From Ascochyta rabiei (taxonomy: Eukaryota > Ascomycota > Dothideomycetes > Pleosporales > Didymellaceae): 64,000 nt of DNA. The notes under the pieces are model-generated. The model worked only from the letters and a program-made list of their open reading frames with translations, had not been told where the DNA came from and ran no database searches. Of the stretch, positions 1 through 64,000 are shown piece by piece. Position numbers and translations under genes: made by a program. The number at the start of each line of letters is the position of its first letter. The first letter of the stretch is position 1. The stretch lies in the NCBI RefSeq assembly GCF_004011695.2, contig NC_082405.1, positions 1,054,001 to 1,118,000 on the forward strand. Reading direction: 5' to 3'.

Positions 1-458
1 CACTCTCTCGCCAGGTTTGGGTTGCCCTTCAGCGCCTCATCGAAGATCTTGTCCAGGTTCGCTGGGTTGTCCTCATCGTCAGGCTCCCAGTATTCGTCAG
101 CAATGGCGTCGATCTCGACTTCGTGATCCTTCTCGTCTTGACGGCTGCCACGTGCGTTGAACTTCCTGTACAGCTTCTCAAAAGCAGCGCGCTCAGAGCC
201 GGTGATTGTTGTTTTGCGCGCGGGCTCCAGGTCGTCGAGCGCCGGAGGCAGGTCGTCTTTGTCCTCAAAAGGAATGTCTTCGACAGCTGCTGCGTCATCT
301 GGACGACTGTAGCGCGAGATGTTGCGACGTGCGATAGGCTGGGCGGCGGGCTTCCATTGCTGGATCGTGGCTGTCTGGTACAGGAACGGCAAGAGCGTCT
401 TGGTGGTGGGTATACGAGATCGAGAGAGTGCTCGAAGAGTACTTGAGCATGCAGACAT
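1..458 (-). CDS. Putative mitochondrial protein, N-terminal part (truncated by window edge)
   Basis: The reading frame that starts at the ATG ending at 458 and runs off the window start is open for about 152 codons and begins MSACSSTLRALSRSRIPTTK. The first ~55 residues are rich in Ser, Thr, Arg and Leu and poor in acidic residues, which resembles a mitochondrial targeting peptide. A very acidic linker follows (about residues 55-80), then a basic/acidic segment around TITGSERAAFEKLYRKF, then a second acidic stretch. I do not recognise the family; a mitochondrial gene-expression or ribosome-associated protein would fit the architecture, but that is inference. Two other frames are open here (up to 168 codons); I preferred this one because its composition changes in protein-like blocks and it continues to the window edge. 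The remaining gene, including any introns, lies outside. Confidence 0.5.
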   Translation of the reverse strand, partial: MSACSSTLRALSRSRIPTTKTLLPFLYQTATIQQWKPAAQPIARRNISRYSRPDDAAAVEDIPFEDKDDLPPALDDLEPARKTTITGSERAAFEKLYRKFNARGSRQDEKDHEVEIDAIADEYWEPDDEDNPANLDKIFDEALKGNPNLARE

Positions 459-1305
459 TGACAGAGAGAAATGTGGTATGGTGCAAGAGGCGAAACGGTG
501 CAATGGCAACAGGCGATGATGAGGCGTGATCCCAAAACTTTTGGTCGACGCGTTAATCGCGTTAGGCAGGGGTCTAAGCGCGACTTGCTCTATGAAGTAA
601 CTTTCGAACGCCATCGACGACAGGTCAGCACTACCGAACCACCTAGCCAGAACTCGACATGGTCCGTGTCTGACTGGGATCTTGCTGCAGTTTCCGGGTG
701 CATGGTGGATGCACTGGTGAACGTTCTCGCAGCAGAGGTTGCACATTTGCACGGAGCGGCGTCAGACAGGTCATCAAATTGAGTGAGTTTTTGGACTTGT
801 AGAGATGGCCTGTAGACTGCTACTTGGACTCAACAACAACCTCCGACCATTACCATGCTCCAAACTCGAGTCAAACCCAGACAAATCCTTGAAGCAACGC
901 TAAGAAGCCAAGGAAAATGAAGCTAAAATTCAAGTAAAAGCAAGAACGCCCGCTGTCGTCGATTTGGTATATCTCAAGGCTTAACAGCCAGTGGCGCAAT
1001 GCTAACTAATTTCAAGCAAAAATCATCATGCAAATGCTCAACGATTGCGTCGTTGCAAACAGAATGCCGTCTCGGGTATCCGAAATACGAGTGGATCAAG
1101 CCTACTCGGGGTATCATCGAAAGGGGTCCTCTCCATCGGCCAAATCAAATGCGAAACGAGGTGTTGTGTGGTGGTGAACCAAGTTGGAGATGTATATCGT
1201 AGCGCCAGATCAGAAATATTCGTTATGTTGTTCCATGGCCGTAACTTCGTGTGTGAGATGGTTGAGTTGTATAAGGGAGATGCAAGTGTTGAGTTGTGAC
1301 GAGAG
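459..1305. other. Intergenic, 847 bp
   Basis: This lies between the start of the truncated mitochondrial-type gene and the 3' end of the C2H2 gene. It contains only short ORFs without protein-like composition. I see no RNA gene or repeat. Confidence 0.6.
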
Positions 1306-3601
1306 TTAAGATCGGTTCTCAACAGCTTGATGTTCGCCAGTTGCCACAGCCACGAGTGCATCGAGTCGTCTCATGTCATGGACGCCTGCAGGAGGTGACG
1401 GTTGTCCAAGTGTGGTAGGTGCTCTCTCAGGCTCGCGCTGTGGTCTGTAGGTGGAACTAGAACTCGAGTTGGACAGTGTATGGCGATGATACGATTGGTA
1501 GCCGGTATGCAGTGGATGCGGCCTATCCATGATTGAGGCTGCAGGCTTGTATTCGTCCACATGTGTCCCTGGAGGATGTGCTTCAACGAAGCCGTTGCTG
1601 TGCACGATTGCAGGATGGTACTCGCTCATTGTGGTATTTCCAGGGGTTGGGACACCTTCGCTACTGCTGGAGTCCTCGGGAGACGTGCGCTGAATGGCTC
1701 GTACCGGTTGAGTGACTGGTTGACCGGCGGGTTGGCTGACAGGCCCGTTGTACCAAGCTTGTCGCTTGTTTCTGCGAGGCGTAGCAGGCAGTTCCTGAGG
1801 GTTACGCTCGAGCTCAGCCGGATGTATCTGTAGTGGCTGGGGAACATGAGAAGGCTGTTGATGGCTGAAGTAACCATGAGGTGCAGTCATTGGCCGTGTT
1901 GTAGCCGGTTGTCCATTCGGTGGGTACTGCGACCACGACTCACGTGGGGACGCTGATCCGGTAATGTCCAGACGGTTGATGCCCCTTTGCATTGTATCCT
2001 CCCAGGAAACACTCATGCGCTTCCTGTGGCCAACGCCTGGTAGAGGCTCGATGGGTGCATGATAGGTGAGGGGGCGTTGTGGTGCCTCGATATGCACAGG
2101 ACCTTGTTGGGGACGTGATAGAGCTAGTGGAGGAGGCGCGTAGTCGAAACTTTCAATACCAGGAAGTCTAGTTTGCGATGCAGCAGGCTGCGATGTATAC
2201 GACGGACGGTCTGCGTCGGGTGTTTGGTGATACCCAAGCCCGCTGGTCGCTGGTCGCGGTCCCGTGTATGTTCCTGGATGCCAAGTGCGTCGTCTCCAGT
2301 CTGCGTCGGCATTTGATTCCCTCCTCTGTCCAGGGAAGCTCGATACTACTGGACTGCCGTAAACACTACTCTGAGTCGAGAACGTGGAGGCGGCCGAAGA
2401 TTGTAGCGGCGACATGTACGGTGGAGGTACTTGTCCGGGCGGTCCTGAAAAAGGGTTGCTGTTGGACAAGCGGCGTCCAGGTGGTGGACCGGCCCATGAA
2501 ACCGGTCTCGAAGAAGTTGACGCCGGTGACTGAATGGCAGAGCCAAAGTGAGCAGGGCTGCCAGCGACCGTAGAGTATGTAGCTGACGTGGGTGTTGTAG
2601 GGGCGTTTGATTGAGAGTCGTACTCGACGATCTGAGGTCCAGGGCTGCCCATCAGCGGTGGGTTGTAGGCTTCCATGGTCTGAAGCGACAGACGTGCTCT
2701 CGCGGAGTCGTCGCTAGCCATGGCAAGCGGTGGGGGTCGGCGCCGCGAATCTGGAGACTGTGCCACGCTCATGGCGGAAATAGTAGACGTGATGCTCGAA
2801 GTGGAAAGATTTCTGCTATGCCCTCTACTGTGCCCACCCATGCTTCCAAGAGTGTTGGCCCTAGAGCGAGGCCCAGGAGGCCTGACGCGGTCCGTTCTGA
2901 TCTGTCTCTGAAATCGTGTGCCAGTCGCAGCGAGCGATTCCGCGGGTATGTCTTCATTTACGTGGACAGTCTGCGCGTGTTGTCGAAGGTTGTCGAGTCG
3001 TGAGAAGCGCCGAGAGCAGTGGCATTGGAAGGGTCGTTCGCCGGTGTGTTTACTGCCAGTAGTCAGCAAGAGAATGCCCAAAGGTTTGTTCTCGGACGTA
3101 CCGGATGTGTCGGGCCAGGTGCTCGCTTCTTGTGAAGCTTAGGTTGCACGGAGGGAACTCGGTGCAGAAGAAACGCTGGCCTTTTTTCTTCTTTGACGGC
3201 CTGCCACTTTCGCTGGTTGCACTCTCGTTGTCGGAAGCGTCTTTGTCGTCGTCTTCGTCGCCGTCGCCCATTTGCACATCTTCTGCCGCGTCTACGGACT
3301 GCGTCGATGTGTACGACTGCCCTCTGCTCAAGTTGCTTTTGGTCGAAGGGGTCTCACTGAGTTCGCGCGAGGGTGTGAAGGGCGAAGAGGGCAAGGGTCG
3401 CTGTCCAGCGATGCCAATGAAGCTGTTGCGTGTGGGTGTCTTGAGCGAGGGGTCCTCGGCTCTTGTTTCGTCGCCACGCTTCGAGTCTTTGTGGAACCTA
3501 GGGTCTGGTCGTGGGGTGGTAGGGGTTGTTTCTTCGCCAGAGCGTGCTGGTGGCGGCTCGGGCACCGTCAGGGTGGTGTTGACTGCTTGGAAGCTCGACA
3601 T
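1306..3601 (-). CDS. C2H2 zinc-finger transcription factor (two adjacent fingers, Usv1/Rgm1/Rsv-like)
   Basis: The model is two exons, 3601..3102 and 3052..1306, giving 748 aa. The 49-nt intron (3101..3053, GTACGT...CAG) falls inside the zinc-finger region and splicing restores the linker [13 protein letters not shown]. Finger 1 (about residues 143-167) reads FFCTEFPPC...H.ARH and finger 2 (about 172-195) reads FQCHCSRRF...RQHAQTVH with an unusual C-x-C spacing, followed by VNEDIP. Two fingers joined by TGERP are the pattern of fungal stress and carbon-response regulators such as yeast Usv1, Rgm1 and Com2. Upstream is an acidic Asp/Glu stretch (about 110-125) and a basic KKKK cluster just before finger 1 that could be a nuclear localisation signal. 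The ~550-residue C-terminal part is low-complexity, rich in Ser, Pro, Gln and Tyr, as in activation regions. I chose the ATG at 3601 (MSSFQAV) rather than one 37 codons upstream because the upstream residues look untranslated. Confidence 0.85.
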
Positions 3602-4189
3602 GTTGGGCTGGTTCAGCAGCTGTAAGGTGGGGAGAAGGGTCCCGTGTGCCTGTCGAGCTGAGCACTGGGGACGCTGGTGGTCCGGGAGTACGTGTAATGC
3701 GAGCGCACTCAACGGGCGACGACAGCACTCCAGAAGGCAGGCGAACCAGTACCTGAGCGTGAGTGTAGGGACTGTTCCCGGGTGTGGTGACTAGACTGCT
3801 TGGTGTACCGTGGGTCGTGGCTGCTTTGACGCGGGACCAGGAAGGCTGAAACGGATGTGATGACGAATGGAGAGCCGTGTTGTAGTAGCAACATCCGGAC
3901 GCAGCGCGCGAAGAGGGGAAACGCAAACAAAGAAGCGTAGGTCAGAAGCGCCAACCTAGTCGTTGCGTCGTCAGTCGTTGCGTCGTGAGTAGTCAGCGGC
4001 CAGTGGTCAGGCCTTTGCCTCGTGTCGAGAGGTGCAGCGGCGGTGATGATGCGTGAGCGACGGGTGCTCGGAGTTTGGTGGAGGTATGCGATAAGGTGCA
4101 GACGGGTGCCGGGGAGGGGGGCCCCTCTTGGAACGCGGACTCGATGCACGCACGCACGAGCTGGCGCGGGCAGAGGCAAGCAAGTAGAC

Positions 4190-4265
4190 AGGCAAGCAGG
4201 CAGACAGGCAGACAGGCAGACAGGCGGGCAAGCGAGTGTGCGCTGTGCGCTGTGCGCTATGCGCT
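4190..4265. repeat. CAGACAGG octamer tandem repeat followed by TGTGCGC/TATGCGC repeats
   Basis: Three perfect tandem copies of CAGACAGG occur at 4201-4224, with degenerate copies before them. They are followed by four copies of a heptamer (TGTGCGC or TATGCGC) at about 4237-4265. It is a short minisatellite in the upstream region of the C2H2 gene. Confidence 0.8.
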
Positions 4266-4354
4266 ATGGACGGTGGTGCTGGAATGCGGCTCTCAGGTCG
4301 CAGAGAGCTAGCAAGGCCTCTGAAGCCAGGAGACAGTGTCGTGCAGGAAGCAGC

Positions 4355-4380
4355 GGGATTGGGGGATTGGGGGATTGGGG
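4355..4380 (+). repeat. G-rich tandem tract with four G-runs separated by ATT (G-quadruplex-forming motif)
   Basis: The tract has G-runs of 3, 5, 5 and 4 separated each time by ATT. It satisfies the simple G3+N1-7 rule for an intramolecular quadruplex on the plus strand, which is the template strand for the C2H2 gene. Confidence 0.75.
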
Positions 4381-4744
4381 CGCTGCACAAAGATGAGCTG
4401 AACCCCAAGGAAGGGAAGGGCCAAATGGACCGCTGTGCTGGACGGTGGAGGGGTTGGTAAGGCACGGGCAGAGTTAGCGGCTGTATTGTCGCGCCCGCCC
4501 TGATGCTGGCCTGGAAGGCTGGGGTTGGATTTAGAGACCGATCTGCCACCGCTGCCACCACCCAAAGACAGCCTGCTTAGTCGTCCGTGGTGAGCTGCGA
4601 GATCTGCAGCAGACCTCTCGAGTCGCAGACGCGCAGTCGTGCAGACGCGCAGACGTGGCTTGGCTGCAGATGCCCCTCCAAGCCTGTGAGCATACGCCGC
4701 CGAGTCAGTCTCGATGGTGAAAGAAGGCCGGATGCTGATCGCTG

Positions 4745-4880
4745 GACATTGACATTGAACACTGGACATTGAACACTGAACGCTGAATGCTGAATGCTGA
4801 ATGCTGAATGCTGAATGCTGAACGCTGAATGCTGAACGCTGAATGCTAAACACTGAATGCTAACCACTGAATGCTAACCA
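4745..4880. repeat. TGAATGC heptamer minisatellite
   Basis: A tandem array of a 7-bp unit TGAAYGC is most regular from about 4787 to 4850. Degenerate flanks (TGAACAC, TGGACAT, TAACCAC) extend it on both sides. Because 7 is not a multiple of 3, the array reads through in rotating frames and creates the spurious low-complexity ORFs seen here. Confidence 0.85.
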
Positions 4881-6341
4881 AACGCTCATCGTCGTACTGC
4901 ACACTGCACCCCAAGTGCTGAGTAGTGAGTACCTACTGCACTACAGAGTCCCAGCAACTTCGTAACCGGCCATTCTTGCACGCCCCTCGTGCCAGGACCC
5001 ACGGCAGCAGGCTGCTGAGTGCTCACGCAAGCGGGGCTTCTGGATAGTGTCTGCCTCCCGGCATACTACGAACGGACATGCGCCCTTGCCTTGTCCATGT
5101 CGTTTGGCTTAGCTGAGTGCGACCTCCACTTGAAGCTGGCCGTGGCTGGCATGGAGGCGTGCTCGACTTCTGTCGACATGGATGACGAAACCACAACTGC
5201 CACTGCCGCGCTTCACACATGACTACCTGACTGCCCTCGATTACGAGCAACTCTCGTGGACCGCGCCGCCTTATCCCAACAGATGGGCTGCATGCCTTCA
5301 AGGCCCCCCGTAAGCAGACGAGCTGCTGCGAGCCTGGCGTGAATCTCCCTAGCGAAGCTGACCCTCTCCCGACCTAGCAATTGGCTCACCAACCCGGCTC
5401 CTGCAAGCTAGCAGCCTACACAAGCGCCGCTGCAAGGGGGGGCTCGAGTATCACCCCCACATCATCTGTCTTGTACCTTTGTACCTTGCTGAAGCGAACG
5501 ACTAGCAGCCGGTCGTGATAAAACCGGCCTTTGCTCTGGAAAATCCGACTTGTTGTGCCGAGACCAGCACCGCCCGTCGCAGAGTGAGGCTTGCCTCCAC
5601 CGCTCACAGGCCCATCCTCTGGCCTTGCAGACACGAGCGGAAAAATTCGCTTCGGCAGTCCTCAAGGTGTAGGTATGCGCTCTTAGTGACTGGAGCTTCG
5701 ACACTCAAACCCAGATTCGGACGAGCCAAACGTTCCTGGACCTCGAATCGGTGGAACGCTATCAAGCACTAGCCCAGCTTTTGGCAAGTGTTCCCGCGGT
5801 CATCTGATGGCGTTCTTGGACGCGCATCCAGGGCCATGCTCTCTGCCCACGCAGACCTGCCACCGACCAAGTTTGCAGCGTATCACGGTAATGTTGACAT
5901 GCCATCGAGTCAGGGTTGCAATAAATCTCGATATGGTTTCGTCAGCATACATGTACCATGCCACGGTATCGCAGCTGCTCCACGCAAGGAAAGGCAGCCG
6001 GCAAGCTTGATGAAACACTTAGCAGTTATGCGAGCTACCGGCTCATGCAACCTCGCCTTAGCTGGCGAAACAGAAGCAGTGATCAGCCGCCATCAGGTGG
6101 TCCGTGGTGGCGATGGCTGCATGGTGTTGAGTTGCAGAGCTGGGCACTCTCGACCCGCCGGCAGAGGGCTTGACGTTCAAGCAACGACGCGGCACAGCGT
6201 CGCATAGCCTGCCTGACGGGGCCGCGCGCAAAAGTAAGATTCTGGAGACCGTCAGCTGCGCCCAAAAACAATGGTGACTCACCATCGCCCACTGACGCCC
6301 CTACACCATCAAACCTGGTGGTCCACGGACATCGCCGGCGC

Positions 6342-6347
6342 AAAAAA
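6342..6347 (-). terminator. Pol III T6 terminator of tRNA-Cys
   Basis: Six consecutive T on the minus strand begin 7 nt after the discriminator base of tRNA-Cys. This is the usual Pol III stop signal and supports the 3' end and strand. Confidence 0.75.
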
Positions 6348-6354
6348 TCAAGTC

Positions 6355-6493
6355 AGGGCCGAACCGGAGTCGAACCGGTGACTTCGGGATTTACTGCTTT
6401 GGAGGGCTGCAATCCTACACTCTACCACTGTTGGCTGTTAGACGGGGCTTTCAAATATGGTGTTTTGAGATAACTAACCTGAGTTACCGACCC
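6355..6493 (-). tRNA. tRNA-Cys(GCA) with two introns, one in the D-arm
   Basis: Exon segments are 6493..6479, 6427..6407 and 6390..6355. Removing the 51-nt segment 6478..6428 and the 16-nt segment 6406..6391 leaves a 72-nt cloverleaf. The acceptor stem GGGTCGG/TCGGCCC pairs 7 of 7 (two G-U). U8 A9 are present. The D-stem ACTC/GAGT pairs 4 of 4 with D-loop AGTGGTA. The anticodon arm has TAGGA/TCCCG (one A-C mismatch) and loop TT-GCA-G-A. The variable loop is 5 nt, the T-arm ACCGG-TTCGACT-CCGGT is perfect, and the discriminator is U, as expected for tRNA-Cys. The 16-nt intron sits after position 37, the canonical eukaryotic site. The D-arm intron is not canonical. Read without it, the sequence just upstream of the D-loop cannot pair with the 3' acceptor strand and a scanner would call it a pseudogene. 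Confidence 0.8.
6428..6478 (-). other. GT-AG intron inside the D-arm of tRNA-Cys
   Basis: The 51-nt segment begins GTTAGT, ends CAACAG, and has CTAAC at 6441..6437, with the presumptive branch A 10 nt from the 3' end. These are the signals of the mRNA introns in this window. Exon 1 ends in CAG and the intron ends in CAG, so the junction is ambiguous over 3 nt, between positions 12/13 and 15/16 of the tRNA. It shares no obvious sequence with the corresponding intron of tRNA-Gln. Confidence 0.75.
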
Positions 6494-7708
6494 GTTGGTA
6501 GATGTTGATGCAGGAATCTTGAATATCAAATTATATAATTCCTTTGAAAATTGGGGACCACTCCTGGTCTAGCGGGCACCCTTGCAATACATCTCCACTC
6601 ATCGGTCGTCGAACACAGCATTCCGATCACCCCTTCGTAATGCTGCCATACCCAACAGCGACAGGATAGCAGAAACGTAAAGCAAGGCACTGCAAAGCGC
6701 ACGTGGTCCATGGTGTGGATGAGTAGCAGAGAAAGACGCGCAGTTGGTGACGGCGTCGATTAAACCGCGCTGCAACACCATTACAACAACAGCACATAGC
6801 ATCGCTACCCGAGTATTTCGCCGCGAGAGAGAGAGAGAGAGAGAGAAACGAGACACGCAGGGGAGCTGCAGTGAGAAGGTCCGGTTTTCCCGACCCTAGA
6901 AGTCGTGGTATTGCGGATGCTTGGGGTTGCGCTTACTGCATCGCTGCGCTTGAGCGCTGTGACATCTTCTAACCCTCCGATTGTCACCCAGCTCATACCC
7001 TTCAGCATCCCAGGGCGTCAGTGACGGAAAATTTCACACTGCTGATGCACACTGTGTAGACAACCCCAGCTTTCAGACTTCGAGTCTAGAGGGTTGGGTC
7101 CGGGACTCGTGGAATCTGGGTTTCTATTCTCCACGGCTTGCACCTTCCACGTCTCGTGTGTGGTGTCCTCTCCATCCTCGCATCTGTCGTGCTGTTTTAC
7201 TGTTTTCGGGGGGGAGGAAGTAAGGAAAAGGAGAGAGGGAAAGAGAACATCTTGGCATATCTCGCACGACAGCACGCATGCATCCCAGCGGGTCCAAACA
7301 ACTGCGTTTCAGCATCATGCATGTGGGGGGTGTTGTGGAGCCATGACGGGCGTGGTCGTTCGTAGCACATTGTGCTTGTGCGACGGTGGACAGCCCGCGC
7401 ACAACGTCGGGGTGCGCGATGCGTGAGGTCTGAAGCTCGTGGGGATGCCGAATGGATGTAAGCGCGGGGAGTTGATTAGTTGGGATACCCGATGTGCGAT
7501 GCGGTGTCTGTGTTGCTGACGAGGTTAGTAGCTTGATTTTCTGCCATGTTGATTTCAAACGTGTCTATTGCGAGCATGTTGGTTGCTGATGCTATAGACC
7601 TATGTTCATGACACTTGACCCGCCGCCAACGTCGATTGCGACTCCCAAGTCGCCTACACCGCCTCAGATCATCAGAGGTTACATTTTGACGCAACGCTTC
7701 ATAGATGC
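6494..7708. other. Intergenic, 1.2 kb, with GA microsatellite
   Basis: This spans the tRNA-Cys 5' flank to the SEC24 stop. It contains a (GA)11 run at 6825-6846 and a purine-rich tract around 7198-7245. The short ORFs have no protein-like composition. Confidence 0.6.
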
Positions 7709-10483
7709 TTACTGAACAACCTGCCAAAGATGAGTCAGTCATGGTTGCGAAGTTCTTCATCCGAGCTAAACGTACCTTTTCACGCAGCTTGCTTATCCAC
7801 TGGACAATGCTCTCACCCTGGTCTGCGCGGTCTTCCACGAGTAATGTCTGGGCCCAGAGCTTCAAGCTTGGCTCGCCGTCCTCCTTGATGATGTACAGGC
7901 TGGGCTGAACAATGCTTCCGACGCCCTTGCTCTTGTGGTCTCCGGACTTCTCAACGACGGCTCGTACACGCTCGGAGAAATCGTTGTCAATGGCTGGCAG
8001 AGAGGCCTTTCCCTGCTTGAGTTGTGTGCGGTCCTCAACACCAAAGACATCGCCAAGCAGAGCTGGCACAGTGTCCCGGCCAACCCACAAGAACTGGTTG
8101 ACACCATCGTCGAGCAGGTATAGACCATAGGGAACAATTGACTGCGATGTGAGGTTCATCAGCGGAGGCATTGTGATATGGCCAGTAGTAGGATCAGGGA
8201 TACCAGCATCGTCGGGCATGTCCTGGAGATTGTCAGCTAAGTATGGCAGCGCAAGACACGTCGACTTACATGAAGACTGTAGAAAGCTGGGTAGATGTAC
8301 TGAACGAGCAGACGCAATGGCAGTGTCGAGAGAAGGTCGAGGGCAGCTGATCGAAGATCGGAGGGAATCTGTGCACTCTTTCGCAGACCGACGTTCTTGA
8401 TAAGACCCAAGAACAAAATCGGCAGAGCGCGCAGGTTCTGGGGTAACTGGAGACCACCTCCTCCCATGCTGCCACCTGCCAGCTCTTTCCTGTAGGTCTG
8501 CAAGATCTCAATGATCTTGCCTTGCAGCGCATCGCGAGCAGCGTCCAATCCACTCGACAGAGCACGCTCAGCAGCCTTGTGGGTGAAGTAGGTAGTGATG
8601 GCCTGCGCGTCGGCCGAAGCATATACGTTCGCAAGGTTCTCCGTAGTAGGTACGGCCAGTGTCAAAACCCTGATACGGCGCTGGCCGCTCGAGGTTGTGT
8701 GAAGCACAGCAGCTTGGAGACAGGCAAATGGCTTGCTGATTGTCTCGTCAATCGCGACTTCGATCACGACAGCCTGGTCCCTAGGGTAGGCCGGGAAAGC
8801 GCACAGATCCGAAGAGCGGTTGAAGAAGTTTCCGTAGAATGCAGACATCCTAAGACCGGTTGTGGCACGCACTCGTAGAACAGCCTCGAGGCCGATCTCT
8901 GCAGACAAGTAATCAGCCAACTCCTTGGCAATCTTCATGACGTCTTCCTGCCTGGCAGCATTCCATCCGGGATAGAAGTATGTCTGGCCAGCCGTAAATC
9001 GGGGCAGGTTGCTGAGCGTTGCCACGTCCTGGTATTGAGAGGAGAACAGGAACATGTCGACTGAGACCTGATTCTTAGAGCACTCCACAGCAAACGACTT
9101 GTACCAGTTGTTTGCTGGTTGCAACAGACTAGCCTCCTTTCCAGTGCCGAGTAGAGACTTGTCTTCTCTAGGTGTCAATGCAGCATGCCCAACGTTAGGG
9201 AGCGAAGCGCCAATGACTGTGATCTTTCCTCCAAGAGGCGAGATCAGCTTGTGGGCAGATCGAAGAGCAGAGCCGAGGGCAAATCCAGGAATGTGTGTGT
9301 TCTGGAACATTGCAGGCAGGCGGTCAAGAAAGTTCTCAATGTTGTTGCGGCACTGGCTCAGACTGACAAGCAAGTCTGTAGGCATTGGTAGGTATGGCTC
9401 ATCCAGGTCGGAAACAACAAGCTGGTGGGTATCGTTGTTCTCGCTGCCATCTGGAGGAATAGAGAAGAAGTGCAGGCTTGAGTCCACAGCCATGAAACCA
9501 ATACGTGTCCTGCCGTCCGCGTTAGGTATCCTTTCGAGCGCCTCTTTGATGACCCGTGAAACGACTGCAAGCAGGCCGCTGTTGACTGATGCTTGTGTGC
9601 AGTCCAAGAGGATGTAGTAGCACAGCGGCTGGGGAGGCCGGACCATGTATTCCTGGGGTGCAACGAACTCGGTAACGGCGTAGTTCAGCTCAGGTCTCTG
9701 CCATCGATCCACGCTCTTTTGCTGCGCTGCGTCCCAATCAAAGGCTTGAGGAACGTCGTTTGTCAGGTTGCACATGTTGCACCTCCACCTGTGGCCATGG
9801 TCGAGGAAGGAAACAAATGGGTTGATGTATGCTCGGCATCGTCGGCAACGACTGATGACCTGGTCGTGAACAACGGGCACAGGGTCTTCCGAATCATGCA
9901 AGCTGGCATAAGGGCTGATGACCAGCGCAAATGGCAGCTTACTCTTCTTCAGCAGAGAGTGGTTTGTGGGAATGGTGTTCAGTGTACAGCGCAGGTACTT
10001 GCTCGACTCGTTTGCGAATTCGGAGGGCGTGGCAGCGGCGTTAGCAGGAAGGTTGATTGGCGGCGGGGGGTTGTAGAGCTCGGAGACGTGGAAGGGCTGA
10101 GCGATCAGGTCCGAGGGAAACAGCTGGTTCTGTGAAGCTGCTGTAGCTTGCTGCTGCTGCTGCTGTTGCTGTTGCGGCACTGCCTGGCCTTGCTGAGGGC
10201 CCAAGCCCATCTGGCCAAACTGCTGGCTGAGCGCATTGGGGTCCTGGGCAGCAGGCTGGCCATAGGAGGGAGCTGCTTGATATCCCGGTACTGGCTGTCC
10301 GTATCCTTGTACCGGTGCGGCGCCGTAACCGGGAGCTGGGGCGCCATATCCAGGCGCAGTCGCTCCGTATCCAGGGATAGCTGGCTGAGGGGGAGGAGCT
10401 GCTCCACCAGCATTCAATCCAGCATTGGCTCCGAACTCGTACGCGGCGCCCGCATATCTGTCCCTCTTCTTGCGATCCGCCAT
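7709..10483 (-). CDS. SEC24: COPII coat subunit Sec24
   Basis: Three exons (10483..8270, 8222..7776, 7720..7709) give 890 aa, close to the usual Sec24 length. Sec24 pairs with Sec23 and selects cargo at ER exit sites for COPII vesicles. The N-terminal ~155 residues are disordered, with PGYG repeats (about 36-70) and a nine-Gln run (104-112). A zinc finger has Cys213, Cys216, Cys235 and Cys238 in CRRC...CNMC. It is followed by the trunk domain, beta-sandwich and helical domain, and a C-terminal gelsolin fold containing [15 protein letters not shown]. The introns are 47 nt (8269..8223, GTAAGT) and 55 nt (7775..7721, GTACGT). The second leaves a last exon of only 12 nt encoding VVQ and the stop, so the protein ends LREKVVQ. 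Reading through that intron adds unrelated residues. Confidence 0.96.
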
Positions 10484-11051
10484 AGTGAGTGTAGCAGAGC
10501 CTCAAGAAATTGGCGAGAGGTCGAGGGAGGCGGCGTCGGAGGGGCAAGCGGTGGTGGTCGAGGCTGTTCGGATACTGAAGTGACGGTCAAGCTCGATCGA
10601 TGTGTCTTCTTGGGTCGCCGCGCACATTCCGCGCTAATTAGAAGATCCCCGCCAAACCCACGCGCAAGCCATCTTTAAGTACACCACCTCCCTGCAAAAC
10701 ACACATGTGTCCTCGTCTTACTTGGAAGTCTTTGACAATCACAATCTGCTCCAGGCAGCAGCCCTTGCATCCAGGGCTGTCATTGTCTCCAGCCAGCTCT
10801 CTCATATCTGCTCAACGTGCCAACATGCGTCCCAGACAAACCTGCTCGGACATGCGTAGTCAAGAAGCACATGCTTGAACTTGATGTAGGGAAACACAAA
10901 CGCACACCAACATGCAATCAAGTGTAACCAAAAGCAAGCTACACACACGTGAACTAATCAAACAGTCATTCGGAGACGTGTCCATCCCATACATTATACT
11001 AGCATTACGGTAATATAGGCAACAGAGCTCTGAGTCTGGGTCTTTTTACAA
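10484..11051. other. SEC24 promoter / 3' end of the PIL1-type gene
   Basis: This 568-bp gap holds the SEC24 upstream sequence and the 3' flank of the eisosome gene. I see no other feature. Confidence 0.6.
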
Positions 11052-12385
11052 TTAAGCGACATGTTGAAAAGCAGTTGGCTGTGGCTGCGAGGTCATCTCA
11101 GTAGCTTGTCGTTGCTCCAACCTCTCCGCTTCGGACACTGGGTATGGGGGCTGACTCCCAGCGTCGGTGCCTTGCACACTCGACTCCGCGTGACGGCCAT
11201 CTTCTACAGTACCGACATCGTCCTGATACTGTGTAGTATCCTGCGCAAGCGTAGTACCAGCTCCACCAATCGGCGCTCCGGGCATCGCCCCTACACCCAG
11301 GTTGCCTGAGTTGGAGTGGATCGGCTCGACATGCAACTCGTAGTTGCGGAGGTCATCTTCAGCGTCGTTGAGCACTTGTCGAGCTTCCTCTGTACCTGCA
11401 AAAGGAGGGTGCAAATCTCCAGGAACGACAGGTGTGTCATCGACGAGATTCAGAAGTCGACGGGCATGCTTAGCCAAGATAATTTGCTTCTCAGCACGCT
11501 CAATCGTTGCTGCAAAGTGGTGGTCGTATGCCTCCTTGAACTTCTGACGAGTCTGCGTGTAGTCAGTATGCTGCTCCAACTGCATATCTGCTTAATACTT
11601 ACAATGTTGGTGAGCTGCGCCTCAGCAACCAAGCTCTGCGCTTCTGCACGGACAAGCTCCTGTTCGAGCTGAACAATCTTGGTACTCTGAGGCTCCTTGT
11701 ACTTGAGTTTGGCGATCTCATCCGAGATCTACGTGAGGGTTAGTAGATTGCGCGCCCGAGCATGCTCAACGTCTGACCTTAGCCTTGTGGTCTCGGCTGG
11801 GCTGTACTGAGCTCTCAGTGTTCCGGATCTGCTTCAAGACTCCTCGGTAGTCCTCCAGAGCTTGCGCATAGAGATCCTCTTGCTCTGCAATCTCCGCCAT
11901 GAGGACACCAAGCTTGTCTGATACCTCGGAGATTGTCTCGTCCTCGGTTGCTTCACCCCACTCGGAGAGTTGCCTTGCGACACCGACACGTTCGCGCGCT
12001 GCGACCTCATGGGCGCCAATCACGTGGTTCTCGGTCTTAATGATCTTGTATAGCTTCTTCGAGAGCTCCGGCTGTTGTGTGCCGCGCAGAGATGCCATGG
12101 TAAAGCGGTGCTTCGACGGCTGCTTCTCGGAGACACTAGAGGTGCCCTTCTTGGATCGGACGGAAAGTGATCGGTTCCTGACACAGGCAAACCCATGGTT
12201 AGCGAACACGCCTGGGAGATTTGGGGCAGCGAAGGACTGGGAGCCCACGGTCCGGATTGTGGACGAACAACGGCCGAAGATGCTATGTCGACAAGTGAGA
12301 CAATGCAGATGAAGCGTGCGTAATTAAGCCGAGCCATACGAGTGCGGTAGGTTGTGGGGAAATCAAACGGACAAGGGGCTTACAT
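11052..12385 (-). CDS. Eisosome core protein, Pil1/Lsp1 family (PilA/PilB-type BAR protein)
   Basis: Four exons (12385..12384, 12177..11778, 11728..11603, 11552..11052) give 342 aa. Pil1/Lsp1 proteins form BAR-domain scaffolds under plasma-membrane furrows (MCC/eisosomes). Diagnostic blocks are SLRGTQQPELSKKLYK, DKLGVLMAEIAEQEDLYAQ, VLKQIRNTESSVQPSRD, LEQELVRAEAQSLVAEAQL and LLNLVDDTPVVPGD. The tail from about residue 240 is low-complexity. The first coding exon contributes only AT: intron 12383..12178 (206 nt, GTAAGC...TCAG) splits the start codon, and splicing gives MNRSLSVRS, matching the MNRTLSIRG-like start known for filamentous-fungal PilA. Two further introns are 49 and 50 nt. An in-frame ATG upstream in the retained intron (MGSQSF) gives an unrelated N-terminus and was rejected. 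Confidence 0.93.
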
Positions 12386-14708
12386 GTTGGATGTTTTCTG
12401 CGATTTCTCTCCTTGTGTATTGTTTGCTGTCTGCTCATCGCTGTGGTTAGCACATTGTTGGATTTTAGCGATCGCCTCGCGCAGTAGCTCAAGAGGTTGA
12501 AGTTGACGATAAGGCGATCATCTTACCTTTTTGAGAAAACAAGGCGGGTTTTTTGAAACGCTCTGATCTCTGCAGTGCTGGGGTCGGAGTATGAATCTGT
12601 TTGAGGTTCGAAGGCGGGAGTTCAGGACGTCACGCAAGCAATCAGTGATGTCATCGCCAATGCAACTCGATAGCTTACCGCCCATGTACCACAAGACATC
12701 GCTTCTGCCACATCCACAACGGTGCCGTTCAAGTACAACTGTTTCAAGCAACACAAGCCCGAGTAAAGCGAAACAATCTTTTGCACTCGCGGCTATGATG
12801 AAAGAGTCACGACGCTCATATACTCCATACGGGGTGGGTATCGTTGCAGCAGCTTAATAGTTATGCAGGCATTGCAAAGGTGAGTTGGATTGCGTTCGGG
12901 GATACCTTTCCTCAGCTATGCTTGCAAAAGGGAGGCTGCCTAGGTGCGTCAGTTGCAGTCGCCTACTCACTGTTCTTAAAGCGCACGTACTGTGAGTGGG
13001 CGACTGCGACGGCTGCAGCATGGACTGAGCTCGCAATCGGATGTTGGCGCCAATTTTCAACTGTTTGTCCACGATAAAACGGATATTCGGTCCAATATTA
13101 GAATAATTGCTATTTGAGCTTTGTGTCACAATTCGCGATAGGAATGAGCTACTGTTATTCAGGGGACACACCTTCCAGTTCGGTCAAGAGTCACTTAGCT
13201 CATGATGATCGCGAGCGTGGAGCTGACATGACGTTCACTCGACCTGACGGAAGCACAGAGGGCGAGACTGCGGTTGAGTGTTCTAAACCCTGTAAGCAAT
13301 GCGGTGCAACAGATAAATGGAGCTCCATTTAGCTCCATCTGCGCTAGTCACTCCTGACGATCTTTGCTCCCGCGGAGCATCGTATCTTCCGGGTTACTTT
13401 TCCTCTTAGAAGCTCTAATCAGGAAGTTGGTGCTACAGCTTTGAAATTAGTCAGTATTGTGCGGTCTGCTTCCGTGGTTGTTCGCACCGATTGTTCAATC
13501 AACACGCGATTTGCAGTCTGCTCCTGTCATCTAAAACCCGCAATCCAAATGGCTCGAGTGGCTCTTGGCTGTTGCTTCCTCCTGCAAGTGGTTGCAAAAT
13601 CGTACGGGGGTCCCTTCTGTGCCAATCGCGTTGGAATTATTGACAACCACTGGGATCCTTGTCGCTCCACCGATACGTTCTGGCTTGGCAGTGGAGAGCG
13701 ACCATGAACGGCCATTACTGACCTGTAAGCTTCTGGACACCATTCACCACCTTCCCCAATCTATCAACTAGACATTTTTGCATCCCGAAATCGCATGTTC
13801 GTGGGATCTTGGTCTCCATACCAAGACGGATAGCCGCGCGAAAATCACCACCGTGACCTACACCCGAGTGGCTACTGCATGATCTCCCACCCTTGATGTT
13901 TCTTACTAGACGAACGATCCTAGCTTCACAGCAGCCTTGCGCGATGTTGAATATGAAGGGTCAATTTCATGGCTGCAATGAAAGCACGAGTCGGTCAGAT
14001 ATGAAGGTCCGACACTATCCATTCTGTTGCCTACGCTTGGGTTGTAATCAAGCTCATAATCAGACACTCGTTAACGGATTGGTCAAAGGCCTAGTCACAT
14101 ACGAGTAGCACATTGAACACATGAGATCCCTGTCTGGCTGCTCCGGCCATGCTCACAAGAGGAGCTGAGGCCGACAGAGCCACATCTCAAGACGCGTGTG
14201 CGGGATCCAACGTGCTGTCAGCCACTCCATCAACACTGCCAAGCAGCTTCGACTATCTGAAGGCCCCCAGATGCTCGGTATGACCGTCTCCCAGAGCCCT
14301 GTTTATGCCTCATTTGCATGCAGCACGCATCCCACTCCCTTGGTCAACGTACAACATCTTGGCACGGCTTACAATACCCTTGTATCAAAACGGCCACTTC
14401 GTGCACGAACCTAATCTTTCACAAGTGGGTCCGGTGCAAATCAGGGACCTTACAGGCTACCCGAGTTACAAGGGGTGTGCTTGCACTGAGCATCTAGTGA
14501 TCTTTTACAAGAAGAAAACCCCGGCTGTGGCAAATCATATTTCTAGTTCTACACAGTACTCCGTTCAGGCACCCCCCTTGTTCCGACCTCTCTGCCATAC
14601 CGTGTGGATCCGCGGGTGGCTCTCTCCACATTACTGACGCGCAGGTGTATAAAGTAACAAGGTTTCTCGCCATGTTGCCTCATCTGCCACCTCACTACAC
14701 CCGCCAAG
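12386..14708. other. Large intergenic region, 2.3 kb
   Basis: Neither strand shows a convincing coding region: every ORF is under ~110 codons with unordered composition. A 10-bp direct repeat with the core AGCTCCAT occurs near 13321-13339. A tRNA-like hairpin near 13810-13850 does not fold as a tRNA. The last 300 bp is the catalase promoter. Confidence 0.5.
14648..14654 (+). promoter_or_regulatory. TATA box of the catalase gene
   Basis: TATAAAG lies 61 bp upstream of the catalase ATG, followed by a C/T-rich stretch. It is the only clear TATA element next to a start codon that I saw. Confidence 0.5.
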
Positions 14709-17047
14709 ATGGTCAAGTCAGGACTCATTGCAGCTTTTGCTGCTTACGCACACGTTACTCAAGCTGCATGTCCTTTTATGGACAACGATGCTCGTGATGT
14801 GCCTGCCAGTCATCCTCAGGTCAAACGGGCAGATGGCTCCTACGACGTCCCATCAAACACCAATGAATTCATGTCACGGTTCGAAGTCAACGATACCGGT
14901 GTTTACATGACTTCCAACTCCGGAACACCCATCGAAGATCAAGAGAGCCTCAGCGCTGGTGAAAGGGGACCCACACTCTTGGAAGACTTCATCTTCCGGG
15001 AAAAAATCATGCACTTCGGTGAGTCTGTCAAAGAATACAAGCTTACAAAGACTGACTGATGCTCAAGACCACGAGAGAGTCCCAGAGCGCGCTGTCCACG
15101 CACGAGGAGCTGGCGCTCATGGTGTCTTCACGTCCTATGGTGATTGGTCGAATATTACAGGCGCCTCATTTCTGAGCACACCAGACAAAGAGACTCCTGT
15201 TTTCATTCGATTCTCGACTGTTGCTGGTAGCCGTGGCTCTGCCGATACAGTGCGTGATGTACACGGTTTCGCTGTTCGATTCTATACCGACGAGGGTAAC
15301 TTTGGTAAGCTCTTGAGAGACTCCCGGCCTTACCAAACAGTATGCTGACTACCGTATAGATGTTGTGGGCAATAACATCCCTGTATTCTTTATACAAGAT
15401 GCGATTAAGTTCCCAGACCTGATTCACGCAGTGAAGCCTAGGCCAGACAACGAGATCCCGCAAGCAGCAACCGCCCACGATAGTGCTTGGGACTTCTTCA
15501 GTCAACAGCCTTCTTCCCTGCACACTCTCTTCTGGGCCATGAGCGGTCACGGTACAATCCGGTCGTTCAGACACACCGATGGCTGGGGAGTGCACACCTT
15601 CCGCTTCGTTACTGATGAGGGCAAGACAAAGCTTGTCAAGTTTCGATTCAGGACTTTGCAGGGTAAAGCGTCTCTCCTGTGGGAGGAAGCTCAGGTCACT
15701 GCAGGCATGAATGCCGACTTCAACCGACAGGATCTGTTCGATAGCATCGAGAACGGCTTGTTCCCTGAGTGGGTCTTTGAGGCTCAGATCATGGAGGAAG
15801 ATGACCAGTTGCGATGGGGTTTCGACCTTCTTGACCCCACCAAGATCGTTCCTGAGGATATCGTTCCTTTCACACCTCTTGGCAAGCTAACGCTAAACCG
15901 CAATCCTCGCAACTACTTTGCCGAGACCGAGCAAATCATGTACCAGGTCGGCCATGTTGTTCGTGGTATCGATTTTACCGAGGACCCACTGCTGCAAGGT
16001 CGACTGTTCTCCTACCTCGATACCCAGCTGAACCGCCACAATGGTCCCAACTTTGAGCAGCTGCCCATCAACCAGCCTCGCGTCCCTGTTCACAACAACC
16101 AGCGTGATGGGGCTGGTCAGATGTATATCCCACTGAACACCGCAGCGTACAGCCCTAACACTCTCAATGCTGGATCGCCCAAGCAAGCGACACAGAAGGA
16201 GGGCCGCGGTTTCTTCACCGCTCCTAATCGCTCTACTGGAGGACGTCTTGTACGCGCTGTCTCGTCTACGTTCGCGGATGTTTGGTCGCAGCCGAGATTG
16301 TTCTTCAACTCTCTACTTCCCGTTGAGCAGCAATTCGTTGTCAACGCTATCCGCTTCGAGACTGCGCAACTCAAGAGCGATGTCGTCAAGAAAAATGTTC
16401 TGATCCAGCTCAACCGTGTCAGTCATGACGTCGCAGTCCGTGTCGCTGAGGCTATCGGTATGACCGCACCTGACGCCGATGACACCTACTACCACGACAA
16501 CACCACGACTGGTGTCAGTGTCTCCGAAGCGCCCCTGCTCAAGATTGACGGCCTCAAAGTGGGCTTCTTGACTTCCAACTCAGCTAGCAGCGACACCGCT
16601 TCGAGCCTCAAGACAGCCCTCAAGGAGGTCAACGTTGGCTTCACCGTCGTTGCTGAGCATCTCGGCGAAGGCATTGATCAGACTTACTCCGCAACTTCTG
16701 CTGTTCAGTTCGATGCTATTGTCGTGGATGGTAGCGCCAGCACTCTCTTTGCGGCTCCTGGTAATCTCGCCAACACCAACTCGACTGCCTCGAACACGAC
16801 TTCGAGCTGGCGCTCAACTCTGTTCCCTGCTGGTCGACCCCTACAGATTGTGCAGGAAGGCTACAAGTGGGGCAAGCCTGTTGGCGTAGTTGGCACTGGT
16901 AGCGAGGTGTTTTCCGCTGCCGGTGTTGAGGCCGGTACACCTGGTGTGTATGCGTTCGGCACAAACGGCACGGCATCGATTGTGGACCAGTTGTCCGAGG
17001 GTCTGAAGACCTTTAAGTTCCTGGACCGATACCCTCTGGATAACTGA
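14709..17047 (+). CDS. Secreted large-subunit catalase (CatB/Cat-3 type)
   Basis: Three exons (14709..15018, 15068..15304, 15360..17047) give 744 aa; the introns are 49 nt (GTGAGT) and 55 nt (GTAAGC). It decomposes hydrogen peroxide; large-subunit fungal catalases are secreted or wall-bound homotetramers. A signal peptide is visible ([19 protein letters not shown], ~19 residues), followed by a dibasic KR site near residue 40. The catalytic His114 is in ERAVHARG and the distal Asn is in [11 protein letters not shown] (about 187-188). The proximal haem Tyr is in RLFSYLDTQ. After a linker, residues ~580-735 form the flavodoxin/DJ-1-like C-terminal domain found only in large catalases. Several NxT/NxS sites occur near the C-terminus. 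The last codons and stop are duplicated just downstream (separate entry). Confidence 0.96.
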
Positions 17048-17094
17048 GGAGGTTTTTAAGTTTCTGGACCGATACCCTCTGGACAACTGAGGAG
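17009..17094 (+). repeat. Tandem duplication of the catalase 3' end
   Basis: About 40 bp covering the final codons ([11 protein letters not shown]), the stop and GAGGAGG are repeated immediately downstream with two substitutions. The first copy ends near 17050 and the second covers about 17055-17094. The second copy is outside the coding region because the first stop is intact. Confidence 0.85.
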
Positions 17095-17768
17095 GCTGTC
17101 CCGCAGGAACTTTGTATATTATTATTTTCGTGTAACTATCTTTCAAGCAAGCAAGCACGTAAATTCACAAGTGTGCACAGTTCCTTTCTCAATCACCTTG
17201 ATCTTTAGACTGCTTACAGTGATACCAGTGGATTGTCAACTTCGTGACACCCCACATTGACCCACAATGTGCCTCACCGCCAAGGCTGTCCAACGGGAAG
17301 CGTAGAATGTTCGAAGAGCAAAGGTGTCTCATTCAAGAAGCACAAGAGCCAATGAAGCTAAATGGCGCAGTGACTGCGCCCGGAGACGCCACGGCCGACG
17401 CCTCACCGCTGATTGGCCGAAATCATTTCACACCCCCTGTTTTACGGCTCGAGTGATGCCGGTCACCTATCGTATCATTAGATTCTCGCATCGTGAGCGG
17501 ATACTCGGCCTAGGTTGCGTAACTATGCAACTTAATCTGCAGCCATTGAAAATCATGGAAGCGCTGCATGAAATCATACGTGTCTCCCCTTCCAAGCTCC
17601 GTCTTATACACACATGCTGCAACGTCGCCCAAACTGGATCACTCGCAACTTCACCTACTTACTCAGCGCTGGATCGAACAGCGGCCGAGTCTACGAATTT
17701 GGCGTTACAGCATTCGAAAGCCAAGCTCGAATCTCAAGCCTGTCGCTAGACGTACTTCGACAGTCGCA
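17048..17768. other. Intergenic between catalase and the next gene
   Basis: This 720-bp stretch holds the catalase 3' flank with the short duplication and the presumed promoter of the following orphan. Its last 200 bp could be coding if that gene starts at 17568. Confidence 0.5.
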
Positions 17769-18476
17769 ATGGCAACTATCAAACAACACCATTCGCTCCT
17801 CCATCGCCACCACAGCGAACGCTCGAAAGAGCATGTTGGGCCTGGGCCGAACGTCTTCGATGGAACCGACGCCGTCACTGCACACAAGAAAGTAGCAGTA
17901 TCACGGGTAGTTGAAGCCTACGACGCACTACGAGCGGAGAACCGCAGCAGTTCGCCCACGGCCGAACAGAGTACACCTGAGGACCCCTTCGCCTTTGAAT
18001 CACTGGTGGTTTCACTCCCCAACGGCGAGGTCCGTACGTTCAAGTACTTGCTCCGAAAATGGGACTCCAATCAGCACCCAGATCCCGAATTCGAAGAAGC
18101 GGTGACATCCTGGCGGCCACAGTTCGAGGAAGCAGCAACCAAGCACTTTTTCCGGCGAATAGCCCTGTGGAATGAGTCTGAAGAGATCATGTTGGCGGCG
18201 AAGCAGCAGAAAGCCATGGAGTTGAAGAATGGAAGGAGAAGAGACCGCGCGATTTCTATGAGTAAGATGTGGTCGAGGGAGCGAGGGCGTGCGCTGGATA
18301 ACGAGGGCAGTGTGAGGGATGAGCTGAAGCAGGTTGCTACGAGAGAAGGTTTGGCGCAGCTGTTATGGACGTTGTTGAACGACCAGACCCAACCTTTATG
18401 TCCGGAGCTGTTCGAGGTGTGCAAGGAGGCTGTGAAGGCGAAGTATAGTATTCACACTATTGGAGGGACGCAGTAG
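17769..18476 (+). CDS. Hypothetical protein, 235 aa
   Basis: A single-exon frame of 235 aa starts at MATIKQHH; the frame is open upstream to an ATG at 17568, which would give 302 aa. I prefer 17769 because of its better start context (G at -3) and because the upstream residues look non-coding. The N-terminus is His/Arg-rich. The middle (about residues 85-160) looks globular, with FAFESLVVSLPNGEVRTFKYLLRKWD and FEEAATKHFFRRIALWNESEEIML, and is followed by a basic helix-forming stretch. No family is recognised and no signal peptide or membrane segment is visible. Alternative: a 302-aa product with a basic, possibly mitochondrial, leader. Confidence 0.65.
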   Translation: MATIKQHHSLLHRHHSERSKEHVGPGPNVFDGTDAVTAHKKVAVSRVVEAYDALRAENRSSSPTAEQSTPEDPFAFESLVVSLPNGEVRTFKYLLRKWDSNQHPDPEFEEAVTSWRPQFEEAATKHFFRRIALWNESEEIMLAAKQQKAMELKNGRRRDRAISMSKMWSRERGRALDNEGSVRDELKQVATREGLAQLLWTLLNDQTQPLCPELFEVCKEAVKAKYSIHTIGGTQ

Positions 18477-18815
18477 CTACATGGCTGACGGTCTGCGCGG
18501 CGTTTTGTGGAGTGCGGTTTTGTATATAGCATACGGGGAGGCTCAGCCCAATGGTCTTCTAGTGAGCTCAAACACTTCGACATATTTGACAGTGCCGAAC
18601 ACAGTCATGAGAAGAGAGAGTGGGTTGGTTGTGAACAATATTGAAGTCTGTTGGGGGGAACACTTTCCACAGCTCTGAGTCCTTCTCGGTAATGACATCA
18701 TCGCTATCCGATCCGACAGAACTCCGATCGGAACGGTACCTAGGTAGCTCATAGCTACGATGCAGCTCATCATGAAGCTCTGCAAACTCCAGAACTGCGC
18801 TTATCGACACACACA
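18477..18815. other. Intergenic, 339 bp
   Basis: Promoter of the alpha/beta hydrolase. Nothing else is seen. Confidence 0.6.
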
Positions 18816-19662
18816 ATGCCGTTCCTCACAATCAGCAACAAGAAAATCCACTACGCAGATCTGAAGCCTGAGGGCAAGGATGTGCTCGAGACGTTCATCT
18901 TCATGCACGGCCTCGGCTCCTCGCAGAATTACTACCACGCAGTCGCGGAGAGGCTGCGCGCAAATGGCTTTCGATGCATAATCTTCGATAACACTGGTGC
19001 TGGCCGATCGCCATACACCGGTACCGGGTCCAGCATCCAGAGCCTTGGAGACGACGTCATCGGCATTCTGGATGCTCTGGAGGTGCCAAAGGCTGTGGTA
19101 GTAGGCCATAGTATGGGAGGGTATGTGCAGTCCACCACAGAAGACATGCTGCGATACTAATTGTTACAGCATCGTAGTAGCTCACCTTGCAGCCGAACGT
19201 AGCGACCGAGTCGTTGCTGCGATTCTGATCGGTCCTGTGTACCCGAATGAGGGCGCTGTACCAGTCTTCGAGAAGCGTATCGAGGCAGTCCAGAAGGATG
19301 GCATGCAGCCTATGGCAGATACAGTCCCCCAGGCTGCGGTTGGTTCAAAAGCGTCTCCTCTGGCATCAGCATTCATTCGAGAGCTTCTCCTCGGCCAGGA
19401 CCCCGCCGGCTACTGCTCCAACTGCCGAGTGATCATCAATGCCAAACCGCCGAGTTACAGCAAGATCAGCATCCCTATCCTGATCCTGGCTGGCGAAGAG
19501 GACAAGAGTGCACCGCTTGAGGGTTGTAAGAAGATGTTCGAGGAAATGGGCACGAGCGAAAAGAGACTAGAGGTTATGAAGGGCGTCGGCCACTGGCACT
19601 GCCTCGAAGCGTTCGAAGAAGTGGCTAAGCTGATCGAGGGCTTCTACCACGAGATTCAGTGA
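18816..19662 (+). CDS. Alpha/beta-hydrolase fold protein (3-oxoadipate enol-lactonase-like)
   Basis: Two exons (18816..19120, 19170..19662) with a 49-nt intron (GTATGT...ACTAAT...ACAG) give 265 aa, typical of small soluble alpha/beta hydrolases. The oxyanion-hole region FMHGLGSSQNYY is near residues 30-41. The nucleophile elbow is GHSMGG with Ser99; the intron interrupts the second Gly codon of this motif. The acid is probably the Asp in LAGEEDKSAPL and the base the His in GVGHWHCLE. No signal peptide or anchor is present, so a cytosolic enzyme is likely. The substrate cannot be read from the sequence; similarity in layout to enol-lactonases and esterases is inference. No neighbouring aromatic-degradation genes support a beta-ketoadipate role. 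Confidence 0.92.
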
Positions 19663-21007
19663 GCAGTTTGGCATGGGTTCGAGAACTGTGGGCAAGTTTG
19701 GTACACTCAAATACTTAGCGCATTTCGAGCCCCCGGCTGCAGACTCGGAGTTGTCCCCGCTTGTGGTGGCGCGAACGATCTGGTGTTGTTCTCCTCGTGA
19801 CAGAGTCATTGGCCGAGTACCTGCTCCCAGTCATCTGCATGAGAAACCTTGGCGCATGTGTGTTGCACCACGGCGTCTGTGACCGACGTCCATTGTGCGG
19901 CAAAATCAGGGGTCTCAACTGCCTCTCATCCTGCGCCAGTTTACCGCAGCCTCTTCTGCGGATGGGCTTGTGTTGAGCAGGGCCTTGGAAATTCTTATCT
20001 GGGCTGCTGTCTCCAACGCTCTCCTTCAACCACAGCCCGCGATATCGTGCGTTGCCGCTCCATTGAGTTTTGACCCCAAGTCCTGACACGTTGCGGCGAA
20101 GCTTGCCTGATACAGACAGGTGATCTTGGCGGGATGTCGCTATTGATGGCGTTCTCACATATGATTCGGTCCCTCCCGCCCACCGTGCGCGCCATGGAGC
20201 GCGAGGCTGCAAGTCGACATGCCTCGAACTTCGCCCACTCACACAGGCCGTCACAGGTGCGGCCAAGTGATCTCCGTTGCTGTTCTGGCTCCTTCGATAA
20301 GGGTCCGCGTCCATGGGCTTTTTGCATGTGAAGATGAATACCACGATACATCAACCGCCCGCTCAGCAGACATGTTCGGGTCTGGCACGCGTACTGCGCC
20401 TGTCATTGTCCGTTTCATCCATCGAGAGCCTTGACATTGATTCTCCAGTTTTATTCCGGCACTAGACCTCTCGGGCTTCTAGCTCTGCAACCCCGGAGGT
20501 CCACTTTTGAGGCGGTGAACTCAAGCTCCAAAGTCCGCCCACAGCCCAGCCGCACTTCTGCTAAAGATCGTGCATGTCCTGCGCGCGCATCTAGGTGTTG
20601 GCAGTCTTCAACCAACCAAAAGCCGAGATCTACATATCCTGTCGTTTGACTTTCTTTATATCTCGGCTAGTCGCTCTGCAACTGACCACGCTGGTTCATT
20701 CAATAGTGCTGCGGGTCGTCTCACAGCCTACATCATCTGATTTTCTTGCCTTTGCATATCTTCCTCGTCCTCCGAGCTTTGTTGCACTTCGTTCAGCGTT
20801 CTTTGCTCCAACGTCAATTCTTTTCAAAGACGCATTCGCACTGGCTGCTGGTAAGGCCCCTTTCACGCAGTGCCTTCCTGATTGGACGCAGCACTGACGA
20901 AGCTAAAGGATGCCGAAATCACTATACGCATCAACAGTTCAACGAGTTCAAATTTCAATTACTACGTCACGGCCCACTCCTTGTCACCGCCTCTTTATGG
21001 ATCGACA
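19663..21007. other. Intergenic, 1.3 kb
   Basis: A 209-codon minus-strand ORF (19715..20344) and several shorter ones are present, but their composition is Arg/Ser-rich and disordered, so I do not call them. A possible 5' intron of the following gene (GTAAGG near 20851 to CAG near 20870) is weak. Confidence 0.5.
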
Positions 21008-21877
21008 ATGAATCGAACCGACAGTGGATTCGTAGAGTCCCTTCTCTCACAGCCATCCAACGGACAAACAACACCCTTGCACAGAAGCAACACCGCACCT
21101 CATCGCCGTCGCACGGCGAAGGCAGCTCCGAGCTCGGTTGAGACTTCGGACGTTATCAACATGTCAACACACCGACCGGCTTCTGAGAAACGACCACGAC
21201 CATCAAACCACAGGTCAGCCTCCTCATCCGAAAACTCAACTGCCAGATCAAGATCAAAGGGTCGCGGTCATGATTCGAAATTATCCTCCCGTCGCACTTC
21301 TTTTACCATCGTGGACCCCTCTAGGCCAGCTCGTCACTACAGGGTAAAGAGCTCTCAACCCCTATCGCCCGCTAGCCAGGATGTCGACGACGTACTCGCA
21401 CTACACTTCCGCAGTTGTAGTCTGTTTTCGAACCCATCTTACCAGACCAATTCTGCCCTACCGAGTCCGACATTATCTCACCAAGACAATTTCGGTTTTT
21501 CTAATGCGGCTCCACGTTTCAGTATGGACGAGATGGCCATGGTCGAAGAGCATGCCTCACCACAGGAGACAGAGAGCGCATGCGTACAGATTCCCACTAC
21601 CACGACGCATTGGATCTCGCCCAACACGCGGAAGCGTGACTACGAGAGAATAGACCGAGCCAACACTGGCCTTCGAGGACTGGTGAGGAGGGTGGTTCCG
21701 CGATGTGTCTCAGGCCCACCGGAGAGATTCTACGAAAAAGATCAGTCGGACGCTGGATCCGTTCGACGCTACAGACTGGATGTTATCGAAAGTCGCATCA
21801 ACGAGAAGGACATCATACGGCTCCCTGCCCACGCCTCGGAACGGCCTAAGCTGAAGTCGAGATGGACTTGCTTCTGA
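21008..21877 (+). CDS. Conserved-looking fungal hypothetical protein, 289 aa
   Basis: The frame starts MNRTDSGFVESLL and ends KLKSRWTCF. It stays open 42 codons upstream but has no upstream ATG there. The first ~190 residues are disordered and rich in Ser, Arg, Pro and Thr with RS/SR clusters (possible nuclear or phosphorylated region). The C-terminal ~80 residues look ordered: THWISPNTRKRDYERIDRAN, then GLRGLVRRVVPRCVSGPP, then SDAGSVRRYRLDV. This basic C-terminal block resembles uncharacterised proteins of filamentous ascomycetes, from memory of the pattern only; no function is known to me. No membrane segment is visible. Confidence 0.75.
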   Translation: MNRTDSGFVESLLSQPSNGQTTPLHRSNTAPHRRRTAKAAPSSVETSDVINMSTHRPASEKRPRPSNHRSASSSENSTARSRSKGRGHDSKLSSRRTSFTIVDPSRPARHYRVKSSQPLSPASQDVDDVLALHFRSCSLFSNPSYQTNSALPSPTLSHQDNFGFSNAAPRFSMDEMAMVEEHASPQETESACVQIPTTTTHWISPNTRKRDYERIDRANTGLRGLVRRVVPRCVSGPPERFYEKDQSDAGSVRRYRLDVIESRINEKDIIRLPAHASERPKLKSRWTCF

Positions 21878-22312
21878 GAAAGCAAAAGCACACACGAGAA
21901 ACGGCGGCACATTCTTTGCTTATTCGCGCGGCATCACGATACCCACGGCATATGCGCTTGTTGGATTTTACGCACTATACCTACTTAGAGCCTGGATTTA
22001 TTGGTCTTTGGTCTTGCATAGCACAGCGTGTCATTAATTTCTAGTATATATTTAGAAGCGGGACGGAGGGCGGGTCGACAGAGGAGAATCTACAATAAAC
22101 AACCGTGAAAGATGCGAACGTGCTTCCTGTGATGCTTGTGGTCTGTTAGACAAAGCCGGTGCTCTCTGTGGCAATGACACTACATACAGCCACCAGCATC
22201 ATTGCTCACCAGACAACGCCCGCTCGCCTACACAGGGCACAGGTGACGTGACAGCGCAGATGGGAGGCAACCAGTGTCTTTGGTATCGCAACGTATTACT
22301 CATTTCTCTAGC
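21878..22312. other. Intergenic, 435 bp
   Basis: A convergent 3' flank between the orphan gene and the cytochrome b5 gene. Nothing else is seen. Confidence 0.6.
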
Positions 22313-22685
22313 CTACAGCTTCGCCTCTTCCTTGACTGTGCCAACCTTCAGCTTCGGCCCGTACTTCTTGAGAACGCTCTCGTTGTGGTACTGTTCGATT
22401 GAACGTTAGCAAACACTCACAATTCGAACCGACAAACGAAACGTGACTCTACTGCACGGTAGACTGCCGAGAATTCTCCACTCAAATCAAGCACACGTCA
22501 AAGCGTACCTTCCAAAACTGCTTGCTTGCATCCTTCCCACCCACTCTCTTCAGGATCTTCGCACCGCCGGGGTGCTCCTCCACGAAGCTGTCCAGCTTGT
22601 ACACGTCCTGGTCTACGATGATGTACAGGCCCTTCTCGACCGTGTTGTGCTCGGCGACCTGCTTCGTTGTGAGTTGCTCGGACAT
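22313..22685 (-). CDS. Small soluble cytochrome b5-like haem-binding protein
   Basis: Two exons (22685..22509, 22390..22313) with a 118-nt intron (GTACGC...ACAG) give 84 aa, little more than the bare cytochrome b5 fold. The haem-ligand motif EEHPGG has His38; the second axial ligand is His61 in KYHNES after the splice junction. The N-terminal block TTKQVAEHNTVEKGLYIIVDQDVYKLDSF matches the family core. There is no C-terminal membrane anchor and no fused reductase or desaturase, so it is probably a soluble electron carrier or haem-binding protein; its partner is unknown. Without splicing the second haem ligand is lost, which supports the intron. The upstream GT-rich promoter on the opposite strand creates false ORFs. 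Confidence 0.92.
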
Positions 22686-24183
22686 GTTGGTCGTGTGGAG
22701 GCGGCGCGGCACAACGGGTAACACAGGGCTCGGTTGTGTGTGTGTATGTGAGGAGCTTGATGATTTTATTGTGTGTGGTACAAGGCGAATGGTTCTGGAT
22801 GCGAGGATGGAGGCGTTTGCGTGTTTGGTACGGTGGGTATGGGGAAGTCTGGGGGGCGGCACGGGGGTATGTATTTGCTCGACTCGCGGCTCGGTGTTTG
22901 AACAGCGTGCCGAGGTTGTTTTTGCGGGCAGTGTCAGCGAGACAAGCGGGTTGTGATTGGTGGCCGCTGCTGCATATCGTTGGATCGCTGTGCGACTCAA
23001 CACACACTCATCGGTGATTCCAAAGTCGTTTCTTGGTTTTGTCGTTGCTAGATGTGGCCGCTGATAGCTTCCATCGAGCTGGTGAGACTCGGGCGAACTA
23101 CAGTGAATGCCTCCAGCTTTTTCAGGTGTTTCTGTTCACGCCGAGTCTGTATCTGGACTCAGCGATGCAGGTACACAGTATGGTCCGTGGTTACAAACCT
23201 CGTCATGCAACCTGTTGAAACGAGTATGATCTTTCGTGTGTGGTCTTTGAGAATTTCACCCTTCCTTCTTCATACATAACATTACTTCTCTGCTCTTATT
23301 TTAACCCTAGATTCCAAGAAACAGCGCACTTTTCTCATTGCCTATTTGATAAGCAAGGGAGTCATCAATGACAGTTTCAAATGAAAACCCATAGCGCTGA
23401 TACATCGATTTCCAACTTTGAGATTGTTATAAGTCCAAGAACCTGACTGTGTGAAGAAGGCTAGGAGATATCCAGATGTGACACCCGAGCTCGAAACGCC
23501 GTCCCTCCTAAAACCTAGCTGTTTGATGATTGCAACAACAACAACAACAACAACCACCATCTCTAGTCCTTTGTGGCTGGGAAGATAGGATTTCCAGAGA
23601 TACTGGCTAAGACTAATCTACATAAACGCCTGAAAGACCATTCGCGTTACGGTCTCTCTCTCCGAGCCGATGCTTGTGGCTTGACTGATCAAAGATACGC
23701 AGAACCAGCCATGATTTCGGCTCTGTCCGGTTCTTCTCAACTCCAATCGAAGTATTAATTTGGAGTAGGTTGGTTGTCTTTGAACTAAGACTTACATTCT
23801 CCTACTGACAAACATCCAAGACAGTAGAACAAAGCACGCACACAAGCCCGGCTATACGAAGCGGAGTGGCGACCAAACGCAATGTCTTGAAGGGTGTGTA
23901 TGTGCCAAAGACATGTTTCGAGCGCCCGGCGATTGTGTTCTGGCAATCGATCGCGTATCAAACATACTGCCATATACATAAGCAGTGCTCGTGCATTTAC
24001 TCTCGCGCCTCAAATACACTGGCTGCCTCCTCAAAAGCACATTTCGTAAGATAGCCGTAACGAGACCGCCACCAAGTCGCCAGCGGTGTTCCTTCTCTAA
24101 AACCCTCCAGAAGCCGACAACCGATGTCGGTCGTCCTATTGTTACAGTCAGTTTTTACAATCTAGTTCTATCCAAACGCTCAG
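22686..24183. other. Intergenic, 1.5 kb
   Basis: The CYB5-like promoter carries a GT-rich tract near 22735-22750. A short (CAA)n microsatellite lies at about 23527-23552. No coding region is convincing. Confidence 0.55.
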
Positions 24184-24519
24184 ATGTGTTACATTGTCCT
24201 ATCAGCATGCAAGACATGTTCCTTTCCTCTGCGCACCCAACACACACTCTGCAGTCATGCTGAGCTGCACGGCTTCGATCCACTGGCCTGTCCGAATCGG
24301 ATGAGAAGACATCGACAAAGTAACGCTGGAGTATGTGGGAAGTGCGACCATAGAAAAGGAAGCTTGAGTTGTCCGCCGCGCAACATGTTGTGCGAGGACG
24401 AGAGCTCGGACGAGAGCATCGATAGGCTGGAGTTCGTCAAGAGTGAGATCGCACGATCAAAAAGTGAGAGGAGGAGCAGGAGGCTTGCTCTGAAGAGGCG
24501 CATCCGGCAGAAGATGTGA
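24184..24519 (+). CDS. Small Cys-rich hypothetical protein, 111 aa
   Basis: The ORF starts MCYIVLSACKTC and contains nine Cys and several His arranged as CxxC, CSH, CP and GVCGKCDHRKG, then an acidic patch (EDESSDES) and a very basic C-terminal helix. Many filamentous ascomycetes carry small proteins beginning MC with spaced Cys/His pairs that may bind zinc; this is resemblance by pattern only. It has no signal peptide. The gene is convergent with the 3-hydroxyacyl-CoA dehydrogenase-like gene, with 58 bp between the stops. It could equally be a chance ORF. Confidence 0.45.
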   Translation: MCYIVLSACKTCSFPLRTQHTLCSHAELHGFDPLACPNRMRRHRQSNAGVCGKCDHRKGSLSCPPRNMLCEDESSDESIDRLEFVKSEIARSKSERRSRRLALKRRIRQKM

Positions 24520-24577
24520 GCTTTTGCATTACGTCTGTGTGCGCGACTGTATCGTCTGGGATAACTATAGTGACATC

Positions 24578-25519
24578 TCAATCTGATCTTGCATTACCAG
24601 CATCCTTCTTTTCCTCTTCCAAGACCTGCAGTATCCTCCGCGTGATCCTGTCTCGCTCCCCTACATTGACCGTGCCATACACCTCTTTTGCCTGCCGAAA
24701 GACCTTTTCCTCCCACCCATCGCCTACGTTTGGCGTCCCTGCATCAGCCCAGCACTCTTGCACCGTACCTCCAATGTTTTTGAAGAAACCTTCAAGCCCA
24801 GTTGGCCCACCGCCTGCATGGTAGCTTTTGAACGGCCCTGCAACAGCCCACCGAGGGCCCATCGAATTTGTCACAATCGAATCGATTTCTTCCACAGATA
24901 CCACACCTTGGTCAACAAGATGAACGGCTTCGCGAAGTAATGCAAAGGCGAGTCTGTTGGCGACAAAACCTGTTGTCTCTTTCTTGATGTGGATTGGCAC
25001 TCGCCCCTGTGCACGCCAGAACTCTTGTGTTCGCTCGATGACTTCGTCAGATGTTTCCGGCGAGGGCACAAGCTCAAGCAGTGGCATGATGTGCGGTGGG
25101 TTGTACGGATGCACGACCAATAACCGCGATTTGTTCTGCATTTTCCCCGATTGCTGGGATGCTGGAATCCCAGATGTTGAACTCCAGAGTAGAGCGTCAT
25201 TGGGCGCATGCTTCTCTACTTCAGACCACAGATCGAGTTTGAAAGGCAGGTTCTCGGGACCGGATTCTTGGACGATGTTCGCGCCCTTGACCGCATCTTG
25301 GAGCGAGGTTGCAATTTTCACATCAGAAAAGGACGGTAGACTGGATGGATCCTGGTGATTGAAGAACCGCGGCAGGTTGTTTTGAACGTATTGGGAGGCG
25401 TCCGGACGCGTATCATAGATTGTGAGCTGTGATGAGCTGGCAAGGTGGGCAAGATGGAAGGCAGCAAAGGAGAGTCCAATAGTTCCAGTGCCTATCAAGG
25501 TGATCTTGAGTTCTGACAT
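24578..25519 (-). CDS. 3-hydroxyacyl-CoA dehydrogenase family protein (L-gulonate 3-dehydrogenase/lambda-crystallin-like)
   Basis: Single exon, 313 aa, start MSELKITLIG. The NAD-binding Rossmann motif GTGTIG is at residues 10-15, and the family Asp follows beta2 (IYDTRPD). The catalytic region has SSTSGIPAS and the His/Pro block VVHPYNPPHIMPLLELVP. The C-terminal helical domain has ETTGFVANRLAFALLREAVHLVDQGVVSVEEID, as in 3-HCDH proteins. Short 3-HCDH proteins oxidise 3-hydroxy acids or 3-hydroxyacyl-CoA with NAD. With no hydratase fusion, the free-acid (L-gulonate) branch is as likely as beta-oxidation. It is transcribed divergently from an acyl-CoA ligase, 298 bp apart, so shared regulation is possible. 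An upstream in-frame extension of 75 codons looks untranslated. Confidence 0.9.
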   Translation of the reverse strand: MSELKITLIGTGTIGLSFAAFHLAHLASSSQLTIYDTRPDASQYVQNNLPRFFNHQDPSSLPSFSDVKIATSLQDAVKGANIVQESGPENLPFKLDLWSEVEKHAPNDALLWSSTSGIPASQQSGKMQNKSRLLVVHPYNPPHIMPLLELVPSPETSDEVIERTQEFWRAQGRVPIHIKKETTGFVANRLAFALLREAVHLVDQGVVSVEEIDSIVTNSMGPRWAVAGPFKSYHAGGGPTGLEGFFKNIGGTVQECWADAGTPNVGDGWEEKVFRQAKEVYGTVNVGERDRITRRILQVLEEEKKDAGNARSD

Positions 25520-25817
25520 GGTAAGTGTAGCGCGTGAGATGGATGTTGGTGGACAGTGTGTCCCAAAGAGGGTAGCTCTCGGGAGCAGCTTCCCCAACCC
25601 CGCATGTCCGGCTTGCAAGCTCCCACCGTCCCCGCACGACACGACAATCGACTCGAACATCGCGAACCGACGCGCTGGTGGCGCTGAGGAAGCATCATGA
25701 AGACTTCTATCATGGGAATGCGAATTTGCACGCTCACCACACACAAGCTGAACACACCTAGGGTCGATACGACAGCGTCATTGACCTGAAGCACAATCGC
25801 TCTGCATCGTCTCTAAG
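25520..25817. promoter_or_regulatory. Bidirectional promoter between 3-HCDH-like and acyl-CoA ligase genes
   Basis: The 298 bp between two divergent start codons must hold both promoters. I see no clear TATA element or palindromic operator. Confidence 0.55.
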
Positions 25818-27610
25818 ATGGTTATCTTCAAGTCGCGACAGCCCCCAATCGACCGTGAGCTTTCATAAATGAACTGAAGCTGTGGTATCTCTGCTGACTA
25901 AGTGTAGTACCTGCGCACCTGACAGATTGGGACTGGTTGTTCGACTCTTCCTACTCCCCTTTGAGTAAGTTCCCACCAAATGAGCTTGCTGGTTTCCAGA
26001 ATGCAATTACGAAAGAGCGCGTGAACTGGGCAGATGTCAAGAAGTATTCCACCTTCATCTCCACGGCTCTTGTCAAGAAATATGGCCTCAAGACCGGCGA
26101 GACAGTGTCCCTTTTTGGCCAAAACACTGTCTGGTACCCAGTTGCTATGTTCGCAGGCTTGCGTGTTGGAGCGAAAATCAGTGGTGCAAGTCCGGCATAC
26201 AATGTTGAAGAAATGACCTTTGCGCTCAAGACTGCGGATTCAAAGTTTCTCCTGACGACACCGGGCAGTATGGAAGTCGCATCCGCAAGTGCGAAGGCTG
26301 CTGGATTGCCACAATCGAACATATTCCTGTTGGAAGGCGAGCTCCCCGGCTACACCACCGTTCAAGAGCTTATTCGTATTGGACAGTCGTACGGGGAGGA
26401 CGGCCAGAGCCCTACATTCAAGATCCCACCAGGCAAAAAGAACAAGGATGTCTGCGGTTTCCTCTCGTTCTCAAGTGGCACGACCGGCCTTCCCAAAGCT
26501 GTGATGATCTCACATCAGAATGTAATCGCGCAGTGTCTCCAGATCCAGCAAATTACCCCGGAAACCCAGAAAAAGATCATGGCAGTACTCCCACTGTTCC
26601 ACATCACTGGTCTTGTCCATCAAATGCACCTACCCATACTTCTCAACGCCGAAGTGATCATGCTCCCTCAGTTCACCATGGAAGGAATGCTCAACACAAT
26701 CGTCGAATACAAACTCGGTGAACTGCTGCTGGTGCCTCCGATTCTCATCCGCCTCGTCCGCGATCCAATTGTCGACAAGTACGATCTCTCCCATATCACA
26801 CGCTTCTCATCCGGTGCCGCGCCCTTATCTGAGGAGGTCATTCAGCTCCTGCGGAAGAAGTTCCCTAGCACAGGCTTCAAGCAAGGCTACGGCATGACAG
26901 AATCATGCTCATGCATCACTGCACACCCGCCGGAGAAGTTCGACTACAAGTATGCGCACAGCGGCGGTGCCATCGTCGCGTCGACGGAAGTGAAGATCAT
27001 CAAGCCGGATGGCACAGAAGCCGGGTTCAACGAAGACGGAGAAGTGCTCGCCCGCGGTCCGCAGATTGTTATGGGATATCTTAACAACGCCAAAGCCACA
27101 GCAGAGACGTTTGACGCTGATGGGTTTCTGCACACCGGTGACCAGGGCAGCATCGACGAGGAGAACATGATTCACATCAGCGACCGCATCAAGGAGCTCA
27201 TCAAGGTCAAGGGCATTGGCGTTGCGCCTGCGGAGCTTGAGGATCTGCTGCTGGGCCATGCCAAGGTGGAGGATGTGGCAGTGATGAGTGTGCCAGATGA
27301 GTACAGCGGCGAGCTGCCGAAGGCGTATATCTCTCTCAAGCCGGGCATTGAAGAGAGCGCGGCGGTGGGGAAGGAGATCATCGCGTACGTCAAGGAGAAG
27401 AAGGTCCGGTACAAATGGTTGAACCAGGTCGAATTCGTAAGTCTGGCAGTCCGTGTAGAGACTTTGATACAACCGCTGAGCCAGTCCGACCAGATCAAGG
27501 AGATCCCCAAGTCGCCGTCCGGCAAGATCTTGAGGCGCGTATTGAGAGACAAAGAGAAGGCCAGCACGTTCGGCCTGGTGATCAAGGATGAAGCGAGACC
27601 GAAGCTATAA
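25818..27610 (+). CDS. 4-coumarate:CoA ligase-like acyl-CoA synthetase (ANL superfamily), likely peroxisomal
   Basis: Three exons (25818..25854, 25908..27436, 27494..27610) give 560 aa; the introns are 53 nt and 57 nt. The enzyme activates a carboxylic acid to an acyl-AMP and then acyl-CoA. The P-loop SSGTTGLPKAV is near residue 200 (Ala where Gly is usual), QGYGMTE near 335, and TGDQGSIDEE with SDRIKELIKVKG in the hinge region. PKSPSGKILRR has the catalytic Lys near the C-terminus. The second intron is a multiple of three and would be silent if retained, but splicing removes 19 residues that interrupt the C-terminal domain. The first exon has 37 nt and gives MVIFKSRQPPID. The protein ends PKL, a plausible PTS1 variant. 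The substrate (aryl or fatty acid) is not readable. Confidence 0.93.
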
Positions 27611-27893
27611 ATTCAGGTGGTTGACTTCGCGCTGGCGGCCGCAAGACCTTCCGTTTGCGTCTTCGCATTGCACTCTGTTTAGCGGTCCAGCGAGGTGGGG
27701 GGGCAAAACCCAAACCCTTCAACCCCACATCGTCACCTCACCATCACCACATCATCACCACACCACACGAAAACGAAAACTGCGTCCCCTACGTACCTCG
27801 CCACAGCAGTCCCTGATCCCTCAATTGCAGAAATTTCGACTCGCTATATAATACCACCTTGCAAGTTCAGCTTCCATCAAATAAACCAATCTT
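27611..27893. other. Intergenic between the ligase gene and tRNA-Gln
   Basis: A 283-bp stretch rich in CA and CAC repeats (about 27722-27768). No gene is seen. Confidence 0.6.
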
Positions 27894-28037
27894 GGTTTTG
27901 TAGTGTACGTTCATTCTTCCCTGATCAATTCAATCCCGGAGCAAGCCGCTAATTCCTCACTAGGTAGCGGTTATCACTCCGGATTCTGATCACCTCAGTA
28001 TCTTCCGGCAACCCCGGTTCGATTCCGGGCAAGACCT
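27894..28037 (+). tRNA. tRNA-Gln(CTG) with two introns, one in the D-arm
   Basis: Exon segments are 27894..27904, 27964..27989 and 28003..28037. After removing 27905..27963 (59 nt) and 27990..28002 (13 nt) a 72-nt cloverleaf remains. The acceptor stem GGTTTTG/CAAGACC pairs 7 of 7 (one G-U). U8 A9 are present, then D-stem GTGT/TCAC with D-loop AGCGGTTA. The anticodon stem CCGGA/TCCGG is perfect with loop TT-CTG-A-T. The T-arm CCCGG-TTCGATT-CCGGG is perfect and the discriminator is U, as in yeast tRNA-Gln. The 13-nt intron sits after position 37 and contains CAG complementary to the anticodon, as usual. The D-arm intron is non-canonical; the sequence immediately before GTAGCGG cannot form the acceptor stem. 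Confidence 0.85.
27905..27963 (+). other. GT-AG intron inside the D-arm of tRNA-Gln
   Basis: The 59-nt segment starts GTACGT, ends CACTAG, and has CTAAT at 27949-27953, 11 nt from the end. GTACGT is also the 5' splice site of several mRNA introns here, for example in SEC24 and the C2H2 gene. The intron starts GTA and exon 2 starts GTA, so the junction may lie anywhere between positions 11/12 and 14/15 of the tRNA. Confidence 0.8.
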
Positions 28038-28499
28038 CATTTTTTTTTGTGGTTCCAATGCATGTGTGTAAGCTGCATGTCAGTGATACTCTTACCTGCC
28101 CTTTGCACCTGTGATCTGACATGAGGGGTGCTTTTCTTTTTTTGTATTTCATGGAGTTGCGTGAAGGGTCACGAAATCGGTGGGTTGGGAGAGGTTGTGT
28201 AAGCGTGTTACGCATTCAGTGGTATACATATCAGGGACACGAGCCGTGTCAGGCTGGCGTCCTGCTTTTCTTTGCAAATGCCAAACATGCCCAGGGGAGA
28301 TCCTTTCCCATTCGCCAAACGCCTCGCAATATGATCCTCTGCTCTTCCTCGCGCCTGTCTGAACACGCGGGGGTGTGTGCTGGGAGTCGCGTGAGACGCG
28401 CTGCTCTTCCTCCTTCTCCCTTTTCCTCTTCCAGCTCCCTAGTAACTGCGGCTGTGCTGCTCGCTGTGGCTGACTGCCCTCAAGCCTCCAAAAGCGAGC
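28038..28499. other. Intergenic between tRNA-Gln and RPB5
   Basis: Contains the Pol III terminator and the RPB5 3' flank. A minus-strand ORF of 88 codons (27949..28215) is merely the tRNA-Gln sequence read as protein plus flank. Confidence 0.6.
28040..28048 (+). terminator. Pol III T9 terminator of tRNA-Gln
   Basis: A run of nine T starts 3 nt after the discriminator base. It indicates an actively Pol III-transcribed gene rather than a relic. Confidence 0.85.
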
Positions 28500-29323
28500 T
28501 CAGATGACCCATCGGTAACTGGCGTAGCGACCAGCGGTCTCGGACTTTCTTATGATCTTGACGACGGAGCCGCGCTTCAGCCCTAGAAACTTTGCGACAG
28601 GGTCTGTCGACTGGATCCTGGGGAGCTGTGTCGCCTTGAGGCGGTATCGCTTGAGCAGCTGCTGCTTCTCCTCCTCGCTGAGCAGGACGTGCTTAGGGAC
28701 CAACTCGTGCTTGGTGATGTTGACCAGCAGATCTTGCTCAACAAAGACCTCGACGCCACCCTTGGGACCCTCGCTCAGGCTGGCGGAGCCGCGCAGCAGA
28801 CGGATGGCCATGCCGGTCATGGGCTTGACGGTGACCATGATGCCCGAGTAGAAGGCGCCGTTGACCAGATGCTGCATGTAGTCGCGCAGCTGCTTCAGGC
28901 CGACGTTCTCGTCGCTGTTGAACTCGACCCAGATGGTGCCGATCTGGGGCCGCGGCTCGGGGTCCTTCTTGGTCGGGGGCATGGTGTACTTGAGCAGCAT
29001 CTCCTCGCCGGGCTGGCAGGAGAAGTTGAGGCGCGAGCGGCTGCAGCAGCGTTAGCACGGGGGCGCTCTGGGCGTGGGGAGGGTGCGGCGAGGTCGCATA
29101 CTCAGGCTCGCCGTCGGCGCGGCCGTATTTGCTGGCGAATTCGTCGAGCGGCATGTTCATGTCGTCCTCGAGCACCTGGTAGCCCTTTGTCTTGTCAGCG
29201 CCGTCGGTCGTAGCTGGTGCGGGCGCGGGCGCGTCCTACCCGGTCGTTCATCATCTCCTTGGTTGTGCGCCAGACCCTCCACATGCGGATCAGGTTCGCG
29301 CTCGGCTGCTTCTCGTCGGACAT
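28500..29323 (-). CDS. RPB5: RNA polymerases I, II and III shared subunit ABC27 (Rpb5)
   Basis: Three exons (29323..29240, 29184..29102, 29040..28500) give 235 aa; yeast Rpb5 has 215. Rpb5 is a subunit shared by all three nuclear RNA polymerases; its N-terminal jaw contacts downstream DNA and its C-terminal domain is conserved with archaeal RpoH. Exon 1 encodes LIRMWRVWRTTKEMMNDR, the start of the jaw domain. Splicing gives DR-GYQV and DRSRLNFSCQPGEEMLLKY. The C-terminal assembly domain is unmistakable: VNITKHELVPKHVLLSEEEKQ, KRYRLKATQLPRIQSTDPVAKFLGLKRG and VKIIRKSETAGRYASYR. The introns are 55 nt (29239..29185, GTAGGA) and 61 nt (29101..29041, GTATGC). It shares a short GC-rich promoter with PPM1. 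Confidence 0.96.
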
Positions 29324-29572
29324 GGCGGCGGTGAGGGTGGCGGTGCGGGCGACGGTGCGGGCGGTGGTGCGGGCGGCGGCGGCTCGCGCTGGCGGGTGAA
29401 GGATTCGGGAGTCGCGCGTCGACGTGGTTGCTCTGTGCAGCTGCGGCAGCTTGGAGGAAAATGTGCAGAGGCCGCCCGCGAGTCCGCCGTTGCTTGGCGT
29501 GCAGGGAGCGCCTAGCGCTTAGCTTCCGCGCTTGCCCCGCCAAATGCTCTCGGAGCTCTACCACAGGCGAAC
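29324..29572. promoter_or_regulatory. GC-rich bidirectional promoter between RPB5 and PPM1
   Basis: The two start codons are 249 bp apart. The RPB5-proximal part (about 29330-29392) is a GCGGTG/GCGGGC-type simple repeat. No TATA element is evident. Confidence 0.65.
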
Positions 29573-30712
29573 ATGACATCTTCTAACCACATCCCCAACC
29601 TCCGAACGCTCCTCGGCCCCGGCCGCGGGGGAGGCCTCAGAGGCAGAGGGCGCGGCGGGGGCGGGCCCGGCAGCTCCAGCGACGAGGCCAGAGACAACGC
29701 CGTCAAGGGAACGGACCAGGATGCGGCGGGGAGCAGGCTGAGCTGTGTCGAGCTGGGCTACCTACACGACCCGTATGCGAGGCTCTTCGCCGTGCAGCCC
29801 TCGACAAGGCGGCTGCCGCTGCTGAACAGAGGTAGGCTACACGTCCTGTTACTCTGATTCACTCATCAACACACCCCAGGCTCTTATGTCCGCACCACCG
29901 CCATCGACATGCTCGTCGCCAAGTTCCTCCTCACCCATCCCTCCGCGCCAAAGCAGATTGTGTCCCTCGGCGCTGGCACCGACACACGCTTCTTTCGCCT
30001 CCTCGACGCCTACCCTGACAGCCGTCTCATATACCACGAGATCGATTTCCCGACCAACACACTGCCCAAGATTGCGTGCATACAGAGACAGCCAGTACTA
30101 CACCGCAGGCTGCTTCAGATACCCAACACGTCGACATCCTACCACTCCGCAACCTACAACATACACGCGCTCGATCTGCGCTCCTTGGCCGCTCCCTCGG
30201 ACGATGCGCCGCTACCGGATCTGCCCAACCTCGACCCCACCCTCCCCACCCTGATTCTCTCCGAGATGTGCCTCGTGTACCTCCAGCCTTCGACAGCACA
30301 AAGCATAATTTCGACCTTCACCACACACTATCTCCAGCCCACAACACCCGCAGCCCTTGTCCTGTACGAACCCATCTTACCGCAAGATGCCTTTGGCCGT
30401 ACTATGATATCGAACCTGCAGACACGCAACATACACCTCCCCAATCTCACCTCATACCCAGAGCTTGGCGATCAGCGCGCACGATTGACCGGGTATGGCT
30501 TCAGAGAAGGCGCAAAGGCTGCGGATACCAACTTCATCTGGAAGCATTGGGTGAGTGAGGAGGAGAAGGAACGTGTCGCGAGCTTGGAAATGCTAGATGA
30601 GCTGGAGGAACTCGAGCTCCTGCTCAAGCACTACTGTTTCGCGTGGGGCTGGAGAGATGGACAGAGCGACGTATTCTCCAAAGCCTGGGCGGATATGCTG
30701 GAACAGACGTAA
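29573..30712 (+). CDS. PPM1: Leucine carboxyl methyltransferase 1 (PP2A methyltransferase)
   Basis: Two exons (29573..29831, 29880..30712) with a 48-nt intron (GTAGGC...CCAG) give 363 aa, the usual LCMT1 length. The enzyme methylates the C-terminal Leu of PP2A catalytic subunits with SAM, controlling holoenzyme assembly. A Gly/Arg-rich N-terminus (about 17-33) precedes the family core GYLHDPYARLF. The SAM motif LGAGTDTRFFRL is near residues 117-128. YHEIDFP and LSEMCLVYL (where the family has SECVL.Y) follow, then YEPILPQDAFGRTMISNL. The Arg following DPYA is the SAM-binding residue expected for the family. The C-terminal segment ELLLKHYCFAWG is also typical. Confidence 0.94.
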
Positions 30713-31080
30713 ACTGGCAGTGTCGGAGACGCAGTGGATCGTTGTAGCGAATGATAAATATACCCGTGAGCAACATGACTTGAACGTTAGTGGAGGGTAC
30801 ATGTCAGGTCAAGTGTGACACGTGCACTCGCGATAGAGCAGGCCGAAGCTGGGGCGCGCTAAGGCTCCACTTGCCGTTCGCATCGTACCTGCCCTTCCAC
30901 CATCAACAACCACCAACGTCACCACAAGCACCAGGCAACGGCCAAGTGCGTACCTCGCTCACAACCGCCCATCCTCGAGATATGTCGTAGCCTCACGCCC
31001 ACCTTCATCCAACGACTTGCACGCCCTGGCCCCAGCATCTGCTTTGCGACAAGTCAACAAACAACAAAGACACCAATACA
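30713..31080. promoter_or_regulatory. MAD1 upstream region
   Basis: A 368-bp gap with the PPM1 3' flank and MAD1 promoter/5' UTR (AC-rich before the ATG). No other feature is seen. Confidence 0.55.
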
Positions 31081-33243
31081 ATGGCGTTCGGGAAGGCGAA
31101 CCAGCCGAGCTTCAACCTCTTCACTGGGGTGGAAGAGTCGCCTCCTCCCGAACCGTTGCGCCAAACATTCCGCACAACAATGCGCGCCTCGACAATGACG
31201 AATGCGCCGCACACCGTCGTTCCCGACAACCCCGTCAACGAGGACCTACGCGCACAGCTGAACACACTGCGCTATGAGCTCGAGACCGCGAAACAGGAAA
31301 AGGCAATGCTCAAGCTCGAGCTCGACCAGGAGATTAGAGACGCGCAAAGCCGCGCCGAAGCAGACTTCCGCAAAGCACAACAGGCGGAAGCAACGAACAG
31401 TCAGACAGCCAAGAAGTACGAGGCGCTGTCCAAGGAACTATCCGAGGTCCAGACAAGAGCTGCGAACGAGCGGCAAGATCTGGAGAGGCGACTGAGGCAA
31501 AGCCAGGAGAAGGCGCAGTCGTTGCAGGAGGACTATGACGAGGTCAAAGACGACCTAGCGACATCACAGCGGCAAAACGAGCACAAATACAACAACCTAC
31601 AGACCGAGCACCAGCGTTTGAAAGACAGCGTGGAAGATGTACAGACGGACTTGGTGTCCAAGGTCAACGCGCTGCAGGCGGCGCAGAAGAAGCTCGGAGA
31701 ACGAGAGGAGGAGGTCGGCCAGCTCGAGGCGGAGGTGCTGCGTCTGAAGGCTATTTCGGGAGATGCCGAGACATTAACCATAATCAAGAGAGAGTTGTCG
31801 GACCAGGTTGCGCACATCCAGAAGCTGGAGGCCTTGACAAGAGAGCAGAATGCTGAGCTCAGAAACTTCAGGAAGCAGCACAAAGCGATTGAGGTGGTCG
31901 AAGAAGAGAAGAGATCGCTTCAAACCAAGCTCCGCATGATGGACGATCTGCAACGACAACTAGGAGAGGCTGAGATGAGAAGGCAGGTGCTTGAGGAGGA
32001 GCGGGACTCGTGGACTTCATACCTTGAGTCTGAAGGCAACGAAGATAGCGAGCTCCAGTTCGAGACGCCTGAGGATCTTGCGCGAGCCTTCATCCAGGAG
32101 CGGATAGATAAGACGGACCTTTTGAACAAGCTAGGCGAGATCAAGCCTGAGCTCACCGTAAAGGAAGCCAACGTACAAGCACTGGAAGATGAGAAAGCCA
32201 AGCTGCAGGCCGAGATCCAGCAACTCAAAAGCTCTGCGACGACGAACATTGCGCCCAACGCAAAGGAAGCACAGGCCCGCGCCAGGCTGGAACGACAAAA
32301 GGCACTGGCGACCAAGGAGGTCGAGTTCCTGCGCGCCCAAGTCAAGGCGTTCGACGACGAAGCACGCGAGATGCAACCCGACTCCTACGACGCAGCGAAG
32401 TCACAACGGATAGCAGAACTCGAAGCCCTCGTGGATGAACATCGCAAAGAACTTGACACCCTTCAGAAAGAGTTCAACAGCATCGAGAAGCTGACCCCAA
32501 CCCCGACGACAGGGCAAAAGCGTCCTCTCGATACGACCGATGATAACGACGAGCGTGTCGGCGAACTGCGCCGCAAGAACCGCCAATTGACCGACGATCT
32601 GAGCGCGCTGCAGAAGAGGATGAAGCTCATCGAAACAGAATACAAGGCGCAACACTCGCAGCTCAAAAAACTCAAAGAATCGTCCCGCACGCGCGTCCTC
32701 GAGCTGAAATCCAACCCCACAGCCGACGCCGAAGCGCTCAAGCTCTCGACGGTGCGCACCCTGCGCTCAGCCAACGCACAGCTCCTCGCGCAGCTCGAGC
32801 AAGCGCAGCCGCCGCCCAAAACCGTGCCCTTTGCCACGTTCGAAGCCGCCCACGACGAGATGGAGGAGCTGCGCCACGCGCTCGCCTCGTCGGAGAAGAA
32901 GCAAACACGCCTCAAGCAAATCTGGGCCGCCAAGTCCCTCGAGTTCCGCGAAGCCGTCGCCTCGATCCTCGGCTGGAAACTCGATTTCATGCCCAACGGC
33001 CGCGTCAAGGTCACGTCCATGTTCAAGCCGGCCGACGACGAGGGCGAGAACAGCATCGTGTTTGATGGCGAGAACGGCACCATGAAGGTTAGCGGCGGCG
33101 AGCAGAGCGTCTTTGCCGGCGAGATTCGCGATCAAATTGTCTACTGGGTCGAGGGCAGGAAGGAGATTCCGTGCTTTTTGGCGGCGCTGACTCTCGAGTT
33201 TTGGGAACGTGGGCCTGGCGCTGAGATGACGATGAAGCTGTAG
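31081..33243 (+). CDS. MAD1: Spindle assembly checkpoint protein Mad1
   Basis: Single exon, 720 aa. Mad1 binds Mad2 at unattached kinetochores and generates the anaphase-inhibitory signal; it also sits at nuclear pores. Residues ~57-590 are almost continuous coiled coil, with heptads rich in Glu, Lys, Gln and Leu. A Pro-containing segment around residues 470-480 (KLTPTPTTGQKRPLD) is in the region where Mad1 proteins carry the Mad2-interacting motif, but I cannot place that motif firmly. The C-terminal ~100 residues form the RWD-like Mad1 domain, with FREAVASILGWKLDFMPNGRVKVTSMF and IVFDGENGTMKVSGG, ending in LAALTLEFWERG. Length and architecture match yeast (749 aa) and human Mad1. Confidence 0.95.
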   Translation: MAFGKANQPSFNLFTGVEESPPPEPLRQTFRTTMRASTMTNAPHTVVPDNPVNEDLRAQLNTLRYELETAKQEKAMLKLELDQEIRDAQSRAEADFRKAQQAEATNSQTAKKYEALSKELSEVQTRAANERQDLERRLRQSQEKAQSLQEDYDEVKDDLATSQRQNEHKYNNLQTEHQRLKDSVEDVQTDLVSKVNALQAAQKKLGEREEEVGQLEAEVLRLKAISGDAETLTIIKRELSDQVAHIQKLEALTREQNAELRNFRKQHKAIEVVEEEKRSLQTKLRMMDDLQRQLGEAEMRRQVLEEERDSWTSYLESEGNEDSELQFETPEDLARAFIQERIDKTDLLNKLGEIKPELTVKEANVQALEDEKAKLQAEIQQLKSSATTNIAPNAKEAQARARLERQKALATKEVEFLRAQVKAFDDEAREMQPDSYDAAKSQRIAELEALVDEHRKELDTLQKEFNSIEKLTPTPTTGQKRPLDTTDDNDERVGELRRKNRQLTDDLSALQKRMKLIETEYKAQHSQLKKLKESSRTRVLELKSNPTADAEALKLSTVRTLRSANAQLLAQLEQAQPPPKTVPFATFEAAHDEMEELRHALASSEKKQTRLKQIWAAKSLEFREAVASILGWKLDFMPNGRVKVTSMFKPADDEGENSIVFDGENGTMKVSGGEQSVFAGEIRDQIVYWVEGRKEIPCFLAALTLEFWERGPGAEMTMKL

Positions 33244-33298
33244 TGGAAAGCAACAACCATGGCGTTTGAGGCTGCATTGGCGAATTGTACGTTCATCG

Positions 33299-33319
33299 CT
33301 CACGCTCCGTGAGCGTGAG
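33299..33319. repeat. 9-bp inverted repeat with 3-nt loop, 3' of MAD1
   Basis: CTCACGCTC-CGT-GAGCGTGAG lies 56 bp after the MAD1 stop and could form a hairpin in the 3' UTR. Confidence 0.7.
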
Positions 33320-33448
33320 GTTCGCATGTACACGATTATATCTACCATGTAAAATACCAGGGTATGACATGTCTCTCTGCCTCTCCATCTTCTTCCCCGC
33401 TCCTACACTCCTGTCTTGCGTATAACCACTGCGTCTCCACTACGCCAG

Positions 33449-34237
33449 CTAAATCATACCCAATCTCCTCATTTCGCTCTCCAACTCCGCCTCCCTCAAA
33501 CTCCTCGCCCGCTCCCAGCTCCGGCTCCTCGCCCTCCCATACCTGCTGCGCCCAGACCCCACCCATTCCGAAGTCCTCTCATACCGCCCGTGCCTGTCCA
33601 GTGTGGGGGCCATCTCCATGCTCTCGGACACAGCGCCCCTCCTGACCCACCCACCCATTCGCGTCTCACGGCCTCGGCCAAACCACCACAGGTACCCAAA
33701 CACCCACAGCCAGACGAAGAGACCCAGCGTGATGGCGTCGTAGAAGACGAGCGTGAACGTCGCGGCTGTAAACCAGTGTGGCCATGCTGAGAGGGGCTCC
33801 GGGGTTGAAGTGTCGAACGGCGTGGCGGCGTCATCTGAGTCGTTGTCGGTCAAGCTGTTTTCGTCGTTGGAAGAGGTATCTCTGTCGTCGCTGCGCTCAG
33901 AACCGGTGGTTGGGCGAGGTGTAGGGTTGGGGAGGGTGATGGTGATTACAGTGGTTGGGAGGCAGGTGGTGAGTGTCGTATTGCCAACGCCGGTAGTAGT
34001 TACAATAGCTGGCCGGACCGGCGCGTAGGCAAGCATGCTTACGATTGAGGTAGGAAAGGGTGATAGTGCGGTCGTGGGCGAGCCGAAAGCTTCCGTCGTC
34101 GTCAAGAGCAGCGGTGCAGATGGTGGTCCATCAATGGCGGCGCCGTCGATACTGTCCACGTCGAGGACGAAGCTGTAGGGTAGCGCACCAGCAACAGCCG
34201 TAAATGTCGGAAGAGAAGTGAGCGTGCGGATCAACAT
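33449..34237 (-). CDS. Predicted single-pass membrane protein with Ser/Thr-rich ectodomain
   Basis: The start chosen is MLIRTLTSLPTF at 34237 (262 aa); an in-frame ATG six codons upstream exists. A signal peptide (about residues 1-18, ending AVAGALP) is followed by a Thr/Ser/Pro-rich, potentially O-glycosylated region. An acidic linker (SERSDDRDTSSNDENSLTDNDSDD) comes next. Aromatic-rich hydrophobic segments at about residues 155-190 (WFTAATFTLVFYDAITLGLF and VWLWVFGYLWWF) look like one or two membrane spans, then a strongly basic Arg/Ser-rich tail. The layout is that of a fungal cell-surface sensor-like or wall-stress protein, but there is no WSC or other named domain, so function is unknown. 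The gene is convergent with MAD1. Confidence 0.72.
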   Translation of the reverse strand: MLIRTLTSLPTFTAVAGALPYSFVLDVDSIDGAAIDGPPSAPLLLTTTEAFGSPTTALSPFPTSIVSMLAYAPVRPAIVTTTGVGNTTLTTCLPTTVITITLPNPTPRPTTGSERSDDRDTSSNDENSLTDNDSDDAATPFDTSTPEPLSAWPHWFTAATFTLVFYDAITLGLFVWLWVFGYLWWFGRGRETRMGGWVRRGAVSESMEMAPTLDRHGRYERTSEWVGSGRSRYGRARSRSWERARSLREAELESEMRRLGMI

Positions 34238-34645
34238 GGCGAATCGGGTTGTCAATCAAGTTGAGCGTGTGGAGCGTTACTTTGCATGAACGAATGTGGG
34301 AAGGCGCAAGATAAATACCTTTGTTGACAACTGGGTGGTGAATGCTGAAGCTCCGAGATGACAGGAGAAAACGGAGGGGTGGGAGTGCAGGCGATGGAAT
34401 CCTTGTAGAAGCCGCTATTGTTGTGGACTTGGAAGTTGCGAGTTGGGAAGGAGCGAGGGTGACTGTGAGAAGTGTGTAGGTGAAAAAGGACATTAACGAT
34501 GATGAGGCCCAGCAGATGCAGAATAGTATGAGATTTCGTATGTACAAACCAAGTGGTATCGCCAAACTCCAGAATCTGCTATGTGGAGTGCTGTTTTGAT
34601 ACAAAGCAGTGCAGCATTAGTCGTATCGCCGTACTCAATCATCAT
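34238..34645. other. Intergenic, 408 bp
   Basis: Promoter of the membrane-protein gene and 3' flank of SHMT. Nothing else is seen. Confidence 0.55.
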
Positions 34646-36425
34646 CTACGACTCTTTGTCCCAAGGCAGCGCAAAGGTCCCCACCCAGCCCTCAACTTCT
34701 TTCCTGAGCTCAAGGATGTCTGTGATGTCATCACCCTCGCCAACGTATTCCTTGAAAGCTGCGACGCTACCGGGGTTCTTGCGACCAGTCTCCTCGGCCT
34801 TCTTCTTTGCGTCCTTGTCGAGCTTCTGTGTAATGCCAACGGCACGGTGCACGACATCAGCGACACGCTTGAAGTCCTCAGGCTGAAAACCACGAGTGGT
34901 CATGGCGGGTGTGCCCATGCGCAGACCGCCAGGCTTGAGGGCAGACTTGTCGCCAGGAACGGTGTTCTTGTTCGAAGCAACGCCGACGAGCTCGAGGATG
35001 CGCTCAACTCGTGCACCATCAACACCGCGGTCTTTCAGGTCGATGAGTACAAGGTGGTTGTCGGTACCGCCACTAACGACGTTGTAACCGAGACCGCCGT
35101 TCTCCTTGGCATCACCCAGGCGCTTCGCGAAAGCCTGAGCGTTGTCGAGGACCTGCTGCTGGTACTCCTTGAACTCCTTGCTCTGCGCTTGTTGCAGCGC
35201 TACGGCCAGAGCTGTGATGGTGTGATTGTGAGGTCCTCCCTGGTGGCCGGGGAAGACAGAGGAGTTGATGGGTCCCTCAAGATCGTACAATTCCTTGTTA
35301 CCCTTCTTATCGACGCGTCTTGTGCCCTTGCGGAAGAAGATCATGGCGCCTCGGGGGCCGCGCAGCGACTTGTGAGTTGTTGTTGTGACGATATCGGAGT
35401 GGGGGAAGGGCGAGGGAATGACACCGGCGGCAACGAGACCTGAGATGTGGGCCATATCAGAGAGAAGGTATGCGCCGACTTCATCGGCAAGCTTGCGCAT
35501 GCGCTCGTACTCGATCAAGCGGCTGTACGCCGATGTGCCAGCCACAATAACCTTGGGGCGGTATAGGTGTGCCAGCTCGGCCATCTTCTCATAGTCGATG
35601 ATGCCCGTCTTCTCGTTCAGCCTGTAGGGGAGAGTCTCGAAGTACTTGGAGATGGCGGAGATCTTCTTGCCAGGGATCTGGTAGCCGTGTGACAAGTGGC
35701 CGCCGTGGGGGAGGTCCAGGGCGAGGATGCGGTCGTGGACGTTCATAACGGCCGAGTAGGCGTAGAGGTTGGCAGGCGAGCCAGAGAGAGCTACACGCAT
35801 GGGTCAGTCGAGGGCCTGGCGACACTCCCAGCAAACTCACGCTGGACATTGACACCCCATTCCTCGGGGCTGAGGTTGAAGGCCTTGAGTGCACGCTCCT
35901 GGCAGAGACGCTCCGCCTGGTCGATGAACTCGTTTCCTCCGTAGTATCGCTGGCCCGGATACCCTTCCGAGTACTTGTCTACGGCACGAGTGAGCTTCGT
36001 TGGGTGCACAGTCATGTGTGACACATACTCTGCATAACACTACCCAGCGCATCGAGAACAGCCTGCGACGTGAAGTTCTCAGAGGGAATAAGGTTGATGA
36101 AGTGCTTCTGACGCTTCTTCTCCTACACGGCAACCATGGTAAGCTTCGATTGCATGCCCGAGCTTGGTGGCGTGAGTCGTACCTGCTCGATGATCTTGTA
36201 GACGGTTGGGTCGGCGTCTTCAAGGTCCTGGGAGAGCACCTGCAAAGCCATCAGCCAATTGACCGTGGTGAGCCTCTAGGACCCCAAAGCTACCTTCTGC
36301 TGTGCCTCCAGCGATGTTGCGTATCCACGCCATTGTCGCTGCAGTAATCTTGGATGGTTGGTGGCAGCGGTGCGGCGCGCGAGCTGGCTCAGAGGCACTC
36401 TGCAAACAGACCGGAGAGAAGCCAT
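34646..36425 (-). CDS. SHM1: Serine hydroxymethyltransferase, mitochondrial
   Basis: Five exons (36425..36294, 36239..36183, 36122..36029, 35978..35841, 35790..34646) give 521 aa. The PLP enzyme converts serine and tetrahydrofolate to glycine and methylene-THF. A basic leader rich in Arg, Ser and Leu ([20 protein letters not shown] to about residue 37, [10 protein letters not shown]) indicates the mitochondrial isozyme; a cytosolic paralogue must be elsewhere. Core motifs are [44 protein letters not shown] and [20 protein letters not shown] carries the PLP Lys281. [12 protein letters not shown] and the Arg/Gly-rich [17 protein letters not shown] follow. Introns are 54, 60, 50 and 50 nt. Every junction restores a conserved block, for example VMQ-NKYS and NVQ-PLSG. 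Confidence 0.96.
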
Positions 36426-36871
36426 GGGCTGCAGATGTATAGCGAGAATCAGAAGCGCGCTGCGACCTTTAAAGAAACCCCAAGGTGATGCTGGACTCGA
36501 TATCCGCATAGAGGCATTGGGACGACAAGGCGGCAAAGGACGGCAATTAGTGGCGCGGAGTGACACATATTCCGACGGCCGGTGCTCAAAACTTTCCCAG
36601 CCTCGCGGCTCTCTTCTACTCTTCACAACTAAAACCTCGTGATTAAATGCTTTCAAGACAGCTTCATTCTCGCTCGGCCGGCGCAAGCTGGCTGACGCGG
36701 GTGCTGCTGAGACGCTGCGGGCATCACCACCCAAGAGCAGACGAGAGACCTTATGATTGGAATTAGTTGTGCGTTGCATAGAGACGCAACGGGACGAGAC
36801 GTGTTTCTCGCCCAACTCGCCCAACACGCTTGCATATGCGAGGAAGGCATCCATCCAAACCAACATCCTGT
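36426..36871. other. Intergenic, 446 bp
   Basis: SHMT promoter side and 3' flank of the small orphan gene. No other feature is seen. Confidence 0.55.
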
Positions 36872-37405
36872 TCAAGCCTTGTTATCAGGCGAGTTGAGCT
36901 CAACCTACAAGCAAGCGTTAGTATGTGGCTGTCAATTCAGAAGAGAGGATCACCTTTGGAGGCTCCCATCTACCGCGGATAGCCACCTCCTGCTCCATGA
37001 CGTCCTCGTCGGCCTTTTCCAACTTCTTCTCAGGATCACACGGTACATCTGCCTTGTGCACGACCTTCCACTCCTCTGCCAATGCGTTCTGCAGGTCGTC
37101 CAGGATGGTGCGCAACTCACACAGCGCCTTGTCTACCACCTCGCTCTGGCCTTTGTTGTAACGTGCTCGTTCAATTCGCCAATACGTCTTAGCTCCGACG
37201 CAACACTCTTCTGCGTATTCAAAATCGGGAACCCAGGACGCAAGAAGAGTGTTCTCATACGATGGTAGCGCGGCATGGCGGGGTCGTCAAGCAATGCCGT
37301 AGCATCCTTGATGCACTGGTCGAGCTGATCGGCATCAAACAATGCCTGCAGCTTGTATGAGTCCGTAAAACTGTCGTCGATCTTGCTGAAGGCGATGTCC
37401 GCCAT
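36872..37405 (-). CDS. Small hypothetical helical protein, 144 aa; first intron ambiguous
   Basis: Three exons (37405..37261, 37210..36954, 36904..36872) give 144 aa. It starts MADIAFSKIDDSFTDSYKLQALFDADQLDQCI, a helical, TPR-like N-terminus. The second intron (36953..36905) has a perfect TACTAAC branch box and TGTAG end, so the protein ends KVELNSPDNKA. The first proposed intron (37260..37211, 50 nt, GTATGA...CGCAG) is less certain. The same bases in the downstream frame read LLASWVPDFEYAEECC, which looks like a natural continuation of the helix-rich protein, so a 1-base deletion in this copy or an assembly error would also explain the frame change. The family is unrecognised; a soluble adaptor-like protein is the only inference offered. 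Confidence 0.55.
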
Positions 37406-37845
37406 TGTGTGCGATGTGGTCGTGGAGTTGATTCCGGCGGTTGTGTAAGCATCTGTCGGTATCGTGTACAGTAGCGGTGACTCGCAAGCCATCATATGTC
37501 GATGGCTTGAGATATCGAGGTGCCTCATCATCTATAAGTAGGTAGCAATTCAATTGACACACCTCATCTGTCTCTCTCTTTTTCTCTCTTTCTCTCTTTC
37601 TCTCTCTTGCTATCGACGTCACCTCCCGCGGTGACCTCGACTGCCAAGCCACACAATAGCTTCACCTGGGCAGGCACGAGCAAACGACACTGCTTTGTTG
37701 TTTACAGTCATTGCGCGTGCTTGCGACAACCTCTCCTAAGTTGCACTGCGTCCACAACTTCCACCTAAGCGTTGCCTGACCAGCCAACACCCATCACGCG
37801 TCCACTACACCGCTACACGCGTCAAACGGCTAGCTCTTCTCAACC
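37406..37845. other. Divergent promoter region with CT microsatellite
   Basis: The 440 bp between two divergent genes contains a pyrimidine tract of CT and CTTT repeats at about 37569-37610. Confidence 0.6.
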
Positions 37846-39087
37846 ATGGCTCTGAGCACACCCAAGAAGTCGATTTCTGCCCCAATGCCGCTCCTCGCAC
37901 GACAGGAGAGCAGTCCTGAGCTTGGCAGTCCATCCAAGGTCACCCAGTACAACAAGCAGACTGGTCGTCCTGTTCGACGAAGTGCAGGAAAGATGAAGCC
38001 TGTTGCCGGTTATGTCGACTCCAGCATTCTCGAAGAAGAAGACTTCATCCCATGCACCTCAGGCGATGATAGTGAAGAAGAAGACGACGAGACATCTGCT
38101 ACGCCTCGCGGCCGTGCAGATAAGACTAAGCGCAAGCGCAAGCGCAGTCCTTCACCCCCCTCACCACGTCTGGACCCCATCATATACAGCCAGCAGTTGG
38201 ATGAATTGACAGATGATGAGACAGGTGGAGCATTCCATCGCCGTATCCCGAAGAAGCCACCGCTGACTCTACGATTCAACGTACCTCTGGGTTATCATGG
38301 CCCACTGCTCATCAAGTTGGACCCTGCTATGTTAAGGCTGGACGACGAGACTGCCTCGAAAAAGATGCACCAGTCAAAGAAGTGTCGAGCAGATGCACCG
38401 GTAGCGCACGCAAAACTATCAGAACGTCCCAAAGGATTCACAGACCTGCCACCAGAACTGCGAAACAAAGTCTATCGATACGCCTTCGTGCGCGACAAGA
38501 GCTTTCAGATACCAGCTTGCAAGCCCTGGGGAAGCGCAAACCTCTGCCAATCAGCTCAGTTCTTGGGTACGTGCAAGCTGGTGCACAATGAAGGCTGCTC
38601 GGTTCTCTACGGCGAAAACACGTTTGCATTCGAGCGACACGAAAGTACTCGCGGTACTTTCTATGAGCACGAGCCCAGAGAGATTGGATACCAAGACGCC
38701 CTCCAGTTCTTCAAGATGATCGGTCCTGAGAACCTTCAATATCTGCGAGACCTCAAGATCGCCTTCAACGATGCTCGACCCTCAGATACCCCACGCGCAC
38801 ACTCCAACGAAGATCGACGCTATATGACAGACGACGTCTTGATCAATTGTCTGCGTATATTGCGACATGCCAAATTGCGTAAGCTGTCACTCGCCTTCAT
38901 GGGCCGCCGTCATCTCCATAGGTCTGATGTCAAATTTCTGGGCTACCTCGAACAGATCAAGACGGACGAGCTAGAAAAGTGGTCCCAGCCAAGAGGCTAC
39001 CACCCTGAGCAGAAGATTCGTCACACCGTCTGGTTCGAACTCACCGAGCAAATGATCCGTAAAAATAAACTGTACGATACAGAGTGA
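37846..39087 (+). CDS. F-box/2EXR-like fungal protein with acidic disordered N-terminus
   Basis: Single exon, 413 aa. Residues 1-~125 are disordered, with an acidic block (DDSEEEDDE) followed by a basic KRKRKR nuclear-localisation-like cluster. The segment FTDLPPELRNKVYRYAFV (about residues 205-222) is the F-box/2EXR signature that opens many fungal substrate-adaptor-like proteins. It is followed by LGTCKLVHNEGCSVLYGENTFAFE, the usual second half of that module. The rest is alpha/beta with conserved-looking aromatic residues and no membrane segment. Such proteins are abundant and poorly characterised in filamentous fungi; a ubiquitin-ligase adaptor role is inference only. Confidence 0.82.
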   Translation: MALSTPKKSISAPMPLLARQESSPELGSPSKVTQYNKQTGRPVRRSAGKMKPVAGYVDSSILEEEDFIPCTSGDDSEEEDDETSATPRGRADKTKRKRKRSPSPPSPRLDPIIYSQQLDELTDDETGGAFHRRIPKKPPLTLRFNVPLGYHGPLLIKLDPAMLRLDDETASKKMHQSKKCRADAPVAHAKLSERPKGFTDLPPELRNKVYRYAFVRDKSFQIPACKPWGSANLCQSAQFLGTCKLVHNEGCSVLYGENTFAFERHESTRGTFYEHEPREIGYQDALQFFKMIGPENLQYLRDLKIAFNDARPSDTPRAHSNEDRRYMTDDVLINCLRILRHAKLRKLSLAFMGRRHLHRSDVKFLGYLEQIKTDELEKWSQPRGYHPEQKIRHTVWFELTEQMIRKNKLYDTE

Positions 39088-39487
39088 AGTTTGCGTTTCC
39101 ATCACGAGCTCACATGGACAACCGCCGAAGTCGGCATCTGTAGTCCCATGTTATCAACCATGTTGCCTAGAGAGTTGGGCTACGATCAACACTGTTCATC
39201 AATTCCTTACTGCCTACTGTCTCAGTCAATGAGGGTGTGATTATCGATTCCTGGGGTCTGTGGTGTACGGCGATATAGATACTGTTTCATGATATCCAAA
39301 AGCCTGGATTTGGTCTGGTGGTGCCACATTCAGTGGGGGGTCAACATACGATATGCACATACTATAGTACAATCAAAAGCTTGTTCCCGAGAAAGTTTCT
39401 ATCCCGGAGCTCTGTCTGGGTTTCACAACTGAACATTGTCTACCAATAAGACTAGTCGTTGCTTGTGGGGCAGGCCTGTGTAGTCAT
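39088..39487. other. Intergenic, 400 bp
   Basis: Convergent 3' flanks. Nothing else is seen. Confidence 0.6.
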
Positions 39488-40947
39488 CTATGCAGCGGTA
39501 CCCCTTCTCTTCTTGAACTCCTCAATCCACGCGGCACTCTTTCCCTTGGGAACAAGGCTAATCCTGACCAACCCATCGCTAATCACAACTTTCCCGCTCC
39601 CCAGCACTTTGTGTAGCGCCATCTTCTTCCCCACTTTGATCAGCCCACCCACTGCCGTCTCCATATACGCCTCCACGCCATCGACAGTATACTCGTTCTC
39701 CTCATCCCATGGCAGAGGGAAGATGTACTCCAAATGCTCCGGCAGCGTCTGGTGCTCGTTGAAAGCTTTGACAAAATCCGACTGCGAATGAGCAGGATAG
39801 AGCAGCAAGACGGGGAAGGAGAGAGGCGAGGAAGGATCAAGCGGGTTGGCCAGAGCAATCGACGCGTCTTCCAGATCCGGCGCCTCGTCGGTCGTGGTAC
39901 GAACAGCGATGTTCCTGGCTTTGAGTGCTAGGGCGAGCGTGGCGCGCTCTGAAGCGGCCTTTTCTTCGCGCGCAACTCGCGCTTTCTCCACTGCTGCGAC
40001 GTAGTCGGCGCGCTTCTGGATCTTGGTTGCGAGTGCAACGAGTGGCGCATTGCTAGCGTCTAGCCTAAGACCGAATTCGCAGGCGTCTTTGGCTTCGGTC
40101 AGCTTGTCCAGCGCGAGACATGCGGTGGCAGAGCGGTAGCAGGCTTTCACGTTGGAGGGGTTGAGGCGGAGGGTGGATGCGCAGTCGTTTATGCAGGAGC
40201 GGTAGTTCTCTGGATGGTTGTGTTAGCTCTGCAGCGATTATTCCCTCGCGAACAAGAAAACAGTCGGAGATATGGTACTACGAGCGAGAGGCGCATGTGC
40301 CAGACAACGTGAGTATGCAAGCGAGGAGACGGAGGATGCGGGTTGTTCATTGAATTTGGTCGATCTATGTTGTGGACAATACTTGCATCCACCTCTAGGC
40401 CCCTCGCTTGCTCGTCTTGTGCATTGGCATGCGTGGAAGGGGAATGGGCGCGTGTCTTCTGGGAATCCAAAGTCGGCAACTTACTCTTCTCCAGATTGCA
40501 CAGCGCTCTGTTTACGTAGCACGCCTCCTCGACAACCTTCTCTTTGTTTGCCTCCTCTTCCTCGTCGACTTGGACCTCGATAACCTTGCCACCCTCGGCA
40601 TCCGCCTCTGGATCTGGCTTGCTTTGCGGCCCTTTGAGGGCTGCTATCGCCTTGTCGTAAAACTCTTTCGCATCGGTCCACTGCTTCGCTCTTGCGCATT
40701 CGTTGCCTTGCTGTCGAAAGTTTTCTGCGATCTCGTACCTTGTGCCTTCGTACGCTATCGCCTTCAGAGCCTCCAGCATCATGTTCTCACCACCCTCACC
40801 ATCAGTCTCGTCCAGGGTTGTCATGAACAGCGGCATTCGGTTCATCTCAGCCATCACCTGATCGACACTGTGCGACTTGATTTCGGCCATGGCTGGCGGC
40901 AGATCCGCCGACACCGGTCCAGCATTCTGGCTCTGTTGCTCTACCAT
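39488..40947 (-). CDS. CNS1: TPR co-chaperone Cns1 / TTC4
   Basis: Two exons (40947..40485, 40209..39488) give 394 aa. Cns1/TTC4 links Hsp70 and Hsp90 through a TPR clamp and is essential in yeast. The N-terminus contains MPLFMTTLDETD and LEALKAIAYEGTRYEIAENFRQQGNE. TPR helices follow (AKQWTDAKEFYDKAIAAL, ACYVNRALCNLEKKNYRSCINDC, VKACYRSATACLALDKLTEAKDAC). A Lys/Glu-rich linker leads into the Cns1/TTC4 wheel domain (LEYIFPLPWDEENEYTVDGVEAYM, HKVLGSGKVVISDG). The 275-nt intron (40484..40210, GTAAGT...CCAG) is the longest in the window. The junction LEK-KNYRSC is natural, so I see no need for a hidden exon. The ATG chosen is 61 codons inside a longer frame whose extra residues look untranslated. 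Confidence 0.93.
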
Positions 40948-43185
40948 CTTGGTCTGCTTTTCGGTTTGTGAGGATGATCGAGAATGTGTGTCGTCTCGAG
41001 TCGCGTATGTCACGTATTGACGTGTGTCTCGAAATTTTGTGAACCTCCGCTTAGTCACGAGTCGTGAAGTGTGGGGCTCCCGCCAGACCCTACTCTGCCG
41101 CCAGACCACCAGACTGGCCAGGTCAACCATGCGAAAGTCCCGTCAAGTCAAAACCGGAGGGGCAGCTTGACCAGCATCGCGTACATGCAGATGCTGGGCA
41201 GTCCAACTCTTCTCGTCCGACGCTCAGGCCGTAGATATACGATCACGGTGCTGCGGTACGTTGATATGGCGACTCTCCTGCTGTTCAGAACTGAAGCCTT
41301 CTCGAGGCTCTTCATGGACATTTGACACCTGTCAGGCGAGGGACGGAGTTCATGCGCGTGCTACCTGCAGCCGCAGCTGCAGGTAGCACGCTCAAGGGCC
41401 CTTGTTCTATTGTCACAGCTGGAGCCGGCGAACTCTGTTACGATGTTCCGATGATCACCTCGGCTGAACGATCAACAAAGTTTCGCGTGGAGACGCCTCG
41501 GAAAAAGAAGTCCGACATTGCGAGGGAGATTGGTAGGGGACACGCTTTCGTCGCGTTGTTTACGCGTTTTGGGTACACGACAATACTGTTTGTCGAATTT
41601 GCCTGTAACGTTCGTCGAGAAACGACTGCGAATGACGACCGGGTCTACAAGCTCCCCGGGCATCCCGCCCCCAGCGTTGGACGCCAACTGTTCCGATCTG
41701 TTCTCCTGTGTCTCGTGCACCTGGGCCACATGTCAACGAAATTGAACAGTGAAGCTGATGCTCCACGCCCGGCAAGCTCGCATCGGGAAATTGTCGTGGC
41801 TGATCTTGATTTTCGAGTCCAGTCCACTTCTTTTGCGGCGCCGAGTACGCACAGGCAACTCAGGCCTTATTGTCGCCCAAACGCTCACCCCATGCTGTAA
41901 TCCCATATCCCATAGATGCCCGAATTGATGAACAGTTCTCACGCGCTCGACGCTGGCTCCCAGATTGCAGGCTCTTGCAATGGGTCCAGATGATAACCTT
42001 GAAATAGAGTTTAGACGGAAGATCGAAATGCACGCTTAAGCCAACGGTAACGCGCGACGGCAGCTCCAAATGCATCCCGTCTGTCTGTCTGTGACTGGTT
42101 CATTTGCGGCGCAGTGCGAGACTTCGGATCACAGTGTGGGATCGTTTTGGAAATGGCGCAGCTCGGCATACAACTGCGCCGCTCCACGCGTATCGCAGCC
42201 CTGCTCATTCACAACGTGCATCGCGTCGTCACACTCATCACACTCCTTCGCGCACCGGATTGGAAGTCGTTTTATCGCTAACGTGGCCAGGCTCGCAGGC
42301 GCATACGTTGAATTGCGTGGCCAATGGCGTATGCTGAATATCGCAAAGTGGGTTAACGTGAACCAATGGAGCATCCCGTACGGCTAAGCCCCTGACAAGG
42401 CTGTATGCAGGGAAGCTTGTGCTCACAATGCATAAGCATGGGTTCGGGCTGCAAGACAATTTGAGCAAAGCAACAAGGGGCGCAACGACTTCATTTGCTG
42501 CTTGTCGAGGTTCCGTCTCCCCAGAGGAACGTGCGGAGCTGTGCCTGTGTCCCGAAGACGAAAGGTACTGCATGGCGGTCGATCCGCAAATATGCCCCGA
42601 TCGCACCTCGTTCCTTGACCTCTCCCTCCTCCCTACGCTCCGTGCAGGTGACGACACACTGGGATCTTGTCCTTTCTGTCCTTTATCGTTTAGGTCCCCC
42701 TTTGTTCCTTTCTCAAGCATTTCGATCTGCGTCATCACACAGCTATAGTTTGTACTCTATTGCTTTTTCCGCGCGTGTTGCTCATATTCTAGTAAGTCGG
42801 TCGATTGCATCTCCTACAATAGCGAATGAATTCTCACACACTTGCTCTGTACACTCTGCCGCTTGTATAACGCATGTCGTGCAATCCTTCGGCGTGGGCT
42901 CTTGCAATCCCCGATATGTCACAAACCATCCGCTATCTTGCATGCTCCTGACCTAAGATACAGTTTATTATTGTACAGTCAACCATTGAATCACATACCA
43001 TTTGTTTCTGGTCATTGAGAACTTCATTCTCCAACTACCAAGCCCGTCCCTAGTTTCTAGTCGGACACTCGACAAGGAAGGAATGTGTTGAAGCGACATT
43101 CACCAGCACCACTTGACTGTGGTCTGAACCCAACCGTACCGTCTACTGGCAAGATCGGAGTTCGCGCAGTCGCATAAACGCCATA
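40948..43185. other. Large intergenic region, 2.2 kb
   Basis: Between two divergently transcribed genes. A 192-codon plus-strand ORF (41322..41900) has an unordered composition and I do not call it. The region contains the perfect 16-bp inverted repeat listed separately. Confidence 0.5.
41356..41391. repeat. Perfect 16-bp inverted repeat with 4-nt loop
   Basis: GCGTGCTACCTGCAGC at 41356-41371 and its exact reverse complement at 41376-41391 flank the loop CGCA. The stem is perfectly paired and GC-rich, strong enough for a stable hairpin in DNA or RNA. Confidence 0.9.
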
Positions 43186-46100
43186 ATGGCAACCGACTAC
43201 TTTTCCGATCATGAAGCTTTCATCAGCAGCCAACCCTTGCCGTCTCCGGCTGACACACCATATATGTCGTCTCGACGAACCTCACGATACGGAACCCCAG
43301 CAAGCGAGATTGCTAGCTCGCCACCTCCGCTCCCACCCAACCCTTATCCCGAATCTGAAGACGACGTCAACAATGAGAAGATCTCAATTCTTGATCCACG
43401 GCGCTTCACACCGACGCTGCACGCAAACCTGGTCTCTGAAATCCTAAACTTACGGCGAGAACTTGACTCGAAGCACAAATTCATCGAGGATGTTGAGACA
43501 AATCTTCATACTGCACGGACGGAAAATGATTCACTGGTGAAACAGCTTTCATCAACCGCCAAAGACGGTCGCGCTGCAAAACGTCAACTACAGAACTATG
43601 AAAATGAGATGCTTGCAGCGCTGGAAGAAATTGCGGCCGAGCGCGACAAGGTGAAAGAGGCGAATGCAGATCTCAGGACAAAATTGGAAGCCGCCGAGAA
43701 GCGATCACGCAGCCAGGATGATGACTCGACTCGTGTGCATGACATGTGGACACGGGAGAAGGACGTTTGGGCTGGTGAAAAGCGGATCTTGGAGCGCCGA
43801 GTGCACATCTCAGAATCACGACTCAAACTTCTCCTGGACGAGCTCGCCGCGCACGAGACTGCTCGTGCAGATGCCAATGTCGAAAGCGAAGGCGAGGATG
43901 GAAAAGATGGTGGCGCAGGCGCTGAAAGCGATACGGCCAGCATACACTCCTCGCCACAGAGGCGCTCTTCAACTCACATTGGGCGGCACTCAAGAAACCT
44001 CAGCAACAGCAGTTACAGGAGTATCGGCCGAAACTACAGATTGTCTTTGTTGAGCAACGAAGGCCATGGCCGAGGAAACGGTCTGAGCCTTGCAGACGAG
44101 CTCATTTTCGACGAGGAGGAAGAAGAAGACCTGGATGAGCTGGAACTCGACTCTGATGATTTCCCTGAACATGAGATGCGAGCAAGGAGAGTCCTCGAGT
44201 CACGACAATCCATGTACCCCGACAACAAAGCGAAACGTATCCTAGGGTTGAGCAATGATGTTCAACAGTCCAACAAGGACACCTCTGCAATTGCTGAAGA
44301 GCATGAGCATGTCAAGCTGTCGTATGAGACGACTCAGTCTGCGGTTACGATAACGCCCAGAGAAATTACTTTGATCTTTCCACCGACCATGCCTATCTAT
44401 GTGGATACCGGAATTCAGCCTTCGCCTCCAACATCGCCTATACTACCTACCATGGCTGAAGCCTCATCACAAACAGTCGATGAAACTCCTTTGCAGTCTA
44501 AACCTCTCGATGGCTCCCCGACTCGTACTGAGGTAGAAGCTAACCAGCGTAGGAAACGCACTTCCTTGTTGCTTGAGTCTCCCGGTCCCTCACAGAGCGC
44601 TAGTCCAACGTCATGTACTATGACGTCCAGTTCTGTTCAAACAATCGAGCAGCCACTCAGTCCTCCGCCAACACCCAAGATCGCTATCCCAACCACTGAG
44701 CTGCCCGCATCGCCCGTGTCACCGGTATTTAAGAACGAACTCGCATCCTCGTCAACACAGACGGAATTTGACGGGGATCACGCTCAGCTGTTTCCAAAGA
44801 CCAAACCAGCTGCTCCGCCGGCACCGATATCTATACCATCCATAACCATCCATGCACCTGACTCAGTTCCTTCATCGCCGAAGGATGCAAGGCTACCGCC
44901 AGGCACCAAAACGGTTGCGACTCAAACAGCAAATGACCTTGCTGCGCCGATGCGATCGTACGGCATGCAGACAGAGCCCATTCGAGTTGATCAGCGTCCT
45001 GTGAGGCTACCTCCTCACCTCTTGCCCTCGGCTATATCCTCCAAGCCAGGTACTCCAGAACCGAAACAGGAGCGCCCCTTAGTTGGCAGCGGTACTCGGA
45101 AAGACTTGCATCACCCTGGCAAAAGTTATACTGAGCAACCTTCTGCGAAACCAACAGCCCGCCAAGATCTGTTAATACTGCTAGAGAAAGCCGCGGATAC
45201 TAAAGTAGAGAACCGCTATCCTGGCAACAATGACAATGGCCCACTGTCCCGTAATCATCAGACCGAGATTCTCAAAAGGCCTTTCCGAACGAGCAGTTTG
45301 TTTGCTGGTTTTGATGGTCCTTCTTCGGACGAAGAAGACTATGCAGATGCGAGTGGGGATGAGTATCGAAGCCAGCCATACACGACACCGATGCTATCGT
45401 CACGCAATGCTAAGAGCGGCCGGCCGGTTAATCCACCTACACCTGTGCCAGAGGACAAAGAAGTCATGCCGACGTCCAGAATCTCTGAAGATTCCCAGCT
45501 CTCTCGTCGTGTTGGGTCTGAGCGTACATCTCTGGAGAAATCAGCAAAGATTACGAAGCGAAACTCTTTGAGCCGCCAACCTAGTATCCGTCGTTCAGCT
45601 ATGATTCAGTCTGGCACTTCAGCACACATGAATCCGAGCATGAGCAGCCTGGGGTCCAGCACTCACATTCAGCCGCCATTCCCGGTGCCTACACGTTCAA
45701 GCTCACGCAACAAACCTCATAGCAAAAGCGAAGGCTCGGCGAGCCCAACACCTGGAAACGGTAGCGCTTATGCTAATCGTCGAATGCATGCTACCAAGCA
45801 CCAACGAAAAGATAGTATCCGGAAAGTGCGCTCAGCGGCACCAGTGTCCCGAACTGGACGCCCCCGAAGCAGGTCTCCTGTGTTGCCAATGACGCCCAGC
45901 ATACCCGACACTGAATCAATAGCTCCTCCGCCGAGCGACATCATGAGTGCAAGCGGCTTCGGCCATCGCCACCAATTGTCTACTAACACTGCGTATACGG
46001 CCAGTCACTCGGTCGCCAGCTCCAATTCTCAAGCTAGTGTCGTTGATGCGATTGCTGCCGCGATGATCGGCGAATTCATGTGGAAGTACGTGCGCAAGAG

Positions 46101-47179
46101 GAAGCCATTTGGCGGACCTGAAACTTCTACGGACCGTGCAACTGAAGAGGCCTCTCTGTCCAGTGGTGGCGTACGTCACAGGCGTTGGGTGTGGATCTCA
46201 CCGTACGAGCGAGCAATTTTGTGGAGTAGTAAGCAGCCTACTTCGGGCTCTGCTCTGATGGGCAAGAGCGGTCGCAAACGTAAGTATGAAAAAATACCTG
46301 CCTAATTCAATCATTAACAACTTTTCAGTTACCATACAATCTGTTCTCGACGTCGCCGACAACAGTCCGGCACCAAGAAACGAAACGCTCTTCAACCGGT
46401 CGATCTTGATCCTGACACCTGCACGTGCTCTGAAATTTACGACCATGTCACGAGAGCGCCATTACTTGTGGTTGACCGCGCTATCCTTCTTGGCCCATTC
46501 GAGCGCACCTATGCCCGACCTCGGAGCTATGCCTCAACCACCGCCAGTCGAGGACTTCCAGCATCGCTCAGGAGGTGCGACGCTTCGTCGCTCCCGCGTG
46601 CAGGACTCTGTGCGTCTTGCGAAGGGCAGGGCCAATCCAGTAATGCAGCGGTACACAGCACGGAATGAGCCCATGCCGAGTCTTCCATCGCTTGCTGGCT
46701 ACGAGGGGCCAGTGCCAGAATCTGCCAGTCCACCCTCTATTCCCCGTGGGCCGGCGCATGGGCGCAAGAGGAGCTCTACAGGCCCTGGAGCACCACCACC
46801 TAGTGTTCCCTTCCGCAGCTTTTCCCATCAGCAAGTGCCTTCCGTGTACTCAAACGGTTCATCAGACATGTATTCGTCTATGCAACCTCCTTCAGTACCG
46901 TCTTCAGTCTATAACCCAACGAGCGGTGTTGTGAGCAGCCGCACATCCGAGGCCAGTACATCAACTCGTAACCACTTCTTCGATGCTATGGGCACCGTCC
47001 GCATGGAAGCCTTCATCGAAAACGCCCTGGGGGATCCTGCTCAACGTCAGGGGTTGCAGGCAAAGCCGCAAGGTGTACGTCATCGCCGCAGTAGCCAGTG
47101 GAGCGACAGTGCACGAGAGCGACCCATGCGAGCGGCAGGTCTGTATGATATCGACAATGATCTTTTCCATGGCTTCTAA
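43186..47179 (+). CDS. Cortical anchor protein ApsA/Num1/Mcp5-like (coiled coil plus C-terminal PH domain)
   Basis: Two exons (43186..46279, 46329..47179) with a 49-nt intron (GTAAGT...TTCAG) give 1314 aa. Num1/ApsA anchors dynein and, in yeast, mitochondria at the plasma membrane and is needed for nuclear migration. A Pro/Ser-rich start leads to FTPTLHANLVSEILNLRRELDSKHKFIEDVE and a coiled coil (about residues 75-225). An acidic stretch (EEEEEDLDELELDSDD, ~315) and ~600 residues of disordered Ser/Pro/Thr sequence follow. The PH domain (about 962-1090) begins MIGEFMWKYVRKRK and contains RRWVWISPYERAILWS, then after the splice TIQSVLDVADNSPAP, ILTPARALKFT and HYLWLTALSFL, the Mcp5-type PH signature. 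A ~220-residue disordered tail ends the protein. A. nidulans ApsA is longer, mainly through internal repeats not seen here. Confidence 0.92.
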
Positions 47180-47891
47180 TTAACAGAAAAATACGCCGAA
47201 AATGATGCAATGCATCATGCGATACGGTTGAATGGCGCCTTAGCAGCTTCTTTGTTGTTGGTCTCTTTGAAGTTTCAAGACACTTCCACTCCATTTCCTT
47301 TGTCGCTACAAAAGCTTCTCACAGCAACGCACAGACGTACATGTTTACATATGCTCTCTTTGGAACATGCATCACGTTTGGATGCCATCTCCAACAATGT
47401 TTCCAGCGCCGCCTGCTTCCAGGTCTCTCATTTTTTCAGGGGCTCAGTCACAAGCCTAGAAGCGATGGCGCTCACGCGCGAAGATACCACCACCTACTCA
47501 CACCACCATATACGTAATTTTCCCCTCTCTCTTGGCTTCGACTATTGTCGAACTATTTCGATACCCAGGTGTTTAGCAATTTAACGCCGTCAGGCAAGGC
47601 TATTCAACGCACATCAGTTAACAACAATACAATATTTACCACAACATTGACTTAAAGATCCAACATTACTGTCATTCAGCTAGTGTAACTTTGTTGCTAC
47701 ATGCTACCACTTTATACAACCAAGACTGTCAAAAGAGCCAAAGACTTGCAATTCTCCGCCACTGTCACCTCATGCGACTGAGGAGGCTGTCAAGATCTTA
47801 GAGCAAGCTACTTACAGATGGCAGCCAAACAAAAACACGTAAGCTTGGGCTGCGATCACACGATGACGAGCCATGTACGAATGCAAAAAGA
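47180..47891. other. Intergenic between the ApsA/Num1 gene and tRNA-Val
   Basis: About 710 bp with only short, unordered ORFs. It includes the tRNA-Val terminator. Confidence 0.6.
47885..47889 (-). terminator. Pol III T5 terminator of tRNA-Val
   Basis: Five T on the minus strand begin 2 nt after the discriminator base. Confidence 0.65.
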
Positions 47892-47974
47892 TGATTCGAC
47901 CCAGACTTGAACTGGAGACCTTCAGTGGACTAACATTGTTAGACTGACGTGATAACCAACTACACCATCGAACC
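47892..47974 (-). tRNA. tRNA-Val(AAC) with one canonical 9-nt intron
   Basis: 83 nt. Acceptor GGTTCGA/TCGAATC pairs 7 of 7 (one G-U). D-arm GTGT-AGTTGGTTA-TCAC, anticodon stem TCAGT/ACTGA with loop CT-AAC-A...C, variable loop AGGTC, T-arm TCCAG-TTCAAGT-CTGGG, discriminator A. Removing the 9-nt intron after position 37 (about 47936..47928, which contains GTT complementary to the anticodon) leaves 74 nt. It has no D-arm intron, so it serves as an internal contrast to tRNA-Cys and tRNA-Gln. Confidence 0.95.
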
Positions 47975-48920
47975 ATGTGATTGGTTGACATAGCCATTTT
48001 GCTGGCAATAATAAATATATAGTCTTTTAAAAATCTCCAGACTTCCGGAGAGGATTGTCTCACATGCGAGAATGAAATCTCAAGACTCTAACCCTATGTT
48101 GTGAGCACGCAAGATCGCCGAGAGTGTCCGCAATGCTGCACGGCTCCACATTCAAAGTTTCGACGCCTCTGCGTTAACCATCACAAATGAACGTAGCCCG
48201 CCGAGAACCCAATGGTCCATCAGCCTAGCACTCCATCAGACACGCTAAAACCTATCACTAACCTCCAAACCTCTCTGCTAGACTAGACTCCACACAAGAT
48301 TACCATGCTGCGCATCAACACGCTCGCCAAGCGCTATCCGAAATACCCTTTTCTGGCAATTTCCCTCAAAGACCGTCGACCGTCGACCGTCGACCGCTGC
48401 GATTCACCATTCTCCACATTCGTCTGCGTGTCCGTTGGCGACCCACTGCCCTGCTGCAAAGCGAAGTGGGACTGGCATGCGTGGGGCGTGAGCGTTGTCC
48501 TATTTCGGCAGAAGATTTGAGCACGACCTGTACCGTAGTAGGGCTAAGCGAAGCGCGATGGTGATTGTTCGGACGCGAGATCGTGGCTCTAGCAACGTAG
48601 ACGGTCTGTTTGATTGTGGTGTTGTGGGTGGGAAGATGCAGAGTCAGAGAGCTCTTGGGTTGCGTCGGGGTCATGCGCTTGTGTAGGTGCTATCGATACC
48701 ACGGTCTTGTGCGTTGGTTGTCACCGGTCGGGATGGAGACGCTCTGTTTCGGGTCCCGAGGGGCTTGCTGCCATCGGCTTCAAGATGCGCGTGTCTTGTT
48801 GTAGCCTGACCATGCCTTCCTTCTTGTCGTGGTTTGACAATAGAACCAACTTGGGCATTGCTGCCGCTGTAATGAGACTCAAATTGTGGTGGATAAATTA
48901 GTCGGTTCCCTACCCAACTC
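47975..48920. other. Intergenic, 946 bp, with CGTCGAC repeats
   Basis: From tRNA-Val to the 3' end of the second acyl-CoA ligase. GACCGTC units are repeated in tandem at about 48371-48397. No gene is convincing. Confidence 0.6.
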
Positions 48921-50674
48921 TTACAGCTTAGCCTGACTTGTGATGCCCAGAGGCGTATCATCCTTACTCCTCTCCTTCAATAGCCGCCTCAAGATCTTCC
49001 CACTCGCGCTCTTCGGCACCTCGGCCACAAAGACAATTCCGCCTCTCAACCGCTTGTGGTTAGCAACCTTCTTTCCAATCCAATCCACAATCTCCTTCGC
49101 CTCGTTCTCTCCAGCCTCGCCGTTGCTCTTTGCAGCTACAACGTAGGCCCGGGGCACTTCGGTGTGCATGTGTTCATCCTGCACGCCAATCACGGCGACG
49201 TCTTCCACTAGTTCGTTGTCCATCAGCTTGCCCTCCAACTCTGCTGGCGCGACCTGGAAACCCTTCAACCCTGTCAGTAACTTGAGATAGGCGTGTGTGC
49301 ATGAGGGGTGCTTACCTTGTACTTGATAAGCTCCTTGACCCGGTCAGTGATGTAGAAATTATGCTGCTTGTCCTGAAACCCGATATCGCCGGTCTTAAAG
49401 AAGCCATCGGAGGTGATGGAGTCTTTCGTAGCGGCTTCGTTTTTCCAGTATCCCTTGAACACGTTTGGCCCGGATAGCCACAGCTCGCCTACTTCGCCAG
49501 GACCCAGCTCCGTGTTGTCGGGCGACATGTATTTAGCGTGCATGTTGGGGAACATCTTGCCTACGCTGCCGACAGACGTGTACCATTCGTCCCAGGGCTG
49601 GAGGATGTCAGTGTCTAGATACTTACTTCATGGGTATAGGCGTACTTGGGTATGGGTCATTGGACTTGTTTCGCTGAGGCCGTAGGCTTGGTTGATTCTG
49701 ATCTTGAGCCGTTTGTGTACACTGTCGACGAGCTCCTTCGTGAGGGGTGCAGCACCGCTTGTAATCATCTTGACTGAAGACAGATCGTATTTGTCGACCA
49801 TTTTGTCTCGTGCCAGCCGTACAATGACCGGCGGTGCCACGTAGATGAACGTGATCTTGTGCTCTTGGATCGTCCGCAAAAACGTTTCCATATCGAACGC
49901 AGGCATGACCACAAGTTCTATCCCCCGGTGCAGCATCTGACGTACTAATCCTGTGAGGCCGTAGATATGGAAGAAGGGCAGCACACCAAGGAATCTGTCC
50001 TCTTTGGAGCTATACCAATGTCCGATGGAACCTTTGATTTGCAGCAGATCCGCAACGATATTTCGGTGAGTGAGCATGACACCCTTTGGCAACCCTGTTG
50101 TGCCGCTGGAGTACGCCAGAAATGCCAGGTCCTCTGGCTTAGCCTTCTTCCGTCGATACCTTAGTGCTCCAGATGTCTTCCGGATGTTGGTCCAGTGCTT
50201 AACTCGATGCGTGTCATCTTTCTCAGCTCCCAAGATAATCACCCGATCATCAGGAATTCCAACTTTCTTCGTGGCCTCGAGTGCAGTCTTCAGAAACGCC
50301 TTTGTCGTAACAAGTGCTCGTGCCCCAGAGTTCTCCAACTGGTAAGCCAATTCATCCGCCGAATATCCCGGATTTGCTGGGGTGACAATGCCACCTGCGA
50401 AGAAGGTTCCGTAGATGATCGGTGGTACATCGATATCGTTAGGCGCGTATAGAGCTAGAACTTCGTTTCGTTGCCAGTCCCAAAGGTTACAGAGGCCTTC
50501 GCCAAAAGCAGTTGCGTGTGCTTTGACATCGGCGAACGTGTACTTGCGATTTGAATGGATGGCGCGGTATAGGACTTTTCCGTCTGAGAAGTCGCGGTCT
50601 TTGCTGTCGAAGATGAGGCCCCATAAGTCCAGGTCGGGAATTTCCACATCTGGGAATGGCGACTTCGATGGCAT
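48921..50674 (-). CDS. 4-coumarate:CoA ligase-like acyl-CoA synthetase with PTS1 (AKL)
   Basis: Three exons (50674..49646, 49597..49316, 49262..48921) give 550 aa; the introns are 48 nt (GTACGC...CCAG) and 53 nt (GTAAGC...GAAG). This is an ANL-superfamily adenylating enzyme forming acyl-CoA. The P-loop YSSGTTGLPKGV is at residues 188-199. INQAYGLSETSPMTHTQ is followed after the splice by PWDEWYTSVGSVGKMFP. The hinge region has GYWKNEAATKDSITSDGFFKTGD and [23 protein letters not shown], and the catalytic Lys is in PKSASGKILRRLL. It ends SQAKL; AKL is a strong peroxisomal targeting signal. A nearer 3' splice site (GACAG) would give a stop at once, so the GAAG site is used. It is a paralogue of the ligase at 25.8-27.6 kb; the substrate is unknown. 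Confidence 0.94.
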
Positions 50675-51194
50675 CTTATCGGTCCGGGTACAGCAAAAGT
50701 GCAGTCCAACAGGCCCTGCTTGATTGGCAGTTCGTCGATGCGTGCTTTAATTTTTGAATTCCCCGACAGAGTGGTACAGCTCGCCTTTCTCTTCCCGTTG
50801 ACACGTGGACCCGGTTTCAGTGATACATTGCGGTTGTTGTGCCTGCAGGTGATTGTGATGCACCGTTTTGCGGGGAACCTCGAACCTCGAACCTCGGTTC
50901 AGCCTCATGACGTTGACGTATACAAAATAGTCCGCTGAACCGGCGACCCAATGATCACCATGGTTCAATGGAAGAGAGGAGACTGCTGAACTTGAGGTGA
51001 GTGCGTAGGCACTCGAAGCATGCTCCATTATAGTCAAGCACCAGCAAAATGCGCCAAAAACACAGTGTGTACGCCAGCCTAGCCTCAGGAACTACACAGT
51101 AACGCCATGCGCTCCAAAGTATTCAAGTCGCAAAATTACAAGCTTTGTGACAATGTTAGCGCCGGTACCCGGGATTGTTCAAAGTAACCAGTTG
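50675..51194. other. Intergenic, 520 bp
   Basis: Promoter of the ligase and 3' flank of the next gene. A short direct repeat (CCTCGAA units at about 50877-50898) occurs; nothing else is seen. Confidence 0.55.
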
Positions 51195-52013
51195 TCATCT
51201 GAACGTCGCCCACAGCCTTGCCATCCAAAAGCTTATCATCAACTCCCTCCACATGCTATCCAAGTCCGCACTCAAATGCAACGTAGGTACAACTCCTCCA
51301 GCGAGCAGCTGCAATCCTTCAGTCGCCAAAAGCCGGCCATTTGTGTCTTTCCACTCGAAAGGCTCTGTCAATCCGTCTTTTACGACAACTCCATCCTTTG
51401 CTTTGCCCTTTCCAAACAATCCCCCACCCGAGGCGACTTTCTTACATGTCATAATTTCACTCGGCGCAGAATTGGGCCCAGCAATGTGTCTGATATGCCA
51501 AGTCTTCCATCCAAAAGTCAACTGCAGAGCGCCGCCATGGCAGTGCGGTTTCTTGCCGACCATGTAATATTCATTGTCACGAAACGGTGGGTCTTGTATC
51601 TCATAAAGGGTCTGAGAGCGGTCGAAGCGTATGGGCAGTTCGTGTGCGAGGGGGATCTCGGCAGCTTGGAGACGTCGTATTCGTAAGGGTGAGTTGTTAG
51701 AATTGAGAGCTGATGATAATTGATATGCCGGACCGTTGGGGGTGTGTATAAATGTGCTGTAGAGAAGGAACGTCGTGTTCTTCGGGTCTATGGTGTCGTA
51801 GCCGGGGAGCTCGTCTGCAGCTGGCGGTAATGCAACTTCAGTGCGTGGGGTTACATTTGACGCTGTGGCCGGAGGCGGCCCTGGTGGTGGCGCATAGCCG
51901 TTTGCTTCTGCATATGTAGGTATTGGAACGTCCTCAGCTTCTGGAAGTGGTGCGCGTTGTTGCGCTTGCGCCCTCGATGTCGTCCCTTCGTAAGGTGCTG
52001 TTTTGCTGGACAT
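51195..52013 (-). CDS. Hypothetical protein, 272 aa
   Basis: Single exon, starting MSSKTAPYEG. Residues 1-~75 are disordered and Pro/Ala-rich, including PTYAEANGYAPPPGPPP. The remainder looks like a beta-rich globular domain with LLYSTFIHTPNGPAYQL, NEYYMVGKKPHCHGGALQLTFGWKTWHIRHI, DGLTEPFEWKD and LLATEGLQLL. It ends in a helix MWRELMISFWMARLW. This resembles an uncharacterised fungal cytosolic family; a LURP-one/tubby-like fold is conceivable but not demonstrated. No signal peptide is seen, and the C-terminal helix is amphipathic rather than a clear membrane span. Confidence 0.75.
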   Translation of the reverse strand: MSSKTAPYEGTTSRAQAQQRAPLPEAEDVPIPTYAEANGYAPPPGPPPATASNVTPRTEVALPPAADELPGYDTIDPKNTTFLLYSTFIHTPNGPAYQLSSALNSNNSPLRIRRLQAAEIPLAHELPIRFDRSQTLYEIQDPPFRDNEYYMVGKKPHCHGGALQLTFGWKTWHIRHIAGPNSAPSEIMTCKKVASGGGLFGKGKAKDGVVVKDGLTEPFEWKDTNGRLLATEGLQLLAGGVVPTLHLSADLDSMWRELMISFWMARLWATFR

Positions 52014-52383
52014 TGTACTCGCGGTAATTACAGGGGCTTCCAGATTGTCGTGAGTAAATTATGGTGTTGGATGTTATTACTTGAGTCGAGGAGGTGACGT
52101 ATGCCGAAGCTTGGAATGCTCAACACGTGGGGTGCGCCGAGGTGTGGCAATGCTCGTCATCCGCTCAATCCGATTCGACGGAACAGACCTGCTTAACAAC
52201 CATATGTACCCCCATTTAGCCTACTCTGTGATCTACAGTTAGACCCATTACACGACTGCGCACGTGTCGCTTCATCGGAACGAGAAGTCAGAAAGCGGCT
52301 TGTTAAGTAAGTGAAAACGCTCTTTAGAATAGAACACCAACCCATCTTATTTCGGACGTGAAAGACAGGTCGTATCCAAACAG
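52014..52383. other. Intergenic, 370 bp
   Basis: Between two genes on the minus strand: the promoter of the 272-aa orphan and the 3' flank of IPK1. Nothing else is seen. Confidence 0.55.
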
Positions 52384-54039
52384 CTATGTCAACCTCTTTC
52401 CCGCCAGCAAGCACACATTATGGATTTCTGGATTCTTCACATACCAGCCGTCATCAACTAAAGCCGCCTCCTTATCTCTCCAGTCGTCCATCTTCTCAGC
52501 CGACTTGAAGTCGAGATCGGCAAGCTTGGACGTAATATTGCCTTCGTGCAAAGGTACGACGACAAACAAAGAGCAATCTCGCAGAGTCATAGCAAGACGA
52601 AGATCATATACGAAGTTGAAGTCGTCACGGGGGTGTGCATAGCGCTGCAATATGCCTTCGGAGTCTAGGGTTGCCTGGAGCTTCTTCAGATGTAGGAGGA
52701 GCGTCCGGCCGTCGCCGGTGGTGAAGTATGCGACTACGTGGTCGACAAGGACTCCAAGGTTTGCTTGCTGATTCGAATTGGCATTTCCGTCCGTTTGGAA
52801 TTGCAGCGATAAGGAGTTCTCAGCCCAGCGTCGAATCCAGGCTATATCATCCTTGCAAGCTGGACTCTCGTTACTCAACCGTAACGGGCATATGTAGTCG
52901 TTAGGTACGCCTTTCCCCCGTGAGAACTGCAGAGCACAGGTCCGGCAACGTATTGCGTCCGGAGGTGCAGCTGGCGATTGTGCTAGCCACTTCGGCTTAA
53001 TCTCGAAAGTGATGTTTTGTCCTGCGACTGTAGACATATTGGGGAGCAGGATACCAAATTGGGCCGTACTACTCAGCAGCCGAATAGCCGGGACCAACTC
53101 TTTGAGTGCAGACATCGCTTTGTCGAGTAACACTACGGGAAGATGCGCCATGAGGTGCTTGTCGAGGTCGATCTCCTTGAGGGTTTGACAGGTGGCAGTC
53201 GATGCTGACGGCGAAACAAAGAGTGGCCGTACATCTGCCATGAAACCGTCGACAATCACTTCAGATCTCAAGCTCTTCGGCAGTCCTTTGCTAACTCTGA
53301 GCACCTTATCAGCGACCATGTGAGATGGGATTGCCGTTGCTGTGTTGCCTAAATCTCTGACCGCGACAAACAAGAAACCGCTTGCCGTATTATCATGATG
53401 ACCTGGCTGGATGCTGAACACTGCGTTGGCTGCCCCTTCATTCAGAGGTCCAAAGTTAATAAAGAATTGGTGCAAATCTTCGTCCCCTCTGCTTATGCAG
53501 CACAGAGCGCTCGGAACGTCAAGCGACCGAAAGATCTCCTTTTCGGCTTGTGTTAGTTCCACTGGGACCGACTTCTGGATATTGATTGTCAGAGGATCGG
53601 ATGAAAGGGGTTCTGACTGGACATGTGGCAGCAACGAATGAGACGGCTGACGTCCATGGCGGGCAGGGCCAGTCACATGCGGCTTGTAAGACACACCACC
53701 CGCAGGATGCAGTTCAAACTGGTGATGGGCAAGTAGATGGGCATTTGACAACCGAGTATGCAGGATTTCGAGATCAGAAAACTGAGATTCTCGCCGCGTT
53801 TGAGACGGCGCCGCTGACTCGGCTGGCAAGCTCTGGATAGACGTAAGACCGCCAGCCTGATACTCTAAATGAGCGTTGCTGGGTTGCGATGCTACAGCGC
53901 CTGCAGAGCGCGGATCAGGCTGCAGCCCGGACGATGGTGGTTCATGCATGTTGATGTCCGGTTTTGAGGCAGACCGCTCAGATTTGCGTGGCCTCAACAA
54001 GGTGCGAAACCTCTCAAGAATAGGTGAAGAGGGTGCCAT
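52384..54039 (-). CDS. IPK1: Inositol-pentakisphosphate 2-kinase (Ipk1)
   Basis: Single exon, 551 aa, longer than yeast Ipk1 because of a ~170-residue disordered N-terminal extension that starts ILERFRTLLRPRKSERS. The enzyme phosphorylates IP5 at position 2 to make phytate (IP6), which acts in mRNA export and phosphate signalling. The kinase core contains NEGAANAVFSI (nucleotide-binding N-lobe), LRVSKGLPKSL (cofactor Lys), FEIKPKWL (the family EIKPK motif) and CRTCALQFSRGKG with YICPLRLSN. The C-terminal part carries DFNFVYDLRLAMTLRDCSLFV, the Asp-containing motif near the end of the family. The long extension may be species-typical. No intron is needed. Confidence 0.9.
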   Translation of the reverse strand: MAPSSPILERFRTLLRPRKSERSASKPDINMHEPPSSGLQPDPRSAGAVASQPSNAHLEYQAGGLTSIQSLPAESAAPSQTRRESQFSDLEILHTRLSNAHLLAHHQFELHPAGGVSYKPHVTGPARHGRQPSHSLLPHVQSEPLSSDPLTINIQKSVPVELTQAEKEIFRSLDVPSALCCISRGDEDLHQFFINFGPLNEGAANAVFSIQPGHHDNTASGFLFVAVRDLGNTATAIPSHMVADKVLRVSKGLPKSLRSEVIVDGFMADVRPLFVSPSASTATCQTLKEIDLDKHLMAHLPVVLLDKAMSALKELVPAIRLLSSTAQFGILLPNMSTVAGQNITFEIKPKWLAQSPAAPPDAIRCRTCALQFSRGKGVPNDYICPLRLSNESPACKDDIAWIRRWAENSLSLQFQTDGNANSNQQANLGVLVDHVVAYFTTGDGRTLLLHLKKLQATLDSEGILQRYAHPRDDFNFVYDLRLAMTLRDCSLFVVVPLHEGNITSKLADLDFKSAEKMDDWRDKEAALVDDGWYVKNPEIHNVCLLAGKRLT

Positions 54040-54646
54040 GGTTGACGAGATTGAAGTCGTTGTGTGTCGTTCCAGGCAAGAGCATTGATGCAGCCGCAGC
54101 TCACTGAGGTTGAGCCGGTCGTGAGGTTCTGGGAAGCCGTGACGAAGGGCCAGGGGGGCAGCTTCGGAATGCGCAATGTGAAGTCCTAGGTCCAGGCGCC
54201 CCGTTTCTTGGTATGCTTATGTCGCAAGGTCTAAAGCTCGATCTTTCGATAGCTCTTGCTGTCCTCATACGATACTGTGCGCTGACTTGGTTGCAGCAAT
54301 GACGTCGCTCAGCCAAACGATGAGTGGTGACCTTCACAGCACCTGCGCCTGGACCGCTGCTGGCAGTGATAGGGGTCGGAAGCAGACAACAAGAGTTGTT
54401 CGTCCATGTTGTAACCTGTGCCGTTTCCGACCTGATTTTCGTGGCGCGCTCCCGTCGTTGGAGTCCCACGGTTCGTTCGTCCGGTCGCGATAACGTAAGC
54501 CCCAATAACCAATCAACGCGCGTCGAAGCTCCCTCTTTCACCGACGCGATCTCGCATCCCAACAAGCATCACCTCTTTGTGAAAACTAGAAGGATTGACA
54601 CGGTCTATTCCTTGGTAAAGTTCACTGCAATTGGATATCCGCCACG
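54040..54646. promoter_or_regulatory. Divergent promoter region of IPK1 and the DUF952 gene
   Basis: 607 bp between divergent starts. No TATA element, repeat or further gene is evident. Confidence 0.5.
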
Positions 54647-55045
54647 ATGCCAGCGCCATCGCCCCTCCCAACCTACCTCTACAAGATCCTCCCTTCCGCC
54701 CCACCATCACCCCTCCCCGACCGCCTGCCGCTCTCAGATCTGGACCGCCAAGATGGCTTCATCCACCTGTCTACATCTGAGCAGGTACCTGGTACTGCAG
54801 ACAGGTTCTTTGGTAACTTCACAGAGCTGTGGCTGCTGAGGCTCAAGTACAGCGTGCTCGAAGCAGGCACAGACGGAGATGGCAACGTCAATGCGGACAA
54901 CAAGGCGAGGATCCAATGGGACGAAGTCGGGCACGGTGCTTTTGCTCACTTCTACGGCGGTGACATGGGCAAGGGAAACGTGCAGGAGGCTATCAAGGTC
55001 GAGAAGAAGGGCACCTGGGCGGAGAGCTTGAAGCTTGAGTGGTGA
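54647..55045 (+). CDS. DUF952 family protein
   Basis: Single exon, 132 aa. The family signature is clear: LYKILPS near the start, DGFIHLSTSEQVPGTADRFF (about residues 36-55), then LWLLRLKYS and HFYGGDM in the second half. DUF952 proteins are small beta-rich proteins found in bacteria and fungi without assigned biochemical role; their fold has been compared with ADP-ribosyltransferase-like proteins. The His-containing HLST and the HFYGG segments are the usual conserved positions. No targeting signal is visible, so a cytosolic protein is expected. Confidence 0.92.
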   Translation: MPAPSPLPTYLYKILPSAPPSPLPDRLPLSDLDRQDGFIHLSTSEQVPGTADRFFGNFTELWLLRLKYSVLEAGTDGDGNVNADNKARIQWDEVGHGAFAHFYGGDMGKGNVQEAIKVEKKGTWAESLKLEW

Positions 55046-55219
55046 AGATGGTGAAGACAGCGAAGTACGTCGGCCGTTATCAGAGAAGCCTACCCTGAGG
55101 GCCCATATGGGACTACATGGCATATGCCCATGAGGAATAGCTCCAGGCAGATAAAACACCAGTCCGCTAAAGTAGCAGACGATGATATTCCCGTTCCTCG
55201 ACAACTTGGCGATATGTTT

Positions 55220-56227
55220 TCAGTCGTCTGTTTCTGATCTTTCCTCCGCATCCTCCTTTCTGTCTGTTTCCTGGTCTGGTTTCTTCTCTGCCCCCTTTCC
55301 ATGGGTTCGGTCTGCAGTCTTCGATGCTTCGTTCTCGATCGCTTCCTTCTGGCCTGTCGCTTCCATCTCTACTCCATCTCCTTCACCGTCCTTGACCCAA
55401 TAAACAACCATCCCATTCAAAGCATGCGGATGCATCTCGAAATCCCTCAATCTCACCGTGTCCCTCTTCGTCAACCACTTCTTACCCAGCTCATTACACT
55501 CTTCTAGCTTCTCCCTCTTCTCCTCGCTCTGTGCAAATGCCCCATAATCATCCAGAATCTCGTTGCCCACGTACAGCACGGGCTCCTTGCCCTTCAAGAA
55601 CATGGGGAGGAGTATGTACCAGTCGACAAACGGACTGAACACAAAGGAATGGGTCGTGATGTGAGATTCAATATCGTTGGTGCAGACGCCGACGTCGAGG
55701 AGAGAGAGGAACGTGCGGTCGAGGGGCGTGAAGGCTGGTTCTTGGGCGTAGAGTTTCACCTCCACATTGCTCTTCCGCACTGCAATCAGTCAGCACCACT
55801 CCGAGCTCAGACATGGAGTCGCGGTGGGGAGCTTACTGTGCGAGACGACGGACACGAACAAGACAAGCTGCCACATGGCTCTATGTCTGTGTTCCCAATC
55901 ACGACTGAAGCTGCCGATGCCGATGCACACGGCCTCTCTCACATCCCACTCCGTCTTTGCCAACACATCCTGCAAGTGCTGCGCACAGGCCGTAGCCTCC
56001 CATTTCTCGGTGCGGTGGTTGAAGTCGAGGAGCAGCTTTTCAGCTGTCAAGCCGTCTACAGTGGCCGCTGGCATTGCGCCGGCTTGCGATGCGTTGTGTC
56101 GAGGACCATTCCCCTTCCCTTTCCCCTTCGTGTTGCCCACCGTGAGGTTCGACAGCCCATGGGTAATGACTGTCCAGCCATCATCGGCCTCGACTTGTTG
56201 GCGCTTCACGCGTCCGCGGCCACCCAT
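55220..56227 (-). CDS. SRR1-like domain protein
   Basis: Two exons (56227..55837, 55780-proximal 55779..55220) with a 57-nt intron (GTAAGC...TGCAG) give 316 aa. The SRR1 core is visible: VREAVCIGIGSFSRDW (nucleotide-like glycine motif), RAMWQLVLFVSVVSH, then after the splice EVKLYAQEPAFTPLDRTFLSLLDVGV, SHITTHSFVFSPFVDWYILLPMFLKGKEPVLYVGN. SRR1 in plants affects circadian and light signalling; the yeast relative Ber1 is linked to microtubule and proteasome function; the biochemical activity is unclear. The C-terminus is charged and low-complexity (Lys, Glu, Asp). An upstream Lys/Gly-rich stretch (KGKGKGNG) is at about residue 36. Confidence 0.88.
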
Positions 56228-56783
56228 GTTCGAGATGGTGTAATCCGAAGATGCAAGGTAACCACCATTATTGATGAGTCATGCTCCGCTAGGGCATGCT
56301 CATGCTCACGGTATCACAACTGTTTGAGATCGGCGAGAAGGGCAGCGTCGGGACGCGTCGCTCGGGCACGCAAAAAATTTGGCGGGGTCGGTGGGGCAGA
56401 TCTCGGAATTCAGGAGTGGGTCTGCATCGACTTCTCATCCCTGCAAGCCTCCCAAGGAAGAATCCCATGTCGACGACTTCCGCGGGGTGGATCATGAGAA
56501 GTCTTCGTAGACGGGCCTTTCCTGTTTCTACCCGTTGACGGTGGTTCTAGGGTCAAAGAATCGTAGTCTCGCCACCCCAATCACTTAGCCAAACTGCTAA
56601 CGGCGAGTACGAGCCGGTAGCGTCTAATGTGGAACGTACTGCGATCGAGGTGCATAGGCGGTGTTTTGTTTCAGAGAGAAACGTTGGCATGACTATCATT
56701 GTGGGTATCATGCTGAGCAGCTGCTCAAAGCATTGGCATGAAGGAAAAAATCTACAGCATCCGCTTGATACATATACATCCAT
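56228..56783. other. Intergenic, 556 bp
   Basis: Promoter of the SRR1-like gene and 3' flank of the MFS transporter. Nothing else is seen. Confidence 0.55.
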
Positions 56784-58576
56784 CTAAAACATCTGCCTGT
56801 TCCTCATCTCAACGGGCAGGAACACCATCATCAAAGCCGAGAGCCAAATACCACCGGCGCCGAGCCAAAGGATACCCGAGCTTTGGTTGGCGAGCAATTG
56901 CGATCCGGCGTAGGGGGCGACGATACCTGCCAGACGGCCCAGGCAAGAGAGCATGCCACTGACACTACCGCGGTAGCTGGTGTCAAAGAGCTCGGGCGCA
57001 GAGGCGTAGAGGACGGCGTTGAAGTACTGGTACGCAACGTTAGCTGTTGCTGCAGGTGGCATTTGAGAAAAAACCTACAGTTTGCATGATGTACTCGAGC
57101 GCGTTAAGGCCAACGTATCCAGCAGTGTTCTCGACCTGCGTGTACATAGCCATGGCGAGACCTTGGCAGACAGCAGAGAACACGAGCGACCACTTCCTTC
57201 CTAGAAGAGGCAACTGTATGGAAGCCAGAGCGAGAGCAGCACCGATAATACCAGGCGAATAGATGATGAGGTATTGCTGATAGGTGTCTACGACAGACCC
57301 GCGGCCGTTGTCAACGTTGTTTCGCAGCAAGATGATAGGTAGGAAGGAACCTGCCAGGTTGAAAGACCAGTAATCGCCCATGTACGCAATACCGAGGAGT
57401 ACGAAGATGAGGCAGGAAAGCTTATTAGTGAAAATGCCCTTCAGACGAGCAATTTCTGTACCAAAGCCCTTGACAACCCGCTTGTTCTTTTCTGCTCGTG
57501 TGAGGTTGGTTGGCGCCTCTTGGTGCACGACTCCGTCCATGGCATCGATTGCGGCAAGGTGTTCAATAGTCAGGGTTGGAGGCGGTGCCCTATTGAACTT
57601 GGCGATCTTGTGCAATACCTCGATAGCCTCAGCTTCTCTGCCTCTGTTGAGTAAGAACTTGGGCGACTCGTGGAAGTGGAAGACGAAGTATCGTAGGCAG
57701 AAGATGACAAGAGTCATTACACCGAGGATGATGAGATTGTAGCGCCATCCCATGTTACTGTCAACAGTGCAGCATGGTTCTCCAGATGCAACAGCTCGGC
57801 AGGATGGCAGCTTGGGGTCACAACGCCACTTAGCGGCAGTGCCCAGAGCAATGGCAGACGCAGCAACCACACCGATTGGCTGCCACATGGACAGGAGAGC
57901 GACAAAGTAACGGCGGTTTTGAGGAAGGAACTCGAGAGCAATGGTCGCATCGATGGGAATGTTGCCTCCAAGACCGAGTGAAGCAAGTAAGTAGATTCCA
58001 CAGATGGCACCGTAGTTGAATTTAGGAGCAGCCTAGTATTTTGTTAGCAACTGATTCACGCAAGGTTATCCTTTCTGCATTGCTTACCAAGAGCAGTCCA
58101 AAGATCGAGGTGATCAAGCAGGTCAAGTTGAAAGCCCACTTCCTGCCAATGATATCGACCGCCAGTCCGAACCCAAGCGCACCGAGAGCGAGACCAGCAT
58201 TGGCGCATGCGAAAATGGTTCCAGTGTCCGCGTCAGCCACATTCATCTCTTGGTAGATGGCTGTTGAGACAAGCCCAACACCCTGCGACCAGGCCAGATC
58301 CAAGAAGTAACCGAAACCGCAGAGGAACCAGATACAGATCTGGTACCTTCCAAGACCGAACTTGTCAAGCTCGACATTGATGAGCGCGGCCTTCTTTTCG
58401 AAGGTGTTGAGAGGCTTTGCCGCTGTGCCGCGAAGGATCGCGCCTATCGAGAGGTCCTCAGAGGAGGCTGTCTCCAAGTCGTTGTAAATAGGAACCTGGA
58501 CCCCATCACGAGGATGAACCACTGCGCCTTTCTTCTCGTCCCCGTGGGTAAATTCGCCGGAGTTGTGAGACGCCAT
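56784..58576 (-). CDS. Major facilitator superfamily transporter (SV2/phosphate-symporter-like)
   Basis: Three exons (58576..58088, 58032..57079, 57026..56784) give 561 aa; the introns are 55 nt (GTAAGC...CTAG, branch GCTAAC) and 52 nt (GTAGGT...CCAG, branch GCTAAC). About 12 hydrophobic segments are visible. The first is WFLCGFGYFLDLAWSQGVGLV, followed by the MFS loop GLAVDIIGRKWAFNL; GGNIPIDATIALEFLPQNRR lies between segments 4 and 5. A long central loop (FNRAPPPTLTIEHLAAIDAM...) separates the halves, and the second half contains LLGRKWSLVFSAV and SYRGSVSGMLSCLGRL. The central GGNxPxD and E-[FL]-LP residues are shared with SV2, PHS and glycerophosphodiester (Git1) carriers. The substrate cannot be assigned from sequence alone. 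An N-terminal extension of 10 codons is possible. Confidence 0.92.
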
Positions 58577-59499
58577 TGTGAGCCTCAATGCAAGGGAGAG
58601 AGTCACAACAATGAGGTGAGGTGAGTCGCGTGTGTTTGGTTGCGCAGGACCGCACAGCTGGGTATTATACTTGCACCCTGTATGAGCAGGGCAACCGTTC
58701 TCTAGCCCTGCTAGCCGCGGAGCTCACGCGTACGGATCTACGCGATAGCAGCTTTGGCGTGGTTGTTGGTTAGACTAGATCCTACAGCTTACCCCCGAAG
58801 ACGGCAGGCGTGATCCTGATTGGTCGCCATCACAGTCGTGACGACAGCGAGCAACGCATCTAACGCAAAGCCACATGGTTTTGTCTGTTCGAAAGCAGTC
58901 GGCTTGCCCGTGCCGTGGCGCAGAAAGAGTTTGCACGACTAAAGAACGATTACGGCATTAGCTAGACTGGATTCGACGTTCGCCTTAGGACAAGAGGCAT
59001 AGCACACAAGGAATGCACTGGTGACGGGAACGGCTACTGAGCGGCAGACGCGCACTATTGGGTACTGCTCGGCACTCAGCTTTGCCATCGTCTTTGGACT
59101 AGGCACCATGTACTAAAAGGTCACATGTTGTCCACTCTTCACCTGAGGCTGTCTTGGCTGTAAACAGTAAAGTCGAGAGTGTGGCGAATACAACCGAATA
59201 CATCGCTAGACAGCACTGTTACCTCCTTGCCCTTTCTGAGTCGCTCTGACCATGCGTGATGAGGTATGTCGTCCCAAGGTGGACGGTAATTATACCGCAC
59301 TACACGCCCGAAAACGCGGTACCCTTGTCGTGATCTTCCCGTTGCATGTACACACAACGCGCCACATGGTCACAAATGCATGACATCAGCTATAACGGGC
59401 ACGAGCAACTGCTGGCTCTCCATATGGTTGAGGACATGAATGCTGTGACATGAGACAAACGTTCATTGCAAACACATTGCGAAGCACGATACATGGCGT
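58577..59499. other. Intergenic, 923 bp
   Basis: Promoter of the MFS gene plus the 3' flank of the next gene. No coding region, RNA gene or repeat is recognised. Confidence 0.55.
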
Positions 59500-60660
59500 T
59501 TACTTCTTCCGCCCACCTTTCGTATTCTTCGGTGGGGCTGTCCTTGCTTGGCTTGCTGCCGTTGGCGCATCAAACGTCCGTGTTGCTCGTTTCTTTGAGG
59601 GTTTTGTAGAAGCTTCCACTTCGTCATCGTCGCATGTCTTCCGCTTAAGAGCAGATGTGTTTTGTGGGCGACTCTTCGTCACCGTTTGGCTAGCCTTGAG
59701 GGTCCTGCTCGATGCGCGTGTACCAGTTTCCTCGTTCGGGAGTGTTGGAGGTTGCCTGACGCTGTGGATCGTGGTCGTTGAGCTGGGTGCACTCGCGGGA
59801 GGCTCCGTACCGCTGTTGCGCTGTTGGGCTACCCATGAGAGTAGATTTGCTTCTGCCGCGGAATCTTCCTCGTCACCTGCCTCACCATGATCGAGCATAG
59901 CATCAGCCATTTCGCCTGCTATATCGTCCCCTGCGTCTTTGCCTGCGGCCATTCTCATGGCAAAGTCTAGCAGCTGCTGTGGATCCATACCGCTCAGTGG
60001 ACCACCGGCTTCTGCGAGTCGACTCTGCAGTACAGCCATGAGGGCCCCTGGATCAATGTCGGTCTCGTCCTCGGGTGCACCTTCGTCTTCGACGTCAATT
60101 TCACAAGGGGGCGACGCGGGTTCTACAGTGCTAGTGCCTTCCGCTATACTTTCTGGTTCTCGGGCAGCTTGTACGGGTGGTGATTGCGGCGATGGCCCAC
60201 GAGCCCACAGTGGTGTGTCTCGGAGCTTCTTCCTCCAATCTCGAAGCACGGTGTATGTCTGAGCGTCGTCGCCTAGGAGCTTAGGCTGTAGCCCTCGATC
60301 AGTCTGCGAGCGCCAAACAATAGGCGCCATCCCCAAGGCCGATGCCTCTGTGTCTCCCAGCGAACGCTGCCTCTTCTTACTGCCGGTAGGCTTGACGTGG
60401 CGCTTCCTCTTCTCGCCTGTCTTTGCGCCTTTGAGACTGTGGGTCTGGAATGCGGCATCATCGTAGCCGTCTGACGCATATTCGAGGTCGTTGAAATAGT
60501 CAAATCGATCCCAGTCCTCGGCAGCATCTTCGTCCGCATACGTGGTAGGCGGAGGTGAAGCGACAGCGTGCTCTGCCAAGTCATCAGCCGCCATGAACTC
60601 TTCCTCGACGTAGAACCACTCCTCTCCATCGTCGGAATAGTCGTCGCCGTAGTCGCTCAT
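59500..60660 (-). CDS. Acidic disordered hypothetical protein with basic C-terminus (nuclear-type)
   Basis: Single exon, 386 aa, start MSDYGDDYSDDGEEWFYVEEEF; an in-frame ATG 16 codons upstream exists but looks untranslated. The N-terminus is highly acidic with aromatic residues. A basic RKRHVKPTGSKKRQR cluster (about residue 85-100) looks like a nuclear localisation signal. A possible folded element is IVWRSQTDRGLQPKLLGDDAQTYTVLRDWRKKL. A middle acidic region contains DIDPGALMAVLQSRLAEAGGPLSGMDPQQLLDFAMRM and SAAEANLLSWVAQQ. The C-terminus is Lys/Arg-rich (KGGRKK). Composition is that of a chromatin or ribosome-biogenesis accessory protein; the family is unknown to me and no enzymatic motif is visible. 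Confidence 0.8.
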   Translation of the reverse strand: MSDYGDDYSDDGEEWFYVEEEFMAADDLAEHAVASPPPTTYADEDAAEDWDRFDYFNDLEYASDGYDDAAFQTHSLKGAKTGEKRKRHVKPTGSKKRQRSLGDTEASALGMAPIVWRSQTDRGLQPKLLGDDAQTYTVLRDWRKKLRDTPLWARGPSPQSPPVQAAREPESIAEGTSTVEPASPPCEIDVEDEGAPEDETDIDPGALMAVLQSRLAEAGGPLSGMDPQQLLDFAMRMAAGKDAGDDIAGEMADAMLDHGEAGDEEDSAAEANLLSWVAQQRNSGTEPPASAPSSTTTIHSVRQPPTLPNEETGTRASSRTLKASQTVTKSRPQNTSALKRKTCDDDEVEASTKPSKKRATRTFDAPTAASQARTAPPKNTKGGRKK

Positions 60661-61347
60661 AGTGGGCTTCGTGCAGCGGGCTGCATGCGGTAGAGTTTGT
60701 GGTCGCACAAACGGCGAGATGCGTACGCAAGCGGCTGGTAGTCGATGCGGCGGAGGGTGGTCGAGATTGCGGCGTCACCGTTGTTTGTGATAGTAGGTCT
60801 CGAAATGCAGTGGAGCCGGGGATGTTATTGTCAAGTGGATGAGAGTGAGAATGAGAATGAGAGTGAGTGTGAGGATGGAGGATGAGGATGAGGATGAGAG
60901 TGAGAGTGAGAGTGAGGATGAGAATGAGGATGAGAATGAGAATGAGAACGAGAATGAGAATGCGCGACCGTGTGTAAGGGAGTGGAAAACCAACAGAACA
61001 GGCAGGGTCTCGCTGCTCCATCATACGCGCAGCATCTGAGTAAGCAGCGTGCAGCATGCAGCTTGCAGCGTGCAGCGCGCAAATGCATCACTACCTTCAC
61101 CCTCACCTTCAACTCATGCCCAGTTGGGCGGTCGGTCGGTCTGCTCCGAGTATCCTTGCAGTGGCCTCGAGCGTGTCGCACAGCGTGCACACCCAGCTGG
61201 CTCGGTACCGGTAAGTCGCGGGTTAAGCTCGAGAAGAAGCCGCGGCATACCCAATACCCCAGCTTTCCACCCCCACGCATGCACAACAATGTTATTTTAT
61301 AGCTTCTAATCGAACTCACTTCACTTCTCATAACTCCTGCCGTGACC
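60661..61347. other. Divergent promoter region with minisatellites
   Basis: 687 bp between the acidic orphan and MCCA. It contains the GARTGA repeat and a GCAGC-type repeat at about 61044-61079, and no gene. Confidence 0.65.
60839..60962. repeat. GARTGA hexamer minisatellite
   Basis: About 20 tandem units of GAGTGA, GAATGA or GATGAG. Length is a multiple of the codon size, so it gives long Ser/Glu or Phe/Ser ORFs on both strands that are not genes. Confidence 0.9.
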
Positions 61348-63676
61348 ATGCGTGCTCTCCGAAAATCGTCTCATCTCTCGCGCCAGCTCGTAGCTGCCAA
61401 TGGCGCCCGCTTCCACTCCACAACTGCACCGGCTGCCAAAGCGCTTACCTCCGTCCTGATCGCCAATCGCGGAGAAATCGCGCTGTACGAATCTCAGTCT
61501 CGTCCAGTGTATCTTGCTAATACACCTCAGCCGCGTCGGCCGCACAGCCTCAGAGTATGGCGTGCGGACAACAACCCTCTACACAGACCCAGATGCTCGT
61601 TCACAACACGCTCTTAGCTCGCCTTTCGCCGTGAACCTCGGCGACCCTTCCGCATACCTAGACGGTGACAGGATTATACAGATTGCGAAAGAGCAAGGCT
61701 GTCAGGGTATACATCCAGGCTATGGCTTTGTACGATCAACCAGACATCAAGCATGGCGTGGAGGCTAACAAAGTGCAGTTGAGTGAGAACCCACACTTTG
61801 CAAAGAAATGCACAGAAGCCGGTATCACCTTCATCGGGCCACCAGCTCAGGCTATTGAAGCCATGGGCAGCAAGAGGTAAGCATAGCACCTTTCGCAGCG
61901 ACCGGACTAGCTGACAAGCCCTCAGTGAATCCAAGAACATCATGACCAAGGCTGGCGTTCCATGTGTACCAGGTTACCATGGTGCCGAACAAGACCCCGA
62001 ACATCTGAAGAGCGAAGCAGCAAAGATCGGCTACCCTGTCCTTCTTAAAGCAGTCAAAGGTGGAGGTGGTAAAGGGATGCGAATCGTCAACACGGAGCAG
62101 GACTTCTTCGACCAGCTTTCATCAGCCAAGGGCGAGGCTCGCAACTCATTCGGCGACGAGGTCATGCTCGTAGAGAAGTACATCACAACACCGCGACACA
62201 TCGAAGTACAGGTCTTTGCGGACAGTCATGGAAACTGTGTTGCGCTTGGTGAGCGTGACTGCAGTATTCAGCGACGACACCAGAAGATCTTAGAGGAATC
62301 ACCGGCACCACATTTGCCAGAAGACATTCGTCAAGATCTCTGGGAGAAAGCGAGGCAAGCTGCTCTCGCAGTTGGGTACGAGGGTGCTGGTACAGTCGAG
62401 TTCATCTTCGACAACGACACCGGCGAATTCTTCTTCATGGAGATGAACACTCGTCTACAAGTTGAGCACCCCGTCACCGAGATGGTCACTGGTACAGATC
62501 TGGTCCACTGGCAACTCATCGTAGCAGAAGGCGGTCGCCTCCCACTCACACAGCAAGAGATCGAACAAAGGATAAAGGAACGGGGCCACGCCATCGAGGC
62601 TCGTATCTACGCCGAGAATCCTGACATGAACTTTATCCCAGACTCTGGGCTACTGCTCCATCTGCGCACACCAATACCAACACCTACAGTACGCATAGAC
62701 TCCGGGTTCGTTGCTGGAGATGAAGTCTCATCACACTACGACCCCATGATCTCAAAACTTATTGTCCAGGGCCCTACTCGAGAAGCTGCAATCCAGAAGC
62801 TTAAAACCGCTCTCGAACAATACGAAGTCGCTGGTCCTATCACAAATATTGAGTTCATCAAGAAGATGTGCATGAGTCCCGACTTCGTCGCTGGCTCCGT
62901 CGAAACCGGCTACATCCAGAAACACCACGCCGAGCTCTTCACGCCCATTCCTCCTGCGCCAGAAGTCTTTGGACAAGCTGCGCTCGGTCTTGCGCTTCAG
63001 CAGGTCTCCTCGAGCAGATCTGATCCCTTCTCCGGCCCACCAATCTCCGCCGCTGGCTTCGGTCTTGGCTTCCAGCAGCGCAAGTTCGATCTAGTGGAGA
63101 CGCCCGCGGACGGCAAAGGTGATGTGACAAGCACACCCGTCACCATCCGCCAAACTGCACCGTCCAAATTCGACATCACCGTTGGCTCGGAAACATACGC
63201 CGACGTGACAAGCACCTTCAGTCCCTCGAGCAACATACTCACAACATACTATCCCCACACACGCCTCTCCACAACGTTCATTCGCGACGAGGATCGCCTG
63301 ACCTTGTTCCAGCAAGGCAAACAATACCGCCTACAGCTTGCAATGCCTAAGTGGGCCGAGAAAGCTCTCGGGATCAAGGACGTAACAAACAGCGTACTAG
63401 CGCCCATGCCTTGTAAAGTCCTTCGTGTAGAAATCGAGGAAGGACAGGAAGTGAAGAAGGACCAACCGCTTGTTGTCATTGAGAGTATGAAGATGGAAAC
63501 TGTGATTCGGAGTCCGATGGATGGCGTCATCAAGAAGATCATACATGGCAAAGGGGTAAGCAATTCCCAGTCCTTCTCATTGTAGTTGCGAAGACGAAAG
63601 CTAACGTGTGTTGCAGGATCTTTGTAAGGCTGGGACGGCACTTGTCGAGTTTGAGGAAGTCGAAGCAGCTTCGTAA
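61348..63676 (+). CDS. mccA: 3-methylcrotonyl-CoA carboxylase, biotin-containing alpha subunit, mitochondrial
   Basis: Five exons (61348..61484, 61531..61729, 61779..61876, 61926..63555, 63617..63676) give 707 aa. With its beta subunit it carboxylates 3-methylcrotonyl-CoA in leucine catabolism in the mitochondrial matrix. The N-terminus [20 protein letters not shown] is a targeting peptide. Biotin-carboxylase motifs are [39 protein letters not shown] and the ATP-grasp glycine loop [31 protein letters not shown] and [17 protein letters not shown] follow. The C-terminal biotinyl domain has the target Lys667 in ESMKMET. Introns are 46, 49, 49 and 61 nt; the first three restore invariant motifs. 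MCC fits the length better than pyruvate carboxylase; propionyl-CoA carboxylase alpha is the main alternative. Confidence 0.94.
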
Positions 63677-64000
63677 CTGGGTAGCTACAATCAAAAGGAC
63701 GTGATCGTATTCAAATGCCAAACAATTGCGTTGACTGAACGCCACCACTGCTACCTCTCCTTGCGGCACGAAACAGCCGTCCAGGCACTCAAATCATCTT
63801 CGATGCCCCGGGCACGCATCTACTTCCTCTATCAGGTCAGTGTACTACACAGAACCAACGCAGCGAGTCGACTTACCCTTTACTGCAACCGGTACTTTTT
63901 ACCATGACTTGCGCACTATCAAGCACAAGCATAGTCATCATGGAACTCCTCCAGACAAAACACAACTCCACACTTGCTTCTTCTCAACCGCGCAGCCCCC
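63677..64000. other. 3' flank of MCCA to window end
   Basis: 324 bp with no recognisable gene. Confidence 0.6.

Follow-up and report, generated by a model that had tools for sequence, protein, structure and literature searches.

Spliceosomal-type introns in nuclear tRNA genes of a fungal genome: a split tRNA-Gln(CTG) gene and its relatives

In textbook accounts, nuclear tRNA splicing proceeds without the spliceosome, by means of protein enzymes, and spliceosomal splicing is confined to Pol II transcripts, with U6 and some rRNAs excepted. A tRNA-Gln(CTG) gene at 27894-28037 of the window, that is, of the whole 64-kb stretch of DNA analysed here, is interrupted in its D-arm by a sequence that resembles an mRNA intron. 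The locus raises the question of whether this is a broken gene or a working one and, if it works, what would remove the insert.

The gene is encoded on the + strand and reading of the sequence places a TATA-like box upstream of it, at 27845..27852. Exon 1 (27894..27904) consists of tRNA positions 1-11, GGTTTTGTAGT; it pairs 7/7 in the acceptor stem and is identical in 4/4 copies of the Gln(CTG) gene. It is followed by a 59-nt D-arm intron of the spliceosomal type, between positions 11 and 12 (27905..27963, GTACGT...CACTAG), which has homologues in three other loci (L002, L003 and L004) and carries a branch-point-like CTAAT at 27949..27953, with the branch A located 11 nt before the intron's last base. 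Exon 2 (27964..27989), delimited by ARAGORN on the spliced sequence, supplies the rest of the D-arm, the anticodon stem, the anticodon CTG and position 37. After a canonical 13-nt tRNA intron (27990..28002), exon 3 (28003..28037) provides the 3' strand of the anticodon stem, the T-arm with its B box, the 3' strand of the acceptor and the discriminator U73, and a Pol III-type T9 terminator lies at 28040..28048. A sequence-only reading had proposed that an 11-nt 5' exon is split off by a 59-nt GT...CTAAT...AG intron in the D-arm, and this was confirmed base by base. The other elements of that description were likewise reproduced: the acceptor pairing of 7/7 across the insert (6 of the pairs are Watson-Crick), the 13-nt intron after position 37, the 72-nt mature product and the T9 downstream. 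Rfam and ARAGORN gave no match in the raw window. With introns allowed, ARAGORN returned no tRNA from the raw gene, and removal of the 59 nt was sufficient for it to return tRNA-Gln(ctg) with i(38,13). The position of the D-arm junction can slide by 0-3 nt with the same product, as GTA is repeated at both ends, and one of the four placements is GT-AG.

The 144-nt gene was compared by BLAST with its own genome (40.9 Mb in 23 contigs, the window being part of it), and six places were found, the gene itself and five others. Three of these, L002, L003 and L004, are Gln(CTG) genes that share the D-arm intron of the window gene, and in L006, a Gln(TTG) gene, that site is occupied by an intron with GTAAGT...CTAAC...CACAG. 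The acceptor stems of the two isotypes differ by two-sided changes, GGTTGTA/TACGACC in the Gln(TTG) gene versus GGTTTTG/CAAGACC in Gln(CTG). No intact Gln(CTG) gene was found within this genome and all four Gln(CTG) copies contain the intron. The central proposal of the sequence-only reading, a functional tRNA gene with a spliceosome-like intron in the D-arm, is supported by these four copies, which are 99-100% identical when spliced. That reading had named several intact Gln(CTG) genes and decay of the 5' segment in close relatives among the marks of a disrupted pseudogene. Within this genome no such intact genes were found and the 5' segment is identical in the four Gln(CTG) copies, in favor of function, though the further Gln-like copy L005 has decayed. 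L005 (G000:C16:351093-351176 plus upstream sequence) is degenerate, with GTAGGT...TAG in its D-arm and mismatches in several stems; it appears to be the clearest pseudogene among the Gln copies, an indication that some decay does occur.

A second split gene, for tRNA-Cys(GCA), is present in the window on the - strand. Its exon 1 (6479..6493) comprises positions 1-15, with the acceptor stem paired 7/7; a 51-nt D-loop intron of the spliceosomal type follows (6428..6478, GTTAGT...CTAAC...CAACAG), and then the rest of the gene, with an intron in the anticodon loop and with U73 (6355..6427), and a T6 terminator of the Pol III type (6342..6347). The paralogue on contig C2 (L091) is split in the same way, with an intron identity of 0.76 and a spliced identity of 0.955. 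ARAGORN labels both spliced Cys genes Ala(tgc); our assignment to Cys is based on GCA, U73 and the absence of G3:U70, which we take to be identity elements. The window also contains an ordinary tRNA-Val(AAC) gene with a short canonical intron (47892-47974, - strand). Five more copies of it were read elsewhere in the genome and none has an mRNA-type intron.

The split tRNA-Gln(CTG) is not a lone broken gene, and the phenomenon is genome-wide. In total, 104 nuclear tRNA genes were read, a tally over all routes in an incomplete census. At least 20 of these are split by mRNA-type introns, of which they contain 26: four Gln(CTG), one Gln(TTG), two Cys(GCA), one Leu(TAG), one Leu(CAG), four Pro(AGG), two Pro(CGG), three Pro(TGG) and two Ala(CGC). 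The other 84 are contiguous genes, some of which have a canonical intron; 41 of them came from a tRNA covariance search and 43 (26+15+2) from pattern matches and the reading of regions. The covariance search, in which 63 of 1588 candidates were scored, yielded 62 matches, among which 42 are nuclear and above the cut-off, and missed the 43 contiguous genes that were later read by other routes. The census was enlarged with B-box and terminator patterns, followed by reading of the regions matched. The B-box pattern GGTTCAANYCC gave 66 matches, a minority of which was read, compared with 121 and 134 in controls, and a minority of the 16 matches to one more B-box/terminator pattern was read. The census has known gaps, since genes for Phe, His and Arg(ACG), for example, were not found in it. 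One candidate for an additional split gene, L059 (G000:C5:855139-855197), was rejected; it looks like a truncated Lys-like copy that is losing its T-arm. Contig C23 (55 kb) carries an apparent mitochondrial tRNA set that includes a tRNA-Gln(ttg). The CoA-ligase encoded next to the tRNA-Gln(CTG) gene is 93% identical to an Ascochyta clinopodiicola protein and 87% identical to one from Didymella exigua; judged by this one protein, the fungus would be a Didymellaceae-like representative of the Pleosporales. Because it recurs in 20 genes of the genome, the split architecture is above chance.

The 26 inserts share a set of signals. They are 48-68 nt long and all begin with GT; the donor is GTANGY in 23 of them, including 15 with GTAAGT. 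YAG is found at the end of 24/26, and 25/26 contain CTRAY, its A lying 10-12 nt from the intron end. The combination of GT, CTRAY at 10-12 nt and YAG is present in 23/26 introns and in none of 20,000 mononucleotide shuffles of them. This comparison slightly favours the introns, since their GT-AG placement was picked among a mean of 2.24 equivalent junctions (25 introns). At the other nuclear tRNA loci that were read, 0/51 distinct introns called by ARAGORN are GT-AG; among the 51, a small number of calls are spurious and one is a wrongly called fragment of the split gene L058. For mRNA introns of the same genome, the comparison is with one inferred case, a 53-nt intron in the CoA-ligase gene at 25855 (GTGAGC...CTGAC...TAG), because the number of intron-like patterns counted by motif alone in the window (18) did not exceed the control, which had a mean of 12.0 and a maximum of 19. 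The departures from these signals are few. The second intron of the Pro(CGG) gene L125 has ATAAC, and in two of the three Pro(TGG) genes an intron has an unusual 3' end, CTG in L200 and CAT in intron 2 of L202, so that only L201 contains nothing but a clean GT-AG intron. These two introns, both at 24/25 (L200, G000:C8:920645-920957; L202, G000:C9:807090-807290), have GTAAGT and CTAAC without a terminal AG. Shifting their junctions to gain an AG was rejected, as the D-stem is lost in every shift, and either these are rare 3' splice sites that lack AG or the genes are failing.

In our reading of the site numbering, the mRNA-type introns occupy 15 isotype-by-site combinations. They are inserted at 10/11 (Leu), at 11/12 (Gln, Pro-AGG and Pro-TGG), at 15/16 (Cys, Pro-CGG and Ala), at 19/20 and 24/25 (Pro-TGG), at 26/27 (Pro-AGG), at 27/28 (Ala), at 34/35 (Pro-CGG) and in the variable arm (Leu-TAG), and none is at the canonical tRNA intron position, 37/38. 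Six genes (L101, L103, L125, L188, L190 and L202) have two mRNA-type introns in addition to an intron at the canonical place. In both Pro(CGG) genes (L125, G000:C12:316843-317143; L139, G000:C5:644523-644823) an mRNA-type intron lies inside the anticodon, at 34/35, close to the canonical intron of 32 nt and 29 nt, respectively.

Comparison of paralogues sheds light on what has been conserved in these genes. When the 55-nt GT-AG intron is removed from the Leu(CAG) gene L058, the result matches an intronless paralogue, L039, at 81/81 nt, although the flanks differ. The intron at 15/16 is similarly present in one and absent from the other member of the pairs L101/L141 (Ala(CGC)) and L125/L139 (Pro(CGG)), and that at 26/27 is present in the Pro(AGG) genes L188 and L190 and absent from L187 and L189. 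Identities between spliced genes, computed with the canonical intron kept, exceed those between their shared introns: 100% and 65-83% for the four Pro(AGG) genes, 98.8-100% and 73-96% for the four Gln(CTG) genes, 95.5% and 76% for Cys, 89.8% and 71% for Ala, 80.8% and 58% for Pro-CGG, and 84-97% and 58% for Pro-TGG. This pattern is what would be expected if the exons are selected as one molecule and the introns drift between their signals. The integrity of the spliced products is consistent with such selection. In a table that omits L058, the acceptor stem is paired 7/7 in 19/19 split genes, with 10 different stems. ARAGORN read none of the same 19 correctly in raw form (12 were missed and the other 7 misnamed), and after splicing it recognised all 19 as tRNAs, 17 of them with the assigned isotype. 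The genes also possess tRNA identity elements: the Gln and Cys genes have U73, the Pro genes have C73 and the Ala genes have G3:U70, a pair in which G3 is contributed by exon 1 and U70 by the last exon.

If intact genes for the same tRNAs were present elsewhere, the split ones might be dispensable. No unsplit nuclear gene for Gln, Pro or Cys was found by BLAST, in B-box lists or with a D-arm pattern. BLAST of eight spliced genes returned 25 matches, all of them in L005 and in 18 of the 19 split genes then known; the known split gene L125 was missed. An unsplit gene would give a longer match than a split one and be easier to detect, and there was no match across a junction that indicated an unsplit copy. 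The matches stop at exon ends or within the junction slide, except in L004, whose intron ends in TGTAG, a sequence similar to exon 1, so that the match (98% identity) continues for five intron bases. Where a match does cross a junction, it belongs to a gene in which the absence of that intron was already established. Two B-box lists are complete, with 60 places for GGTTCGAWTCC and 48 for GGTTCGASYCC; the places not already known were read, and the lists contain no Gln or Cys genes other than the split ones. For Pro, the absence is based on the spliced-gene BLAST and the pattern matches listed. An intact Gln D-arm pattern with one mismatch allowed gave 10 matches, none of them a Gln gene, and 15 and 17 in reversed-pattern controls. 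That no unsplit gene emerged from the covariance search says little, because that search missed about half of the contiguous genes (43/84). An intact gene does exist for Leu(CAG), as noted above (L039). A scan for exon 1 plus the donor in other genomic and viral contigs gave 2, 5 and 4 matches, and tRNA sequence followed in none of them. Gln, Pro and Cys have to be decoded and no unsplit gene was found for them, so the cell must express and splice the split genes; apparently the Gln, Pro and Cys tRNAs must be made by splicing, unless an undetected or unassembled gene exists.

What signals might direct the transcription of such genes? Runs of 4-11 T residues occur within 25 nt downstream of 19/19 split genes. 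A TATA-like match at -56 to -16 precedes 15 of the 16 split genes for which a 60-nt leader was available, compared with 23 of 1000 random 60-mers from the window. Such matches are commoner before split genes than before other tRNA calls of ARAGORN (50/87, in a list that includes a few split genes), and these boxes may compensate for a disturbed A box in the split genes. The A-box core T[AG][AG][CT]NNA is found at position 8 in 18/19 raw split genes, with Leu(TAG) the exception. It is kept because TRGY..A can still be read after an insertion at 11/12 or at 15/16; in the former case the donor's own GTA fills positions 12-14. From the T-runs, the TATA-like boxes, the A-box cores, the shortness of the introns and the absence of a bulge-helix-bulge (BHB), we infer transcription by Pol III and removal of the introns by the spliceosome.

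The best account of these data is that these are working Pol III tRNA genes with ordinary U2-type spliceosomal introns that are removed by the spliceosome, and on the sequence evidence we regard this as very probably correct. The whole gene would be transcribed by Pol III, as the upstream TATA-like box, the surviving A-box core and the intact B box would permit. The spliceosome would then recognise the donor, CTRAY and YAG and join the exons of the D-arm, the anticodon or the variable arm. The canonical intron after position 37 would be removed by the Sen endonuclease and tRNA ligase, probably after the spliceosomal step because Sen recognises the folded tRNA body, and the tRNA would be completed by RNase P, RNase Z and CCA addition. 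It also seems likely that the spliceosome is an obligatory enzyme of tRNA maturation in this lineage, as every Gln, Pro and Cys gene that was found is readable only after splicing of a presumed Pol III transcript, which in some cases affects two sites and in the Pro(CGG) genes divides the anticodon (34/35), with the canonical endonuclease acting on the same molecule.

The sequence-only reading had left room for another enzyme that removes a non-canonical intron. The obvious candidate is Sen, which would cut these introns as it does the BHB introns of Crenarchaea and of the red alga Cyanidioschyzon. According to the passages on tRNA introns in a 2014 review, introns in the D-arm, the anticodon stem-loop and other arms, with several per gene, are indeed known in archaea, nucleomorphs and red algae, including Cyanidioschyzon (PMC4090602), and 7/25 of the introns described here reach 3/4 of the central BHB pairs at their best equivalent junction. 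The complete 4-bp central helix was found in 0/25 introns at any equivalent junction (L058 was not scored), whereas the canonical introns of the same genes (n=10, best of three offsets) have 4 pairs in 4 cases and at least 3 pairs in 8; random single placements give 4 pairs in 2% and at least 3 pairs in 16%. We know of no role for GT, CTRAY or YAG in cutting by Sen. With the same signals recurring at 15 isotype-by-site combinations and no BHB, removal by another enzyme is disfavoured, and we consider it very unlikely. A further way to account for the inserts would be self-splicing by group I or group II introns, or introner elements that were mobile recently, and introner-like elements are reported in Dothideomycetes (PMC4457414). 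Yet inserts of 48-68 nt are too short for group I or II ribozymes and there was no Rfam match in the window. In addition, when 17 of the 26 introns were searched in the genome as an 896-nt query, 15/15 matches were tRNA loci, a result that excludes near-identical copies only, as the query missed the homologous introns of L002-L004, L091 and L141 (about 70-80% identity). An introner origin long ago would in any case still mean removal by the spliceosome, and the chance that self-splicing or recent mobility explains the inserts is close to negligible.

Another possibility is that the insertions broke these genes and that other, intact ones do the work. D- or T-arm insertions in eukaryotic tRNA genes are generally taken as pseudogenes in the relevant passages of the 2014 review (PMC4090602), and L005 with its stem mismatches, the two Pro(TGG) introns with odd 3' ends and the intact Leu(CAG) gene L039 all fit such a picture. 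It is difficult to reconcile with the spliced Pro(AGG) genes being identical and the Gln(CTG) genes nearly so while their introns drift, with the two-sided acceptor changes, and with the failure of BLAST to reveal an intact nuclear Gln, Pro or Cys gene and of the two complete B-box lists to reveal one for Gln or Cys. Junk, moreover, would not keep splice signals. We therefore hold it to be quite improbable that the split genes are dead. The tRNAs might instead be cut from Pol II transcripts, with the spliceosome acting on Pol II RNA and RNases P and Z releasing the tRNA. The spliceosome ordinarily works on Pol II transcripts and TATA-like boxes are shared by both types of promoter, but the T-runs downstream of 19/19 genes and the occurrence of TATA-like boxes before other tRNA genes as well fit ordinary Pol III genes, and a Pol II origin is highly improbable. 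Working Pol III genes whose introns are removed by the spliceosome, as proposed above, remain the preferred reading.

The sequence-only reading knew of no described fungal case, and our search of the open-access literature (most subscription papers and all of bioRxiv lie outside it) likewise found no earlier report of spliceosomal introns in tRNA genes; the passages drawn on from PMC11782384, PMC13149111 and PMC2586383 do not describe them. Ectopic spliceosomal introns in non-coding RNA are known, and in tRNA we found no precedent. In S. pombe, the U6 RNA is made by Pol III and contains an mRNA-type intron (PMC8917221). The likeness to the present case is that of an mRNA-type intron in a Pol III gene, but U6 is the spliceosome's own RNA, whereas here tRNAs are concerned, in 20 genes and 15 isotype-by-site combinations, with up to two mRNA-type introns plus the canonical one per gene. 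In the present genome one U6 copy (L207, G000:C14:905415-905530) is uninterrupted. Another (L206, G000:C9:1076000-1076190) has a 66-nt insert, GTATGT...GTTAACACGTCGCAG, with TTAAC and a GCAG end, after ACAGAGAA; its 3' end has diverged, there is no T-run in the downstream stretch that was read, and this interrupted copy may be a dead gene. The nuclear rDNA of lichen fungi holds short spliceosomal introns, one of them 57 nt long, that the host removes, and yeast can remove such an intron from rRNA after it has been transplanted, according to the sections of PMC8527467 consulted. These ascomycete introns, mainly from lichen fungi, are likewise short, spliceosomal and ectopic, outside mRNA; there they interrupt a Pol I rRNA with long surrounding RNA, and here a Pol III tRNA with exons down to 10-11 nt.

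Non-canonical introns were supposed to be rare in eukaryotes in the part of the 2014 review that treats them, which also states that how nucleomorph tRNA introns are spliced is not known (PMC4090602). The introns of archaea and Cyanidioschyzon are defined by a BHB and cut by Sen, whereas those described here have GT, a branch site and AG and lack a BHB helix. Canonical eukaryotic introns after position 37 are also present in the same split genes; they differ from the mRNA-type introns in position and in their structure-dependent removal, and, as noted above, none of those called in other loci is GT-AG. Genome papers on Ascochyta-blight fungi give a total of 125 tRNAs and averages between 129 and 139, with no comment on split genes in the passages that report these numbers (PMC4835772; PMC9410150).

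These results have implications for the annotation of tRNA genes as well as for splicing. In tRNAscan-SE 2.0, non-canonical introns are sought with BHB models in archaeal mode, as described in the pertinent section of PMC8450103. Split genes of the kind described here are therefore likely to be missed or misnamed, as most were missed and the rest misnamed by ARAGORN in raw form, and fungal genomes that seemingly lack Pro or Gln tRNAs may hide more of them. The coexistence in one genome of paralogues with and without a given intron makes intron gain or loss directly readable. If the proposed pathway is correct, recognition of exons of 10-11 nt, on RNA with neither cap nor poly(A), would depend on intron definition alone, and this pathway would provide a clean test of the dependence of the spliceosome on Pol II. 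Finally, if the spliceosome matures essential tRNAs in this fungus, translation would be coupled to the capacity of the spliceosome.
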